From: Trigonopsis variabilis
Lineage: Eukaryota > Ascomycota > Trigonopsidomycetes > Trigonopsidales > Trigonopsidaceae
Direction: 5' to 3'
DNA: 64,000 nt
Assembly (NCBI GenBank): GCA_003707065.3
Contig: PPXM03000011.1
Location: forward strand, 124,001-188,000
The position numbers and the translations under genes are program-made. This document shows positions 1 through 64,000 of the stretch, piece after piece. How positions within the stretch are numbered: the stretch's first letter is position 1; every line of letters starts with the position of its first letter. The notes beneath the pieces were generated by a model. That model ran no database searches and was not told the DNA's origin. It was given only the letters and a program-made list of their open reading frames with translations.

Positions 1-484
1 CTCTGGGCTTCGGATTATCAGATGAGCAGATTGCAATGGAAAGTTCTCGAGCATCTGTAACATGATTAGAAGGCAGAGAGTCTACCCACTTTCTGGGAGG
101 CCCCAAAGGAAACAGCGACCGGACAATCGAGTCAAAAAAAGCCTTCGATTCTTTGACATTATTTATTTTTATGCTAGTAGGATCTGGCTCTAGGTGATTC
201 TCGCCTTCCTCGTCTTTCACTAGCTCTGGAAAGGGGTCTTCAAGTAGTAATATGGGAGGCCTCAATGAGGCCAGTGAGTTTATAGGCAAGGTGGTTTTTT
301 TAGGCTTTAAGAACTCCAGAATAGATATGTCCAACAGGAATCGTGAGGCCCTTACTCCTGATACATCCAAAGCGTTTTGAGCCTGCGTCGTTTTATTTGA
401 GAATGTACCAGAGTCAGTTGAGCTTTCATAGGTAGAACTATGAGGGGGGCTGTATGAAGACACATCCGAAGCAGACATGGACAT
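1..484 (-). CDS. FunK1-type protein kinase paralogue, N-terminal part (cut by window edge)
   Basis: The frame is open from the ATG at 484 (a second in-frame ATG at 478) to the left edge of the window, about 160 codons. After a Ser/Thr-rich leader it aligns by eye with the N-terminal half of the next gene: ALDVSGVRASRF against ALKASGLETKKF, a shared TTLP, FFDSIVRSLFPLGPPRKW against FMNAIMRSVFPSGTPRTW, and ARELSIAIC against SREIDLAIC. It is therefore a diverged tandem paralogue of the gene at 1311-3500. The kinase domain lies outside the window. The aspartate of the nuclease-like motif in the neighbour is serine here. Upstream exons like those of the neighbour may exist, so the start is uncertain. 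A TATATAA on the minus strand at 687-693 could be its TATA box. Confidence 0.7.
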   Translation of the reverse strand, partial: MSMSASDVSSYSPPHSSTYESSTDSGTFSNKTTQAQNALDVSGVRASRFLLDISILEFLKPKKTTLPINSLASLRPPILLLEDPFPELVKDEEGENHLEPDPTSIKINNVKESKAFFDSIVRSLFPLGPPRKWVDSLPSNHVTDARELSIAICSSDNPKPR

Positions 485-1310
485 AGTTGGAACACTTGTA
501 TTGAACGAATGAAGCTGTCTTACTAGGACAAGAAGACGTGAAAAGAAGATGAAAGAAAGGGCGGTGGCGAGGGAGCCCTTGGGCTCCTGTAAGAGATAAG
601 ACAATGACTAGTGACGGAGGCGCGGGACTGACACATGGTGAGAACATCACCTTGCACATGAAGAAAAACAAGACAGCCCATCTAAGTTATATAGCCATCT
701 CTCAACATCTAAGCAGGCCAGATTCATAAGACGGAATAGATTGCAAGTGATACTTGTTGAAAGGAAGGAAACATCGATCCACTTTAGGTGCCCATGCTGA
801 TAAAGTGATGGCCAAAGTATGATGTTACTTATATAATCATCAATCATTACTGTAAAGCGAATTTAATTTATACTGTTGAATTGCAGGCCCGTGTCTGTAA
901 AGGCGTCTACATATGACACTTAGTGTCTTTGTTTCCTTTGTTCGTTAGTTTTAACATAAACCAGGTTCATCAGCAGTATTAAACATTTATATCCATTATT
1001 CTTCTCGCTTGAAGGTGAGTAGAAGTCAATTATTATTCTGGCTTAAAGCTTGTATGTTTCTCTGTCCCTTTACAAGCACTGCCGCCATCTAGCCTCACAT
1101 AGAGTATCATTTTTGGCGAAACGCCCCGAAAGCTCGCTTACAAGTGATATCCAGTCCATGTTATGAAGCTGGCGAATCAACTTATGTAATGTAAGGTTAT
1201 CTTATTACGAAGCTTTAATTTGAAAATAAGAAGTAAATTCATTCATAGGTTGTGAAAACACACGTTTCATCTATTACACTTTTCAGCTCATCGAGAACAA
1301 TGATGGTCGA
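485..1310. other. intergenic region between the two FunK1-type genes
   Basis: This 826-bp AT-rich stretch holds the promoter side of the truncated paralogue and the 3' flank of the complete one. A minus-strand TATATAA lies at 687-693. No convincing coding frame was found. Upstream exons of the first gene could lie here, but I could not link any to it in frame. Confidence 0.5.
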
Positions 1311-3500
1311 TCAATTAGTTTGGGGTATCGGGACCACCGATTCCAGGTTTCGGAGAAGAGCATCGTGATCAGCAGCACCATTCTCACGCGGAGAAATCAG
1401 AAAATTAGCAAACGCCTTCATCAACAGGTCAAATTCTAGCCAACATGGATGTATTACAACACGCAAGGAAGAAGTAGGTCTATCAAATAAGAGAGTTTGC
1501 CGTAGAATAGAATTGCGTAGATTCAATTGTCGGTCTCTTTTGGCTGAAGCAAGCTTTTTTATAAGTGATTCTTCTGTTTCACTATACTCGTAAAACTGAA
1601 AGCCGGTGGCGTGGTTATTATTATCATGGGAATTGTCACCAAGATAATAGCAGTGAAAAAACCAAAAAAGCACCCAAAAAAAAGATTCTAGATCACTTGA
1701 TGGGGTATCACATCCTGTCTCCCAGACTTCTCTGGCTATAAAAACTTTCTCTCTAAAACGAGTTCTAGCAAGTCGAGTGGACTGGCAAAGCATAATGGCA
1801 TGATCTAAATTAACTAACACACCTCGTTTCCGAATAGAGTCGTACATGATATTAGATATGCAAATGTCTCTGTGTAAGATTCCAGCTTCTAGAAGTTCCT
1901 TGTGTCCTTTATGTTAGACCGGGTCACTCTCAACAACTAACCTCGTATGGCATCGAAAACGCAATGTACCAATAGCACCTTACTCTGTAGTTCATTTAAA
2001 GGCACATAAGATGGCATTAGGAACTGCTCGTTTATGAGAACAGAATGATCTCTAGTCCCGTTTACCGGTTCAGCCAGAAATTTACGTCGAAGACACCAAG
2101 TATCTTTAACGATGGAACTAACGCCGATGATCTTTGGTAAATATTTTCGTTCTTGGACCATTTCTAAGAGCGTAAGCTCTGAGGCACGATCTATGGAAGC
2201 CCAGCTACTTTTTAAGATCGCTTTAGTTCCATGATGCGCAACCTGCCAAAGATTACTTTGGGGGCCTAGTAAGAGACCGTGGCGCGATATACTCCGGCAA
2301 ATAGAGTATTGCCTCTCATCGATGACAGCATTATGGCTATCATGAACCTTTCCGAGGCGCTCCTCGGGCAGTGTCATTAAGGCGTGCAACAGCCGAGCGA
2401 TTTCAATTTTTTTGCCAAAATGAACCCGCTTAAACTGGTATGCGCCGGTTCTATCGAAGTACCATGGTGTAACCCTTGATTTGACTACCGCCAACGCAAT
2501 AACGAACTGACGCGCACAGTCCTCCAGCATAATGTTGCTGGCCCGCTCTGCCAGCTGCCAAAACGAGTACTTTTTACCCATACGTTTACCACTTTTCAGC
2601 TCTATAGGCACCAATACACTGCTAAAGGTCATTTCCTCCGATAGGCAGATGGCTAGGTCTATTTCGCGACTATTACCCTTAAACTTGATTTTGTGAGGGT
2701 ACTCCCAGGTCCTTGGAGTTCCTGATGGGAATACCGACCTCATGATTGCATTCATAAAAGCTTGTACATGCTCTTCGTCAAACGATTCCGGTACTTGTAC
2801 CGTATTCAGGGCGGTCAGGGAGCCCGTCGGCAAGGTTGTGTCCTCACACTGAAGAAAGGTCAGCAATGAAACTTTCAGATCAAATTTTTTTGTTTCAAGA
2901 CCAGAGGCCTTTAAAGCGTATTCTGCATCTTTCACAGAATATGATACACAGTAAGCAGGATCAGAGGCTCTTTTAAGTGATTTTTGAGGAACGAGGTCCT
3001 CGAACTCTTGGAAAGGTGAACGAGATCCAGCCAGGCCGAGGTAACCGCCAAAAGCCGAGCCCAGCATATATCTCAGCTGGCTCCAAGGAATTGCCTCCTG
3101 CTGAGTAGACAGATGGGCTCTCAGATATGAGATAACTGCGGTCAGAAAAAGATGCAACGTTCAAGCAAAGATTAGCACTATAAAACGGCAAGTCATGAGC
3201 ACTGAGTGTCTTCACAAACCTTCTTGTATTTCATCATATTTTTTCGTGACTAGGAAGTAGAAGACGGTGTATACAATGTCGAAAATCGAAACACGACGAT
3301 GACGTGTATCAGCAGGGCCTCTACTGGTGGCTCCTGTCTGCTTTAAGAATTGAACGCTATCAGGCGCGAAAGCATCAATAAAGTAGAGCACCATAGAGTA
3401 CTCATTGGAGTCTTGAGCATTAGAAAAGCCTTTCTTGATATGTACCTTTATGTAGCTCTTTAGGACGAACCTTTTCTAGATATCTTGCTGAGGAAGTCAT
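1311..3500 (-). CDS. FunK1-type fungal protein kinase with PD-(D/E)XK-like N-terminal domain
   Basis: Four exons (3500-3446, 3411-3220, 3135-1942, 1906-1311) join in frame to 678 aa. Introns are 34, 84 and 35 nt; the last reads GTTAGT...CTAACATAAAG. The C-terminal third carries the FunK1 kinase catalytic loop LHRDICISNIM (Asp at about 494) and the LDHA metal-binding motif that replaces DFG in this family. The middle has a beta-strand pattern with IDLAI (Asp about 242), then PIELKSGK (Glu about 261, Lys about 263) and a following Gln, which resembles the core of a PD-(D/E)XK nuclease. FunK1 kinases are a fungus-specific, often expanded family of unknown substrate. The start is the first ATG of a chain of in-frame exons; the 34-nt first intron makes exon 1 less certain than the rest. 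Confidence 0.8.
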
Positions 3501-4451
3501 TATGGAAAAGGTCTGCTGTGAGTGAGGAAAGAGTTTTCAGTGAAAGGTGTTTTTATATACTATCCTTAGTTTGAGCTGGTCATAAGCACATCCTTGCCGC
3601 ACAAATGATATATGCACCTTTCCAACACAGACTAACCAATTTAGGTATTTTACGCCACTCTGTCACCGATAGACCGTTTCATTGACAATGCACAGGTAAT
3701 AACGGGGTATGGTGGCTTAACATTAAAGGGCAAAGTAAACAAACATTGTGGTGCCTCAGCTGTTGACGCCAAACTTGATATGGTCTCTTAAGGCTGAATA
3801 AAGACACAAGAAACAGTGAACCAAGCCGATTTAACAGAGAGACGGATGGTCATGGCCCAAAGGGCACAAAGTCTCTTCTGACTGAACAAAGACAAAGAGA
3901 ATCAGCATGAAACGGTGATAAAGCAAATTGACACGGAGGCTGTTTTGGTATCACTTAAACAGGTAAGCCCATTAGTTGAGATAATATAATAAAATTTGGA
4001 AAGGGTGTTGGTTAAGTCGAGCATCAACTAGATAAGCCATACTTCAATGTAACACTCGAGAGCAAGGTCTAGTATAATATCCTATACATATAGTAGAGAC
4101 ATTTCAAAACAGTTCTCAGCCCTGAAACTATTTTGTACATCCTTGTACTAGCCCTTATATATCCGTAGATGGGTAAAAATCGGCACGAATTGGCAGTCGA
4201 TAGGCTCTGAACAGCGGGCGAGAGACGGTTGGCAACCGCAACATAGACGGGATTGACGTCTAGAAGGATCTGCCTTTAGTTTAAAAATGGAATATAGTAA
4301 GCTTGGTGGTTCATAGTTATGCAATTGAATTTCTGATAATGCAATCAAACTCAACAGGAAGGTATTTATAAAACAGTGCCTAGTGTTGGTCCAACACCAA
4401 TGGCTGTTCCTTGGTGACGAGTCTCGTGTAGCGATCTAACACCAGCCATCG
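3501..4451. other. divergent intergenic region, FunK1-type kinase / AP-3 beta
   Basis: About 950 bp between two divergently transcribed genes. Apart from the TATA-like element near 3551 I see no gene; the longest frames lack an ATG start. Confidence 0.5.
3551..3559 (-). promoter_or_regulatory. candidate TATA box of the complete FunK1-type gene
   Basis: On the minus strand this reads TATATAAAA, about 50 nt upstream of the proposed ATG at 3500. That spacing suits a TATA element with a short 5' leader and gives modest support to the chosen first exon. Confidence 0.4.
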
Positions 4452-6786
4452 ATGATGGCGGATTCCCTGTCTCGCATTGGGTCTTTTTTCGATAGTGCTC
4501 GAGATCTAACGCTGGAAGCGGCTAACGCTGCATCGTCCAGGCTCAACGAGGATGTCTTTTCCAGGCAGACCCGAGATGTTTCGATGCTCTTGGTGTCTAA
4601 AAGCGATCGGGATAAACTGGCAGGGCTGAAGCATGTAATATCAGTGAGTATAGTCCAACAATTGCAGTCCATGGTTGAGAATCTAACGGAAGCAAATGGC
4701 TAAAGGAATTGATGTGTCAAAATATTTCCCTGAAGTCGTGAAGAATGTCGCCTCTCCCACGCTGGAAATCCGCAAACTTGTGTATATCTATCTGCTGCGA
4801 TATGCGCAATATGAGCCCGATTTAGCTTTAATGTCTATTAACACTATTCAAAAGTCCTTGTCGGATGCTTCTACTCAGGCGAGGTCGATGGCTATCAGGG
4901 CCATAGCGGGAATCCGAGTGCCTTCCATCTCAGCAATCGTTGTTCTGTCTATCAAAAAAGCAGCGTTGGATTTATCCCCAATTGTTCGCAGATCGGCAGC
5001 CTTGGCTATTTATTCATGCGTTGATGTCGATTCTTCAACTCCGGCATCTTTGATTGATGTGTTGGGAAGCCTGCTGGGGGATTCTACCGCTTTTGTGGTC
5101 AACTCGGCGATTTTTACCTTTTCGGCTTTGTGTAGTGATCGCATGGATCTAATCCATCCAAATTATCGCAAATTTTGTCGAATGCTACCTGAATTGGATG
5201 AATGGGCTCAAGTCTTGATGCTCGATATATTGGTGGCTTATTGCCGCTTGTACGTTCCTCAGATCAAGTATATTCCAAAGGACGAGAATGAGGAATCAGA
5301 AGGCGTCACTGAGATATCGCCAGAAGCTCAAGATCAATACATTCCAATCATTGATAGTGACTTACAATTACTTCTTGAAAATACCTTCCCACTTCTCCAT
5401 AGCATCAATAGGGCTGTAGCCTTGCGTGCAGTCTATACTTATTATTACTTGGCTCCTCATCTCTACCTCAAACCGGCGATAGCCGTCCTGGTGTCGCTTC
5501 TGGCTCAAGCCGATGATGAATCTAGTCTGATCATACTCCGCAATATCATTGTGATATCCTCTGGTCAGTTCTTGCCTCTACTTTATCCTTATGTTTCTTC
5601 TTTCTACCTTAGCTCATCTGATTCCCCCGCTGTCCGGTCCTTGAAGCTAGAACTGCTGTCGAGACTTTGTACCGAACAGAATTATCGACAAATAATTCCA
5701 GAGTTGAACTACTATTGCGAGCTTGGTCTTAACAAGGATGTCACCGTCGAGGCTGTGCGAGCGCTAGGTCGCTCGGCAAGCGTTTCTCCTTTGATCTCGA
5801 AAAAAGTCTTTCATATCTTATTAAAACACCTTCACTCTCACGATCAGGATCTGGTGGGCGAATGTTGTATAATGATCCGATATCTGATCCAGTTATCGGC
5901 CTCTGAACAAATGAGCTCAGATCTAAATAAAACCGTTGGACTCCTGATCAAAAGTCTGGATGGAATTAAAAGCTCTTCTGCCAGAGCAAGCGTAATATGG
6001 CTTGTTGGAGAGTATACAACAACTGCAAGAGATGCTCTTCTTATCCAACTCGCACCTGATATATTACGGAAAAGCGCAAAGACCTTTCGTGATGAAGAGC
6101 TCAATGTTAAATTACAGGTGTTGTTATTATCGGCTAAGCTATATGCGTTCTATCGCGATAGTGAAGATAGCTCGATCGATTCGAACCTTCGTGATGCGGT
6201 ATTCAAACTTTTTGACTACCTTCTTCAGTTATCTAAATACGATGTATCTTATGACTTGCGAGACCGAGCACGGGTGTACGAAGCGCTACTATCTCCCGAA
6301 TCACCACCCGACTTAGCCAAGCTAGTCCTCCAAGCTCCGAAACCAGTGCCGCAAGTACCCTATCCTTCTGAAACGCTCATGAAGTTTGAATTGTGCAGTG
6401 CCAGTCTTGCGCTTGGTGTACCATTGGATTCTTTCACCAGTGTCCCTGAGTGGGCTAAAATGGTCCCGGATCCGAGCATTCGTGATGATCCTAAAGATCT
6501 TCAGTCTTCAAAGAATGGCCCGGTTAGTATCTCTGGGTCTAAATCACGGCCTGGGGCAGCATCGTTCACAACAGGGCGGTCTAGTCCTAGTGTACTCAGC
6601 CATAATTCTAGTACCAGTATTATGGCTGAGGCTGTAATAAACGCTAAAGGGCAATCTTTGGATGATTTCTTTAGTTCTTCAGACCATGTGGCACCCTCGA
6701 CTGTCGCAGTCCCCGCGGACGACACAGAAAGTGAATACGAAGAAGTGATTGAAGAAGTTACAGATGATGAAGAATCCGAGTCATGA
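4452..6786 (+). CDS. APL6: AP-3 complex subunit beta
   Basis: Two exons (4452-4643 and 4693-6786), 761 aa, joined across a 49-nt intron (GTGAGT...CTAACGGAAG). The N-terminus is a typical adaptin alpha-solenoid: GLKHVIS, MAKGIDVSKYFPEVVKNVAS and EIRKLVYIYLLRYA match the beta-adaptin core, with AP-3-like sequence around LALMSIN. AP-3 sorts cargo from the trans-Golgi/endosome to the vacuole. The C-terminal 150 residues are a Ser-rich hinge ending in an acidic tail (EYEEVIEEVTDDEESES). The C-terminal ear domain seems absent, as is common in fungal AP-3 beta. The start is MMADSL or the next Met. The gene faces kynureninase, with only 9 bp between the two stop codons. Confidence 0.92.
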
Positions 6787-6795
6787 TTGTTTCAT

Positions 6796-8178
6796 CTAAT
6801 TCGTCGATTCCAGTGACTCTAGCGCCCTGTTGACTGTCTCAGCTACATAGCGGACTTGAGCAAAGGAATTATACAGAGGAGCAGGAGCAAGACGGATGAC
6901 ATCTGGATCCCTCTCATCGCCCAGTATTCGATTCTTTTGAAGGAAGGCAAGGACTTTTGGCATATCTCCGCGCTTCTTGAAAAGCAGTGAAAGCTGGGCT
7001 CCCCGTTCCTCGGGATTAGCAGGCGTGATAATGGTGAATCCAGTGCCTGCTTCAGCTAAGGGAGAATAATACGGGCTCTTGGTGAGAAGTTCGTAAAGCA
7101 AGCCCGTAAGTAATAGACTTTTATCGCGGATAGCTTTCATTCCACCTGCGGCCAGGAACACGTTGGCGCTGGTAGTAACCAAGACTGTGTCAAGCACCGA
7201 AGGATTTGACATTCGAAACCCTGCCGCTCCAGGAATGACATCAAAATCAGGGAGCATGCGAAACCGATTGGAGAGCGTGTTGCCCCACCATCCGGCTTGA
7301 CGAGGAAGCTGGCTGTCAGCAGCATTGGTATGTACGAATAGTCCAGCGATGCCACCAGGACCTGAATTGAGATATTTATATGAACACCAGGCTGCGAAAT
7401 CGACGTGCCACTCGTGAAGTTTCAGAGGAACATTGCCTACCGCATGAGCCAAGTCCCAACCCACCAAAGCACCAACCTCGTGGCCAACTTGAGTTATCCT
7501 CGGGATATCAAAGAACTGCCCAGTATAGAATTGGATGCCTGAAAGCCAGACAATGGCGATTTTCGAGCCTTCAGCCCGTATAGCTGCTTCTATATCTTCT
7601 GTCCTGAGCGTGGCCTCGCCAGCGCGAGGTTTCAAAGGTAAGAGCGTTTCTTTTGGATTCAGGTTCTTCATTTCAGCAATACTAGCTAATGCATATCGAT
7701 CAGAAGGGAAAGCCTTTTCCTCATAAACAATCTTGAATCGATCAGATGTAGGTCTATAAAAGGCAGCAAATAACACATGTAGATTAGACGTCAACGACCC
7801 CATGACTGCCACCTCTGACTCCTGAGCTCCAACAATTGGAGCAATGGCTTTCACAGCCGGTCCATCAATCGTCACCCATGGCTCCAAACCATCTCGGCGG
7901 CTAAAGTGCCCCATTACTCCTCGCGTCTTCCAAGCATTCAATTCGTCCTTGATTGCTTTTTCCGAGGCCTTCGGCATTAGCCCCAGAGAATTTCCACAGA
8001 AGTAGACATCAGATTCCTTGCACGCTCCTTCTGAGTCATCCTTGGCCGTCGTAGGGATAAAGAACTCTTCCCCAAACCGAGCTAACGGATCAATCGAATC
8101 AGCATATTCCACAAACTCAATTGATCCTAAATCTTTGGCCTTTGAAGCTTTGAGCAGCTCTTTGAGCGTCGTCGTCAT
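6796..8178 (-). CDS. BNA5: kynureninase
   Basis: Single-exon gene, 460 aa, the usual length. It hydrolyses 3-hydroxykynurenine (and kynurenine) to 3-hydroxyanthranilate (or anthranilate) plus alanine in NAD synthesis from tryptophan, normally in the cytosol. Visible signatures are YFCGNSLGLMP near the N-terminus, the PLP-aspartate region WDLAHAVGNVPL and the PLP-lysine site WCSYKYLNSGPGG (Lys at about 270), followed by GWWGN. Kynurenine 3-monooxygenase, the preceding enzyme, lies about 10 kb to the right on the same strand. The 3' end is almost abutted by the AP-3 beta stop codon, so the two 3' UTRs must overlap. Confidence 0.97.
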   Translation of the reverse strand: MTTTLKELLKASKAKDLGSIEFVEYADSIDPLARFGEEFFIPTTAKDDSEGACKESDVYFCGNSLGLMPKASEKAIKDELNAWKTRGVMGHFSRRDGLEPWVTIDGPAVKAIAPIVGAQESEVAVMGSLTSNLHVLFAAFYRPTSDRFKIVYEEKAFPSDRYALASIAEMKNLNPKETLLPLKPRAGEATLRTEDIEAAIRAEGSKIAIVWLSGIQFYTGQFFDIPRITQVGHEVGALVGWDLAHAVGNVPLKLHEWHVDFAAWCSYKYLNSGPGGIAGLFVHTNAADSQLPRQAGWWGNTLSNRFRMLPDFDVIPGAAGFRMSNPSVLDTVLVTTSANVFLAAGGMKAIRDKSLLLTGLLYELLTKSPYYSPLAEAGTGFTIITPANPEERGAQLSLLFKKRGDMPKVLAFLQKNRILGDERDPDVIRLAPAPLYNSFAQVRYVAETVNRALESLESTN

Positions 8179-8334
8179 GAGTTACAAATGTCAGCTTGTG
8201 TTCGCTACACCTATCTAACAGGGTCATCTTTAACTTCTCAGCAATACGATTTCTTCCTACTTGGCCGTATTTTATTTCATTCGACAAAAGCTTACAGTTT
8301 GCCTTTCTCGCGTTTCAATAAGAATAACTAGTTC

Positions 8335-8733
8335 TCAATAATGTTTATCAGATCTTTTTCTCCTCTTGATCCATAGCACTCGACCTCCTCTTGGGTATAA
8401 TTCAAGTATTATGCCATCCCTTAACTCAATAGCTGATATGTAGCCTTTAATTAGGAGTGGTTGAGAAGTTTGCCGTCGCACCAAAACTGTTGATCGTGCA
8501 AAACGACCCTTTCCGATATAAGTCGCACTCGAGGCAGTAGCTCCACCGTACCTTTTTTTTATGTAGACGTCAGCATTAGGAAAAGCACTGTGCGGCCAAT
8601 CGACTGAGCACCGTTTGGTTGGATTACTAAAATGTGTGTCAAGTCTTGCGATTTGCCTGTCCAAGCTTGTTGGGCAGCTATTAGACTCCCAGCGAATGCC
8701 AACTAAACTGACATAAACTGCTTCTGCTGTCAT
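8335..8733 (-). CDS. hypothetical protein, 132 aa
   Basis: An ATG-started open frame of 132 codons with no recognised family. The protein mixes hydrophobic beta-like stretches (VYVSLVGIRW, LLIKGYISAIEL, GIILELYPRGG) with a basic C-terminus (WIKRRKRSDKHY), which looks more like a folded small protein than random translation. No membrane segment or signal peptide is evident. It starts only about 50 bp beyond the 3' end of the tRNA-Glu gene on the same strand, so its promoter would have to overlap the tRNA pair. It could be one exon of a longer gene, or spurious. Confidence 0.45.
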   Translation of the reverse strand: MTAEAVYVSLVGIRWESNSCPTSLDRQIARLDTHFSNPTKRCSVDWPHSAFPNADVYIKKRYGGATASSATYIGKGRFARSTVLVRRQTSQPLLIKGYISAIELRDGIILELYPRGGRVLWIKRRKRSDKHY

Positions 8734-8748
8734 CTAGAAAGTCATTGC

Positions 8749-8756
8749 AAAAAAAA
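8749..8756 (-). terminator. Pol III terminator of tRNA-Glu
   Basis: A run of eight T on the minus strand about 30 nt after the tRNA-Glu 3' end; a weaker T4 lies nearer, at 8763-8766. Confidence 0.6.
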
Positions 8757-8784
8757 TAAATTAAAAGCAACCAAAGTATTGAAA

Positions 8785-8856
8785 CTCCGAAACGGGGAAT
8801 TGAACCCCGGTTTGCCCGGTGAGAGCGGACCGTGCTAGCCACTACACTATTTCGGA
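8785..8856 (-). tRNA. tRNA-Glu (CTC)
   Basis: 72 nt without intron. The acceptor stem is TCCGAAA/TTTCGGA with discriminator G. The anticodon arm GTCCG-CTCTCAC-CGGGC gives anticodon CTC, reading GAG. The T arm is GGGG-TTCAATT-CCCC. The D region TAGTGTAGTGGCTAGCAC resembles yeast tRNA-Glu. It is divergent from the tRNA-Ala gene, with about 100 bp between their 5' ends. Confidence 0.95.
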
Positions 8857-8957
8857 TTGCTTGGGAGTTTACAGCAAATGTACATTGTGATGCAGTATCT
8901 TCTTGTCAGCATTTCTAGTTAGTGTAGGGCAAATCTGATTTTGTATCGAAATTTATC

Positions 8958-9029
8958 GGGCGTGTGGTCTAGGGGTATGATTTTCCTTTCGCATAGGAAC
9001 GGTCATCGGTTCGAGTCCGGTCTCGTCCA
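8958..9029 (+). tRNA. tRNA-Ala (CGC)
   Basis: 72 nt including discriminator A. The anticodon stem-loop TTCCT-TTCGCAT-AGGAA gives anticodon CGC, reading GCG. The acceptor stem has the G3:U70 wobble pair that identifies alanine tRNAs. Its start (GGGCGTGTGG) and end (CTCGTCCA) match yeast tRNA-Ala as I remember it, including the unpaired 6/67 position. The D arm (GGTCTAGGGGTATGA) is more proline-like. A T-run terminator follows at once. Confidence 0.93.
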
Positions 9030-9031
9030 AA

Positions 9032-9038
9032 TTTTTTT
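9032..9038 (+). terminator. Pol III terminator of tRNA-Ala
   Basis: A run of seven T beginning three bases after the discriminator base of tRNA-Ala. Confidence 0.8.
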
Positions 9039-9258
9039 GCATTATAAATGGTCATTCTCGTGGTTGCAGAAACTGTAAGTCTCTCGATTCCATTCCCGAG
9101 GAACGCTCCCGCAAAGCTGTTCGATGCCCATGAGTTGTAGCGGCGACGTCACGATCGGGGATCTCACTAGATAAACGAACGTCGAGCACACAGTTAAAGC
9201 GTCCTACTTTGTTTTTAACTTTCGATACTTGCTTTGATTATACTGATACTAATCGGTC

Positions 9259-10079
9259 ATGCCACAAGTCTTTCGATTGCTAGTCAAGGCAGGCAGCGAT
9301 TATGATGAGAACGGCCTCAAGCCTGTGGTGGTGAATAGCGGCGAGATGATGGATATAGAAGGCGATAATGCCTCAATTAAGCTAGAAGTTCATGTGCAAG
9401 ATTATTTTGGGCAAGAGGGGGAAGCTGGCAGGCGATCGAGTGATTATTTCAAGTCGACGGGGCACGAGTACGATCGGTACGCTATTCAATTTTGCATAAA
9501 GTTCAAAGGTAACGGCTATAGAAATAGATAGTTTACTGATCACAAGAACCTATCGACGGAGACGATCTACTGTTTGGAAACGACTTTGATAAGCCGATCA
9601 AAGACTCTCTTCCGTATGGATCGTCAATTGCTTATACAGTTTTCAAAACCTTGATCGACCCCGGAGTCGAAGGCGATGCCTACAGCGACAAGCCCTTTCT
9701 CTATGGTACCGCTCTGTCCTCGTTCAATGAGATTGTAGCCGGAGAATGGGATGGAGGACCGGTTGTTGAAGATCATGAAAAATTAAGTCCAGACATCCCA
9801 GCAGAAGGGTCAGCCAGTCGGCGATCATATTATCTGACCAAGGAGAATCGTGAAAAGTTCCAGTTCGAAGCAGATCAACCGTATACGTTTTCGTTTGAAA
9901 ACGCCTACTTGGATATGAGCGATGGGTTTCAACTTCGACTGCCCAAGGTGAGTTTGAACGTCATGAAGTATTGGGACGGGCAGCCGTTGCGTTACGTTCT
10001 CAAGTCAAGGGACGGCGCCAGGGTTTTCCTTGTCGTTCAATTTACGCTGGATAAGATTGACCAGGGAACGCAGAGCTAG
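9259..10079 (+). CDS. DUF1769 family protein
   Basis: Exons 9259-9508 and 9547-10079 join across a 38-nt intron to a 260-aa protein. The spliced junction reads KFKEPIDGDDLLFGNDFD, which with PYGSSIAY, LIDPGVEGD and PFLYGTALSSFN matches the fungal DUF1769 family as I recall it. The function of that family is not established. There is no signal peptide or membrane segment, and a cytosolic or nuclear location is only a guess. The start is the first ATG, immediately before a beta-strand-like MPQVFRLLVKAG. The gene is convergent with homoisocitrate dehydrogenase (24 bp between ends). Confidence 0.85.
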
Positions 10080-10102
10080 GCTGGAGGGTAGTTAAGGTCT
10101 AA

Positions 10103-11304
<1,202 letters not shown>

Positions 11305-11984
11305 GATTGTAAAGAATCAAGAAAGATTTTTGTGGAGAAGCTTACCCGGTCCATGTCCTCCTCGAGCCAGCGCTACACGACTTCTCGTGCCGGTAGTCGT
11401 GTCCACAGTACTAGACCTCTTGGATCGACTTTGACAGGCCTCATGTAGTGCTAGGAGCTTGTTTACGGGAACTTAATACTTTTCTCCTACAATAGCAAAG
11501 TCTTTTCCTAGTAAATATTCTTTATTCGCAATCAGCAACGGTCATGTGACCGCTCCCAGACGAGATGGTGCCTGCATGATCCACATTGGTGAATCTTGGC
11601 CTTACACCGGTCTTGCCTGCCTTTTCCCTCCTCCCGCATGACTCCTGAATTCATCAATCCCTCATGGTTCATTGCACTGGAATAAGTCCCTATCCTTTCT
11701 CGATCCGTGCTCAAGACGACGTTCCCTTTCCTAGTCAGGTAACGGTTTTTCATGCCGAATCGGGAGATTTACCTCAATCGAGCTGACGATCACTCATACT
11801 CGCGCAACCAGCAATAATCTGATCCTTGCCATAACAACGATTCATTACTAGTGCTACCAAGCGGTGAACAAGACATACAAACTTACATCAACCGACAATC
11901 CCCTGGTTGGTATCCTCACGTGATCGCTACCGTTCCGTCACGCTTACGACCGCCGTGTGAGAGAGACGCGAGCGACCAAGTGTT
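11305..11984. other. divergent intergenic region, LYS12 / 4,6-dehydratase
   Basis: 680 bp between two divergent genes. No convincing gene, repeat or RNA was found; the short frames here lack any family resemblance. Confidence 0.5.
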
Positions 11985-13024
11985 ATGACTATTATCGGCC
12001 ATAAGACGATCCTCGTCACTGGTGGAGCTGGATTCATGTAAGATACTCGGGATTGGTTTATTTGTGGCTCTGATTAACTGAAAGTGGCTCCTGGGTCCTC
12101 GAGCACCTGGTTATAAATTACCCAACTTATTTCGTGGTCAACTTCGATCGGCTTGATTCTTGTGCCACGGCCCGAAATTTCGACCACTTAAATTCCTATG
12201 CTAATTTCAAGTTCTTCCCTGGAGACATCACTAGCAAATCAGACCTGGACTCCGTTTTCTCGTCCTACCGCTTCCATTATGTCTTGCATCTGGCCGCCTG
12301 CTCGAGTGTGGACGAGTCTTATATCAAAAGCTATTCTTACAGCGAAGTAAATGTCCTAGGAACTCAAGCATTGCTGGAATACTGCCACTTTCGCTGTCCT
12401 CTCCTCGAGCGGTTCATCCATATATCCACCGATGAGGTCTATGGGGACCTCAAACCAAGCGACCGTGACCTTCCTGAGACCGCTTCTCTACATCCCTCGA
12501 ATCCGTATTCTGCCTCAAAGGCGTCGGCTGAGATGTATGTCCATGCCTACGCGCAGTCCTATCAAATTCCTGCCATGATCATCCGACCCAACAATGCCTA
12601 CGGTCCCCGTCAATATCCGGAAAAGATCATTCCCGCTTTTATAAGGTCACTGCAGAATGATCCAGACAGACCCCTAGGCGTCCACGGTCATGGAAACTAT
12701 ACTCGTCGCTACATCTATGTGGAGGACCTCGCCCAAGGCATCATCTTTCTCCTCCACAACGGCAAAATCGGCGAAACTTATAATATAGGCAGTTCATCGG
12801 AGTTTTCAAACAACGTCATTGCGGAGAAGGTTCTCACCGCGTTCAATAGGCCACCTACTCAGGTGGCCCACGTCCAGGACCGCCCCTATAATGATTCGCG
12901 TTACGCTATAGACTGTTCGAAACTGCAGTGTTTGGGCTGGACTCCGACGACCAGTTTCGAGTCGGGATTTACTCAGACGGTTGCTTGGTATAGAGAGAAT
13001 GTCAGATGGTGGGATACAGAATAG
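11985..13024 (+). CDS. nucleotide-sugar 4,6-dehydratase (RmlB/RHM-like SDR)
   Basis: Exons 11985-12037 and 12085-13024, 330 aa, joined over a 47-nt intron inside the Rossmann motif: GGAGF from exon 1 joins IGSW from exon 2. It is an extended short-chain dehydrogenase. ISTDEVYGDL contains the Thr-Asp-Glu triad typical of dTDP-/UDP-glucose 4,6-dehydratases rather than plain epimerases, and YSASKASAEMY has the catalytic YxxxK. RPNNAYGPRQYPEKIIP and YNIGSSSEFSN are further family marks. It probably makes a 4-keto-6-deoxy nucleotide sugar, the first step to rhamnose-type sugars. No downstream epimerase/reductase is visible in the window. The gene is convergent with DAHP synthase. Confidence 0.88.
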
Positions 13025-13065
13025 ACTGGTACTCTTTTAGCCGCGAGCCTTTTTTCGTTCTAAAG

Positions 13066-14682
13066 TTACAAAGCACGGAGGACGTCGCCTCCGTTTCGGT
13101 AGAAGTCAGCAATGAGAAACGCCACGTCGAGGGACTGGCTGAGACTCAACCGGGGATCGCAGACGGTGTCGTATCTGACGACTAGATCCTCGTCTGTCAG
13201 ATTGGAAGATCCTCCAATGCATTCCGTAACCGCATCGCCAGTCAGTTCCAAGTGGAGTCCATTCACGGCGCTGCCGCACTGGCGGTGGATCTCGAGAGCT
13301 TGGCCGATCTCAGACATGATATCGTCAAAGTATCTTGTTTTGAAGCCCGTGATGGGAGACACTTTGGTATTACCGTGACAGGGATCGACCATCCATACCA
13401 CCTTGTGTTTTGTCTTCTTGACCGCCTTTATGTGCTGGGGAAGGAGCCCGGCGATCTTCGACTCGCCGTACCTACAAATCAGCGTCACGCGTCCGGGCTC
13501 ATAATCAGGATCAATGATGTCCAGCAGGCGCACAAGCTCGTCCGATTGCATGGTGGGACCCACTTTCACCCCAATCGGATTCTGAATGCCCCGGAAAAAC
13601 TCGACATGGGCACCGTCTAGCTGCCGAGTCCGATCGCCTATCCAAACAAAGTGGGCCGAGGTATTGAAGTAGCGGCTCTTGTCATCGCGAGGATCCCGTA
13701 GCTCTCTAGTCAGACTTTGTTCATACTCTAGCAGCATGGCCTCATGGGAGGTAAAAAAGTCGACGCTGTTAACTTCAGCAGAACTGTCCGCTCCCACGGT
13801 CTTCATGAACTCCAGTCCTTCGGTAACTGCGTTCACAACTTGCTGGTAACGTTCTCGAACCGCGGACGACCGTACGTGGGACAGGTCCCAATCAAACGGG
13901 CGGTGAAGGTCAGCAAAACCGGAAGCAAGCTGGGCTCGAATGTAGTTCAACGTCGCGGCAGAGTGAAAATAGGCGGTGACCAAGCGGCTTGGGTCGGGGG
14001 TTCTTTGTTCTATATCAAATCCATTGATATTGTCGCCCCTAAACGACGGCACAATCTTGCCATTAACTTCTTCCGTCAATTTGGACCGAGGCTTTGCGTA
14101 TTGGCCTGCAATTCTACCAATCCGCACCACTGGCAGCTTGGTTCCCCAAATGAGTACCAATGACATCTGCAACAAGACTTTCATCTTGTTGTCAATCTGG
14201 TCTGGAGAGCAGTAGTTGAATAACTCAGCGCAATCTCCTCCTTGAAGGACAAACGCTCGCCCCTCAGCAGCGTCTTTTAGCTTGGTTTTCAGCCTTTGTA
14301 TCTATCTTATTAGCTGCTTGTCCCTGGCCTGCCTCAACGGCTCCTCTCACCTCTTGAGCAGTGACGAGCGGTGGTAACGACTCTAGTTTCTCGAGCGCCT
14401 AAATGTAAGCATAACCTTGTCTTTGGGTGATCTGACCTGCTCCACCGCATTATAATCATCGTAGACCACGTCTTGTACGATAGGCTTATTCTGCCACGAA
14501 GTTGGCGTCCAAATTGAGCTCAAATCAGTCTTTGTCGATTGACGCTCAAATGACATCGACCGAAGTTTGGCAGCCGATTTCGCTCCTTCACTTGCGGACA
14601 GTCTCCGGGGCTCCGAGATGACCACTTTATAGTTGCCTTGGGAATCTTTACTGCTGCCTGCCTGGGACTGACTGGCCGACAT
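13066..14682 (-). CDS. 3-deoxy-7-phosphoheptulonate synthase, class II (plant type)
   Basis: Exons 14682-14437, 14398-14351 and 14301-13066 give 509 aa; introns are 38 and 49 nt. The enzyme condenses phosphoenolpyruvate and erythrose 4-phosphate, the entry step to chorismate and aromatic amino acids. Exon 1 ends in WTPTSWQNKPI..., the 48-nt exon 2 encodes ALEKLESLPPLVTAQE, and exon 3 begins IQRLKTKLKDAAEGRAFVLQGGDCAE, matching the class II pattern in order. Later signatures are RIGRIAGQYAKPRS, VGPTMQSDELVRLLDIIDP, WMVDPCHGNT and GLHLELTGDAVTECIGG. The N-terminal 50 residues are Ser-rich with no clear targeting signal. The better-known fungal Aro3/Aro4 enzymes are class I and unrelated in sequence. 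Confidence 0.94.
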
Positions 14683-14962
14683 CTTGGCGGTGGTAAAGGT
14701 TACTGCGGATTATTTTATTCTTCTTGAGGATGAGTCAACGACAACGACAACGACCACGTTGGTCGGAGATGAGCGTACCTTCAGAATTGATTCTCAAGTC
14801 TTATGCCATGGAACCTGGTCGCATATTTATTATTTCTTGTGAATGTGCTACTCAATATGTCCTATGATGTATGCTTCTCGCATAGACAGCTAGTTAAACT
14901 CGCTCGGGATCAGTTCAAAATGTACTTCTAATATACACAACATAATACCAGTTTGACAACAT

Positions 14963-17900
14963 TCAACTTGGCATTTGGTCAACGGCATGGAGGATCGTTT
15001 TCAAAATGGCAGCGTTATCGGGTTTGATAGACAAACCAAGAGGAGAAGACGGGCAGCCATCCAAGATCCACTTGGCGTCGCTCTCGAGACCCATCGGTAA
15101 CGACTCGCCTGCAAGAATTACCTCCAACAGGTGCTTCATCCTCGACGTATGTTCGTATTTCTCGGCAGCTTCGACTGCGCGCTCAACGACCTCGTTAGGC
15201 ACTCCGCACATGGACGCCACATGCATGCCAAACGAGCCTGGCGACACTCCATCCTCGAGATGATAGAGAAACGTCACCTTGCGGTTGTCGTCGTCTACAA
15301 GGATCGCCATCCGCTTGGGAACTACTTCCGGATGATAGGCAAACGTCTGGGCTAGAGTACCATAGTGGGTTGCAAAGAAGCCAAGGCTGGCCACATAGGT
15401 CGCCATATGGTGTAGAACGGCCTCTGCGATCGCAAACCCGTCGGACGAGCTTCCGCCTCGTCCCAGCTCATCCAGGACGACCAAAGACCTGGGAGTAGCT
15501 TCTGATAGCATCCGTTTCGTTTCGGCTAGTTCAACGTAAAAGGTACTTTGGCCAGCAAAGATTTTGTCGTTGGCACCGAGCCGCGTCATGATTCTGTCCA
15601 CAGGCGTCAGTCGAGCCGATCGAGCAGGAACGTAGCAGCCAGTCTGAGCCAGAATAACGGCCGCACACGTCATTCGAAGGACGGTGGACTTGCCTGCCGC
15701 ATTGGCTCCGGTCAAAAGAGAAAACCGGGGAGTACTTCCTCCCAGAGAAACATCGTTGGGAATGAAATCCACCTCTGAGCGGACAAAACAGGGGTGCCGC
15801 AGCTCTGTAAACTCAAGCAAGGACCGCTCGAAATCGACAAACTCTGGTCGGCAGCAGGGAGCACCCAGATTCGCAGAGGTGCGTGCAAGAGCTAAGAGAC
15901 AATCAAAAACACCCACACATTTAACTATCCTGAGCCACTCACTGTAATGCACGTCAAACCTTGAATACATCCTCGTTTGCAGATCCAGACTGATTTGCTT
16001 GTGGGTTTCTCGAGCTTCCTGCAAGCTCTTGACAAGCGTGCGCACCTCCGGCGAATAGTATCGCTTGACCTTAGAGGTTGAACCCATTTGTTGCCACGAT
16101 GAGGGAATCTTTTTTATTATTTTTGTGGGTACCTCGATCAGGTAGATCTCCTTGCCACTGTCTCGATATGCGATCTCCTGGGTGCCATACACTCGTCGGT
16201 ATTGGCGGATCAGGGTCATCAATTCATCTTCAATTCCTTGAATAATCTTCCAAGACTCGTCAAAGTCCCCTTCAACGCCAGGCTCAGGGACAATTATGCC
16301 CTCCTCCCTAGCTTTGACTCTATCAAATGCATCTTTCCAGGGCAATAGGAGGGCTTCCATATCGGGAAGACTGTTCAACAGATCCTTAAATAATCCACTG
16401 AGCTCATAGCTAGTCTTGAGCTCGGCAACAAATTCGTAGATAGCCTCAAAGCCTTCGAGGACCTTGACGAAATTCTTTATGGGGCACGTTCCGGCATGAA
16501 TCCTCGACAACAGACGTTCCAAGTCGCACAACCCGCTTAGATATCGTTCAAAAACGACGGCCAGCTCCGACTGGTTAAGTAACAGCTCCACGGCGTCCAA
16601 GCGGGCATTGATCTGCTCGATATTGACCAAAGGATGGCAAATCCAATGGTGGAGAGCGCGTTTTCCAAACGGAGTGATGCCTCGGTTGATCAGACGAAAT
16701 AGAGTCCCTTCTTCTCCTCCATCGAACGTGTTTGAGAGCACTTCGAGATTCTTGAGAGTCTGGCCATCGAGAATCAAGGACCCTGCAGCTCGAATGGGGT
16801 CATAATAGTTTATATTTCCAAGTGAAAGCAGCTCGGAGTCCATCTTCAGACTACGGAGATACCACACTAGAGCGCCAAAAGCTGACAACGCAAGGCCATC
16901 TTGTTTGCTGCGAAGCTCAGCAAGGACTTTGGGCCAATGAGAGGTATCATCCAAGTCATCGCCGAGGAAATATTTTCCCCTGGCTAGTTCCTCGATTGCG
17001 ATTTCGTCTGACCAAAACTCGGTGATGGGACTCAGATAGTTCCATAGAGTATCAATCGAGGTGTTATTTTTGAGCAGCTTGACTGCATAGGATGAGATCC
17101 TGCCCTTTTCGAGGATGACTTCTTTGGGTCGGACTTGAGCGATCAGAGTTTCAAACTTGGATCTGCTGGCGTCATCTTCAAACTCAGTCACATTGAACTC
17201 TCCAGTGGCAGTATCAACAAAGGCGACTCCATAGCTGATCCCTTGGCGAGAGTCGACTTTTTCCTTTATTGCGACGCAAAACGTAGACATCTCATCGACG
17301 AGCATGTTCTCTTCAACCAATGTGCCACCAGTCAAGACGCACTTGAGTTCTCTTTGAATCACTTTCTCTTCCTTCTTGCCTCCACGCTCCCTGTCCCGCA
17401 TTTCTTTTGCCAGCGCCGTTTCTTTCTGATCGACCTTGGCAACTTTATATCCTTTGGCAATGAATGACGAGGCCCAATAATCAAACGACATCTCAGGCAC
17501 TCCACATAGGCGCATATTAGCCCGGCCGCCTCCTGCCATCTTGAGATCAAACAGCGAATGAGCAATATCAGCATCTTTCTCGTATAATTCATAGAACTTG
17601 CCCTTCTTAAAGAACACAACCGTATCCCACATCTTGCTTTTGATCTCCCAGTACTGCTTTTCAAACGGAGTGAACTTGCTCCAAGCCGACTTGGGAACTA
17701 AGAGCGTCCTGGGATCATAGTCGGGATGGTCTGCTGGATGTCCTTGGGCGTCTCGCATGTCAACGATCCAAGCATATCGCTCTTCATTCTGTTCATTGAA
17801 GGCCTTATGGTCGGCTCGGGTAGGTGTCAGGATCCGAGATACGCTCGCACTGTCGTCTCTCTCGCGCTTGGAGACAGCAGGGCTTGGTTTGGCATTGGCA

Positions 17901-18654
17901 GAGAAGCGCTCTTTCCAGGAGGGATCTTTTGTTCTAGTGGCTAATAACTCGCTATCATCCCCATCTTCTGATTTGACCTTTTTCTTGGTTTTCATCCCAG
18001 CGTTCTTCTTGGCGACATCATCGAAGCTCTCATCGGAATCTTTAAATGAGCACTCAAGCAGCACTCTTGACTCACCTCGCTCTTCTGATCCGACCGTATC
18101 ATCGTAGTCTTCGTCTTCATCATCGACGACGGTGCGTTTCTTGCGCTTCTTTGTTGCTGCAGTTAGTTTTCATCATTTCATTAATTAAAACTCACCTTTG
18201 CTGACAACAAGCGACTCTTCATCCGACTCAACGTCAATGAACGTTCTCCGCCTGGAGGACTAGTTGTTAATGACTGCGGACTAGCTTGAGTAGTACTTAC
18301 AGTCCTTATAGGGCTGGAATTGAGTTTTGACTCGTCGACTGAGACCAGTGAAGGCATGGGCTCATCCTCGCTTGGCGTCTGAGGAGTCGCTAGTCCGGTA
18401 GATTCGAACTCTTCCACTCTCCGTAGGCGTTCCACTTCGCTCAGTGGGAAAGCTGTATTCATGTCTCCATTGCCATTCACATCGGCCTTGGTCAGGACGT
18501 TGGCATTTGTGGGAGAAGACGACTCAGGTGTAGCAAGGACGCTCGCGCTAGAGTCTTTCCGTTTAGATTCCTGAGGGGTAGGACTAGATGTACTCTTCTG
18601 AAAGAAACTCAGCAGAGTTTTTTGCGTTCGGGGCCCTGCTTTAGCCTTGGCCAT
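14963..18654 (-). CDS. MSH6: DNA mismatch repair protein MSH6
   Basis: Exons 18654-18301, 18259-18196 and 18156-14963 give about 1203 aa. MSH6 pairs with MSH2 (MutS-alpha) to bind base mismatches and small loops in the nucleus. The N-terminus has a PCNA-binding PIP box, QKTLLSFF, at about residues 11-18, then a long Ser/Thr/acidic linker. The mismatch-reading Phe-x-Glu motif is in GKFYELYEKDA. The ATPase has LLTGANAAGKST (Walker A), the FAGQSTFYVEL signature, VVLDELGRGGSSSDG (Walker B) and FATHYGTL. All introns lie in the first 500 bp. For intron 1 I chose the acceptor ACTAG before TCCTCCAGG because it keeps the frame (RRRTFIDVESDEE); an AG 8 nt downstream would not. Confidence 0.95.
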
Positions 18655-18822
18655 GGCGCGACTCGTTTAATTAGATGGGAACACGCGTGAGTCCCAGCCA
18701 AAGTGCAACGAAATAGCGACGCGTTACAAGCGAACTTCAAGTCCGATCGCATCAGTCTACGTAGGAGAATTACTTGAATAATAAATATATAACGAATAAT
18801 ATAGAATTCCCTTGCACCAGTT

Positions 18823-20310
18823 TCACGGTAATTTTATGGTGCGAAGGTAGCCTGAGATCAGTTTACGATAGCGCAAGGCGAAGAAGGCTGCCGAGAGAAC
18901 GGTGCCGTTGATAAGAAGGCCAACCACGGTTTTGAATATCTGTCCTTGTCGTCTACTTCGTTCGAGAGCAACATGGTACGGGATAGACGAGAAACTGACC
19001 ATGGTATAGAGAGTCCGCACACCAAGCCGAGGGCACCATTTGTAGAGAAATTCTTCCACGGATTTCCTGATGAGGTAGCCTCTGGAAATGACGCTGTGTC
19101 TCATTTCAATGAAGTTCTGCATCGAGAGCTCGGATATGGCGTGGGTGTCTGGAGCACGGGTCACGCTATAGAGAGACAAGGCTTCACTTAACGAATCCGT
19201 CCGAGAGAGGATTTCCATCAGTTTTTCGACATCCTCGAAACCGGCATTCAAGCCTTGTCCGTAGAATGGCACCATTGCGTGGGCGGCATCGCCTAGAATC
19301 ACACATCTGTCCAAGTAGTGATAGGGAAGACACTTGATCGAAATAAGAGACGACTTGGGGTTTTTGAAGAATTGTTCGATGAGCGATTCGGCGCCGATTA
19401 TTCTAAGAGCATCAGGAAAGTTGACCTCAAAGAAATCTAGCAGGTCATCTTCAAAGGTAATATGGTCGAATTCTTGATGAGGCATAAACAAGGTACCAGT
19501 AAACGTCTTGTCGGGATTAGACAGAGCTATAAGCATAAAAGTCTTGCGAGGCCAGATGTGGAGGTGATGAGGATCAAAAACGTATTCGCCGCCCATGCTA
19601 GGGAACTTCACTTCACACCATAGAGCATCGATATACTTCTGAGAGTAGTCCATACTACAGTTAGCGTTATCTTAGCAGATCTTCATACTCAATTTTCCTC
19701 ATTAGATGTTTCCTAACCACGCTATACGCACCGTCCGCCCCAACGATCAGCATAGCTTGAGCCTTGACTTCCTCAACGCTAGCGTATTAGTAAGAGACAC
19801 GGTAGTACCACTCACCCTAGGTGAAACGTCATTTCACGAGCATCTAGATCCAGATGGACCAGCTTATGCTCAAAATGCAAGTCGATGCGATCATTTTCTT
19901 GAACTTGAGTTAAGAGATGACCATTCAGCCATCCTCGGTCAATTGCATTGATATGTTCTCCATGGACGTCATAGAGTTGTGATGTTTGACGTCCCGACCG
20001 GTCGTGGATCATGCGGCCATAAACCGGCACAGCGTTGGACAAGACTTGGTCTCCCAGCTTTTGATCCAGTACTTCAAGTGCATGGATGCCCCGGTGAGAT
20101 ATGGCAAGGTTGATAGACTTTCGAGACTTTGTTTCTCGCTTCCTGATATCTTTCACGTCAGCGTCACCAATTGTCTTCGAGTTTACCTGCTCGTCGTTCA
20201 TAAATTGAGACCTTCCACCCGGCCTTTGCAAAGTATAATCCTGCCAAACATCCTACTGGTCCGGCACCAATAATTGCAACCGTTTTCGAATCCGTCGTTG
20301 GCTCAGTCAT
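18823..20310 (-). CDS. BNA4: kynurenine 3-monooxygenase
   Basis: Four exons (20310-20187, 20149-19816, 19778-19689, 19654-18823) with introns of 37, 37 and 34 nt encode 459 aa. This FAD enzyme of the mitochondrial outer membrane hydroxylates kynurenine for NAD synthesis. Visible are the FAD motif VAIIGAGPVGCLAGLYFAKAG near the N-terminus, the family stretch SRKSINLAISHRGIHALE across the first junction, GADGAYSVVR in exon 3, MDYSQKYIDALWCEV at the last junction, and the second FAD motif ILGDAAHAMVPFYGQGLNAGFED. A hydrophobic segment near the C-terminus (TVVGLLINGTVLSAAFFALRY) fits the tail anchor. Kynureninase, the next enzyme, is on the same strand about 10 kb to the left. Confidence 0.95.
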
Positions 20311-21643
20311 GGTGGTCAGTCTTTATCAGCCGACACGTCACACCTGTCAACGGTCCCGTCAGCTATGGCAAGAGACAACTAAACTGAAACACTCCAGTTT
20401 ATGCCTTGAAAGCATGTGACTCTTGGGATATATTACCTGAATTGAACCACTAATATCGCTCTATTTTTGCTCCATGGATCTTCTTCTGGGATCTTGATGA
20501 CACTTTCGTTAGTCTTTGGAGGGCTGTGGAAACTACTCTGATTTCGCTTCTCCCTTTTTCTGTATTGCTCCGGCTACAGCCATCTGTGAATGCGCTGTAA
20601 TCGCGTCCAGCTTTAAATGAGCTGTGCGCAGAGTCCCGTGGTGGTCTACAGAGGAAACAGAATGAAAGCTCGGCTTTGTAAACAACCCATTTTCACTAGC
20701 ATCATTATAATAGAGCCGTCCTGTAGTTCCAGATCCTGAGAGTGTATATGACTTGCAAGAAGAAAAGAAAGACGGAATTGTTCCAGATGACCTTGGTTTC
20801 AGTAATGCTTCAAAGCCTACTCACTGTTACTCAAACTAACCCAGTGTAATCACAGTTTTGGTGGTTTCCTTTTCTTTGGAATAGCCGACGATTATCTCGA
20901 AAGTTGATGATTTTCTTTTGGTCACGAGACGGCAATTTCCTATTTAGGAATTTGTAGCAGATGAGATATTGGACAACCGTGCCTCGTCTGTGCTTTCATC
21001 TTTCTCTTTAGACATTGCTCTCTCTTCCGGGGTCGTTTTATAGCAAATAATGCCTAAATCATATGGATCACGATATGAGGACCATGGGAAGAAAGGAATA
21101 AAAGGAACCCCATAGTCCATCAACACCCTTAACCGTCTTGAAATGCTCTTGTTATGCGGTTGGGTGTGCGTGACAAAATTCACCTATTGCAACTTCTCTG
21201 TTTCATTCATAATCTTTCATTTAGTCACATGTTAGAGTCAACTATCTCTCAAGATTTTGCCCTATGCGTGTTGCCCATTCAAAGGGCCCATATTAGCTTT
21301 AGATATAAGATATTGGATTCGGTAAGGAAGAACATATACGTGAAGTCTGATCTAAGAAAGCCACGCCAAGCATGTCCTCTCCTACTTGAGCTAGCAGCCA
21401 TGTTCAATATCTATAGTCGCGACTCTGATCTCCTCTTTCACATAGTCGACCGTAACAATAGATCAACAGGATTTTCCAGGTCAAGGACGCGTTGCACGCT
21501 CTTGGCTATTTCGAACTAAGGAGCTTGACCTGCCGGCCTGGGAGGAGCGTGGGTCACGTGTAGAAAGGAATTGCTGGGAGTTAGTGGACTCCCAAGTCAT
21601 CTTTGCTTGGCTTGTCTAAAATTTTAAGAAATTTCCATTACCC
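20311..21643. other. 1.3-kb intergenic region, BNA4 / MAP1
   Basis: A long AT-rich divergent interval. It contains a minus-strand open frame at 20944-21183 (79 codons, GTG-initiated, containing YGVPFIPFFPW and a charged C-terminus) that could be an exon of an unrecognised small gene, and an unrelated plus-strand frame at 21154-21519. Neither resembles a known family, and they overlap only slightly. No RNA gene or repeat was recognised. Confidence 0.35.
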
Positions 21644-23021
21644 ATGTCAAAGGTCACAAAAGAGATCCACCCGTGTTCAGGGAAAGAATGTGAGAATTCT
21701 GCCTCTACGCTGCAATGTCCAACTTGTTTAAAGATGGGCAAGCACTCGTATTTCTGCGGGCAAGATTGCTTCAAAAAGTATGGTTTCAAAACAGTGGCGA
21801 ATATCTAACAACAGGAACTGGGTAAGTAGTACGTAAAGTGTTTTGTTATTCTTGTTTTTTGTGTTATTTATTTTTGAGGACGGTTCTACAGGATGTTGAA
21901 ATCGTGGTGTGACTCGACCAGGCAAAGGCGATTTTGCGGAATGATTCTCTAACTTATAGTCAAACCATAAAGCTGTCCACCAGGAAGCCGCCGTCAATGA
22001 ATCCTTGCTGGAGAAGTTCAAGAACATCACTTCACTGTCGAATAGACCGGGCCCTGTCGATCCAGTGACTGGACACTATAACCCATTTCCAAACTACAAG
22101 TTCAGAGGCAGTGTTCGGCCTGTATATCCTTTGTCTCCCAAACGAAGCGTGCCAGAGAGTATTGTCCGCCCAGATTATGCGGAGACCGGCATACCTGTGA
22201 GCGAGCAGCGGATATGGAGGAGTACCAAGGTGCGAGTCCTGAGTGCCGACGAAATTGAACGAATGCGAAAAGTGTCGAAACTAGCTCGGGAAGTTCTTGA
22301 TATTGCCGCCGCCGCAGTCAAGCCTGGCGTAACCACCGACTATCTCGACGAGGTCGTCCACAATGCATGCATAGAACGAGGAGCGTATCCTTCGCCTCTG
22401 AATTACTACCAATATCCTAAAAGCCTGTGTACATCCGTTAATGAGATTATCTGTCATGGCATTCCGGACCAAAGAGTTCTCGAGGACGGAGATATTGTTA
22501 ACTTGGATGTCACTTTATATAAAGATGGCGTCCACAGCGACTTGAACGAGACTTACTACGTCGGAGAGAAGGCAAGGACAGACCCTGATACCGTTAACTT
22601 AGTCGAAACCGCGAGGGAATGTTTGGATAAGGCGATCGAGATTGTTAAACCTGGAGTGCTATTCAGAGAGTTTGGTAATGTCATAGAACAACATGCCACC
22701 GAACAGAATTGCTCGGTTGTGCGAACTTATGTGGGCCACGGAATCAATACTTTGTTCCATCCTCCTCCCAATATTCCTCATTATGCAAAGAACAAAACGC
22801 CTGGTGCTGCAAAGGCCGGCATTACCTTCACAATCGAGCCCATGATCAACCAAGGAAGCTATAAGGACTGTCGATGGCCCGATGATTGGACCGCATCCAC
22901 GCTAGATGGGAAAAAGAGCGCGCAATTTGAGCATACTTTACTGGTGACCGACGACGGAGTGGAGGTGCTTACTGCGCGGACAGCAACGTCTCCCGGAGGA
23001 CCCATTCCACGAATTTCATAG
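21644..23021 (+). CDS. MAP1: methionine aminopeptidase 1, with a 7-nt microexon
   Basis: Three coding exons: 21644-21777, a 7-nt exon at 21815-21821 (GAACTGG) and 21960-23021, 400 aa. It removes the initiator Met co-translationally. The N-terminal ribosome-associated zinc finger is HPCSGKEC, CPTC and FCGQDC followed by CFKKNW and NHKAVH. Its final Trp comes from the microexon and its last two His from exon 3, so the microexon is needed to join frame and motif (AA|G AAC TGG|TCA). Introns are 37 nt and 138 nt. The pita-bread catalytic domain shows metal ligands in NLDVTLYKDGVHSDLNETYYVG, the His in YVGHGI, and FTIEPM. The family's usual length is just under 400 aa. Confidence 0.95.
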
Positions 23022-23128
23022 ATGTGACAATAGCAAATACAATGTTGGAGATCACACACAAGGTGTCATATTACAATCATACAATGACTCCAAGTAAATG
23101 GAGATAGGGCGAGACGGGCGGGAAGAGC

Positions 23129-23728
23129 TTAATAGCCTTCGTCTTCACGGATCAACGCCACGATCATAGAGTAGAGGTAAAAGAAGAACATCAATAAGTG
23201 GAAGGCCAGCTTAATGAAGCTTTCCTTTTTATGTTTATTCAATGTCCGGAAAATTTCTGTGGCATCCAAAAGATAGGTCTTTTTGACAAACCTTCAAGTT
23301 AGCAAGATAAACAACCTTCCAACACGCACTTGTTGATGTTAAAGGCCAACAGAGGAAGGTTGAGAACAAAAGATCCCCAATAACCATTAATCAAAAATAG
23401 AAATGATAGAAAGGCTTGGATTCCGGCTTCTGGAATGATGTACTGGGGGTTAGTAGGGTCAAAGAGACAACTGTATTTACCCAATTGAGGCGGTTACACA
23501 AGTCAATGGGATTGATATAATCTCATGTTAACGCATTTCAGGATCGATTCTTACCACACTCTGTTTGTTAGGACCGTCATCGGCATTGATAGACTTACCC
23601 AAGTCGCTATACATGATAGTGAAGAAAACTTGGAGGAAAAGATTCACAGCATTTGCTAAAACAGCAAATAGAAAAAGCCTATGGTCAGAGAGATAAGCTG
23701 CCCTGACTTACCAGCCCTCTCCATTCAT
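23129..23728 (-). CDS. ERV14: ERV14/cornichon cargo receptor, with a 6-nt microexon
   Basis: Six coding exons (23728-23712, 23678-23599, 23560-23555, 23521-23481, 23442-23330, 23291-23129) give 139 aa with introns of 33-38 nt. This COPII cargo receptor moves transmembrane proteins from the ER to the Golgi. Joining exon 2 (ends GAC TTG G), the 6-nt exon AGTGTG and exon 4 (AT TAT ATC) yields [15 protein letters not shown], the conserved cornichon stretch SDLECDYIN. Skipping the microexon loses Glu-Cys but keeps the frame. Hydrophobic segments are [19 protein letters not shown], the segment around [18 protein letters not shown] with LNLPLLAFN, and [20 protein letters not shown]. The C-terminus is REDEGY. 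Confidence 0.95.
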
Positions 23729-23955
23729 GGTGGTAAAGTTTGTGAGTCTGGTTGCTATCTGGACCTGGCTACGTAACAATACAGGCTCGTGCCTTCAGAC
23801 GAACCGTCAAGGACTGATTGCACCGCGCAGGTGGATAAAACGATAACGCATGGTTTAAGAGAAATATGACATGTTGATCGAGATAGGCTACGTGAGATCG
23901 TAAGTTATCGAGTATATTTTCCCGTCATCATTCCATTGTGAAATGCTATGGACTC

Positions 23956-24797
23956 CTAAAGAGTCTCGGTGAGGAGTTTATCCAAACTGGCGATCTTGGA
24001 TGATAAGCTAAGGTCAACGGTGCGGTCGGAAGCTTCAACAACCAAGCCACCAAGGATAGAAGGATCGATCTTGTTGGTGAGACGGACTTTCTTGTCAGAA
24101 CCAACAACCTTGGATTTGGCAACAGCAGCTTCGATTCGCTTGAGACTCTTGCTGTCGAGCTCATGGGCTGAGGTGACGGTCACATCCACAATACCCTTGT
24201 AGGCAGCAAAAAGAGTCTGGTACTGGCTCACGACATTTGGTAAGAGGGAAAGCCGGTTGTTATCAGCCAACACCCGGAGAAGGTTTGCAACAGTCTTGTC
24301 GACACCGGCAGCTTTACCAACAATCTCGACGACGGCGTCCTTGTCTTTGTGAGATAATGAAGGGTCAGATAGAATGACGGCCAATTTGGGATCCTTGTCA
24401 ACAAGGTTCTTAATGGCTCCAAGGGATTTCTCAACCGACTCGATGGCAGAGCTCTTGGCAGCAGCAGTGTACTAGTCGTCAGCTTCCTTTCCAAATTGTA
24501 CCGCTATTCCGAGGTCGGGGGACTGTCATAGGCCATCTCAAAGCAATTGAGCCAATTATTTCAAAATTGCATCATATATACACTCGAGAAAATACCACCA
24601 ATTGCTCGGATTGGGCCTATTAGCCCAACTTTGACCTGGATTCGGGTGAGCACGGAACTTACCAAAGCTGAGGCATAAGTGCCATCTAACCCGAACAATT
24701 GCACGGGAGGCTCAACACTTTTGGATGCAGCAGCATATCCACGACGAGCCACAGCGCGGAACACAGATTGGGCGGCAAAGACGCGCGTTCGGAACAT
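23956..24797 (-). CDS. ATP5: ATP synthase subunit OSCP (subunit 5), mitochondrial
   Basis: Exons 24797-24663 and 24471-23956, 216 aa, joined over a 191-nt intron, one of the two longest in the window. OSCP links the F1 head to the peripheral stalk of mitochondrial ATP synthase. The N-terminus MFRTRVFAAQSVFRAVARRG is a typical presequence. Then come PPVQLFGLDGTYASAL | YTAAAKSS across the junction, LLRVLADNNRLSLLPNV, and the C-terminal signature NKIDPSILGGLVVEASDRTVDLS. It lies head-to-head with nothing close; MOB1 upstream runs in the same direction. Confidence 0.93.
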
Positions 24798-25249
24798 TGG
24801 GAGTAGGATCAAGACAGCAACTGGGAAAAGTTTGCGATTGGCTGAGGCCCGTTCGAGGGGAGCAGGTTGCCAGGCAACCTCGACAGGGTAAATCAGGACC
24901 GACTCTGATGCTAGCGAAGCAACCGCCAAAATAAAATAAGAGAAGACGTAAAGCGCACGATATATGCACGTTAACGTATACATACATGTTGAAATGATTG
25001 AGATCAGACATTACACTACGGTTGGCAAATCAACGACTGTCCTGGTTTCTTGAGACTGTCGTATTAATGCCGTTATCAAGAGCTCTACGCAAAAGAGACG
25101 ATCGTGAATAGCGGCAGACGTCTTGCTGCATGAGAAGAAAGATTCAAAAAAATAAAGAGAATATGCGAGCTATAGCATATAATAAGAAGAGCATCAATCT
25201 ATTTTACTATTATCCGTTACAATTTGTACCATTCCAAACGCCAAAACCC
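24798..25249. other. intergenic region, ATP5 / MOB1
   Basis: 450 bp containing the ATP5 promoter and the MOB1 3' flank. No gene or repeat was seen. Confidence 0.5.
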
Positions 25250-25918
25250 TTATTTATCCACCTGCACCATAATTTCCACCAATTCGGCAAGCGGACCGTA
25301 ATCCTTAGGAGCAATCAGGTCGAACTCCTTGGAAAAGAGAAGAAAATGCTTGAATGAAGTATTGAGATGAGGCTGTAATCCGAGTTCAGTGATGACATCG
25401 AAATGATGGCAATAAATATGAGTATAGACCCTGTATAGCCGTTTAAACACGGTCTTGATAATAGCCAGGAAATTCTTCGGGAAAGGGACGCCGATTTTAC
25501 TCGGGAAAATCTCCTCATTATCAAATAACGATTGCACCCAGACCATCAGGTGTTCGATATAATCGGGCGCCGATAGCTTGGTTGGCCTCTTAAACCTATC
25601 ATTGTCCTGCCAAAGGTATTCATATTCATCCGTAGCTTTCATTTCAGGGCATGAAGTGGGAGAACAAAACTCAGTGATCGACCCATACAACATATTAAGC
25701 TGGTTAAAGAAGTCAACCGTATAAACAGCAATCCATTCACACATATCTTCGCCTTCAGGTAATTTAACCGCAGCACTTAGGGAGCCAGCTCCTAATGTGG
25801 CTTCAGCGTACTGTCGCAGTCGGTAATGAGACACCGGTCCTTTAGATACAGTCCCCGTACCATTATTAGAAGGACCCTTTCGCTTAAATGTTCGGATCGT
25901 CCGATTATTTCTAGGCAT
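25250..25918 (-). CDS. MOB1: MOB1 kinase activator
   Basis: Single exon, 222 aa. MOB1 binds and activates NDR-family kinases (Dbf2/Sid2) in the mitotic exit or septation network. The Mob/phocein fold is recognised by [27 protein letters not shown], the zinc ligands in CSPTSCPEM and later YCHHFD, and the motifs [24 protein letters not shown] and PFPKNF. The N-terminus is short and basic. An ATG starts the frame and nothing in frame lies upstream. Confidence 0.96.
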
Positions 25919-26047
25919 CAGCTTCCATTTCTTCTTAGCTTAGCACTTACAATGACTGAAATAGTGACATTTTTGGTGACGCCTCCTGCATCCCAGAGGG
26001 TGTTGTGAAGTAAACAAACGTCGTCTGCGTTGCCTAGAGAGACGACA

Positions 26048-26190
26048 ATGCTACGCCGAGATCTTGAGCAGCTTGAACGACACAATGGATGTAGAGTGTG
26101 CGTGCAAAGAATGCAAATGGTTGAAACGTAAGTTCAAGCATTGTCTTTTATGAGCTGCCTTACAGCGATAGCACTCAGGACTACGACTAG
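26048..26190 (+). CDS. possible small spliced ORF, 34 aa
   Basis: An ATG at 26048 opens 26 codons (MLRRDLEQLERHNGCRVCVQ...) and reaches a strong donor GTAAGT. A 38-nt interval ends in CTTACAG, after which the frame continues DSTQDYD and stops. The intron-like interval has the length and donor consensus of real introns in this window, but no clear CTAAC branch. The predicted peptide is charged with two Cys and matches nothing I know. It may be a small gene, the 3' part of one, or a leader transcript between MOB1 and U1-70K. Confidence 0.25.
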
Positions 26191-26265
26191 AGGAACTCTA
26201 AAGCAATAGATATTAGGAACTGAATCAGCCATCGTATTAGCAACATTCAAATGACACGGTCATCA

Positions 26266-27412
26266 TCACTTTGGATCCACCTCATAACTTTTCCGGTAGG
26301 AGCTGCGAGACGCTCTGGGGTCTTCTTTACCAAGTCCATACATATCAGTACTTGGGACGAATCCGACATTGTCACCTCTTTTCACTTCTTGGTCTTCTCG
26401 AGAGCGATAGCCAATGCCACTTCGATCACGGCCGTATCGGAAATCTCCTCGATCATTTCGATCTCTGTTGTCGCGTCGATAGCTATCATTCGGTCGATAA
26501 TTATCATCTCTTCGGTACCTATCGTCTCTCCTATAATCTCTTGGACCCCCTCGATCTCTGAAGCGATCCCGTCGGTCATCCCGTCGATCATCCCGGCGAT
26601 CATCTCGTCGGTCGTCTTTCATTCTTCCTCCACCATATCCTCCACCTCTCGGTCTTCCATAAGTAGATATTCTTGGTCCCAGTCTGCTTGATACCTTGGT
26701 ATAATGGCGACCTCCTAATCCTCCTCCTAGACGACGGGGCCTCCAATCTCTTACTGTCCTTCCTCGTTCAACATCAGCCACAACTTTTCTTCCAAGAATA
26801 GTGGATCGATCCACTGCTCGTAAGGCACTCTTCATATCTCGTTCATGCGCAAATACAACGAATGCATATCCTCTTGATTTGTTGGTATTTATGTCGCGAA
26901 CAAGCCGGATCTACTAGTTAGCAAACGACGCAAAGCTATCCATCCTTACTTCGTCAATTGGGCCAAATCGGTCAAATTCTTTTTGCAAATCCTCCTCAGT
27001 CACATCATAGCTAAGCCGACCAACAAATAGTGTTTTATAGCGATCACCCTTGATTTTCGCATCATGATCAGGGTCCCCTGTCTGTTAGGCTTGAAACAAA
27101 AGAAACCCAATAACGTACACTCCTCAAGTCCTTTATTCAAAGCCTCATCAGCCTTCTTTTTCTTTTCTTTTCGACGTCGTAGTCGAGCCTCCAATATACT
27201 CTCCGTGGGTTTATAATCGGGATCTGGTGTATTGAGTAAACCGATTAATCCAGCTACCCCATCTACTGGACGTGTTCGACGTTCTTTTGGAGCATAATCC
27301 GTCGGAGGAAGATATCGAAGAGGAGGCCGGGGAGCGAAAAGAGCCAAAAGATGAGGCGGAAGTTTATCAGTCTAAAATCTGTCAGTGGTATCCATCTTAA
27401 TTACCATACCAT
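26266..27412 (-). CDS. SNP1: U1 snRNP 70 kDa protein
   Basis: Coding exons 27412-27410 (only the ATG), 27371-27119, 27077-26950 and 26910-26266; 342 aa. U1-70K binds stem-loop I of U1 snRNA and helps define 5' splice sites. The spliced start MTDKLPPHLLALFAPRPPL matches the family N-terminus. The second junction restores the conserved Trp (EEW|DPDHD). The RRM has TLFVGRLSYDV (RNP2) and SRGYAFVVFAHERDM (RNP1), followed by VVADVERGRTV and WRPRRLGGGLGGR. The C-terminus is an Arg/Asp repeat tail (repeated DDRR) and Tyr/Arg-rich. At the last acceptor (CTAACTAGTAG) only the second AG keeps the frame; the first would put a TAG codon in the RRM. Confidence 0.95.
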
Positions 27413-27624
27413 TCTGATGAAAGGCCTCTATGTGCGATATGATCACTTGATGAAGAAATAGAGAGGACGACCGTGGTTGATAGCAGTTGCCAAAGCACGG
27501 AGTGATACCGTTCCCATGCAATTTTTAGTGAGGACACCTCACTAAACATTAGAAAGCGTTGCCAATAGTAGCACCTGATACAAAAGTCTTTTCTCGTCTG
27601 ACTTGGCGCAATCCTAGATTCAAT

Positions 27625-28079
27625 ATGCCAAAGCCTATCAAGCCTTTGGTCAACGCTGCTCAGAACGGTGTTGGTGCATTTATACTGCAATGCAAACGGA
27701 TCACTTTAACGTTTTGCCAGCGAGGTGGAAGTTCGGATGGCATGAGGTAAGACTATAGTGACTAGGCCTGGCTAATTCGCTTAGAACTTTTATTGCTAAA
27801 CAGCTAGCAAATTTTGCCAAGGCCAATCCTCAGATCCAAATCGATGTATGGCCGAAACGGGGTCATCCTGTGGTTACAGGGGAGTATCTCAGTGGACGAT
27901 TGAAGCCCATTTGCGTTCGGAGCATGAACCCTGACCAGATTATGAAGAAGTTGGAGCTACTTCGCGATTCCAGTGGACAGAAATTGCGCAAGCGAAAGCC
28001 TGTGGAGAGCGCAAACGAATCTGTGCGTGGAGTATGGTCTCCTTTCCATGTCTCTCAAAGCCAGAGACACAAGATTTAA
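27625..28079 (+). CDS. MRPL51: mitochondrial ribosomal protein mL43 (yeast MRPL51)
   Basis: Exons 27625-27746 and 27785-28079 give 138 aa; the intron is 38 nt (GTAAGA...TTAG). It is a component of the mitochondrial large ribosomal subunit. Family marks are [29 protein letters not shown] across the junction, [26 protein letters not shown] and the basic LRKRKPVE...[10 protein letters not shown] end. It shares a bidirectional promoter of about 210 bp with U1-70K and is convergent with DCP2. Confidence 0.92.
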
Positions 28080-28206
28080 TTGTACATATACAAAATACGA
28101 CATGTCTATATCGGGATAAAGGCGATCTACATAGCAATACCTAAATAAACACAAGCTGTCCAAAAACACACAAATGCTGTCAATAACGAGCAAAGCCAGA
28201 TATTCA

Positions 28207-29715
28207 CTACTGTCTGATCCCAAGAAACTTGAGCAAGGCTTTGTCTTGTTCTTCAACGGACGGGAGCGTCGAAGGTTGAGGTGTCGTATCCACCTCTCGA
28301 TGAACGGTTTCCTTTGGCTGTTTGTTATCAATGACGACACCGGCTTTTAGCCGACTGACCAGGTCCTGAATGTCGCTTGATTTTGATGACGAGTAACCTT
28401 TATTGTGGCTGTTTTCAAAACTGCCTCTCAAAGGGAAACTGAGGGTCGCTGAATTAGGAGAAGAGGAAGACGGGTTCAAGGGTTTGAAATGGCCATACGA
28501 GGCCAACAATGAGGCAGCAGTCTGTTTGGGAGATAAGATTTCGGGAGCAGGAGGAGAAGAACGCCCGTAGATTTCAGTGGGAAGCTCAGCTTTTTGTTTC
28601 TTGGCAGCAGCAAACATTTGACTGAGCAAGCCATTGCCAGAAGGCGATTCCGGCCCTTTAAGATGATTTAGAAGAGATGAGGCACTGGATTTCTCTTGTG
28701 CCTGATGCGATGGAGGTACTAAGGTCTGTTGCTTAGGCTGCAGAATGGCCAAAAGTTCAGCTGCCGGCGCCGATTGTGATACTAGGGGTCTAATTCGAGC
28801 TTCCTCTGAATCATCAGAGGGTATTCCAAGCAGTTTCCTAAGAGCTTTCGATTCATTCTCGGCAGTCTGCTCATTGTATTTTTCACCTTTATCGCGAGCA
28901 TGGGCCTTGGCAATGAACTTGCGGAGAGGAGCGACAAATGGGACCACGAGGTAGAATTTACCAGGCAGAGGTTTCTGCTTAGGTTTTTTGGACCATGTCG
29001 GAAGCGACTGGACATCGCACCATTCAATTCTCTAAACAGGGATTAGTCTAGTCGCCCTTTAACTTACGGAAATTTCCTTTCTAGTCTGAGGAGAAAAGGG
29101 AGTGGATTCAGGAACTCCTCTGACGATATAGAGTCGAACATTCTGATCTCGGATTGTGAATTCAATGAACTTTTTCGGATTCAGATAAGGCTTGATATCA
29201 AAGCCAATCTCTTCAAAGACCTCTCTTGCAGCACAATCTTCGTCATTTTCATCCTTACTGATTTTGCCTTTAGGGAAGCCCCACGAAGCACTTGCTTTCC
29301 ACCCTTTGACCAATAAACATCGGTCCATTTTCTCATTCAAGATAATTGCGCCTCTGACTGGCACTCGAGTTTTGTAAGTCATAAACGTTTCAAACGCCGA
29401 CTCTTCTTTTCCACTAAATTTCGCTAATGCTGGACATCTAGCAAACATGACGGTACAGAAGTCCTTTAACGAGATCGAGGGAAGGCTATGAGGGTTTAAC
29501 TCTCTAACAAAATCCTCATAGAACCATTGGGCTTCTTCCAGATGAAAGCATACTCTCTATTGGTCTTAGAATGGTTTCTCTTGCCTCAACTCATCGCTTA
29601 CCTCAACCGAAGCCAATTCTTCAGGCGGACAGTTTATGATAAACCGAACCGATAAATCATCTAACACGTTTTCGAGAGTCTCATTTGCAAGAGAATAATT
29701 AGACGGGATAGACAT
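28207..29715 (-). CDS. DCP2: mRNA-decapping enzyme subunit 2
   Basis: Exons 29715-29602, 29556-29068 and 29031-28207, 475 aa; introns are 45 and 36 nt. DCP2 hydrolyses the 5' cap of mRNA in the cytoplasm with DCP1. The N-terminal regulatory domain has LDDLSVRFIINCPPEELASVE|RVCFHLEEAQWFYEDF, split by intron 1. The Nudix box lies in GFPKGKISKDENDED through CAAREVFEEIGFD, with all catalytic glutamates. Box B follows (RIEWCDV... and GKFYLVVPF). The Ser/Pro/Gln-rich C-terminal tail is shorter than in budding yeast but keeps short leucine-rich motifs (AELLAILQPKQ, SSASSLLNHLKG) like those that bind Edc3/Pat1. It is divergent from TRM9 with 134 bp between the starts. Confidence 0.95.
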
Positions 29716-29849
29716 TTCGTTTGCTTCATAGAGCAGTAGTTGATGATATGACTAGGGAAGGCTGGACGATCTGGTAGCGGCGGTATCATTTCCTGTAACA
29801 AGAATAACCTCGGTGCTGGGCTTGACCGTGGCTTTTGGGGATACTTTTC

Positions 29850-30594
29850 ATGTCAGATGCCGAATCAAAGGAAGAGAAATACGTTCATGAGGTATATAAT
29901 CAAATCGCAGACCATTTCTCTCAAACACGGTACAAGGTAAGCTACACTTACGGTCAAGATCAGTCTAACACTCAGCCTTGGCCCATTGTAGAAAAGTATC
30001 TGTTGAATCAGCATAAAGGATCCGTCGGAGCCGACATAGGTTGTGGAAATGGCAAATATCTTTGGGTTAATCAGGACGTGTACATCATTGGATCTGACCG
30101 GTAAGCACTCTTCGGCAATCTCTCTAAGATGCAGGTCGGACGGGCTAATAAGAACGGCTCAAGAAAAGAGTAAAGAATCAGAATTATTCATCGGCGATGC
30201 GCTAGCGCCCACATTTATATCTCAGAGACTCGATTTTATCATCTCTATTGCAGTTATCCATCACTTTTCCACCTCTGATCGGCGGCAGCAAGCTATCCAG
30301 ACTATTCTTAACGACTTAAGACCAGAGGGAACGGCATTGATATATGTGTGGGCTTTGGAGCAGAAGAACTCACGGAGAGGATGGGATGAATCGTCTCAGC
30401 AGGATGTATTAGTCCCCTGGGTAGATCGAAATAAAGTCACTCATCAGCGATATTATCATCTTTATAAATCAGGTGAACTTGAGCGCGATGTTCTGGCCGT
30501 GGGAGGACATGTTGTCCAGTCGGGCTATGAACGAGATAACTGGTGGGCAGTCATTAGCAACTGTCCTACTGTTAGGCCAATTATAGATATATGA
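29850..30594 (+). CDS. TRM9: tRNA (carboxymethyluridine) methyltransferase TRM9
   Basis: Exons 29850-29936, 29976-30100 and 30135-30594, 223 aa; introns are 39 and 34 nt. TRM9, with Trm112, makes the final methyl ester of mcm5U at wobble position 34 of certain tRNAs. Signatures are YVHEVYNQIADHFSQTRYK|PWPIVEKYL across intron 1, the SAM motif GADIGCGNGKYL, GSDR|SDGLI across intron 2, AVIHHFS, ALIYVWALEQ and the C-terminal YYHLYKSGELERD...ERDNWW. Intron 1 is 39 nt with no in-frame stop, so its retention would add 13 residues without breaking the frame. Confidence 0.94.
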
Positions 30595-30966
30595 GATGAG
30601 CTTATATAGGAAAAAGATAAAATACTATCCTAGACTCTCACTTGGGTCAATTGATTACGGTGTTGCTCTGATAACCTAGACTTCGGCTTCGACCCACTCT
30701 GGACCTCAATTCTTGCCGATACTGTATATGACTTCCCAAATTTCAATATGTGAAATACGAAATATCGTCTAATGGGCTGAGCTAATATGCTTCTTGTCGA
30801 CGCTAGCCTGGAGGTCTAGGCTATATAATGGTTAGGATTGTTGTTGTATTTTTTATTATCATGCCACCTAAGAAATAACCTCACTACATACTTTGTAGAG
30901 CATGCATTGGCATACTTCACGACTCAGGCGCCAATAGACCATCATCAGTAACGCCCACTTTCAGCC
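30595..30966. other. intergenic region, TRM9 / tubulin cofactor B
   Basis: 372 bp, AT-rich. No gene or repeat was recognised. Confidence 0.5.
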
Positions 30967-31723
30967 ATGCTGTCCATCAATATCAAGTCCCCCCTCGCGC
31001 ATTCTCATAAACTCTTTAAACCCGACATTACAATAGATGAGCTGAAGAAAAAATTGGAGCCAATCACCGGGATTCCCCCCGCGAATCAGGTTCTTTTTAT
31101 ACAGGACGGAGAAGAGAACAAACGGATAACAGACCCTTCAGCTTCTCTGTCAGCGCATTTCTCAGATGGAGATACTATCTATGTAAGTAGAATTATCGAG
31201 TCGCTTTAACTCCAAGGTTGAAGATGACCGTCCCGTCGAAGATCAACTTTTCACAGCCGACGAACTAGCTGATCCAGCAAGCGCAGGCGCTGTAGAGTAC
31301 CAGATGACGAAAGAAGAATACGAAAGACGAAAGGGGACTGCATTAGAGTTTAAGAAAATCCATGGTTTTGGGCAATTTGATAAGAATGCCGCCCGAAAGG
31401 CCGACGAACAAGTCAAGAGACTCAATGATCTGGTGCGGGAAAACAACATCCAGATAGGATCTCGCGCTTTACTAACGGGAGACCGTAGGGGTACGGTCAG
31501 CTATATAGGTCCAGTGCCAGAAATCATTCCTGACCGGACGGCTCACGATCTTAACTGGATCGGGGTTACGCTGGATGAGCCGACCGGCAAAAATGACGGG
31601 TCCATCAAAGGTCGTCGATATTTCCATGCCAAACACAACCATGGCGCCTTTGTGCGTCCGGATGCCCTGAAAGTTGGGGACTTCCCGCCTGTGGATGAGT
31701 TTGCTTCTGATGACGAGATATGA
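30967..31723 (+). CDS. ALF1: tubulin-folding cofactor B (CAP-Gly)
   Basis: Exons 30967-31182 and 31217-31723, 240 aa; the intron is 34 nt. Cofactor B binds alpha-tubulin with cofactor E during tubulin heterodimer assembly. The N-terminal 80 residues form a ubiquitin-like domain (ITIDELKKKLEPITGIPPANQ, then DGDTIYV|EDDRP). A coiled middle part (EYERRKGTALEFKKIHGFGQF) leads to a CAP-Gly domain with IGVTLDEPTGKNDGSIKGRRYF and GAFVRPDALKVGDFP. The C-terminal DDEI is the EEY/DEI-like tail typical of the family. The gene is convergent with CENP-C, with 74 bp between ends. Confidence 0.94.
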
Positions 31724-31797
31724 AAAGATTCCAATATAATTACACTCGGCTAATATACATCCTTGTAAGAAACCGCCAACCACCAAGTTATCCACCT

Positions 31798-33865
31798 TCA
31801 CCGGCCATTTCTTCCATTTTCATTATCCAGAGTACTTGTTCCCTGAGCGAAGAATATCCTGGAGGGCCCAGAATGTTTGTTTGTGATGGAGTAGAAATTC
31901 CCTCGAGGGACCCAGAACGTTCCTCCCTCTTCTATCCAAAACACGGACTCTGCTACTGTGACTTCGATCTGACCCTGGCTCAAGTAGAAAATAATCGAGT
32001 TCTGCTTGACATTTTTCAATGTCTTGAATCCGTTTTTGGGAAGCTCGATGAATCCAGCAGCTAGGAAATCGTCGTCCTCGTATAACTTACACAGTCGCAA
32101 AGGCTGGTTGTTTGCCTCGACAAATTTGATGGCCGCGCGACTAAAAGCAATCTTCTTAATGGCTCGCTCGTCTGGTCGGCCAAAGACCCGCACATTATCC
32201 TTAACAAAGCCCTGTTCCATCCATTTCTCATATTCATTGGCTGGTCGCTCGATTGATTTAGACTTGGTAGCTCGTTTGGGACCGTGGCTCTTGGTCCGCG
32301 TCACTTGGGGCGTCTCGACCTTGACAATATCTTTGACTTCTGGAATGGCAACTCCGTCTTCATCCTTGACTATATCATATACAACTTTTTCATTCTTCCA
32401 GAAGGCCACTGGAGGCACTCGCGTTCGAGTAGATCGCCGTACTCCTCCTTCTGGTTCAACTGAGGCAGTTCTTTTCTTAGCAGGTCGTCTTTTTTCGGTC
32501 GTATTTTTCCGCTTGTCACTCTTGGCCGTGTTATCCTCTAAGACAGGTGGCGCTTCTTGAGGCTTTTCCTCTCGTTCCGGTAATGTCGTCTTCAATTCAT
32601 CACTCGATACCTCATCTTCCCTCGAAGCTTCGACACTGATCTTTGAAACGGATTCCTGCGTCTTCTTTACAGGTTTCCGAGGCTTTTTTGTCTTTCGGCT
32701 TGGAGGAGCCTCGTCTTGTACTGTCTTGCGGTTCCTGGAACTGAGTTTTGGTTCAGAGGCTCTGTCAAAAAAGTCGTCAGAATCATTCTCGCCAGGCTGA
32801 GCACTTGGTTCAAGCACGTCATCTTCAGCATCATTCTGGTCAGGCTGAGCACTTGGTTCAAACACGTCATCTTCAGAATCATTCTGCTCAGGCTGAGGAA
32901 TTGGCTCAAGAACGTCATCTTCAGAATCATTCTGCTCAGGCTGAGGAATTGGCTCAAGAACGTCATCTTCAGAATCATTCTGCTCAGGCTGAGCGATTGG
33001 TTCAAGAACGTCATCTTCAGAATCATTCAGGTCAGGCGGAGGAATTGGTTCAAACACGTCATCTTCAGCATCATCGTAATCAACCTCAGCAACATCGATC
33101 CCATCGTTTGTACTGATACGCCGAGGAGTAGCTTTAGGCGGGGATGGTTGATCGATTTCATGAGCAGACTCTGATACTGATTCCGTATCAGCAAAACTAA
33201 ACCCAGATGAAGCTAAATGAGCAGTAGTTGAAGACGGCCTCGGTCTTTGCCGGCGACTCTGGGATGGCGACTTTTCAGCCTCGGCGGTGCTAGTGTCGAA
33301 ATCTAACTTGCGAGCCACTGTAGCAGTGCGTAGAGGAGAGGCGAGCTCTTTTGACTGCCGTTTAGAGCTTTTGGAAGGTGAGCGAGTTGATGATCTCAGA
33401 GGAGATCTTGATGGAGAATCATGAGCAAGCGGTGAAGGTGGTGGAGGAGGAGAACGAGTAAGAGGGGATTCTGAAATGCCTTGAGACGTTTCGAGACTCA
33501 TGCTAATCTCATCTGTATTAGTCGTATCAGGCAGCGTTTTCTTAGGCTTGCCATTGGATAGCAATGGCCGCGAAGGCTTGTTTGGTGACTTGCTGGGCGA
33601 TTTCTTCGAGGCATTCACGCGTTGTGGTGATTTTTTTGGCCGACTGAAAAAAGAATCCAGGTCTTCCATTCCATAGTCGTCTCGGCGCACATTTTTTGGA
33701 GCTTCAATACCACTTCGTCTGTGAGACGGTTAGCTGAGATCATCACGCTTTCAAGTGGATCCGTCTTGAAACTTTAGGAGGAACCAATTCCACTCACCTC
33801 CCCTTGGAGCCCAGCTCCAGAATATCGTTTGGTCTGGTTCTTTTCGATAGTCCTTTGGGAGCCAT
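31798..33865 (-). CDS. MIF2: CENP-C/Mif2 centromere protein
   Basis: Exons 33865-33798 and 33718-31798, 662 aa; the intron is 79 nt. CENP-C binds CENP-A nucleosomes and recruits the Mis12 complex. The N-terminal block across the junction reads RRSGIEAPKNVRRDDYGMEDL, as in Mif2. The CENP-C motif is RRSTRTRVPPVAFWKNEKVVYD. The C-terminal 90 residues are the cupin dimerisation domain (AGFIELPKNGFK, FWVPRGNFYSITN, SRIFFAQG). The linker has about six tandem 16-residue acidic repeats (EPIPQPEQNDSEDDVL type) encoded by a 48-bp repeat. Many SP/TP sites in the N-terminal third suggest cell-cycle phosphorylation. Confidence 0.95.
32775..33075 (-). repeat. 48-bp coding tandem repeat in CENP-C, about six units
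   Basis: Units of 48 bp encode the acidic motif QPEQNDSEDDVLEPI with small changes. The central units are almost identical at DNA level while the outer ones vary, which suggests recent unequal exchange or slippage. The repeat lies between the N-terminal Mis12-binding region and the CENP-C motif. Confidence 0.9.
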
Positions 33866-34139
33866 CTTGCCCAGCTCTTTGTCTCGGGATTGTTGTTTAC
33901 GTGTGGATGGACATGGCGTGTAACGGTCTAGTCTAATGACAAAATCCCATCTGTGCAAAGGCCGTCGTATGAGACATGTAAACGGTTCTGACTACGGCAA
34001 ATTGATACAAGATCATGATAACTAGAGCCAACAATCCTTCTCCGCGACTTCAACCGACCGACCAAGTCCATTCACTGCACTCATAACATTTTAGCCTTCA
34101 GCCCCGGGTTACACAAACCTAACTCTCTCAATACAGCAG

Positions 34140-34630
34140 CTACTTCTTAGAATCTTTTTTGGATTTCTTGGGAAATGCCATGACTCTGCTCCCTTTCTTT
34201 TTCCGAGCAGAAACCTTCGAAGCCTTCTTCTCCTTCCAAGTCTCATGACGAGATCCCTTCCAGGTATGGGTGTTCACCTTTTTCTTGTCAGCTGGTTCTT
34301 CTGTAGTGGTGTTAGCTCTTGATGTCTCGCAGGTCTCTTGCCTTGTGCAGTGGCAGCTTCATCTCCACCAATTTCTGCTTCCTCATCTAATGTAAGCTCA
34401 ATTCAAAGCCAGGGTGAAACAAGCATGCTCGCTCAAGGTACTCGGCACGCTTGTCTATAAAACTCACCAATATCCATAGATTCTTCATCTTTGACTTTGC
34501 CTCCATACTTGGATCCATGGAGCTTCGCCGCGAGTCGTAAAGCTCGTTCATCAGAAACAGGAGCATACACCTTTTTCCGAAGAAGACTGCGGAACTTTAA
34601 GGCTCGCTTGGACCTTAGAGATTTAGCCAT
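34140..34630 (-). CDS. DUF2423 family protein (YBL028C-like), nucleolar candidate
   Basis: Exons 34630-34468, 34386-34342 and 34300-34140, 122 aa. The N-terminal MAKSLRSKRALKFRSLLRKK is the DUF2423 signature. The rest is Lys-rich, ending in VNTHTWKGSRHETWKEKK... and KKSKKDSKK; the yeast relative is nucleolar. Intron 1 is 81 nt. Intron 2 (41 nt) begins GCAAGA after CACAAG and ends CTAACACCACTACAG: it is a GC-AG intron, since reading through it meets a stop and no GT donor restores the frame. Confidence 0.85.
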
Positions 34631-35674
34631 GTCGAATGGTTGATGGCTGCCAAATTTTTTTCTCCCACTTGCGGCTCCTCCAGGGCGATACAGTAATAAA
34701 CCAAATCACACCGTCTTCGAGGCCTTTGGAAACTACACTAGTAAGGTTTGCTGTCATCTTTCAGAGTGCTCTAATTATGGATGTGAGTTAGACTTCAGCT
34801 TATGAGCCACGGTGACTCACTGAGTCGGCTGTATTATACATTCTTATCGTTGTGTCATCCCACGTCCCTCGTTACTGTCTTTTATATCTTGAGGCTGGTC
34901 TACGCTTAAAGTTTGACATTATACAGAAGGAAATAATGGCATTATTGTAATGGCATTATTGTATCAAAACTCTAGATGAATCTAGGGTTCTCACCGCTTA
35001 CCACCCAAATCTCCAATCTTTAGGAGGATAAGAAGAATTGTTTACCAGATGAAACACTCTACAATTGTGGCCACTTGTACTCCTTCGTGTTAGTTTGGTG
35101 TCCTCTTTGCCAATATGAAGCAGATGTCTAGTTGCTACAATGATTAATGTTCAACTTGAGAGATCCGAGCCAGTAAGCAAATACGAGTGGCGTAGTGCTT
35201 CAAACCTATTGTCATAGTCATCTTGCTAGACAGCTTTGATCGTATACTAGAAGACACTCAGGCCTCCTAGTTCCAGTCGTTGAGCTTGACGACATTTCAC
35301 AAGACTGTCAGCAATAAACCAAAATCCTATGACACAAACGTAAATTGACATGAAGGGAATGTAAAGAATATCAAGGCCCTTTCAATGATAGCATTGGCAA
35401 AGCAAACAAGCTTCGATCAAACCAGTCGAGTCCTGATGGACGAGTGCGGTTGTAACCTGGCGACCATCAGAAAAGCGATTAGTGGCCACGGTAATTTGCA
35501 CTTTGGTTTTACTCCCACTTTATCGGGACCTAGAGTTGTTGGTATCAGCCTGACGGGAAAAACGGTCGTTAGAGACTGTCAAGACCAAGTCAGAGGGCCC
35601 CTGTCGGTGGATGGATATTCAGCAAGGCCGGCGGTTGCAAATACAAGAGGACAAAGACAGAGTCCCCAAACTAA
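34631..35674. other. 1-kb intergenic region upstream of the SUMO ligase
   Basis: AT-rich divergent interval. It contains an exact tandem duplication of 14 bp (TAATGGCATTATTG) at 34934-34961. The plus-strand frame at 35385-35726 shows no family resemblance. No RNA gene was recognised. Confidence 0.45.
34934..34961. repeat. 14-bp exact tandem duplication
   Basis: TAATGGCATTATTG occurs twice head to tail with no mismatch in the intergenic region between the DUF2423 gene and the SUMO ligase gene. It could be a slippage product or a paired protein-binding site. Confidence 0.85.
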
Positions 35675-37681
35675 ATGGCGGCCATGTATTCGAGTGGCGC
35701 GGGGAATGAAGATTTATTCGAATTGACATTCCCAGTGAGGAATAGACTCCTGGTTGCTGGACTGAAGCAGGTTCTTCGAGAATGTGGCATGAGTACAAGT
35801 GGTCGAAAGGCTGAGCTGCAAGAGCGGATTCTGAACACGATTTATCGTTCCAGGAGCCAGAATCAAGCTCATTTTCAGATTCTCCAGCGAGCAATCCGTG
35901 ATTGCGTCCGGGATTATCATATCTATATACCTCAGCGGGGAACTTATGGATATAACTCTCTATATGCTACTGAGCAAGGGTTCTATAACTCCTATCTAGC
36001 TTCTCAAGGTAATGGCACGCGATCCAATGGTCGAGTGCCTTCCTCTAATCCGTCCTACTCTCCTGTTTCCGACATTGCATTTTCTCATGTCAAGGTTGTC
36101 CCTGCTCAACTGCCTTCTCCTGCATCCGTCTATACGAATAGCACGATATCAATATCGTTCAAAAAGAGCCCATTCTATACCTTTCTCGAAAGACTAAGTT
36201 ATCCCCTAATTTGTGCCGGTAGTTATATGAATGAGAATCGAGTCCATGCTCAGTTCAATCTCACCACCGATGAGGCCAAGAATCTACAAAACGATCCCTC
36301 TTATCGAGTCTATATTCTATCTGCTGCAATTGGCTCTGAGCCATCTTACGAAAACTGTCTTATTCAATTTCCTACCCAGATCGCTATTCGAGTAAATGGC
36401 CGACACGTCAATGCAAATACTCGAGGGCTGAAAGGGAAACCAGGAACTGCAAAACCGGCAGATGTGACCCCGTGCATACTGAAAAACTGCGATCTGAATC
36501 GCATCGAAATCTGCTACTATGGCTCCTCTCAGAAATATGGCATGGTTGTCTTCTTGGTCCAAGCTCATTCGCCCGACCAGCTACTCACAAAACTTATTGC
36601 CAAACGACCCATAGCAGCGTCCACAGATGTTGAGAAGATTACCAAAGCCAATGATGATGATGATATTATTGTGACAAGCCGGACTTTGTCATTGATGTGT
36701 CCCTTATCCTTTTGCCGCATTTCAGTACCAATCCGCTCCGTCCATTGTGACCACGTCCAGTGCTTCGATGCGCTATCCTATCTTCAGCTTCAGGAACAGG
36801 CTCCTACGTGGAAATGTCCCGTATGTAACGAGACGGCCAGTTTGGATGACCTGGCTGTTGATAACTATGTCAAGGAAATCCTCCAAGCAACAGATGAGGA
36901 TGATGATCATGTCGAACTGACCCCCGAGGGACTCTGGAAATGCCCGTCCAATGGAAAAGTTGGGCCTGCATATCTCGTCAAAGAACTCAACTTTGATGCG
37001 ACTCAACGCACTGCTACGGAAACTCCTTCGACCGCTGAACGTCAAAAATCTTATGAAGTTGTCGAGGATGAGACCCATGTTAAAAAGGAAGCATCCAGTG
37101 ACCAAGCCGACAGCGGTCCACTCTCGAGTACGCCAACCCCTGATATTCCTCTTCCTTTCACGTTAACTTCAAACGGAGACAACGATGCCTGGGCGTCTTC
37201 TGAGCCTCGTCAGCCTCCATCACTGCCACCACCTTGGGAAACGTCGCGCGCTCGACGCTACTCGTCTGACCCTGGCATTAATCGAGGGTTCTTGACCAAT
37301 CAAAACTCTACTTTATCACCTTTGCCCGAAGCATCCCCTCCTCCTTCTGCTCCCGAGTTATCCACCACCTTGCGGTCGTCCTCCCGTACACGGAGTAACA
37401 CGCCTAATGTTAACACCCATGCTCCAACTATTGGCCGTAAACGGCCGGCTCCTCAGGTCATTGATTTGACGCTGTCTGATAACGAAGAGCCGCCGCCTCA
37501 GGCTAGCCAAAGCCTTCCTCAGGAACCTGCCGAGCCTCCTGCTGAGCCTCCTGCTCAAAGGCTGCGCACTACTGTCTCAAGCCCGCCCTGTGAAAACTAC
37601 TACGATTTTGGCGCAGATAATCTCGAGGCAATGGATCTTTTCGGAGAAGATGGAACAAGCGCCAATCAGACCCCGGGATGA
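35675..37681 (+). CDS. SIZ1: SIZ/PIAS-type SUMO E3 ligase
   Basis: Single exon, 668 aa. It promotes transfer of SUMO from Ubc9 to nuclear substrates such as PCNA and septins. Domains in order: SAP (LLVAGLKQVLRECGMSTSGR, about 25-60), PINIT (FYTFLERLSYPLICAGSY to about 300), and an SP-RING zinc finger with CPLSFCRISVPIRSVHCDHVQCFD and WKCPVCNE (about 350-395). The tail is Ser/Pro-rich and has a SUMO-interacting motif, VIDLTLSDNEE, near 590. The ATG chosen is the first of the frame (MAAMYS). It is intronless despite its length. Confidence 0.94.
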   Translation: MAAMYSSGAGNEDLFELTFPVRNRLLVAGLKQVLRECGMSTSGRKAELQERILNTIYRSRSQNQAHFQILQRAIRDCVRDYHIYIPQRGTYGYNSLYATEQGFYNSYLASQGNGTRSNGRVPSSNPSYSPVSDIAFSHVKVVPAQLPSPASVYTNSTISISFKKSPFYTFLERLSYPLICAGSYMNENRVHAQFNLTTDEAKNLQNDPSYRVYILSAAIGSEPSYENCLIQFPTQIAIRVNGRHVNANTRGLKGKPGTAKPADVTPCILKNCDLNRIEICYYGSSQKYGMVVFLVQAHSPDQLLTKLIAKRPIAASTDVEKITKANDDDDIIVTSRTLSLMCPLSFCRISVPIRSVHCDHVQCFDALSYLQLQEQAPTWKCPVCNETASLDDLAVDNYVKEILQATDEDDDHVELTPEGLWKCPSNGKVGPAYLVKELNFDATQRTATETPSTAERQKSYEVVEDETHVKKEASSDQADSGPLSSTPTPDIPLPFTLTSNGDNDAWASSEPRQPPSLPPPWETSRARRYSSDPGINRGFLTNQNSTLSPLPEASPPPSAPELSTTLRSSSRTRSNTPNVNTHAPTIGRKRPAPQVIDLTLSDNEEPPPQASQSLPQEPAEPPAEPPAQRLRTTVSSPPCENYYDFGADNLEAMDLFGEDGTSANQTPG

Positions 37682-38009
37682 TGGGTAAAAAGTTCAAAGG
37701 AAACCCTCTTATCGGAATGTAATTAGAGCGGGTGGAGACGAGTTTGTACACTATTGGATTGAATTATGGTACTGTGTGGGAGTGAGTCTTTTTGGTGCCG
37801 TAGCAGCTCTTCGTTAGGGTCGGTCGTCAGTATCGATGAGGTCCCTCCCACGACGGGAAGCTTAGGCGACAGGCTCTCCACCACCACCGATCTCTTCATC
37901 ATAAGTGTCAATTGACTCGTTTGCGCCGTTGGAACAGATAAATATTATTAGCCGCCATAGACCAGACATTCTGGAGAAAATTAGAAGGAGCCGAATAGGA
38001 TCAAGATAG
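37682..38009. other. intergenic region, SIZ1 / TRS33
   Basis: 328 bp. The open frames here are fragments of antisense shadows; no gene or repeat was recognised. Confidence 0.5.
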
Positions 38010-38974
38010 ATGTCTACAGCAGCACCTCCGACGCCTCCTAAGGATAATGGCGGGGACGCGTCCGCTAAAGCCATGTCCGCAAGCGTTCCTCCAAAACCTC
38101 CCCCCAAAACTGGTGGCGCTAGTGGATCCCCAAGGGATTCGGATAGAAGGGGGTCACAATCTACAGTGCGATCCTCTACCTCGGCGGAGATGAAGGATAA
38201 TGACAACAATGAAAGAGAACCGAGTGAGACCATATACAGCGAGCCTGATCCACATGCGCTATTTGTCTCGTACTCATGTTTTGAGTATTTATTAATGGAG
38301 GTAGTTCCGCTGGTGCGTCGAGTGTCGATAGAGCTGGACCCAAAGAGAATATCAAGCTTACGGCAACAAAAGCTTCGCCAACTAATCAAAGAGGGACACG
38401 CGGAAGCATATAATGAAGACGAGGAAATGGCCGAGATGGAAGAAGAATTGGAAAAATTGGAGCTCAAAGAGGAAAAAGTCACGGTTGAAGAAGCACGCGA
38501 GGAAGACATTGGGGTCAGAGTAGAAGCCTTGGGATATCGAGTTGGACAGAGTCTTGTTGAACGGTTTGCAAAGGATCGGTCTCGACTGGTTGATACTTTG
38601 GATGTGATCAAATTCATCTGTAAAGACCTTTGGAGCACGGTGTTTAAGAAGCCGGTGGATAACCTCAAAACAAATCACAGAGTGAGTACCCATTGCCGCA
38701 CCTGATCTAACCACTAGGGAGTCTACGTACTTACAGATAATAACTTCAAGCTTCTATCAAGGGTGAGCACTAGTCAAGGAGGATATGACACTGTAGTCAA
38801 ATGCCAACCGGTTAGTACAGTTGAAGTTTCAAATTATGCTAACGTTTCAAGTATATATGGTTCCCGTGCGGTATCATCCGTGGAGCTCTGGCCAACCTTG
38901 GAGTTGAAGCTGCCGTTATTGCTGAGACGTCAGAACTTCCCACTGTGGCCTTCCAGATCCAGACTTTGAAATAA
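38010..38974 (+). CDS. TRS33: TRAPP complex subunit TRS33 (TRAPPC6)
   Basis: Exons 38010-38681, 38718-38810 and 38852-38974 give 295 aa; introns are 36 and 41 nt. TRAPP is the tethering complex and Ypt/Rab exchange factor of ER-Golgi traffic. The C-terminal two thirds have the Bet3-like fold: CFEYLLMEVVPLV, GYRVGQSLVERF, IKFICKDLW and the strongly conserved DNLKTNHR|GVYVLTDN across intron 1, then FPCGIIRGALANLGV. The N-terminal 70 residues are Pro/Ser-rich, and a Glu-rich coiled insertion (EEMAEMEEELEKLELKEE) lies before the GYRVG helix. Both are longer than in yeast. Confidence 0.92.
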
Positions 38975-39255
38975 TGTATACTATATAGTATGGAGTTTAA
39001 TATCCTTCTAGAGTCTTGACTGCTGGCTGCTTTGGTGACTTTGCAAGTCCCTAGCCAATGAAGGCGACCCGACATTTCTGTATGAACCTTACGACCACAT
39101 TTCCCATCGTGTTATTTCTTTTCCTTTCCGACCTCGATTCTCGTATCCTTAGACCAGCCCGTCGCTGGTCCGTAAACCCTGGTCACGTGTTGTGACTCAA
39201 CCGAGGGCGACGACGCATCTCGTCGAGCTGGGAACTGGCGAGTATCTACAACACA

Positions 39256-39703
39256 ATGAGCAACGTCTCCAAGTAAGTAGATCATTAATCACCAAGATCA
39301 CTACTAACGATCTAGCGATCTTATCTGGGCGATTACCCGACCCCAAAGCTCTTTCCTCGTTAAGCGAAAGTCCTACGGCGGAGTCCAATTCTCGACCGAG
39401 CCTGCCAATGTCGGCGGCAAGAACGCCTACCGATACTCTGGTCTTGCCAACTCAAAGACAGTGACTGTCAAGTCTGTCACTCGTGGAAAGATCATCGTTG
39501 GCCGAGCTGGCTCAAAGCCCAAGGCTTTCAAGGCCAACACCCCCGCCAAGATCGTCGCCGACGCCGTCAAGGAGGCCACCTCTTTATACCGAGAAGATCT
39601 CACCGGCGTTGCTCTTTCACGTGCTTCTGCTCTCCTTAAGGCCTCCAAGCCCAAGAAGGCTTCCAAGTACCAGTCTCGACGGGCCAACCGACTCACCGTC
39701 TAA
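39256..39703 (+). CDS. RPL28: 60S ribosomal protein eL28
   Basis: Exons 39256-39272 (17 nt) and 39316-39703 give 134 aa; the intron is 43 nt with CTAACGATCTAG at its end. The spliced start MSNVSNDLIWAITRPQSSFL and the stretch FSTEPANVGGKNAYRYSGLAN match eL28, a large-subunit protein of animals, plants and many fungi that budding yeast lacks. Here RPL28 means the eL28 gene, not yeast RPL28 (uL15). Codon use is strongly biased (AAG, GCC, GTC, CTC), as expected for a highly expressed gene. Confidence 0.93.
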
Positions 39704-40274
39704 ACCGGAGACTTAGATGGGTTCATCAGTGTATGTAGGATTATGACTTTACATTGTCAATTGGTCGCATTTTCTGGAAAATAAAGTGTGTTTCGGTGAC
39801 ATGAGCACGACACATGGCGTAAGATGGCTTGTGCCACTCACTGCTTTCAAGCATCTAGTTCAATCGTCAGATCTACTCACGCAACCAGTCCCATGAAAGT
39901 CAAACCGGGGTCACTTGGATCAAGTCTGCTTATCACGATGCATCGTATCTATGGATGGGCTAGGTCCCAACTTGCCGATAGCGCCCCCAGAACGGGACCG
40001 GCGACACGACTCCAGCCTCGTCCCAGGCTGATTGCACCATAGAGAGCGATTGGGAACTTGATCGCTGTCGGGAAATGCCGGGCCATGCGTGCTTCCGGTC
40101 CTTGCCATTTAGGTCTGATTTCCTTCCCGCCGTCTCTCATAGGCCGCCCACTTTCCCTATTGGACACGCTCGTCACGTGCCGTGCCCCACAGTAATCGAC
40201 CCCAGCCTATTTAATCTCCGTATTCTTCCCCTCTTTTGTTTTCTCCAATTGATTGTTGAATTTCCGGTTTAAAA
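39704..40274. other. intergenic region and promoter of malate dehydrogenase
   Basis: 571 bp. The right end has a TATTTAA at 40208-40214 followed by a pyrimidine-rich leader before the ATG at 40275, a common layout of highly expressed fungal genes. No gene was found in the rest. Confidence 0.5.
40208..40214 (+). promoter_or_regulatory. candidate TATA element of malate dehydrogenase
   Basis: TATTTAA 60 bp upstream of the ATG, followed by a C/T-rich tract (CTTCCCCTCTTTTGTTTTCT region) where transcription would start. Confidence 0.45.
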
Positions 40275-41255
40275 ATGGTCAAAGCTGTTGTTTGTGGTGC
40301 TGCTGGTGGAATTGGTCAGCCATTGTCTCTCTTGTTGAAGATTTCTCCTTTGGTGTCTGATCTGGCGCTATATGATGTCGTGAACTCGCCCGGTGTGGCT
40401 GCTGATTTGAGCCATGTCGCCTCGGCCGGCAAGGTTGAAGGATTCCTGCCCAAAGATGACGGCCTAAAGAAGGCATTGACTGGTGCTGGCATCGTTGTTA
40501 TTCCTGCCGGCGTTCCTCGCAAGCCTGGTATGACTCGAGATGATTTGTTCAAGATCAACGCAGGCATTGTCCGAGATCTGATTGAGGGCGTTGCGCAGTA
40601 TGCTCCAAAGGCCTATGTCTTGATTATTTCCAACCCCGTCAACTCTACTGTTCCCATTGCCGTCGAAGTCCTCAAGAAGCACGGTGTCTTTGACCCCGCC
40701 AAGGTCTTTGGCGTCACCACCCTTGACACCGTCCGCGCAAAGACCTTCATTGGCGAGGCTACGAACTCCGATCCCGCCAAGGTCTCCATCCCTGTCGTTG
40801 GCGGCCATTCTGGTGAAACCATTGTTCCTCTTCTCAGCCTTGCCTCTTCCAAGGTGCCCTCTGCAAGTGAAGATGCGTTGATCCACCGAATCCAATTCGG
40901 CGGTGATGAGGTCGTCAAGGCCAAGGATGGTCTGGGATCTGCTACTCTTTCGATGGCTTACGCTGGCTTCTTGTTTGCCGAGGCCGTCCTCAAGGCTGCT
41001 GCTGGCCAATCCGGCATTGTCGAGAACTCATATGTCTACCTCCCCGGTGTCGAAGGCGGTAAGGCTGTCGCTGACAAGCTCGGCGTCGAGTACTTTGCTC
41101 TTCCTGTCGAGCTTGGTCCTAACGGCGTCACCAAGGTCATCGATGTCCTCCCCAAGGCCACCGAGAAGGAGAACGAGCTCCTCAAGGTCGCCATCACTGG
41201 TCTCAAGGGAAATATTGCCAAGGGATCCGAATTCATCACCGGCTCTAAGCTCTAA
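40275..41255 (+). CDS. MDH3: malate dehydrogenase with C-terminal SKL (peroxisomal type)
   Basis: Single exon, 326 aa, NAD-dependent malate/oxaloacetate interconversion. The NAD motif [15 protein letters not shown] follows directly after MVKAVVC, so there is no room for a mitochondrial presequence. Substrate and catalytic residues appear in [26 protein letters not shown] and [12 protein letters not shown]. The last residues are TGSKL: a canonical PTS1 peroxisomal signal, pointing to a role in glyoxysomal NADH reoxidation during growth on fatty acids or acetate, as yeast Mdh3. Sequence type is the mitochondrial/glyoxysomal MDH clade. Codon use is highly biased, as in eL28. No mitochondrial MDH gene is in the window. 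Confidence 0.93.
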
Positions 41256-42133
41256 GCGTCCATGTTAGCTATCAATTGGTTCACGAACGGAATGAAGCAC
41301 TTGTAGTCCTCATCTGTTGGTCAGAGTTGACGCCTCCTGTATCTGCAAGCGTTACCCTCGCCTCATTCCCTAATCTATACAAATCACCCCAGATCTGTGG
41401 GGTAGAGAGCTGCCTCTTCCGGATCTCCCCGGACCCGGTAGACCGTACGCACCAGTATCAGTAACAGGACCAGTGCTGAGTGATGGAAACATTGAGGGAC
41501 TTACAATTCTCTTACCAGCACACTGCGGAAAGTAAAGTAGATTCAGTGAGAATACTACGCTAACGGTGGATCAAAGTGGACAACTGGACGCTAAGCAGTA
41601 CTCTTAAACAGCATTAGTCTTAGCACAGTGCATGAATCAAGCTCCTTCACTGGCATCAGAGAAAGGAGAAATGTAGAAACTGCATAGCGCACTCGTTGGG
41701 ATGCATATTTGTTGCGCCCGTAGATCAGCTGTCACAATTGTTAGAAAGCGCGAACGGCTGCAGTTAACGATTATGCGACAATTCCCTGATCCAGAGCAGG
41801 CTGATGAAGAACAGGTCAATGTCATGCAAGTCTGCTTGCTGTGATCAGATCTGTATGAATAAATCGAGATGTCTATGTATGAGGGGCATACTTTATCCTG
41901 TATGGGACAGGCGCCCACTGGACAAGTTGATGTATGGTTTAGAAGATCGATATAAAATACATGCCCGGCCAGCTGGACCACCAAGTCAAACGTGATCCTC
42001 GGTCGTTTATATTCTGTATCTCCCATCCAGCGTCACTGCACTGCCTACGTAAAGCGTTTGCTCCCAACGAGGGATCATCACCTCAGCTCCTAGTTAAGGG
42101 CAACCACTCTAGTTCCAGTTGCGCTCTTCCAAG
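41256..42133. other. 880-bp intergenic region, MDH / DUF2015
   Basis: No supported gene. A minus-strand frame of 129 codons (41637-42026) begins with ATG but shows neither family resemblance nor a domain-like pattern. No RNA gene was seen. Confidence 0.45.
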
Positions 42134-42561
42134 ATGGAGACAGCCAGCTTTTTCTGGTTATGCATCCTTTTCGTAATAATATCTGTCTCTTTATGGCTCT
42201 ATTTCGCGCGGGCGCGACACTGTACGTTGTCTGGCAAGATCGCCTACTAACCAAAGACGTTGGCTTATCCCAGCTGGGGTCTCGTCCATGGTGGAAGATG
42301 TTTGGCTCTCCAAGCAGCTTCCAGAACGATATTGAGCTGGGATTGACCTCGGATACGTTTGATCTGCGCGAGAACGTCGAGGCGGCCGACTCTAGGAGAG
42401 GTCTCCAGGACGAAGCCAGGGTATCTCTATTGGGCTGGATGAAGAGTGCAGGTGCTACGTTTGATCAGGCGCGGCACAAGCTCGTCGGCGAGCAGTTTAA
42501 AAGCCATAATATTGCCGAGGATGGGCGCCCAAAGGATCCCAAGGCTGTCTTCTTCAGTTGA
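42134..42561 (+). CDS. DUF2015 family membrane protein
   Basis: Exons 42134-42221 and 42257-42561 give 130 aa; the 35-nt intron ends CTAACCAAAG. An N-terminal hydrophobic anchor (FWLCILFVIISVSLWLYFA) is followed by FQNDIELGLTSDTFDLRENV, DSRRGLQDEA, and a C-terminal GRPKDPKAVFFS. That order, especially the terminal DPKAV-F-S, fits the fungal DUF2015 family as I recall it. Function is unknown. The upstream ATG is needed for the membrane anchor; the in-frame downstream Met would lose it. Confidence 0.8.
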
Positions 42562-42657
42562 TGCTACGCGATGCTACATTGACATGTCTAATTCAATGAA
42601 TCTTTCTCCCATTTCAGTTATCGTAGACCATTATACCGTTTTCCCTAGATACCCCTC

Positions 42658-45600
42658 CTATCCTTGTACAGTTGCGCCCTGTCTAACCACGTTCAACGGT
42701 AACGTCTCGGGCAGGTTCTCCTCCATCTCGATAATTGCCTCCTCAATCATTTTACCTTGATCAAAAGCAAACGTCAACCCATCCTCATCGCCTCGCTCAG
42801 GAGGCTCATCCGACTTGACGTCGCTCGATGATCGCCCGCTGCTAGACTCGACTGCAATCTCATCGTACTCGGGTAGATCATCGTTCAGTGTTCTCATAGA
42901 TATCATCGAGAGCATCTCGTCCAGCCTCGTTCGAGCTTTATCCCATTCGTTCTCCACGATCTTGCATGCCTCGTACGCCTTTGATATATCCATCGACCGT
43001 ATGTGCCGATGGCCCAATCCACTTTTGCGGTGTTGGCTCTTGTCTTTTATTTCATCATTCAGATGCTGATATCTCGATTCAAGCTCGCTGAGCTGCCTGT
43101 AGCGGTCGATTTCGGGGTATTCGAGATATAAAAGGCGCCCGTTCTTAGACAGCGCAGATAAAATCAGCAAAAAGGACTGGAGCTTCAATTGGTTGTCATC
43201 CAGCCAAAGATGCTGGAGCGTCGTATTGCCAGCCAACATCTGCACAACCGCTGCAGCCCCGCGAGCACCAAGCTTGTTGCCGCCTATTCGGAGCGTTTGC
43301 AAGGTCTGGTTCTTGCCGAGACAAGGAATAGCATAAGCAAGCTCCGCCCCAAGACATGAGGACTGCAGCTTGCTAGTCTCCCCCGTGAGATTCAAGTCTA
43401 TCAAGCAGCTATTGTACTCAAACACGTCACCCAGAAGTTTACATGACTCAGCAGAGGCATCATCAGGCAGCAGAGGCGACGACAAGTCAAAGTGAGTGAT
43501 GACGTTATTCTTCGCAAGCGCCCGAAACAGTCTGGCCAAAAGCTTCTCGGTCTTGAACTCTGCCCTCGAGAGCGAAATCCGAGTCACTGCTGTTTGGGTT
43601 TCAAACACATCCATGAATTCAGAAAAGCCTTCACTTAGGGGGTTATCTCCAGCACAGAAATAGATGTCCCGCTGCTTGTTGGGGTTCCGGTCCAAGGCTT
43701 GGAGGATGGCGCCGATTTGACGCCCATTCAAACGGCATCCTTGTAAAGACAGGTATCCCAGATGTTTGGACGCTTCATCTTGACAAAACGTACACAGAGC
43801 TTGCACCGATGCTTCACTAAGGCCTGCCTGATCAAGAACAAGCTCCTGTATTTGAGTAAGGCGAATAAAAGTTTCAGCGCTTATTAGGGCTGCTCTTTCA
43901 GCCATTCGAAAGGCTCGCATTCGGAGGATATTGAGAGCAGGAAGACTAGCCAGAGAGTCGTTAATCGTCTTGACTGACATTCTTGCTGGGTTTTCAGATA
44001 GATCGAGGACACTAACTGAAGGCCCTTGCTGTTCCAAGGCGCGAAGGAGACGAGCAAGCTCAGGTTCATGCAGTCCGCACTGAGCGACTTCCAGGCCTTC
44101 GATAACGACTCCAGCAGCGGATGCCGTTTCAAGAAGGTAATCTAGATCGAACGGGGACAACGCGAGACCGGAGAAGTTGAAGAAAGTCAAAGCAGTCAGG
44201 TGACGACAGCAAAGCGGGAGGAGAGCCTCTAGGATCTCGTTCCCATCGGGATCACTTGGACCCTCCAAACAGTAGGACAAATCCAATGATTTGAGCTGCC
44301 AACTGCTGGTCGCAAGGGCCTTCAGCTCAGATTTAAGCACGGTACGACTGGAGCCGTCATGCGAAACAGACACTTTGAAATGAGGTCCAAAGTTGCCCGT
44401 CTCGATGTAGTCTCGCTCATTGCCTGAATATTGGTCAATGACCTTTCTCAACACTGAGAAGGACACTCGAGCAAACGAAATGACGTGGAAGGAATCATTC
44501 CATCGTAGAGATCTAAAAACAACGAGAAGCTCGAGCATTGTATAAGTGGCATTTACCTTGGGTGGCAATAGATAGAAGACCGTCCAACCTCTGATGTCCT
44601 CGTCGACCGCATAACAGATATTAGACGCGTCGACGCCAAAGGCAGTACAATAAGCGGACAAAGTCCTTTCAAATCCACGGTACTCGGGCACTTCGTCCTC
44701 CTCGATATGATTGAGCGGCCGATCAAACAAGAAACTAGGCAGCTCGAGTGCGATTGGCGAATAGCGCCAGCAGGGACGAAGAAAGTGAGCACAGCGGCGC
44801 AGTCCGTCGACGAAATCAGGAGCAGCAAAAGAAGACAGATAGAGTACTGTTGGGGGCGAACAAGGAACTCTGAAGTAGAGAGCAATCGCCGAGTTGGTGG
44901 CTGTGAACGATATCCGCGACAAGGCAAGGAGACCGAAAGACCCTAGTATCTCAGGATTCTTGGATGAAGAGAGAATGTGGATGGAATGATAGCCAATGCA
45001 AGCTATACAGGACCCAGACACGAGTTTAGAGATATCATCGGCGCCGTGGCGTATCCGGTTGTGATAGTAGACTGCACGACAGGCACTGAAGGTCTGAACA
45101 TAAAGGTCGTTTGCGGTCTCTAATTTAGAAAGGACTGCGAACCGGGAGTCTGGGTCGAGACTGGTGCAATTATTGGAAAAAGTCCGGCAAGTGTTGTAAA
45201 GCATCTGCTGCCAAGACTCGGTATCATTCCTGGTCAAGAGGTTGAGCATTATAGATCGAGCCCCATCTTGGGTTGAGGTGTAGATTTCGATATGTAACGG
45301 GCTCACATCGACCACTGAGATCACCTTGGAAAGCTCGCAGATGACCTTGAAATCGGCATCGATTTGGCTGTTTCGTTTTCCATCGTCCATAGCAGGGGCC
45401 AGGGAAGCCAGGGGAAAGTGAGCTTGGGCGCCTCTGCGAGAGCGGAAGCGAATGAGCTGGCTGTCAGTAAGAACCAGGTAATCAGTCTTCTTTGCCCGTA
45501 ACAGCCCGACGCTCGAGACCACTGGCCCTGAGTATAAGGCTTCACCGGATATCTGCTGAGGAACGGGCGAACCAGCCTCTTGCTCGGTGCGCCCCAGGCT

Positions 45601-46005
45601 AGACAGAGACAGCCCAGAGAAGTACGACGACGAGCGACGGCTCTTGAGGCGAGGCGAGAACGAGGCCAAGGCGTCGGGAGAAACAGAAGGAGAAGAATCA
45701 GCGCTGGTTTTGCTTTCAATCGACGACGCTATCGAGGGCTTCCTCTGGTGTGAAAGAGGAGGAGTCGACTGAGGTGATGAGGCAAGAGGCAAAGCCATTG
45801 ACTTGATAGATACAAAAGACTTTGAGCGAGACGTATGAGAGTTTGTATTGCAAGCCCTGGACAGGGTTCCAGGCGAAGTGTCGATCCGCAGGCCTTCGAG
45901 AGGAGACGGCGGTTCTCGACTGTGTGATGAGATCGACGAGGACCGTTTCCCAAGTTTAAATCCAGGCAATAATCTCGAACGACGGTTAGAAATGGTGTCG
46001 ACCAT
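42658..46005 (-). CDS. large leucine-rich-repeat protein with PH-like N-terminal region
   Basis: Single exon, 1115 aa. The first 150 residues are Ser/Pro-rich and probably disordered. A PH-like segment follows (ALYSGPVVSSVGLLRAKKTDYLVLTDSQLIRF..., SKVISVVDVSPLHIEIYTS). Residues of about 540-950 hold many ribonuclease-inhibitor-type leucine repeats (LKSLDLSYCLEG, HLTALTFFNFSGLALS, LQTLRIGGNKLGARGAAAVV, LQHLWLDDNQLK), then a helical part (LSELESRYQHLNDEIKDK) and an acidic tail. PH plus RI-type LRR resembles CARMIL-family actin regulators, but I cannot prove orthology. It lacks introns. Confidence 0.82.
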   Translation of the reverse strand: MVDTISNRRSRLLPGFKLGKRSSSISSHSREPPSPLEGLRIDTSPGTLSRACNTNSHTSRSKSFVSIKSMALPLASSPQSTPPLSHQRKPSIASSIESKTSADSSPSVSPDALASFSPRLKSRRSSSYFSGLSLSSLGRTEQEAGSPVPQQISGEALYSGPVVSSVGLLRAKKTDYLVLTDSQLIRFRSRRGAQAHFPLASLAPAMDDGKRNSQIDADFKVICELSKVISVVDVSPLHIEIYTSTQDGARSIMLNLLTRNDTESWQQMLYNTCRTFSNNCTSLDPDSRFAVLSKLETANDLYVQTFSACRAVYYHNRIRHGADDISKLVSGSCIACIGYHSIHILSSSKNPEILGSFGLLALSRISFTATNSAIALYFRVPCSPPTVLYLSSFAAPDFVDGLRRCAHFLRPCWRYSPIALELPSFLFDRPLNHIEEDEVPEYRGFERTLSAYCTAFGVDASNICYAVDEDIRGWTVFYLLPPKVNATYTMLELLVVFRSLRWNDSFHVISFARVSFSVLRKVIDQYSGNERDYIETGNFGPHFKVSVSHDGSSRTVLKSELKALATSSWQLKSLDLSYCLEGPSDPDGNEILEALLPLCCRHLTALTFFNFSGLALSPFDLDYLLETASAAGVVIEGLEVAQCGLHEPELARLLRALEQQGPSVSVLDLSENPARMSVKTINDSLASLPALNILRMRAFRMAERAALISAETFIRLTQIQELVLDQAGLSEASVQALCTFCQDEASKHLGYLSLQGCRLNGRQIGAILQALDRNPNKQRDIYFCAGDNPLSEGFSEFMDVFETQTAVTRISLSRAEFKTEKLLARLFRALAKNNVITHFDLSSPLLPDDASAESCKLLGDVFEYNSCLIDLNLTGETSKLQSSCLGAELAYAIPCLGKNQTLQTLRIGGNKLGARGAAAVVQMLAGNTTLQHLWLDDNQLKLQSFLLILSALSKNGRLLYLEYPEIDRYRQLSELESRYQHLNDEIKDKSQHRKSGLGHRHIRSMDISKAYEACKIVENEWDKARTRLDEMLSMISMRTLNDDLPEYDEIAVESSSGRSSSDVKSDEPPERGDEDGLTFAFDQGKMIEEAIIEMEENLPETLPLNVVRQGATVQG

Positions 46006-47162
46006 CTAGAGGTGTCAGTACTGATCTCGTTCGCCGACCGTCAGCATCGTCCGAGCCAAGATGCCCTGTTTACTCTACAGTGACAGGCGTCTGGCACGAC
46101 GACCGATAACCCGCTCGAACTCACTATGAAAGAAAGGGGAAGAAACCAAGAATCTGTTCAAAAACACCCAAACAACCAACCCAATAAAGAATGAGAATGC
46201 AGCAAGCGAGAGAAGTGTGATGCGAGGCGTGCAGTTGCCAAGCTGTTGTTGGGTCAACCCGGATTCGCTCGATACCAACACAAAGGTCAATGTGATGAGA
46301 TAAATACAAGTCGATACTAAACCACGCTTCCTACCGGATAACGTAATAGGTCTCTAAATAGAAGTACACGCACAAAAACGGACAGATGAGGCTGTCTAAG
46401 AAACTCTTGTTCTCGAGCACCACGCTCCAAACTACCGACTTGGGTGACCGTCTGTCTTTGTCTGACCACGACGTTCTCGGACGCTTTGTGTATGTTCTAA
46501 CATCTCCCACAAAGACTACGCATCTTCTTCACCAGGATCAAGCGCCTATCGCTGTTATGCACCTGCCATGCAGCTGCTGCAAGCCATCAGTCAATGTAAG
46601 GCGGAGCCATATCTGGGCTACATACGGCAACTCCACCACTCATCCGAAACGCCATGCTGATCATCATCGCATGGCCCTCCGATGAGGAAAGGGAAAAGCT
46701 CCATATCACACAGCGTTCCTTTTAAGCTCATTTTAGATTTGGATTGCCGTTTGGATTGCTTTTTGGTTGAATCACAAGGGTGCCAAACGGTTCAGGCCAT
46801 CGCCTAGTTTTGACCTGGTTCCTGCATTTCCGAGGCAATCGCTGATTGTCGTCCCGCTACCGCTCAATCTGTCCTGTCACCTCTAATTGTCTCCCGCCCT
46901 GCCCAAGAAAGAAGGACGATGACTAAGCGAGTCCAAAACAGACTGCAGGAATGCCGGATGGAGGAAGAGAGGAACGATGCGTGGACTGCCTGAGTATACA
47001 CAAGACAGATAAAATACGCGAGATAGACCACAATACTTCAATTCAACAATTTTACACAGCCAAATCCGGTCAATACGGCTCCAAATGGACAGCCATTCCT
47101 TTTCCCCAAAACTCCTTTGGATCAATCTGTTCTGCCCGATCGAGGGCATGTATCCTATGCTT
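46006..47162. other. 1.2-kb intergenic region, LRR gene / DRE2
   Basis: No confirmed gene. A minus-strand frame at about 46075-46365, preceded by an acceptor-like CTATTTAG, encodes two membrane-like segments (LVSTCIYLITLTFVLV and LAAFSFFIGLVVWVFLNRFLV) but no ATG; it may be an exon of an unrecognised small membrane protein. The plus-strand frame 46386-46685 lacks any family resemblance. Confidence 0.35.
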
Positions 47163-48086
47163 TTATAAATCGTCCGCCAGTCCATCCAACGTGACCACCT
47201 GTCCGGGCTTGAAGGGAGGAAGGCCAAGGTAAGGGCATCCGTCACAGCGGAACGCATCGCCCAGGGCACAGCTGCCGCAACTGCCCACTTTGCCTTGAAC
47301 GGTGAAATCAATCTCGGTCAAGTCAGCAGTGGTGAGCTGCACAGCCTCACCCTGCTTCGACTTGGAAACCCTATCTAGCACCGCTCGCTGGTTCCGTTTC
47401 TGGTTATCCTCCTCGGCAAGCTCAAGTTCCTTCAGCCCACACGTACAGTCTTTGCAAGCTTTCCGCCTCCTCTTTCCCGGGCCAGGATCACACTTGGGAG
47501 GTAGGACGATAGGCGCAGAGACGTCTTCGACCAGCGACGCTTCGTCGATGATTTCATCGTCACTCTCATCAAAGAAAGCACTCTTGTCTTTGGCCGACGC
47601 CGACTGAACGGGCTGCTCAGGCGGATTGGGCCGTCGAGCAAACTTGGCTATCTTGCTCGCCCCCTTGGAGGAGCCTTTTCGTAGACTGACAACCTTTGGC
47701 CCGCTCTCTCGCGGCCTGTACCAGTTTCCTTGCTCATTAACCAGAAAACCAGCGGCTATAGCGTCTAAACTTTGCTTGGCCACCGAGACCTGGCCCTGGA
47801 TCTCTCCACCGGGAACCAAAGCAGCCAGCATCTGGGGGAAAACCGACTTAGGCAGCATGATTTCAGGCATACTATCGGGCCCTACTATAGAGATTGACGA
47901 ATATCGACCTGGAGCCAGCGAGGCCTCTCCAGCGGCGAGACGATCAATCATCTGATGACTGACCTCCACCCCGTCGAGCTCGCCGAGGCGCGAAATTTTC
48001 TGGGACAGCACCTGGGGCTCCGCAGCCAAAGCCGGATGGATTAAGGCGAGCGTCTGAGCACTTGAATCCACAAACGTCGGAGACAT
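47163..48086 (-). CDS. DRE2: Dre2/anamorsin, cytosolic Fe-S assembly factor
   Basis: Single exon, 307 aa. Dre2 takes electrons from Tah18 for cytosolic-nuclear Fe-S cluster assembly. The N-terminal 130 residues form the methyltransferase-like domain without a SAM motif ([14 protein letters not shown]). A linker with acidic DESDDEIID follows. The C-terminal CIAPIN1 domain has both cluster sites: site 1, C-x11-C-x2-C-x-C, ends in ACKDCTCG; site 2, the twin CX2C, is [26 protein letters not shown] closes the domain. All eight Cys are present. Confidence 0.97.
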
Positions 48087-48560
48087 GATGAAGCGTTGGG
48101 TGAGTCGAGTCTGGTTGCGAAGTCAACCACAACCCGCTGTTACGGATTAGGAAAAATTTTGCCCGATGACTAATGGGCTTTGCGACGTTGTCCGTAGGCG
48201 GCCCGATAAGCGTTTCTCTGTTATCTCCCGCCTTTTCTCTCAGCTACAGCTGAGACTATTTAGGGACTTGCGCATCCTGTAGCTACACAGTCTGGAAGTA
48301 ACTCATGCTCTAGCCACTCTACTCGCGACTGATTTATCCACGCTTGATCAACGCAAGACGTACTACTGCCAGGGTATACTAGTTATTTGTTTACGATCTG
48401 GTTGCCTGCTTTCTTGATTATACCCCTCTCGTCCTTGCCCCTCAATGTCAGCCATGTCCTATCTGATCTGGTCTATCCCGAACCCATGGATCACACGTGC
48501 TGGCGAGACAGTAACAGAGCAAGGTTATAACGGTATGATTTCAGAGGTACCCTGATATCG

Positions 48561-48664
48561 GTAGAGAAGGGCGCCTACTGAGTTTGAAGATAGTTACCGA
48601 GAGCACCTTCTCAGTTTGAAATAGTTACCGAGAAGAGCACCTGTTCAGGTTGAAATAGTTACCA
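48561..48664. repeat. imperfect tandem repeat, three units of about 31-35 bp
   Basis: Each unit has the shape CTnAGTTTGAAATAGTTACCGA preceded by an AG-rich spacer with GCACC/GCGCC. The three copies share the core TTGAA(G)ATAGTTACC. The repeat is non-coding and lies in the intergenic region between DRE2 and the DUF1761 gene. Confidence 0.8.
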
Positions 48665-49376
48665 AGCTGTATTGGCTGCGTTCTGAGTTCGCAACAGACT
48701 GAGTTTCATTTATATCATAAGATCTCATTACTGCTGATTCTGCGGATGGTAAAGATCCGTAATGAGCCAGCATTCAGCGTATCCCGAGCTCAACGTGGTG
48801 ACAAGAGCCTCTAGTTTTACAAACCATTCTTCAAATGTATATCTCTTTGGTCATCATTAGCTCTTTTCCCTCAATTCAGGTGATGCTTCAACCTGAGTGC
48901 GCTCTGATGGTCATCTTCGCTCGTTTGCTTCAATCCGGTATCTGCTTTCCCGATCTTTTCAATAATTGGGTTATACTAAATTACTTATAGTCGTCTGATA
49001 CCTTTGTGGACGTCCACTACGGACAAAGACCTGTCCACGTTCTGATTCCTCTCGGTTACTTTTGCCGGAAGATCAGCCTTTTCTGTTGAGTCGTGTGAAT
49101 TTCCCACACTCTGCGGGCTGGACTTGAACTGTCGTGTCCTCAATTGCGTCGCAGAGCTCCTTTCTACTCGTCTTGTCCGGCGCTGCTTCCGTGGTCTTTC
49201 CTTTCTTGCAGCAGCAATCGAATGCCGGCCGCATCGATCGCGGCTCAGGCTTTTCGATCTGTCGATTAGGCTATGGTGACGATGGGAAACCCCTCCAATG
49301 ACGTCAATGGAGCTGCTTTGAGCTCATCGTGAAAATGTATTGGTTCTTGCCCTTCGGCAATACATCATTCCGGGAC

Positions 49377-49384
49377 TATAAAAG
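49377..49384 (+). promoter_or_regulatory. TATA box of the DUF1761 gene
   Basis: A perfect TATAAAAG 44 bp upstream of the ATG at 49428, implying a leader of only about 15-20 nt. Confidence 0.6.
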
Positions 49385-49427
49385 GCCTTGGCCTCGCCTC
49401 TGTTTGCCGACCTGTTAGTTTTGTATC

Positions 49428-49944
49428 ATGTCTACTCACTACCTTCCTTCTGTCAAACCAAGGTAAATATCCGGTTCGACTCTTTGCTGACTGGTTTAGC
49501 GCAATTGCCGTCGGCACCATCTTCACCCACGGTGCTTCCCTCGTGGCGTCTGGCCCGCTCTTTGGTGAAGCCTACCGTCGTGCCCGCTCCTCAGATACTC
49601 CCGAAGAGTTTGTGAAGTCCCGCGAGGCCACGTCTGCGCTCTCCTTCTGGGGCAGTTCTCTTGCTGGCTCCGGTTTACAAGCCTATGCGGTCGCCGCCTT
49701 GATCAACCTGACCGGAACGTTTACATACAAGGGCGCTGCCTACCTGGGAGGATTTGTCTTCACAATCGCTACTGTTCCCACTCTCCTCAACGGTCTTCTA
49801 ATTGAAAAGCGCCCCTCGAATTACCTTCTCGTCAAGGCCTTCTCGTCCCTAGTCGAGACCGTCGGTCTGGCGCTTACCCTGACGTGGTGGGGAACTCGAC
49901 CTGACCCGTTGGGATCGTTGCCGGGCAAGAATTCTTTAGCATAA
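49428..49944 (+). CDS. DUF1761 family membrane protein
   Basis: Exons 49428-49462 and 49500-49944, 159 aa; the intron is 37 nt. Four hydrophobic segments are visible: AIAVGTIFTHGASLVASGPLF, GSSLAGSGLQAYAVAALINL, YLGGFVFTIATVPTLL and VETVGLALTLTWWGT. The pattern, including SREATSALSFWGSS and the middle TGTFTYKGAAYLG, fits the fungal DUF1761 family. Function is unknown. The TATA box and biased codons suggest good or inducible expression. Confidence 0.8.
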
Positions 49945-50201
49945 ATAATCGTGTGGTACGCCCTGGTGATTGGGCTCGATTACGATGTCAATGATCATAT
50001 CCATACACAGCTGAGTTATTTCGGTCGTAGTAGTCATGTGCTTGACGTAGCTCCACACTTGGGTGATCAGTAACGCCGGATGGCGTAATACTGGCCCTGC
50101 CCCACTGTGTTGATAAAGAGGAATACGCTAACAGACAATGCAGTCTGTCATGTGATCGCAGACGGTCTATTCAGTATTTAAACACCGGGGAATATAATAC
50201 A

Positions 50202-51813
50202 CTATTGTACAGTAGTCGCGTGGTTCGACTCTTCTTTCTGGGCTCGCAGAACGCGCAGCTCGGTATCGAGCTTGTCTGCCTGTCTCTTTGTCTCCAGCAG
50301 GAGCTGGGTCGCCTGCATGAGGATGTCATACTTTGCACACACGGCTGCCGTGGGCATAACCGGTACTTTTGGAATTCCCAGCTCCGCCAACAGGGCGACC
50401 GCCTTGCCCTGCAACGTAGGTTTCAGCGTGGCGATTTTTGTCGAGCGCACATAGACCCCAGGCGAGCACTTATCGAGCCACTGCAGGCCATACGTAGCCT
50501 CGTCCTTGACGCGGATTTTGCGGCTGACCACTGCGGCCGACTGCGCCATTATGGCAGCCTTCTTTTGAGCAGCAGCATTGGCGGCGCTCGACGACGGACC
50601 GGGCGAGCTCGTTCGTCGAGAATCCATGCTGGTCAGCGGACTGGGCGAGCTTTCGCGAAGGTTGGACGGAACAAGATTTCGTCGTTTGCGGTTCTTATCG
50701 GCCATCAGCATGTTGCTCGTGAACGCAGCCAGCCCGCGGGAGCTCTGGTACTGGGCAATCGACCCGGTCGGCTGAGGAGCGTCGAGTAGTTGGAGAAGTT
50801 CCTCTCGTTCTGACTGCATCTTCTTTGCATTAGCCTCCAGTTTCCGCGACTCTGCAATGAGCATTTCTTCTTCTGCGATCTCGGAAGGAGTTCGTTTGAA
50901 CAGCTTCTCCAGATACTCCTTGCGCGCTATTTCCTTCTCTTTGGAGTAATCCAGACTTTCGTAGTACTCCGTTTCCGCGGAGCTCCACTGCGCACCGGTC
51001 AAGTCGCGCCGAATCTCCATCAGTTTGCGACAGCCGTGATAATACCTCTCTTTGAGGTCTTCCAGCGACCGCACGGGAGGGCTCAGTTGCTTCTCTTCGC
51101 CCTCTGTCCTGTGCGATAGTAGATACTCGTTGTAATCGTACCGATCGTATATGACTGGCCAGCGAAGGTCATACTCGCCGCAAAGGTCAAATAAATACCT
51201 GGTCTCTTCGAAATCCCACGTCGGCAGCTGCATTCCCAAGTCATACTCTTCCGAGCTGAAAGTGGCGATATCTATCTTTGTGTCGTATTTGGAAAAGCTA
51301 TACTCACTGTTTATCACCACATCTTGGCTTTTCTTTGGCTCTTGTTTGGACTCTTGCCCGTTCCCTAGATCCATCTCCACGTCTTCCATTTGCTCCTGAG
51401 CGGCTGCTTCGTCATCTTCCACCGGTCCGTCAGGCTCCTCTGTCCTTTCTGCTAAAGTCACCGAAGGATATGGCGCGGTATCGCGACTTCCTCGAACCCA
51501 GTGGTTCAATCTTAGGCCATCCTTCCTTTCTGGAATCGTGAAACATGTCCAGCCCCAAGAAGCAGGCTTGGAAAGCCACGCCGGCTTCTCTTTGAACTTG
51601 GTCTCCATGATGTCCACCGGAGGCGTATTATCCCCCAGCAAAGCATAGAGCTCTCGTCTCATTCCCTCGGCTAGCCGTCAGAAGGACCACACCATCGTAC
51701 ATACCAACCCGCTTGGTCTCGAACTTGGGCCGTTTCACAGGCGGCTTTGATTGCTGGCGCTGGGAGGCCTCCCTGGGGAGGTCCAGCATATCCCTGACGT
51801 CGGCAGAAGACAT
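50202..51813 (-). CDS. SWC4: SWR1/NuA4 subunit SWC4 (DMAP1 homologue)
   Basis: Exons 51813-51705 and 51670-50202, 525 aa; the intron is 34 nt. SWC4 belongs to both the SWR1 H2A.Z-deposition complex and the NuA4 acetyltransferase. The N-terminus is SADVRDMLDLP, the junction reads KRVA|EGMRRELYALLGDNTPPV, and the SANT/Myb-like part is YDLGMQLPTWDFEETRYLFDLCGEYDLRWPVIYDRYDY. Then come YYHGCRKLMEIRR and a coiled region with FKRTPSEIAEEE. The C-terminal DMAP1 domain has KVPVMPTAAVCAKYDIL. An acidic insertion (about residues 120-150) precedes the SANT domain. Confidence 0.94.
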
Positions 51814-52208
51814 GATTAAGATGGGTCGTGGTCGTTGCTAGGTGAAGCGAGTGGCCAGCGTAGCACTAAAATCCTGTCCATTCATGTTACCACCGTTCTA
51901 GTCGGATTAGTTGCTTGTCGGATTAGTGATTCTACAAACTTTGATAGAATCTTTCGTAGATTTATACAAGTTTATCGTGTGGTTGCAGGTCATTTTGGGA
52001 TTCTGCTATTCTGCTATTCTGCTATCTCGACTATTGTGTGAAAAGAGCTAGTAGAGACCTTCTCATAGTCTAGAAAGGGGTGCGTACGAGCACTGCCAGC
52101 CTTGCTGGGCTCTTGTGCTAGTAGCAGTTGCTGGCCGTTGCCATCCAGAGCTGGTTGATTGCGCTGATACAACAACGCGTGTTTACTTCAAAGGCTTTGA
52201 CTTGCAGG
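51814..52208. other. divergent intergenic region, SWC4 / SPC25
   Basis: 395 bp bidirectional promoter region. TTCTGCTATTCTGCTATTC-type short repeats occur near 52000-52025. No gene. Confidence 0.5.
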
Positions 52209-52922
52209 ATGAGTGGAGCCGATGTTTTGTCAGTGGGGCGGGCCGATTTCGGGTTTGCGAGCCTCAAGACTCAGATGGATGAGTTCACGTCGACGTTTAA
52301 CCGGTACATTGACACGGAACGGCGCCAGCTGCTGGAGGCACGGGCGAGTCACAATGAACAGGCCGCGGAGGACCGCGAAAAGGCAAAGGCGCTGCAGAAT
52401 CAGATCGACCAAGCGAAGCAGAAGCAAGCAGATCTAGCAGGCCTGGTTGCCAAAGAGCGACAAGAGATAGCAGAGTCGGACGAGGCCGTCCAGCGGTATC
52501 GCGAAAGAAAGGCGGCCATCGAGGACGCCAAGAAGCGTCTAGAAAGTCAAATGGAATCGGTGCGGTCGGCCATCATGGCCCGCCGCCAGCAGATAGCCGC
52601 CGAGCGCGAAGAGCTGGCGACGTCCGAGGCGCTCAAGCTCCCGGAACTCGAGCGGTGGCAGACAGTATTGGGGCTGCGAATCCGGGGAGCAGGCCAGCCC
52701 GATATCCTCGACTTTGTGTTTCTAAACGTCGATCCGAGCGACTGGAGCCGGGAGTTTTCGTTTACGGTGGATCTCGCCTCGAGAGACTATCAGGTTGTCA
52801 GGTGCCAGCCTGCCTTATCTCGCGAGGTGCTGGGGCAACTGGTGGAGACGCTGAATGAGACCAGAGAGTTCCACGTCTTTCTAATGGGCATCCGATCGGC
52901 GTTCAAGCAATTAACCATATGA
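52209..52922 (+). CDS. SPC25: kinetochore protein SPC25
   Basis: Single exon, 237 aa. SPC25 is the NDC80-complex subunit that, with SPC24, docks the complex onto the inner kinetochore. Residues of about 20-160 form a continuous coiled coil (heptads rich in Glu, Gln, Lys, Arg). The C-terminal globular domain has LGLRIRGAGQPDILDFVFLNVD, REFSFTVDLASRDYQVVRCQP and LVETLNETREFHVFLMGIRSAF, as in the family. I chose the ATG giving MSGADVLSVG; upstream sequence ending in TTGCAG could be a 5' UTR splice acceptor. CENP-C, another kinetochore gene, lies 18 kb away with no obvious link. Confidence 0.92.
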   Translation: MSGADVLSVGRADFGFASLKTQMDEFTSTFNRYIDTERRQLLEARASHNEQAAEDREKAKALQNQIDQAKQKQADLAGLVAKERQEIAESDEAVQRYRERKAAIEDAKKRLESQMESVRSAIMARRQQIAAEREELATSEALKLPELERWQTVLGLRIRGAGQPDILDFVFLNVDPSDWSREFSFTVDLASRDYQVVRCQPALSREVLGQLVETLNETREFHVFLMGIRSAFKQLTI

Positions 52923-53625
52923 CATGGAATTAGATTAATGGCTAGTGTATTTTAGGGATAGGGATAAACATGATGACAAATCCAGGTAGACAGTCACTTT
53001 TTTCCACTGGGCAAACTCAATTCCAAACCAAGAAACAACCACAAGCCAGTAGATCCATGACACACGGTGCAAAAACACAACAAACAAAAGGCTAAGTTAA
53101 GGGGATCACTACTTACCCCTTAAGGCGGCCAGGATCGGTCTCGTTTAAAAGGTACGGCGAAACCAGCTTCTCCAATAGAACGGGGAATTTCGCCGCACCT
53201 TCGCCGCACATTAGCTTCATTCTACTGGCGGCGGAACCGAGCAAGCGAGGCCGGTTCAGCGCAAGACTCACGACCAACCCCGCCAAAAACAAGGGAAAAA
53301 GCAAACGAACGTAATCAGATGATCTTGATGCGGTCACTCCACGGAGATATAAGTTCGGGATGATGTTAATCACGCGGGCTTGGGGTGCGGCGCACCAGGA
53401 CTATTTGCGTCATGAATTGGTAGCACTTGGTTCTTCGCCACAGCCAAAGACGTTTGGTATCGCCCAGATTGCCACAGTTGACTTTGGGCCCACCGCCGCA
53501 CGCGCCACCCCGAGAAAAATCGGCGCCTGGCTGTTCCACAAGCACCAGCGGACGTTGCTGCAACGTTCACTCCCTCCGTTCAGCGTTTTCCCGACTCATC
53601 AGACCCGTACCCACCTTGCCCGACG
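52923..53625. other. intergenic region, SPC25 / SSN6
   Basis: 703 bp, GC-rich towards SSN6. A minus-strand frame 53113-53373 encodes one hydrophobic segment but starts without ATG and ends at a TAA formed by a donor-like GGGTAAGT. I do not call a gene. Confidence 0.4.
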
Positions 53626-56393
53626 ATGGCGACAGCCTACGAAAAACTTCTAAATGCAAATGAACAAGTATGGATGAATATCGGTAAGTGCGTTCCCGAC
53701 GTTTCATCACCGGCGTAGCTCGCTTACGGTGCGCCTTGGCTTCTCAGTGAGCGTCCGTCTGGGGCCGACCGGTTTCGGTTCGGAAAGGATCAAAGGCCGC
53801 GAATTGGACGCTCACTGGGAATCCTGTCGCTCTATTTGTGGTGGAACTTGGTTGGGCAGAGCGCTGGACTAACTTTGCAGGTAACTTGGCCGAGATGATG
53901 GGGGAGCACGATAAAGCCATCGCGGCGTACGAGTCGGTCATCCGCCATAACCGGTTCGCCGTTCCTGCCATCCAGGCCATCGCCAACATTTATCGGTCGC
54001 GCGAGCTGTTCTCGTCGGCCGTCGAGTACTACCAGCGGGCGCTGTCGATCTCCCAGGACAATGGCGACATCTGGGGCGCGATCGGGCACTGTTACTTGAT
54101 GATGGACGATCTCCACAAGGCCTACTTGGCGTACCAGCAGGCCTTGTACCATCTCCAGGACCCCAAGGAGCCGAAACTCTGGTACGGCATTGGCATTCTC
54201 TACGACCGCTACGGCTCGCTCGAATACGCCGAGGAGGCCTTCACCCACGTCATGGAGATGGATCCCCACTTTGAAAAGGCAAACGAGATCTACTTCCGGC
54301 TCGGGATTATCTACAAGCAGCAGCTCAAGTTCGACCAGAGCCTCGAGTGCTTTGCCTACATTCTCAGTAATCCCCCGCGCCCGCTGACCGAGGTCGACAT
54401 CTGGTTCCAGATCGGGCACGTGCACGAACAAAAGAAAGAGTACGTCCGGGCCAAGGATGCGTACGAGCGGGTGTTGGCCGAGAACCCGACGCACGCCAAG
54501 GTCCTGCAGCAGCTCGGCTGGCTCTACCACCAGCAGCAGGCGCCCTTCTGCAACCAGGAACTCGCGATTCAGTATCTGTCTTCGTCGCTCGACGCCGATA
54601 GCGAGGACGCCCAGAGCTGGTATCTCCTCGGGCGCTGTTATATGGCCTGCCAGGACTACTCCAAGGCATACGAGGCCTACCAGCAGGCCGTCTACCGCGA
54701 GGGCCGGAACCCCATCTTCTGGTGCTCCATCGGCGTGCTCTACTACCAGTCGAACCAGTTCTGCGACGCCCTGGACGCCTACTCGCGTGCCATCCGGCTG
54801 GATCCCCACATCCCCGAGGTGTGGTACGACCTGGGCACCTTGTACGAAAGCTGCAGCAACCAGTACCGCGATGCGTTGGACGCGTACCAGCGCGCTGCCG
54901 AACTGGATCCCCACAATCCCCACATCCAAGCCCGCCTCGACCATGTCCGCAGTCTCATGACCTCGGGCGCCAGCTCTGGCAACTCGCCCAACCAAAATCG
55001 ACTTCCGGCCACCCTGCCTCCTCCCCGCGCGCAGGAGGTCGCCATCTATCCCTCTGGTAACGGGGGCTACGCCATGCAGCCTGACCATGCGCGGTGGAAC
55101 GGCTCTTCTGCGCCCCAGGCGGGCGTGCCTCTTGGCCTTCCTGGCCGATCGCAAGCGCCAGGGGCCTCGCTGTCAGCTCCTGGCGGCGTCGCGTTTCTGG
55201 CCCCCAATGCCGGCCAGGGTGTGCCAGGGTATGGACCGCCCATGCCCGCTGCCAAACAGGGCGACGAACCACAACAAGCCGCGGCGTCGCTGGCTCGGCT
55301 GTCTGAAGCGAGCAGCAATATGGGCGGCAAGCCGACCAACGGGGACTCTGAAGCTAGAAACGGGCTCTGGCCGAAAAGTCAGCATTCTGCTCCCGAAAGC
55401 AAAGGCGACTGGCGCCACAATGGGTCTCACGACGCGTTATCAAGTCTCGCTGCCGCTGCTGCCAGTGCGAATACGGACAGCAAGCCGATCTCGGCATCTA
55501 TCAAGTCGAATAATATGGAAGCTCCAAGTGTGACTGAGCGGCGCGCCCCTGCGCGAGATCCACCTGCGCGAGATCCAGTTGCGCGGGATCCAGTTTCGCG
55601 AGATCCACCTACTCGAGAGCCACCATTACGAGACCCGCCATTACGAGACCCACCATTACGAGACCCCGCGGCACTAGAGCCTTCTCGAGAACAACCAAGG
55701 GAGCTGCCCTCAGAGCCGCCCTCAGAGCTGCCCTCACAAGACCCCCCTGCACAAGACCCCCCTGCTCAGCATCCATCGGCACTTGAACCTCAGTCGACGG
55801 AATCAAAGGCGGCAAGCGCTACCACCATATCGAGTATCCCTTCGGCGTCGGTGAACTCGACTGGAAATACGTCGCCTCTGGAAGAAGCGAGTGCTCCCAC
55901 AAATGGAGTTCCGGAACCTGCGGCAAAAGCCTCAGAACCAAGTGAGCCGACTCCAGTGGCGCCGGCTGGAGATAGTGATGAGGCGGCAAGCGGAGAGAAA
56001 AGGAGTCGAGAGCTGACTGACGACGCAAGTAGCGGCGAGACCAAGAAGGGCAGGACCGAGCAGCCCATAGAAGGAGCTCTCCCGCCTGGTGTCGAAAAAG
56101 TTCCCGATCAGGCCGACAATACGATCCCAGGCGATCCGCCTGGTGAGGCTGCAAACGCCACGGGGGAAGAGAAGACGGCAGAGGTCGAGGTGGAGGGTGA
56201 AAAGGACAAGGACGTTGAAATGAAGGACGAGGTGCCCCCAAGTAAAGATGAAGGGCGGCCGACTAGTGGGGACGTTGAAAATGACGCTACAGAGGAGCAG
56301 AAACGGGACGAGCGGCCTGCAGAAGGCGCAAATGGGACAAGTGACGGGATTCAGCGGGAAGTGAAAGAGGAAACGGACTACGATGAGGACTAG
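53626..56393 (+). CDS. SSN6: general transcriptional corepressor CYC8/SSN6 (TPR)
   Basis: Exons 53626-53683 and 53881-56393, 856 aa, joined over a 197-nt intron (WMNIG|NLAEMMGEHDKAI). Ssn6 forms a corepressor with Tup1. The N-terminal 370 residues hold about ten TPR repeats, very close to yeast: GHCYLMMDDLHKAYLAYQQA, KLWYGIGILYDRYGSLEYAE, PHFEKANEIYFRLGIIYK, GRCYMACQDYSKAYEAYQQA, NPIFWCSIGVLYYQSNQF and SEVWYDLGTLYE-like PEVWYDLGTLYES. The C-terminal half is low-complexity: Pro/Ala/Ser, then repeated RDPP units (55545-55770), then a Glu/Asp/Lys-rich end. The gene is clearly more GC-rich than its neighbours. Confidence 0.96.
53741..53821 (+). other. 16-bp inverted repeat (hairpin) inside the SSN6 intron
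   Basis: The arms TTCTCAGTGAGCGTCC (53741-53756) and GGACGCTCACTGGGAA (53806-53821) pair over 16 bp with a single T-G wobble. The loop of about 49 nt contains a smaller CCG-GTTT-CGG hairpin. The structure sits between donor and branch site of the longest intron of the window. Confidence 0.85.
55545..55770 (+). repeat. coding low-complexity repeat in SSN6 (RDPP and related units)
   Basis: Short repeated units of 12, 15 and 18 bp encode RDPPARDPVARDPVSRDPP, then LRDPPLRDPPLRDP and SEPPSELPSQDPPAQDPPAQ. The repetition at DNA level indicates expansion by slippage. It lies in the disordered C-terminal half of the corepressor. Confidence 0.85.
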
Positions 56394-56912
56394 ACGGCGA
56401 AAGACGATAATGTCTCCGTCTATTACCACTGCTGGACACCAAGATCTCCATCGACACTCGGCAACTCTTATATTTTGATCCATTATTTTCTCTTTTTCCC
56501 TTTCACCTGTGACCTTTGTGTCGGACTCTCGTGGACCTGTGCGTGTCTCTCTCGGTATCTATCGTGTAAGATTCTTTTGTATTTCTAGTGTAAACGGCGG
56601 TATTGGTAGACTAACTTGTGCTTGTGTATGATGCGGTCAACTCAATGCAATCTCTCGATACGGCTTGGAACATCTCTTCTTTTGTCTGCTCTAATCTCTT
56701 TTGGCTGTAGCAAAGAGGCAGTCCACTGCGTCAGTAATTTCATTCATTGTCTCGCGCTCCTGGCTCCTTGCACGTGACGCAGGTTTCAACCCTACAACGA
56801 CCTCAGCACGAGATGCCAGTGGGCCTCGACCTCCAGTCCACCGCATAGACCTTGTTTTATGTCCCGTGACTGGGATCTCCTCTATTGGCTGGTATCATAG
56901 TCCTGTGTTAAC
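56394..56912. other. intergenic region, SSN6 / kinase
   Basis: 519 bp, pyrimidine-rich downstream of SSN6. No gene or repeat was recognised. Confidence 0.5.
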
Positions 56913-58421
56913 ATGCCTTCTCTGCCTCCAGAACTCCAACAGTGCGCCATTCAAGACTTTACGGATATCCTTCAGATCTTCCACGGGCGCTATTCGACTG
57001 TCTTTCGCGCCAGGTCTGCTCTGACCTTCACGCCGTCACGTCTGGGGCGCATACCCGCTATCGTTTGCCTGAAATCGGTCCTGTCCAAAGACCTGCCCCG
57101 GCCCCATTCTGCTGACCGCGAAGTTCGAGCGCTCCAAACGCTGCAATCGGATCTCGCGATCACTGAAATATTAAAGAGAGAGGTGCCTGGGGATGCGTGG
57201 GCATATCGCCAGCGGTGCGTGACGCTATTCTTTGCTTTCGAGGACCTGATCCACTCAATGAAGCATACAATCCTAGTCATGCCGTTTTACGCAGGTGGCA
57301 GCCTAGAGGCATGGCTCCACCCTCGGTCGGGAGAGAAGAAAACCGTCCGCCATGAGCTGGGAAGGATACTTTGTCGAGATCTCTGCATGGCTTTAGCGTG
57401 GACACACCAGTTTGGCATCATTCACCGGGACGTCAAGCCAGCAAACGTGTTTCTGAACTTTGACTTGGGGGTGTTGAATGACCCAGACTGTTCGGCTTCG
57501 TTGATAGAAGAGGCTTGTAATCGGCCGCTGGCCATTCTTGGGGATTATGGCATTGCATGGTCGAGCTCGGACGACGAGCAAGAAAGTTACAAGGTGGTTG
57601 ATGTCGGAACAAGAGCGTACCGGGCTCCCGAGGTCTTGTTTGGTATCCAGTCTTACACTCCTCAACTGGATATGTGGTCCCTCGGTTGCGTAATTGCTCA
57701 ACTGTTTTTGCGGCCCCAAGACTTTCCCAGAAAACAAGCAGTCAACCCGAATAAAAACTTCAGCCTGAGAGAAGACTACGCAGAGTCGTATCTTGATATG
57801 GAGTATAATAAGGCTGACGACCCCGATGTCTTCTACGAGTACGAACCGCAGCCACGGTCGAACCCCTGCTGTAAAACGTTCTTTGACGACGGTGATGGTG
57901 GATCAGGAACGGAGCTGCGTCTCATAAACTCTATCTTCACGCGGATGGGTACAGCAAAGACAGACCTTAAAGAAGCAGAGGAGTTGTGTGTCGACTGGAT
58001 AAACTGGAGAACAGAGGCTGGTCTGAACCCCGGCATTCCTATTGACATTATTCATCGGGATTACTCCCACGCAATTATGGACTTGGACATGGAAAGAAAC
58101 TGCAGGCTCAAAGTACTCAACCGGCCTCATACCAACCAGATGCCCAACCATTGGCCCTCAGCCGCAAGAGTGGATGCTTTTCAACTGTTTGATTTTCTCC
58201 CCCACCCTCGGATTCCCATGAGAGACCTTCTCCCTGCGGCTCCGGATGATATGAGGGACTTGATAGACCGTATGCTTGTATACGAGAGTGCTTGGAGAAT
58301 TACTGCTGCTGAGATCCTAGAAACCCCTTCGATGGCGTCCTTGCCTATTGGCCCTTTGACTTTTAGTCCTCCAGACTCTCAATCGAGCGCGTCTGGAGTA
58401 AGCTCGATTTCCATCATATGA
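56913..58421 (+). CDS. divergent CMGC-like protein kinase (possible Cak1/Csk1-type)
   Basis: Single exon, 502 aa. A kinase domain spans most of the protein: a degenerate glycine loop (HGRYSTVFRAR, about 24-34), VAIK-like IVCLK (Lys 54), HRDVKPANVF (about 171-180), DYG in place of DFG (211-213), and GTRAYRAPEVLFG with WSLGCVIAQL, which is CDK/CMGC-like. About 90 acidic, charged residues are inserted after subdomain IX (275-370), and the C-lobe ends ...MLVYESAWRITAAEIL. Catalytic Lys and Asp are present, so it is probably active. Weak glycine loop and CDK-like activation segment suggest the CDK-activating Cak1/Csk1 group, but this is inference. Confidence 0.8.
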   Translation: MPSLPPELQQCAIQDFTDILQIFHGRYSTVFRARSALTFTPSRLGRIPAIVCLKSVLSKDLPRPHSADREVRALQTLQSDLAITEILKREVPGDAWAYRQRCVTLFFAFEDLIHSMKHTILVMPFYAGGSLEAWLHPRSGEKKTVRHELGRILCRDLCMALAWTHQFGIIHRDVKPANVFLNFDLGVLNDPDCSASLIEEACNRPLAILGDYGIAWSSSDDEQESYKVVDVGTRAYRAPEVLFGIQSYTPQLDMWSLGCVIAQLFLRPQDFPRKQAVNPNKNFSLREDYAESYLDMEYNKADDPDVFYEYEPQPRSNPCCKTFFDDGDGGSGTELRLINSIFTRMGTAKTDLKEAEELCVDWINWRTEAGLNPGIPIDIIHRDYSHAIMDLDMERNCRLKVLNRPHTNQMPNHWPSAARVDAFQLFDFLPHPRIPMRDLLPAAPDDMRDLIDRMLVYESAWRITAAEILETPSMASLPIGPLTFSPPDSQSSASGVSSISII

Positions 58422-58530
58422 CCCGATGGTGACATGGACATGTTTAAAAGGGCATACCACAGTGCTTGTCTAACGAGCTCATGAACAATGATGACTATTC
58501 TTTATCCAAAATGACAGATTATTGTACAAA

Positions 58531-61036
58531 CTAAGCAGAAACCTCCGTCATAAGTCTCAACTCCCCGTTATTTCCCCCGTCAAACATCTCAACATCATCA
58601 TCGCTGCTTCCATCGTTATCGTCCCCAACCTTGCCATTTTCGTGAGAAGGAGACATCGCTTTGGGTTCTACCTCATGAGTGCTATTGCCTTCTCGAGCCT
58701 GGTAGGCCAGCAAATTTTCAAGAGTCCACACGCTGGTGCCTTCAGAGTCAGCAGGATCAGTAGGCTGTGCCATTGTGCGTAAGAACTTCTTGGCCGCAGC
58801 AAGCGCCATATCGGTCGACATATTCATATCTGACTCCTGGAGCCCTTGGGCGATCCATTTCGGCAACTGGTTCTTCTTCCTAGAAAAGCGACGGTCGGCG
58901 AGGACCATGATACCATAGTCGTCTTTCCCTCGCAAAACGCGACCAAGACATTGAGCGGCATGGCGCATTGCATCGAACGAGAGGAAATCGCTTTCACGAA
59001 TGAGGTAATTGTCGCGTAGGAACTCCAGACGAGCCTTCAGAATACGTGACTCAGTATATTGGAACGGGACGCCAATCATGAGCACAGTTCTTCCGTAATG
59101 ATGATCGAAATCTATGCCTTCTGATACCTTTCCTCGAGCGACACAAAGCAAAACGGCTCCTCGTCCATTCGAGCAAGCTGTTCGGTATGTTTCCAGAGCT
59201 AGACTAGTTTCCTGGCTGTCCGGAGTCTCGACCAGAATCAGTTTATACTTCCACACCTCATCCAGAACCCCCATTGTCTGCCACTGGGAAATGATACTCT
59301 CCATGTATAGATAGGAAGGAAAGAAGACGACCAAGCCGTCGGGAGTGATTTTCGAGAAGCCAATTAAAAGATTGCCATAGTTGCGAACCACGCTCGGATC
59401 GTTTCTGATTTCGAATCTGGAGCTGATAGCGACTTGATCAGAGCCTTTGGTGACTACCATGGGCAAAAACGATTTTCGAGCCAAGGAAATGGTATAAGAT
59501 TCCTGGATGACTGTTGTGAAGTTAAGCATTTTTGGGTACATATCAAGGGGCGAAATGGTTCCTGAAGTGATGATGACAGAGCTGAATCTGTCAAAGACAG
59601 CCTTGATGGCTATGGACGCATCCAAACAGGCGAAATGCAGGATTGGATTGGGGACAGTGGCAGTGTCAGACTCATATGGCTCAAGAATCAAGACGAAACC
59701 TTTGTCGTAGGTCGCCGCTAAGGTTGCAAAGATGGCTATGTCCTTGAGAGCGGTGAAGTCTTCAATATGGTCGAGCTCGAGCGTCCTAACCAGAGAGGAC
59801 AGCCGCTCCGAACAGAACCGTAGCGGTTTCTTTTCGATGAATGTCAGCTCCTTGAGATGCTGGAGGAAGGACGCCGGAGTCTCGGATATCACATGCAGGG
59901 CCTTCATTCGCATTTTTATGTATTCAACAAATCGTTTCAAAAATGCCACGAAATGTTCTGCTCGTCGAATGTTACCAGGAACAGCCTCTTGGATGAGATC
60001 TTGAGGCAGAACGGGGTTGGCCAAGAACATTTCTTCCTGTTGAGCCTCGTCTGCAGCCATTAGTCCTTGAACCAAGCGCTGGTATTCATTCTGGAGCTTT
60101 TCCGAATCGGTTTCTCTGGCGTGCGCCACTTGCTGAGTTAAGTAGCTCACCGATCTCGAAGCTTTTCTGAGGGAGTCTTCGGTCAAGTCGATACTCAACG
60201 ATTCTATACAGACGTTGTCTATGTTGTGGGCCTCGTCAAAGATCACAATGGCATCTTTGGAGATTTCCTTGGAGACTCTTTCAGCGATCTTGGGATCAAG
60301 AAGATAATGATAAGAATAGACAATAATATTGCAGTAGGGAATCATCCGACGGACGGTGAAATAAGGACAGGTGGTATGCTCTTGACAGTAGTCAATCAGA
60401 TCTTCAAAAGTGTAGACGCCCATGGGTATCAAGTTATGAGGCTCGTATTCGTAAAGATTGTCATGGAAATCGCACACGGCGACATTTTCTCCTTGTCGTT
60501 TCCGTTCCATCACATACGACGACGTTAACAGCCGACACCGCTCATCCACAATACTGCCTTTCTTCTCCTTGCGCACGCTGGGGTTAAGACACAGGTTCTT
60601 TCGAGAAGAGAGACCCAATCCGCGGAATTCTTCACTGTGCCCCAGCATTTCGGCTCGATAAGCCATCAGACTGCGCAGCTCTGCCAGCGTTTTTTCTATC
60701 TCGGTCATGGTTCGCGAACAATAGACGATCTTCCGATGCTCAGGGTAAAACTGGAATTAGATGGAAAAGAAACAGTCAAGTACCATTTGATAAGCAACAG
60801 TCAACGATAAGAGAGAGATAGTTTTCCCAGTTCCAGACGGCATCTCCAGAATAGCATTGCCTCCCGCATCTAAAGTCCGTTTCAGATCACACATGTATCG
60901 GTATTGTTCTAGTTATTAGATCTCTATTGTTTCAGAGCCAAGATACCTGGATATATCCGAGGATACGGGAAAAGGACCGGCAAATCATCAATAAAGAACC
61001 TGATCTCAGCTAGACTCCTCGGAATTCTTACTTCAT
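58531..61036 (-). CDS. RAD3: TFIIH DNA helicase RAD3/XPD
   Basis: Exons 61036-61032 (5 nt), 60999-60947, 60908-60784 and 60750-58531 give 800 aa; introns are 32, 38 and 33 nt, all in the first 290 bp. RAD3 is the 5'-3' helicase of TFIIH for nucleotide excision repair and transcription. The spliced start [33 protein letters not shown] matches the family exactly. Walker A is EMPSGTGKT, the DEAH box [13 protein letters not shown], the Fe-S cluster Cys lie in the segments [16 protein letters not shown] region and TTCPYF, and late motifs are [20 protein letters not shown] and [14 protein letters not shown]. It is divergent from LTN1. Confidence 0.97.
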
Positions 61037-61409
61037 AATGCCAAGAAATAGTCCAACTCCGTTAGACGCCCAAGAAAAGCAACCACCTCCTCCGCAAGCG
61101 GAATTATCTTGTGTTGGGAAGTAAAAGTCGAAGGTGAGGGTTCCCGCTTAGTGACGTTGCTAATGGGCCATCTTTCTCTGGTTCCTGTCTAATCGTGTTA
61201 CATCTCGACGTCTGCCAAACGCGCAAACCGTAGTCCTTGATCTGTAGCTGGTTGTTGAGATGGTCTCCGAATATGGTTTCTTACACTCATTTATACAGTA
61301 AACTGTTAATGTTCCACTGCTTGTGCTAGCAAATTTTACGTCACCCTCTCCTCGTTTATCAGGTCCACACACTCGTTACATCATTTTCCACTTGTCAAAC
61401 TAAATTCCA
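61037..61409. other. divergent intergenic region, RAD3 / LTN1
   Basis: 373 bp bidirectional promoter region. No short upstream exon for LTN1 could be joined in frame; a TAA lies in frame just before its ATG. Confidence 0.5.
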
Positions 61410-64000
61410 ATGTCCTTGGGTGGGTCGCTCCTTGGGGGATCTTCATCATTGGTATCATACATTCTACCTCCGCTAGATTTGAATTCCATCGATGACTCGC
61501 TTCTAGTCGTCGCCTTTAAAGGTCTCCAGAAGCGAGACACGAATACCCGAGAGCGAAGTGTGACGGATATCCTCCAGCGATTAGAGGATCAGACTGAAAT
61601 CGTCGACAATTCTTTTATACAAGTATGGCAGCCGTTATACTTTAGGTTGGCAATTGATATCTCTCGCAAGGTGCGTTCTACGGCTCACCTCTGTCAGGGC
61701 ATTATAGTCAATAAATTAGGCAAAGAAGGGCTGGTCTACGTCAAGGAGACAGGATCAATTTGGCTTCTGGGCAGATTTGAACCTGATCGGATGGTCTCTA
61801 AAGCAGCCAATGACTCCTTGCGGTCGGTATTCCCTACTCCAGAGAAACTGGATCGGTTACTCAAGTTATGTTTTGACAACCTGTTGGATTTGATTGACGA
61901 TTTTCTTGAAAGAGAGACGCCGTCGACACTCTCGGACCTGAGAGTGATTAATAAAGATGAAGCTCAGATTAAGTACGATCGAGTCTTAGAGTCTTGTCTC
62001 CAGGCGCTGACCTCGATCTCGCTCGATACAGAGGGACTCACTCAAGAGAACTCGAATAAGCTCGGTAGTCTGCGCGATAGCGAGAAAACGTGGTCTCTTC
62101 TGCGCTCGCATAATAATCGTCTGGCTATTGCGACCGGGACTTTTCTCCTTGGCTCCATTGATGCGCCCCAGCCAATAGCCGTCACTGATCAGCATGTGTC
62201 GACTGTTATCAAATACTTGAAAAAACCCAATTATGCCTGCTCTTCTCAGGTTATGGGTATCATTGCTCGAATGGCAGCTACAGATTCAACTTCCTTTTGG
62301 GATTTATTCGACTCCAAGACACATTCAAAACCAGACTTACTGTTTGACTTCATCGCCAGTAAAAAAGATGACTGCTCAACCATATTCCTTAAAGAATTAA
62401 GTGACCTCTTTGAGTGTCTTCCTGACGCTGTCATTCCTCTTGCGACCGCAAAGATCCGTCCGTTTCTGGCCCACATATGCTCCCAACCTTTTAATCATAC
62501 CTTGTCTTGGAAGTATGAGTGTTTGATCAAGTTTACCAAGAGGGCTTTGAATGCTGCAAACAGCCCACAGTCAGACTTGGTCGACCTCAACTGTGAGGTC
62601 CTGGTACAGTCTCTGAAATCTACTATTTCCGGCAAAGACAACCAGAATGTCCTAGTACAATTAATAAGCGGCGTATCCGGCTATCCAGACGGATTCAGAG
62701 ATGCGGTAATCGCGAAGCTCCTCGAGAGTTTGGTTGACAGTCTCGACACCGACGATGATTTTGATCTTCATATAGATCAGTTTTCTAGCTTGGTTTCTCT
62801 CGGCGAATCATCCCTACTATCGCCAGAGACAAAGACACAGGTGCTAGCCATCGTACAGACCCTGTTTGATTACGCTAGGAATTTCACAGTGTCAAGTCAA
62901 GGCGAGAAAAAAATGCCCACCGCATTTATATCTCTGTCGGTTAAAATTATGATCGAGAACGACCTTTTATCATCGACTGACCTAGACTACCTAACATCGG
63001 CTCAAATAGCATACCTGACTTCTAACGCTCACTCTGAAATTAGCTCTGCTTTCTGGTATGTTTTCTCTGTCAGCCCAATTGAAAGATCAACCACGACCTT
63101 GTACAATTTTATCCGACAATTTCAGGATCTCGGCCAGGAAAGTCGAATTCTCGTCAGCATTGATCTCCTCGAAGCTCTTCTAAGTCTGGATACCTCTCCT
63201 GATCGTGTCGCTCTCTTACAGGGCTTGCTAGATGATCTTATATCGAACATCGCAGCCTCGATAGTCAATGGCAATGAAAATGCTTGGAAATTATTGGTCT
63301 TAGTATCTGAGTTTTCTTATGATGGCATCGTCTCTTCTGCATCCCTTTTGAACTGTCTTAAAGATCTTTATATTTTATACAGGGATCAGGAAGACCTCGA
63401 ATCAGCCTTCAAAAAGCTGTCGGTAATTGCTATTGGTCGTCCCAAAGTCGTCTCGTCTTTTCTTTTATCACCTGACGTCAATCCTTATCAAGATCTGTGG
63501 GGCGTGGCTCACGCAGATCCTGACTGCGAAGGCTATAAAACGCTTTTATCATTACTGGAGCAGAAATTCGAGGATCTGAATGTCAAGCAAGACGATACAA
63601 TCGCGAATTTCTGCCACGACATACTGGACAAAATATGGCAAGGGATTTTAAACGAGCCTAGAGACGACATCGCCAAGTTGGTCTCTCAAGCATCAACTCT
63701 TATTGATCAAGTTCCAGACGATGAGTGCTCTCAATACTTGTATTCATTCCTCTTTATCAAGGAGTGGCGGCCATTGTTTTATCAGACCAGTAAATTGGTA
63801 GATATGAGCTTTTGTTTCACCCCTGATCATGGCCTCGTCCCTTTGCTGATCAAACCTCACGATCAAAATGGTCTTGAGGAGAACCTCTCCAAGCTCGTCA
63901 GTCTTGCTCTATACTCTTTCACACTGGTTGACTCGTATCAACAGGCCTTACGGGGCATGCCATGGGAGCAACTTGCTGAGATATACCTTCTCCTAATATC
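61410..64000 (+). CDS. LTN1: E3 ubiquitin ligase Listerin (Ltn1/Rkr1), 5' part
   Basis: The frame is open without a stop from the ATG at 61410 to the right window edge (863 codons). Listerin ubiquitinates nascent chains on stalled 60S ribosomes in ribosome quality control. The N-terminus shows SLVSYILPPLDLNSIDDS, VAFKGLQKRDTNTRERSVTDIL and WQPLYFRLAIDISRKVR, which match the start of Listerin; a long HEAT/ARM-like helical array follows. The C-terminal RING lies outside the window. There is no intron in the visible 2.6 kb. Fungal relatives often carry a short Lys/Ser-rich leader before this point, which is absent here or on an unseen exon. Confidence 0.88.
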   Translation, partial: MSLGGSLLGGSSSLVSYILPPLDLNSIDDSLLVVAFKGLQKRDTNTRERSVTDILQRLEDQTEIVDNSFIQVWQPLYFRLAIDISRKVRSTAHLCQGIIVNKLGKEGLVYVKETGSIWLLGRFEPDRMVSKAANDSLRSVFPTPEKLDRLLKLCFDNLLDLIDDFLERETPSTLSDLRVINKDEAQIKYDRVLESCLQALTSISLDTEGLTQENSNKLGSLRDSEKTWSLLRSHNNRLAIATGTFLLGSIDAPQPIAVTDQHVSTVIKYLKKPNYACSSQVMGIIARMAATDSTSFWDLFDSKTHSKPDLLFDFIASKKDDCSTIFLKELSDLFECLPDAVIPLATAKIRPFLAHICSQPFNHTLSWKYECLIKFTKRALNAANSPQSDLVDLNCEVLVQSLKSTISGKDNQNVLVQLISGVSGYPDGFRDAVIAKLLESLVDSLDTDDDFDLHIDQFSSLVSLGESSLLSPETKTQVLAIVQTLFDYARNFTVSSQGEKKMPTAFISLSVKIMIENDLLSSTDLDYLTSAQIAYLTSNAHSEISSAFWYVFSVSPIERSTTTLYNFIRQFQDLGQESRILVSIDLLEALLSLDTSPDRVALLQGLLDDLISNIAASIVNGNENAWKLLVLVSEFSYDGIVSSASLLNCLKDLYILYRDQEDLESAFKKLSVIAIGRPKVVSSFLLSPDVNPYQDLWGVAHADPDCEGYKTLLSLLEQKFEDLNVKQDDTIANFCHDILDKIWQGILNEPRDDIAKLVSQASTLIDQVPDDECSQYLYSFLFIKEWRPLFYQTSKLVDMSFCFTPDHGLVPLLIKPHDQNGLEENLSKLVSLALYSFTLVDSYQQALRGMPWEQLAEIYLLLI

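Follow-up and report, generated by a model that had tools for sequence, protein, structure and literature searches.

A 7-nt microexon in the zinc finger of MAP1, and further microexons, in Trigonopsis variabilis

The MAP1 gene and its microexon

The window analysed here is a 64,000-nt stretch of Trigonopsis variabilis DNA (contig C11, 124001-188000; the genome comprises 11.35 Mb in 15 contigs), and coordinates are those of the window unless a contig is named. Its gene for MAP1, the eukaryotic type 1 methionine aminopeptidase, which removes the initiator Met of new proteins, lies on the + strand and consists of three exons. Exon 1 (21644–21777, 134 nt) leads from the start codon to CFKK(AA), the first part of the C6H2 finger, the region through which MAP1 docks on the ribosome, and a genome profile search places a PF15801 match over it (C11:145674-145778). 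The second exon is the microexon GAACTGG (21815–21821, 7 nt, phase 2 to phase 0), which supplies the rest of the K codon and the N and W of CFKKNW-SNHKAVH. Finally, exon 3 (21960–23021) encodes SNHKAVH, the linker and the M24 catalytic domain and ends at the stop codon. Intron 1 (21778–21814, 37 nt; GTATGG...CTAACAACAG) has CTAAC-AACAG at its end and an intron score of 10.2, while intron 2 (21822–21959, 138 nt; GTAAGT...CTAACTTATAG) has CTAAC-TTATAG and a score of 8.4. Both are GT-AG introns, and the distance from CTAAC to the intron end is 5 nt in the former and 6 nt in the latter. Direct reading of the sequence and splicing of the gene thus confirmed the coordinates that a sequence-only reading had given for an exon GAACTGG between a 37-nt and a 138-nt intron.

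The spliced product has 400 aa, in which a zf-C6H2 finger (PF15801, 70.5 bits) is followed by a Peptidase_M24 metallopeptidase domain (PF00557, 152.6 bits), the domain order that identifies a MAP1. Its alignment with a solved MAP1 chain spans product residues 7-388, and the finger profile has a single matching place in the whole genome. Identity to relatives in Pezizomycotina and Lipomyces is mostly 61-66% among the matches listed; in the first-listed match, at 51%, much of the catalytic part is duplicated within the protein. By its sequence, GAACTGG qualifies as a coding microexon in that it is no longer than 15 nt, lies between two GT-AG introns with branch sites and encodes the residues expected from homologues.

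The frame and the last part of the finger had been said to depend on GAACTGG, and this held when we enumerated the splice models (GT/GC-AG introns of at least 20 nt, donors at 21740-21959, acceptors at 21760-21991, middle exon of at most 60 nt). An intact finger is encoded by none of the 234 two-exon models and by one of the 3,740 three-exon models, the GAACTGG model. Skipping the microexon does shift the frame, as had been predicted, with a stop after 80 aa, and the finger score falls to 52.4 bits (inclusion gains 18.1 bits). Keeping an intron ends the frame early as well, with a 54-aa product for intron 1 and a 51-aa product for intron 2. Homologues agree with the spliced form: in the best 120 of 7,998 MAP1 homologues found, the spacing CxxxC[FY][KR]xxWxxHKxxH with W in the same position occurs 120 times, and 116 of these 120 also match a stricter finger pattern limited to the N-terminal 140 residues. 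None of these 120 best-listed proteins has an insert at the microexon site of the kind that would betray a mis-predicted intron.

A gene finder trained on other introns of the contig, with the whole MAP1-ERV14 region excluded, chose this microexon and a second one in the neighbouring ERV14 gene in all three rounds, the third of which altered other ERV14 exons. The seed introns of the first gene-finder run had included one ERV14 intron, not beside the microexon, and later rounds were retrained on their own predictions. When 258 kb were scanned for splice signals, the MAP1 pair ranked best with a score of 21; a pair scoring at least 20 was found in 1 of 12 shuffled strands and in neither of two reversed or complemented ones, and the ERV14 microexon is absent from the list that the scan produced. 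Splice signals alone are thus insufficient, and it is the coding match that excludes chance.

Splicing of the MAP1 microexon and rival readings

The predicted introns with scores above 5 (n=157) have a median length of 37 nt; CTAAC is present in 79 of them, and 142 have 5-8 nt between branch site and intron end. By this measure MAP1 intron 2 is longer than usual for the genome. Introns as tiny as these make intron definition likely, and a failure of splicing would then be expected to appear as a retained intron. We consider, with a probability of roughly 0.8, that GAACTGG is a true coding microexon, belonging to the one gene in which the MAP1 finger was found, that it is contained in essentially all productive mRNA and that its flanking introns are removed sequentially by intron definition. 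What was observed directly is how the exons are arranged, that this arrangement is the only one to yield an intact finger, and that microexons recur in this genome; that the exon is constitutively included, that the introns leave in a particular order and that they are recognised by intron definition is what we infer.

According to this model, each tiny intron would be recognised across itself, with U1 at the 5' splice site and Prp40 as the bridge from there to the factors at CTAAC-AG (branch-site protein, U2AF), so that the size of the exon would be irrelevant to the pairing. A 7-nt exon would be too short for definition as an exon, and because two spliceosomal complexes are not expected to fit on 7 nt at the same time, the introns would leave in turn. 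The 37-nt intron would probably go first, followed by the 138-nt intron, whose GTAAGT site is strong. The microexon would be included by default, and failure would yield the 54- or 51-aa products of intron retention instead of exon skipping. A protein with four FF matches, which we infer to be Prp40, is encoded at C1:513616-514821. In yeast, Prp40 links the 5' splice site to the branch-site protein, and a worm microexon loses its PRP-40 dependence when a flanking intron is very short (PMC8378409); a review describes intron definition as thought to be prevalent at smaller introns, with an efficiency independent of exon length (PMC8624252).

Readings that dispense with the microexon fare poorly. 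If one intron ran from 21794 (weak donor GTGGCG) to 21959, the gene would be open and in frame as CFKKYGFKT-SNHKAVH, but this reading loses the W, adds three residues to the finger loop where 120/120 best-listed homologues have the normal spacing, and brings the finger to 55.5 bits instead of 70.5; we give it almost no credence, and a two-exon gene with this donor was rejected for its finger spacing. An alternative exon inside the 138-nt intron was rejected as well, since the remaining 3,739 three-exon models all fail to give the finger. That an assembly error or a pseudogene merely mimics a microexon is barely conceivable, given that the gene is otherwise undamaged (product of 400 aa, M24 at 152.6 bits) and that the 7 nt encode the expected residues. 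The arrangement is also not a stwintron, in which a donor, branch site or acceptor of an outer intron is broken up by an internal one: the two MAP1 introns share none of these elements, and 7 coding nt separate them. A different possibility accepts the microexon and lets it limit MAP1 output, one flanking intron being removed inefficiently or under regulation because both spliceosomes cannot sit on 7 nt. Either intron, if retained, meets an early stop (54 aa, 51 aa), and the cgs2 microexon of fission yeast is said to behave in this way by steric occlusion; both MAP1 introns, however, score well (10.2 and 8.4), and inefficiency would be costly in a housekeeping gene, so we regard this limit as unlikely.

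The sequence-only reading had gone further and proposed a possible on/off switch. Skipping under some conditions would then shift the frame and abolish MAP1, and the 80-aa product would probably be a target of nonsense-mediated decay. The frameshift and the stop after 80 aa are real, and a MAP2 gene is present (365 bits), so MAP1 might be dispensable at times and its loss tolerated, which renders a switch possible without arguing for it. A glucose-responsive 20-nt microexon in a Trichoderma zinc-cluster regulator offers a further parallel (PMC11121469). That source, however, reports zero reads joining the flanking exons, so that the alternative there is not plain skipping either. Tiny introns favour intron definition, whose failure is retention, and four of the eight microexons that we regard as supported in this genome are multiples of three, so a frame-shifting programme is not visible. 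Regulatory elements were not found either: an Rfam search over 21500-23100 gave no match, MAP1 intron 2 is no more stably folded than shuffled versions of it (z-score -0.07), and the region 21740-22000 is, if anything, less structured than expected (z-score +1.68; 196/200 shuffles fold at least as well). On these grounds a structured RNA or an Rfam family member within or beside intron 2 was rejected. The switch by skipping was thus not upheld, and we hold it to be very improbable; at the MAP1 locus the sequence argues for routine inclusion and against an enzyme switch.

Further microexons in the genome

A second, independent microexon within 2 kb had been claimed, and it is borne out by the ERV14/cornichon gene (23129–23728, - strand), which is convergent with MAP1, has five introns of 33-38 nt and encodes 139 aa. 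Its microexon AGTGTG (23555–23560, -, 6 nt) lies ~1.7 kb from that of MAP1 and supplies EC in SDL-EC-DYINP, between an upstream intron of 38 nt (23561–23598, -) and a downstream intron of 33 nt with the branch site TTAAC (23522–23554, -). The cornichon score is 174.0 bits with the exon and 158.8 bits without it. In the best-listed 120 of 1,267 homologues found, the EC residues are present in 104 and replaced by EV or ES in 5, and the pattern is unmatched in 11 (3 by substitution, 8 with other sequence there). Up to ten of these 120 proteins carry inserts of 15-67 residues beside EC, 3 of them after E and 7 after C, with double counting possible. These inserts look like introns retained in the annotations of other fungi, so an intron near the EC site is probably old, and their reading frames, as far as proteins can tell, suggest an intron position inside the AGTGTG microexon. 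The locus tags of MAP1 and ERV14 are consecutive in Zalerion maritima and Thielaviopsis punctulata (names as in the source). The two genes are possibly an old ascomycete pair.

Six more microexons bring the supported set to eight (MAP1, ERV14, ARP3, VPS13, DUF846, carrier-like and two in a COX6C-like gene), and these cases elsewhere in the genome lend support to the earlier suggestion of a spliceosome that tolerates microexons. The ARP3 microexon ACAA (L018; C8:283582, -, 4 nt) is flanked by introns of 43 and 48 nt; the gene finder had started at an inner ATG, and with the first exon placed by hand the product aligns with solved Arp3 through MDNGTG. A 9-nt exon raises the VPS13 score from 393.8 to 413.9 bits, and a 13-nt exon raises that of a DUF846 gene, presumably TVP23, from 162.5 to 182.4 bits. 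The 7-nt microexon of the carrier-like gene was accepted on frame only. Outside the window, the COX6C-like gene (C11:27404-27863, +, 61 aa) has introns of 35, 38, 39 and 162 nt and two microexons of 6 nt each, CTATCG (C11:27500-27505, +) and GTACGG (C11:27614-27619, +). Its Pfam score is borderline (21.9 bits, cut-off 22) and falls to 13.6 bits without the first microexon; skipping the second creates a stop. A protein homologue search with the COX6C-like product gave no matches. GTACGG itself resembles a donor site.

These cases were assembled by two routes. The pattern of branch site, acceptor, 1-15 nt and GTAAGT occurs at 23 places, and the same pattern read backward occurs at 86, so that the pattern shows no enrichment and is by itself no evidence. 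The gene finder placed a microexon at 7 of the 23, of which we counted five (MAP1, ARP3, DUF846, VPS13 and carrier-like) and omitted L004 (8 nt) and L017 (4 nt) for their weak flanking introns. In the 258 kb, 8 of 99 predicted internal exons are at most 15 nt long, two of them of length zero; MAP1, ERV14 and the COX6C-like CTATCG were counted, one zero-length call was replaced by hand with GTACGG, and four short calls (C11:11652, 95431, 100870 and 151424) were omitted. Dividing the five pattern cases by the GTAAGT share (21/157) and the CTAAC share (79/157), a rough calculation that assumes independence, extrapolates to 74 exons of at most 15 nt genome-wide (Poisson range 24-173) against ~4,350 extrapolated internal exons. 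Nine ubiquitin-conjugating-enzyme loci, picked from 22 exon matches and including one model with an internal stop, contain no exon of at most 15 nt among 14 predicted internal exons (smallest 29 nt), which rules out microexons throughout the genome.

The genome may be rich in microexons. A wider and rather doubtful proposal is that it holds an unusually large set, from tens to more than 100, of 4-15-nt coding exons in housekeeping genes, flanked by near-minimal introns of 33-40 nt, that the output of MAP1, ERV14, ARP3 and COX6C would need obligate sequential intron removal, and that global changes in spliceosome activity might tune these genes jointly via intron retention. In a small gene that we take to resemble COX16, two complete introns, 34 nt and 35 nt long, are predicted to lie back to back, without an intervening exon (C11:11618-11686, +); a recursive splice site, a twin intron and a misprediction are all possible.

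Comparison with described microexons

One close parallel is the cgs2 microexon of fission yeast, for which Romfo et al. reportedly found in 2000, by mutation, that splicing proceeds by intron definition and that failure takes the form of intron retention. Like MAP1, cgs2 is an ascomycete gene with short introns and a tiny internal exon for which intron definition is expected; it is a different gene, however, and its exon was tested by mutation whereas that of MAP1 is known from sequence alone. Microexons as such are already described, and those of fungi can be as short as a single nucleotide: the 1-nt exon of Fusarium CYP621A was confirmed by reads and in 20 orthologues (PMC12940212). That case resembles ours in being an ascomycete exon of ultra-small size within a conserved motif, inferred by phase mismatch against homologues, and differs in that one read-confirmed nucleotide stands against exons that measure 4-13 nt here and come from several genes of a single genome, read from the DNA.

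The nearest regulated fungal precedent that we met is the Trichoderma Xlr2 microexon (PMC11121469), which likewise encodes part of a zinc-binding domain; it is 20 nt long, belongs to a regulator gene and is glucose-dependent, whereas we found no sign of regulation in the sequence around the MAP1 exon. Plant microexons of 1-15 nt are mostly part of the major isoform and often missed in annotation (PMC8831610); they too are tiny coding exons, but those are conserved tags over many species, whereas the MAP1 exon was read in one genome. Stwintrons, nested spliceosomal twin introns (PMC9024468, PMC12403724), share with the model proposed for MAP1 the removal of two introns in sequence at one place; the MAP1 introns, in contrast, are separated by a coding exon, with their splice elements uninterrupted. 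A narrow literature search on microexons and methionine aminopeptidase gave one unrelated paper, so the MAP1 exon may be undescribed within the literature covered.

Annotation easily overlooks an exon of 4-9 nt that lies in a conserved motif of a housekeeping gene, and then yields a truncated or mis-spliced protein. With its introns of ~37 nt and several microexons that can be checked, a genome this small would suit studies of the minimal exon length between two near-minimal introns and of the order of intron removal. Elsewhere in the window, ARAGORN places a tRNA-Glu (ctc) at 8785-8856 (-) and a tRNA-Ala (cgc) at 8958-9029 (+), a divergent pair 101 nt apart.
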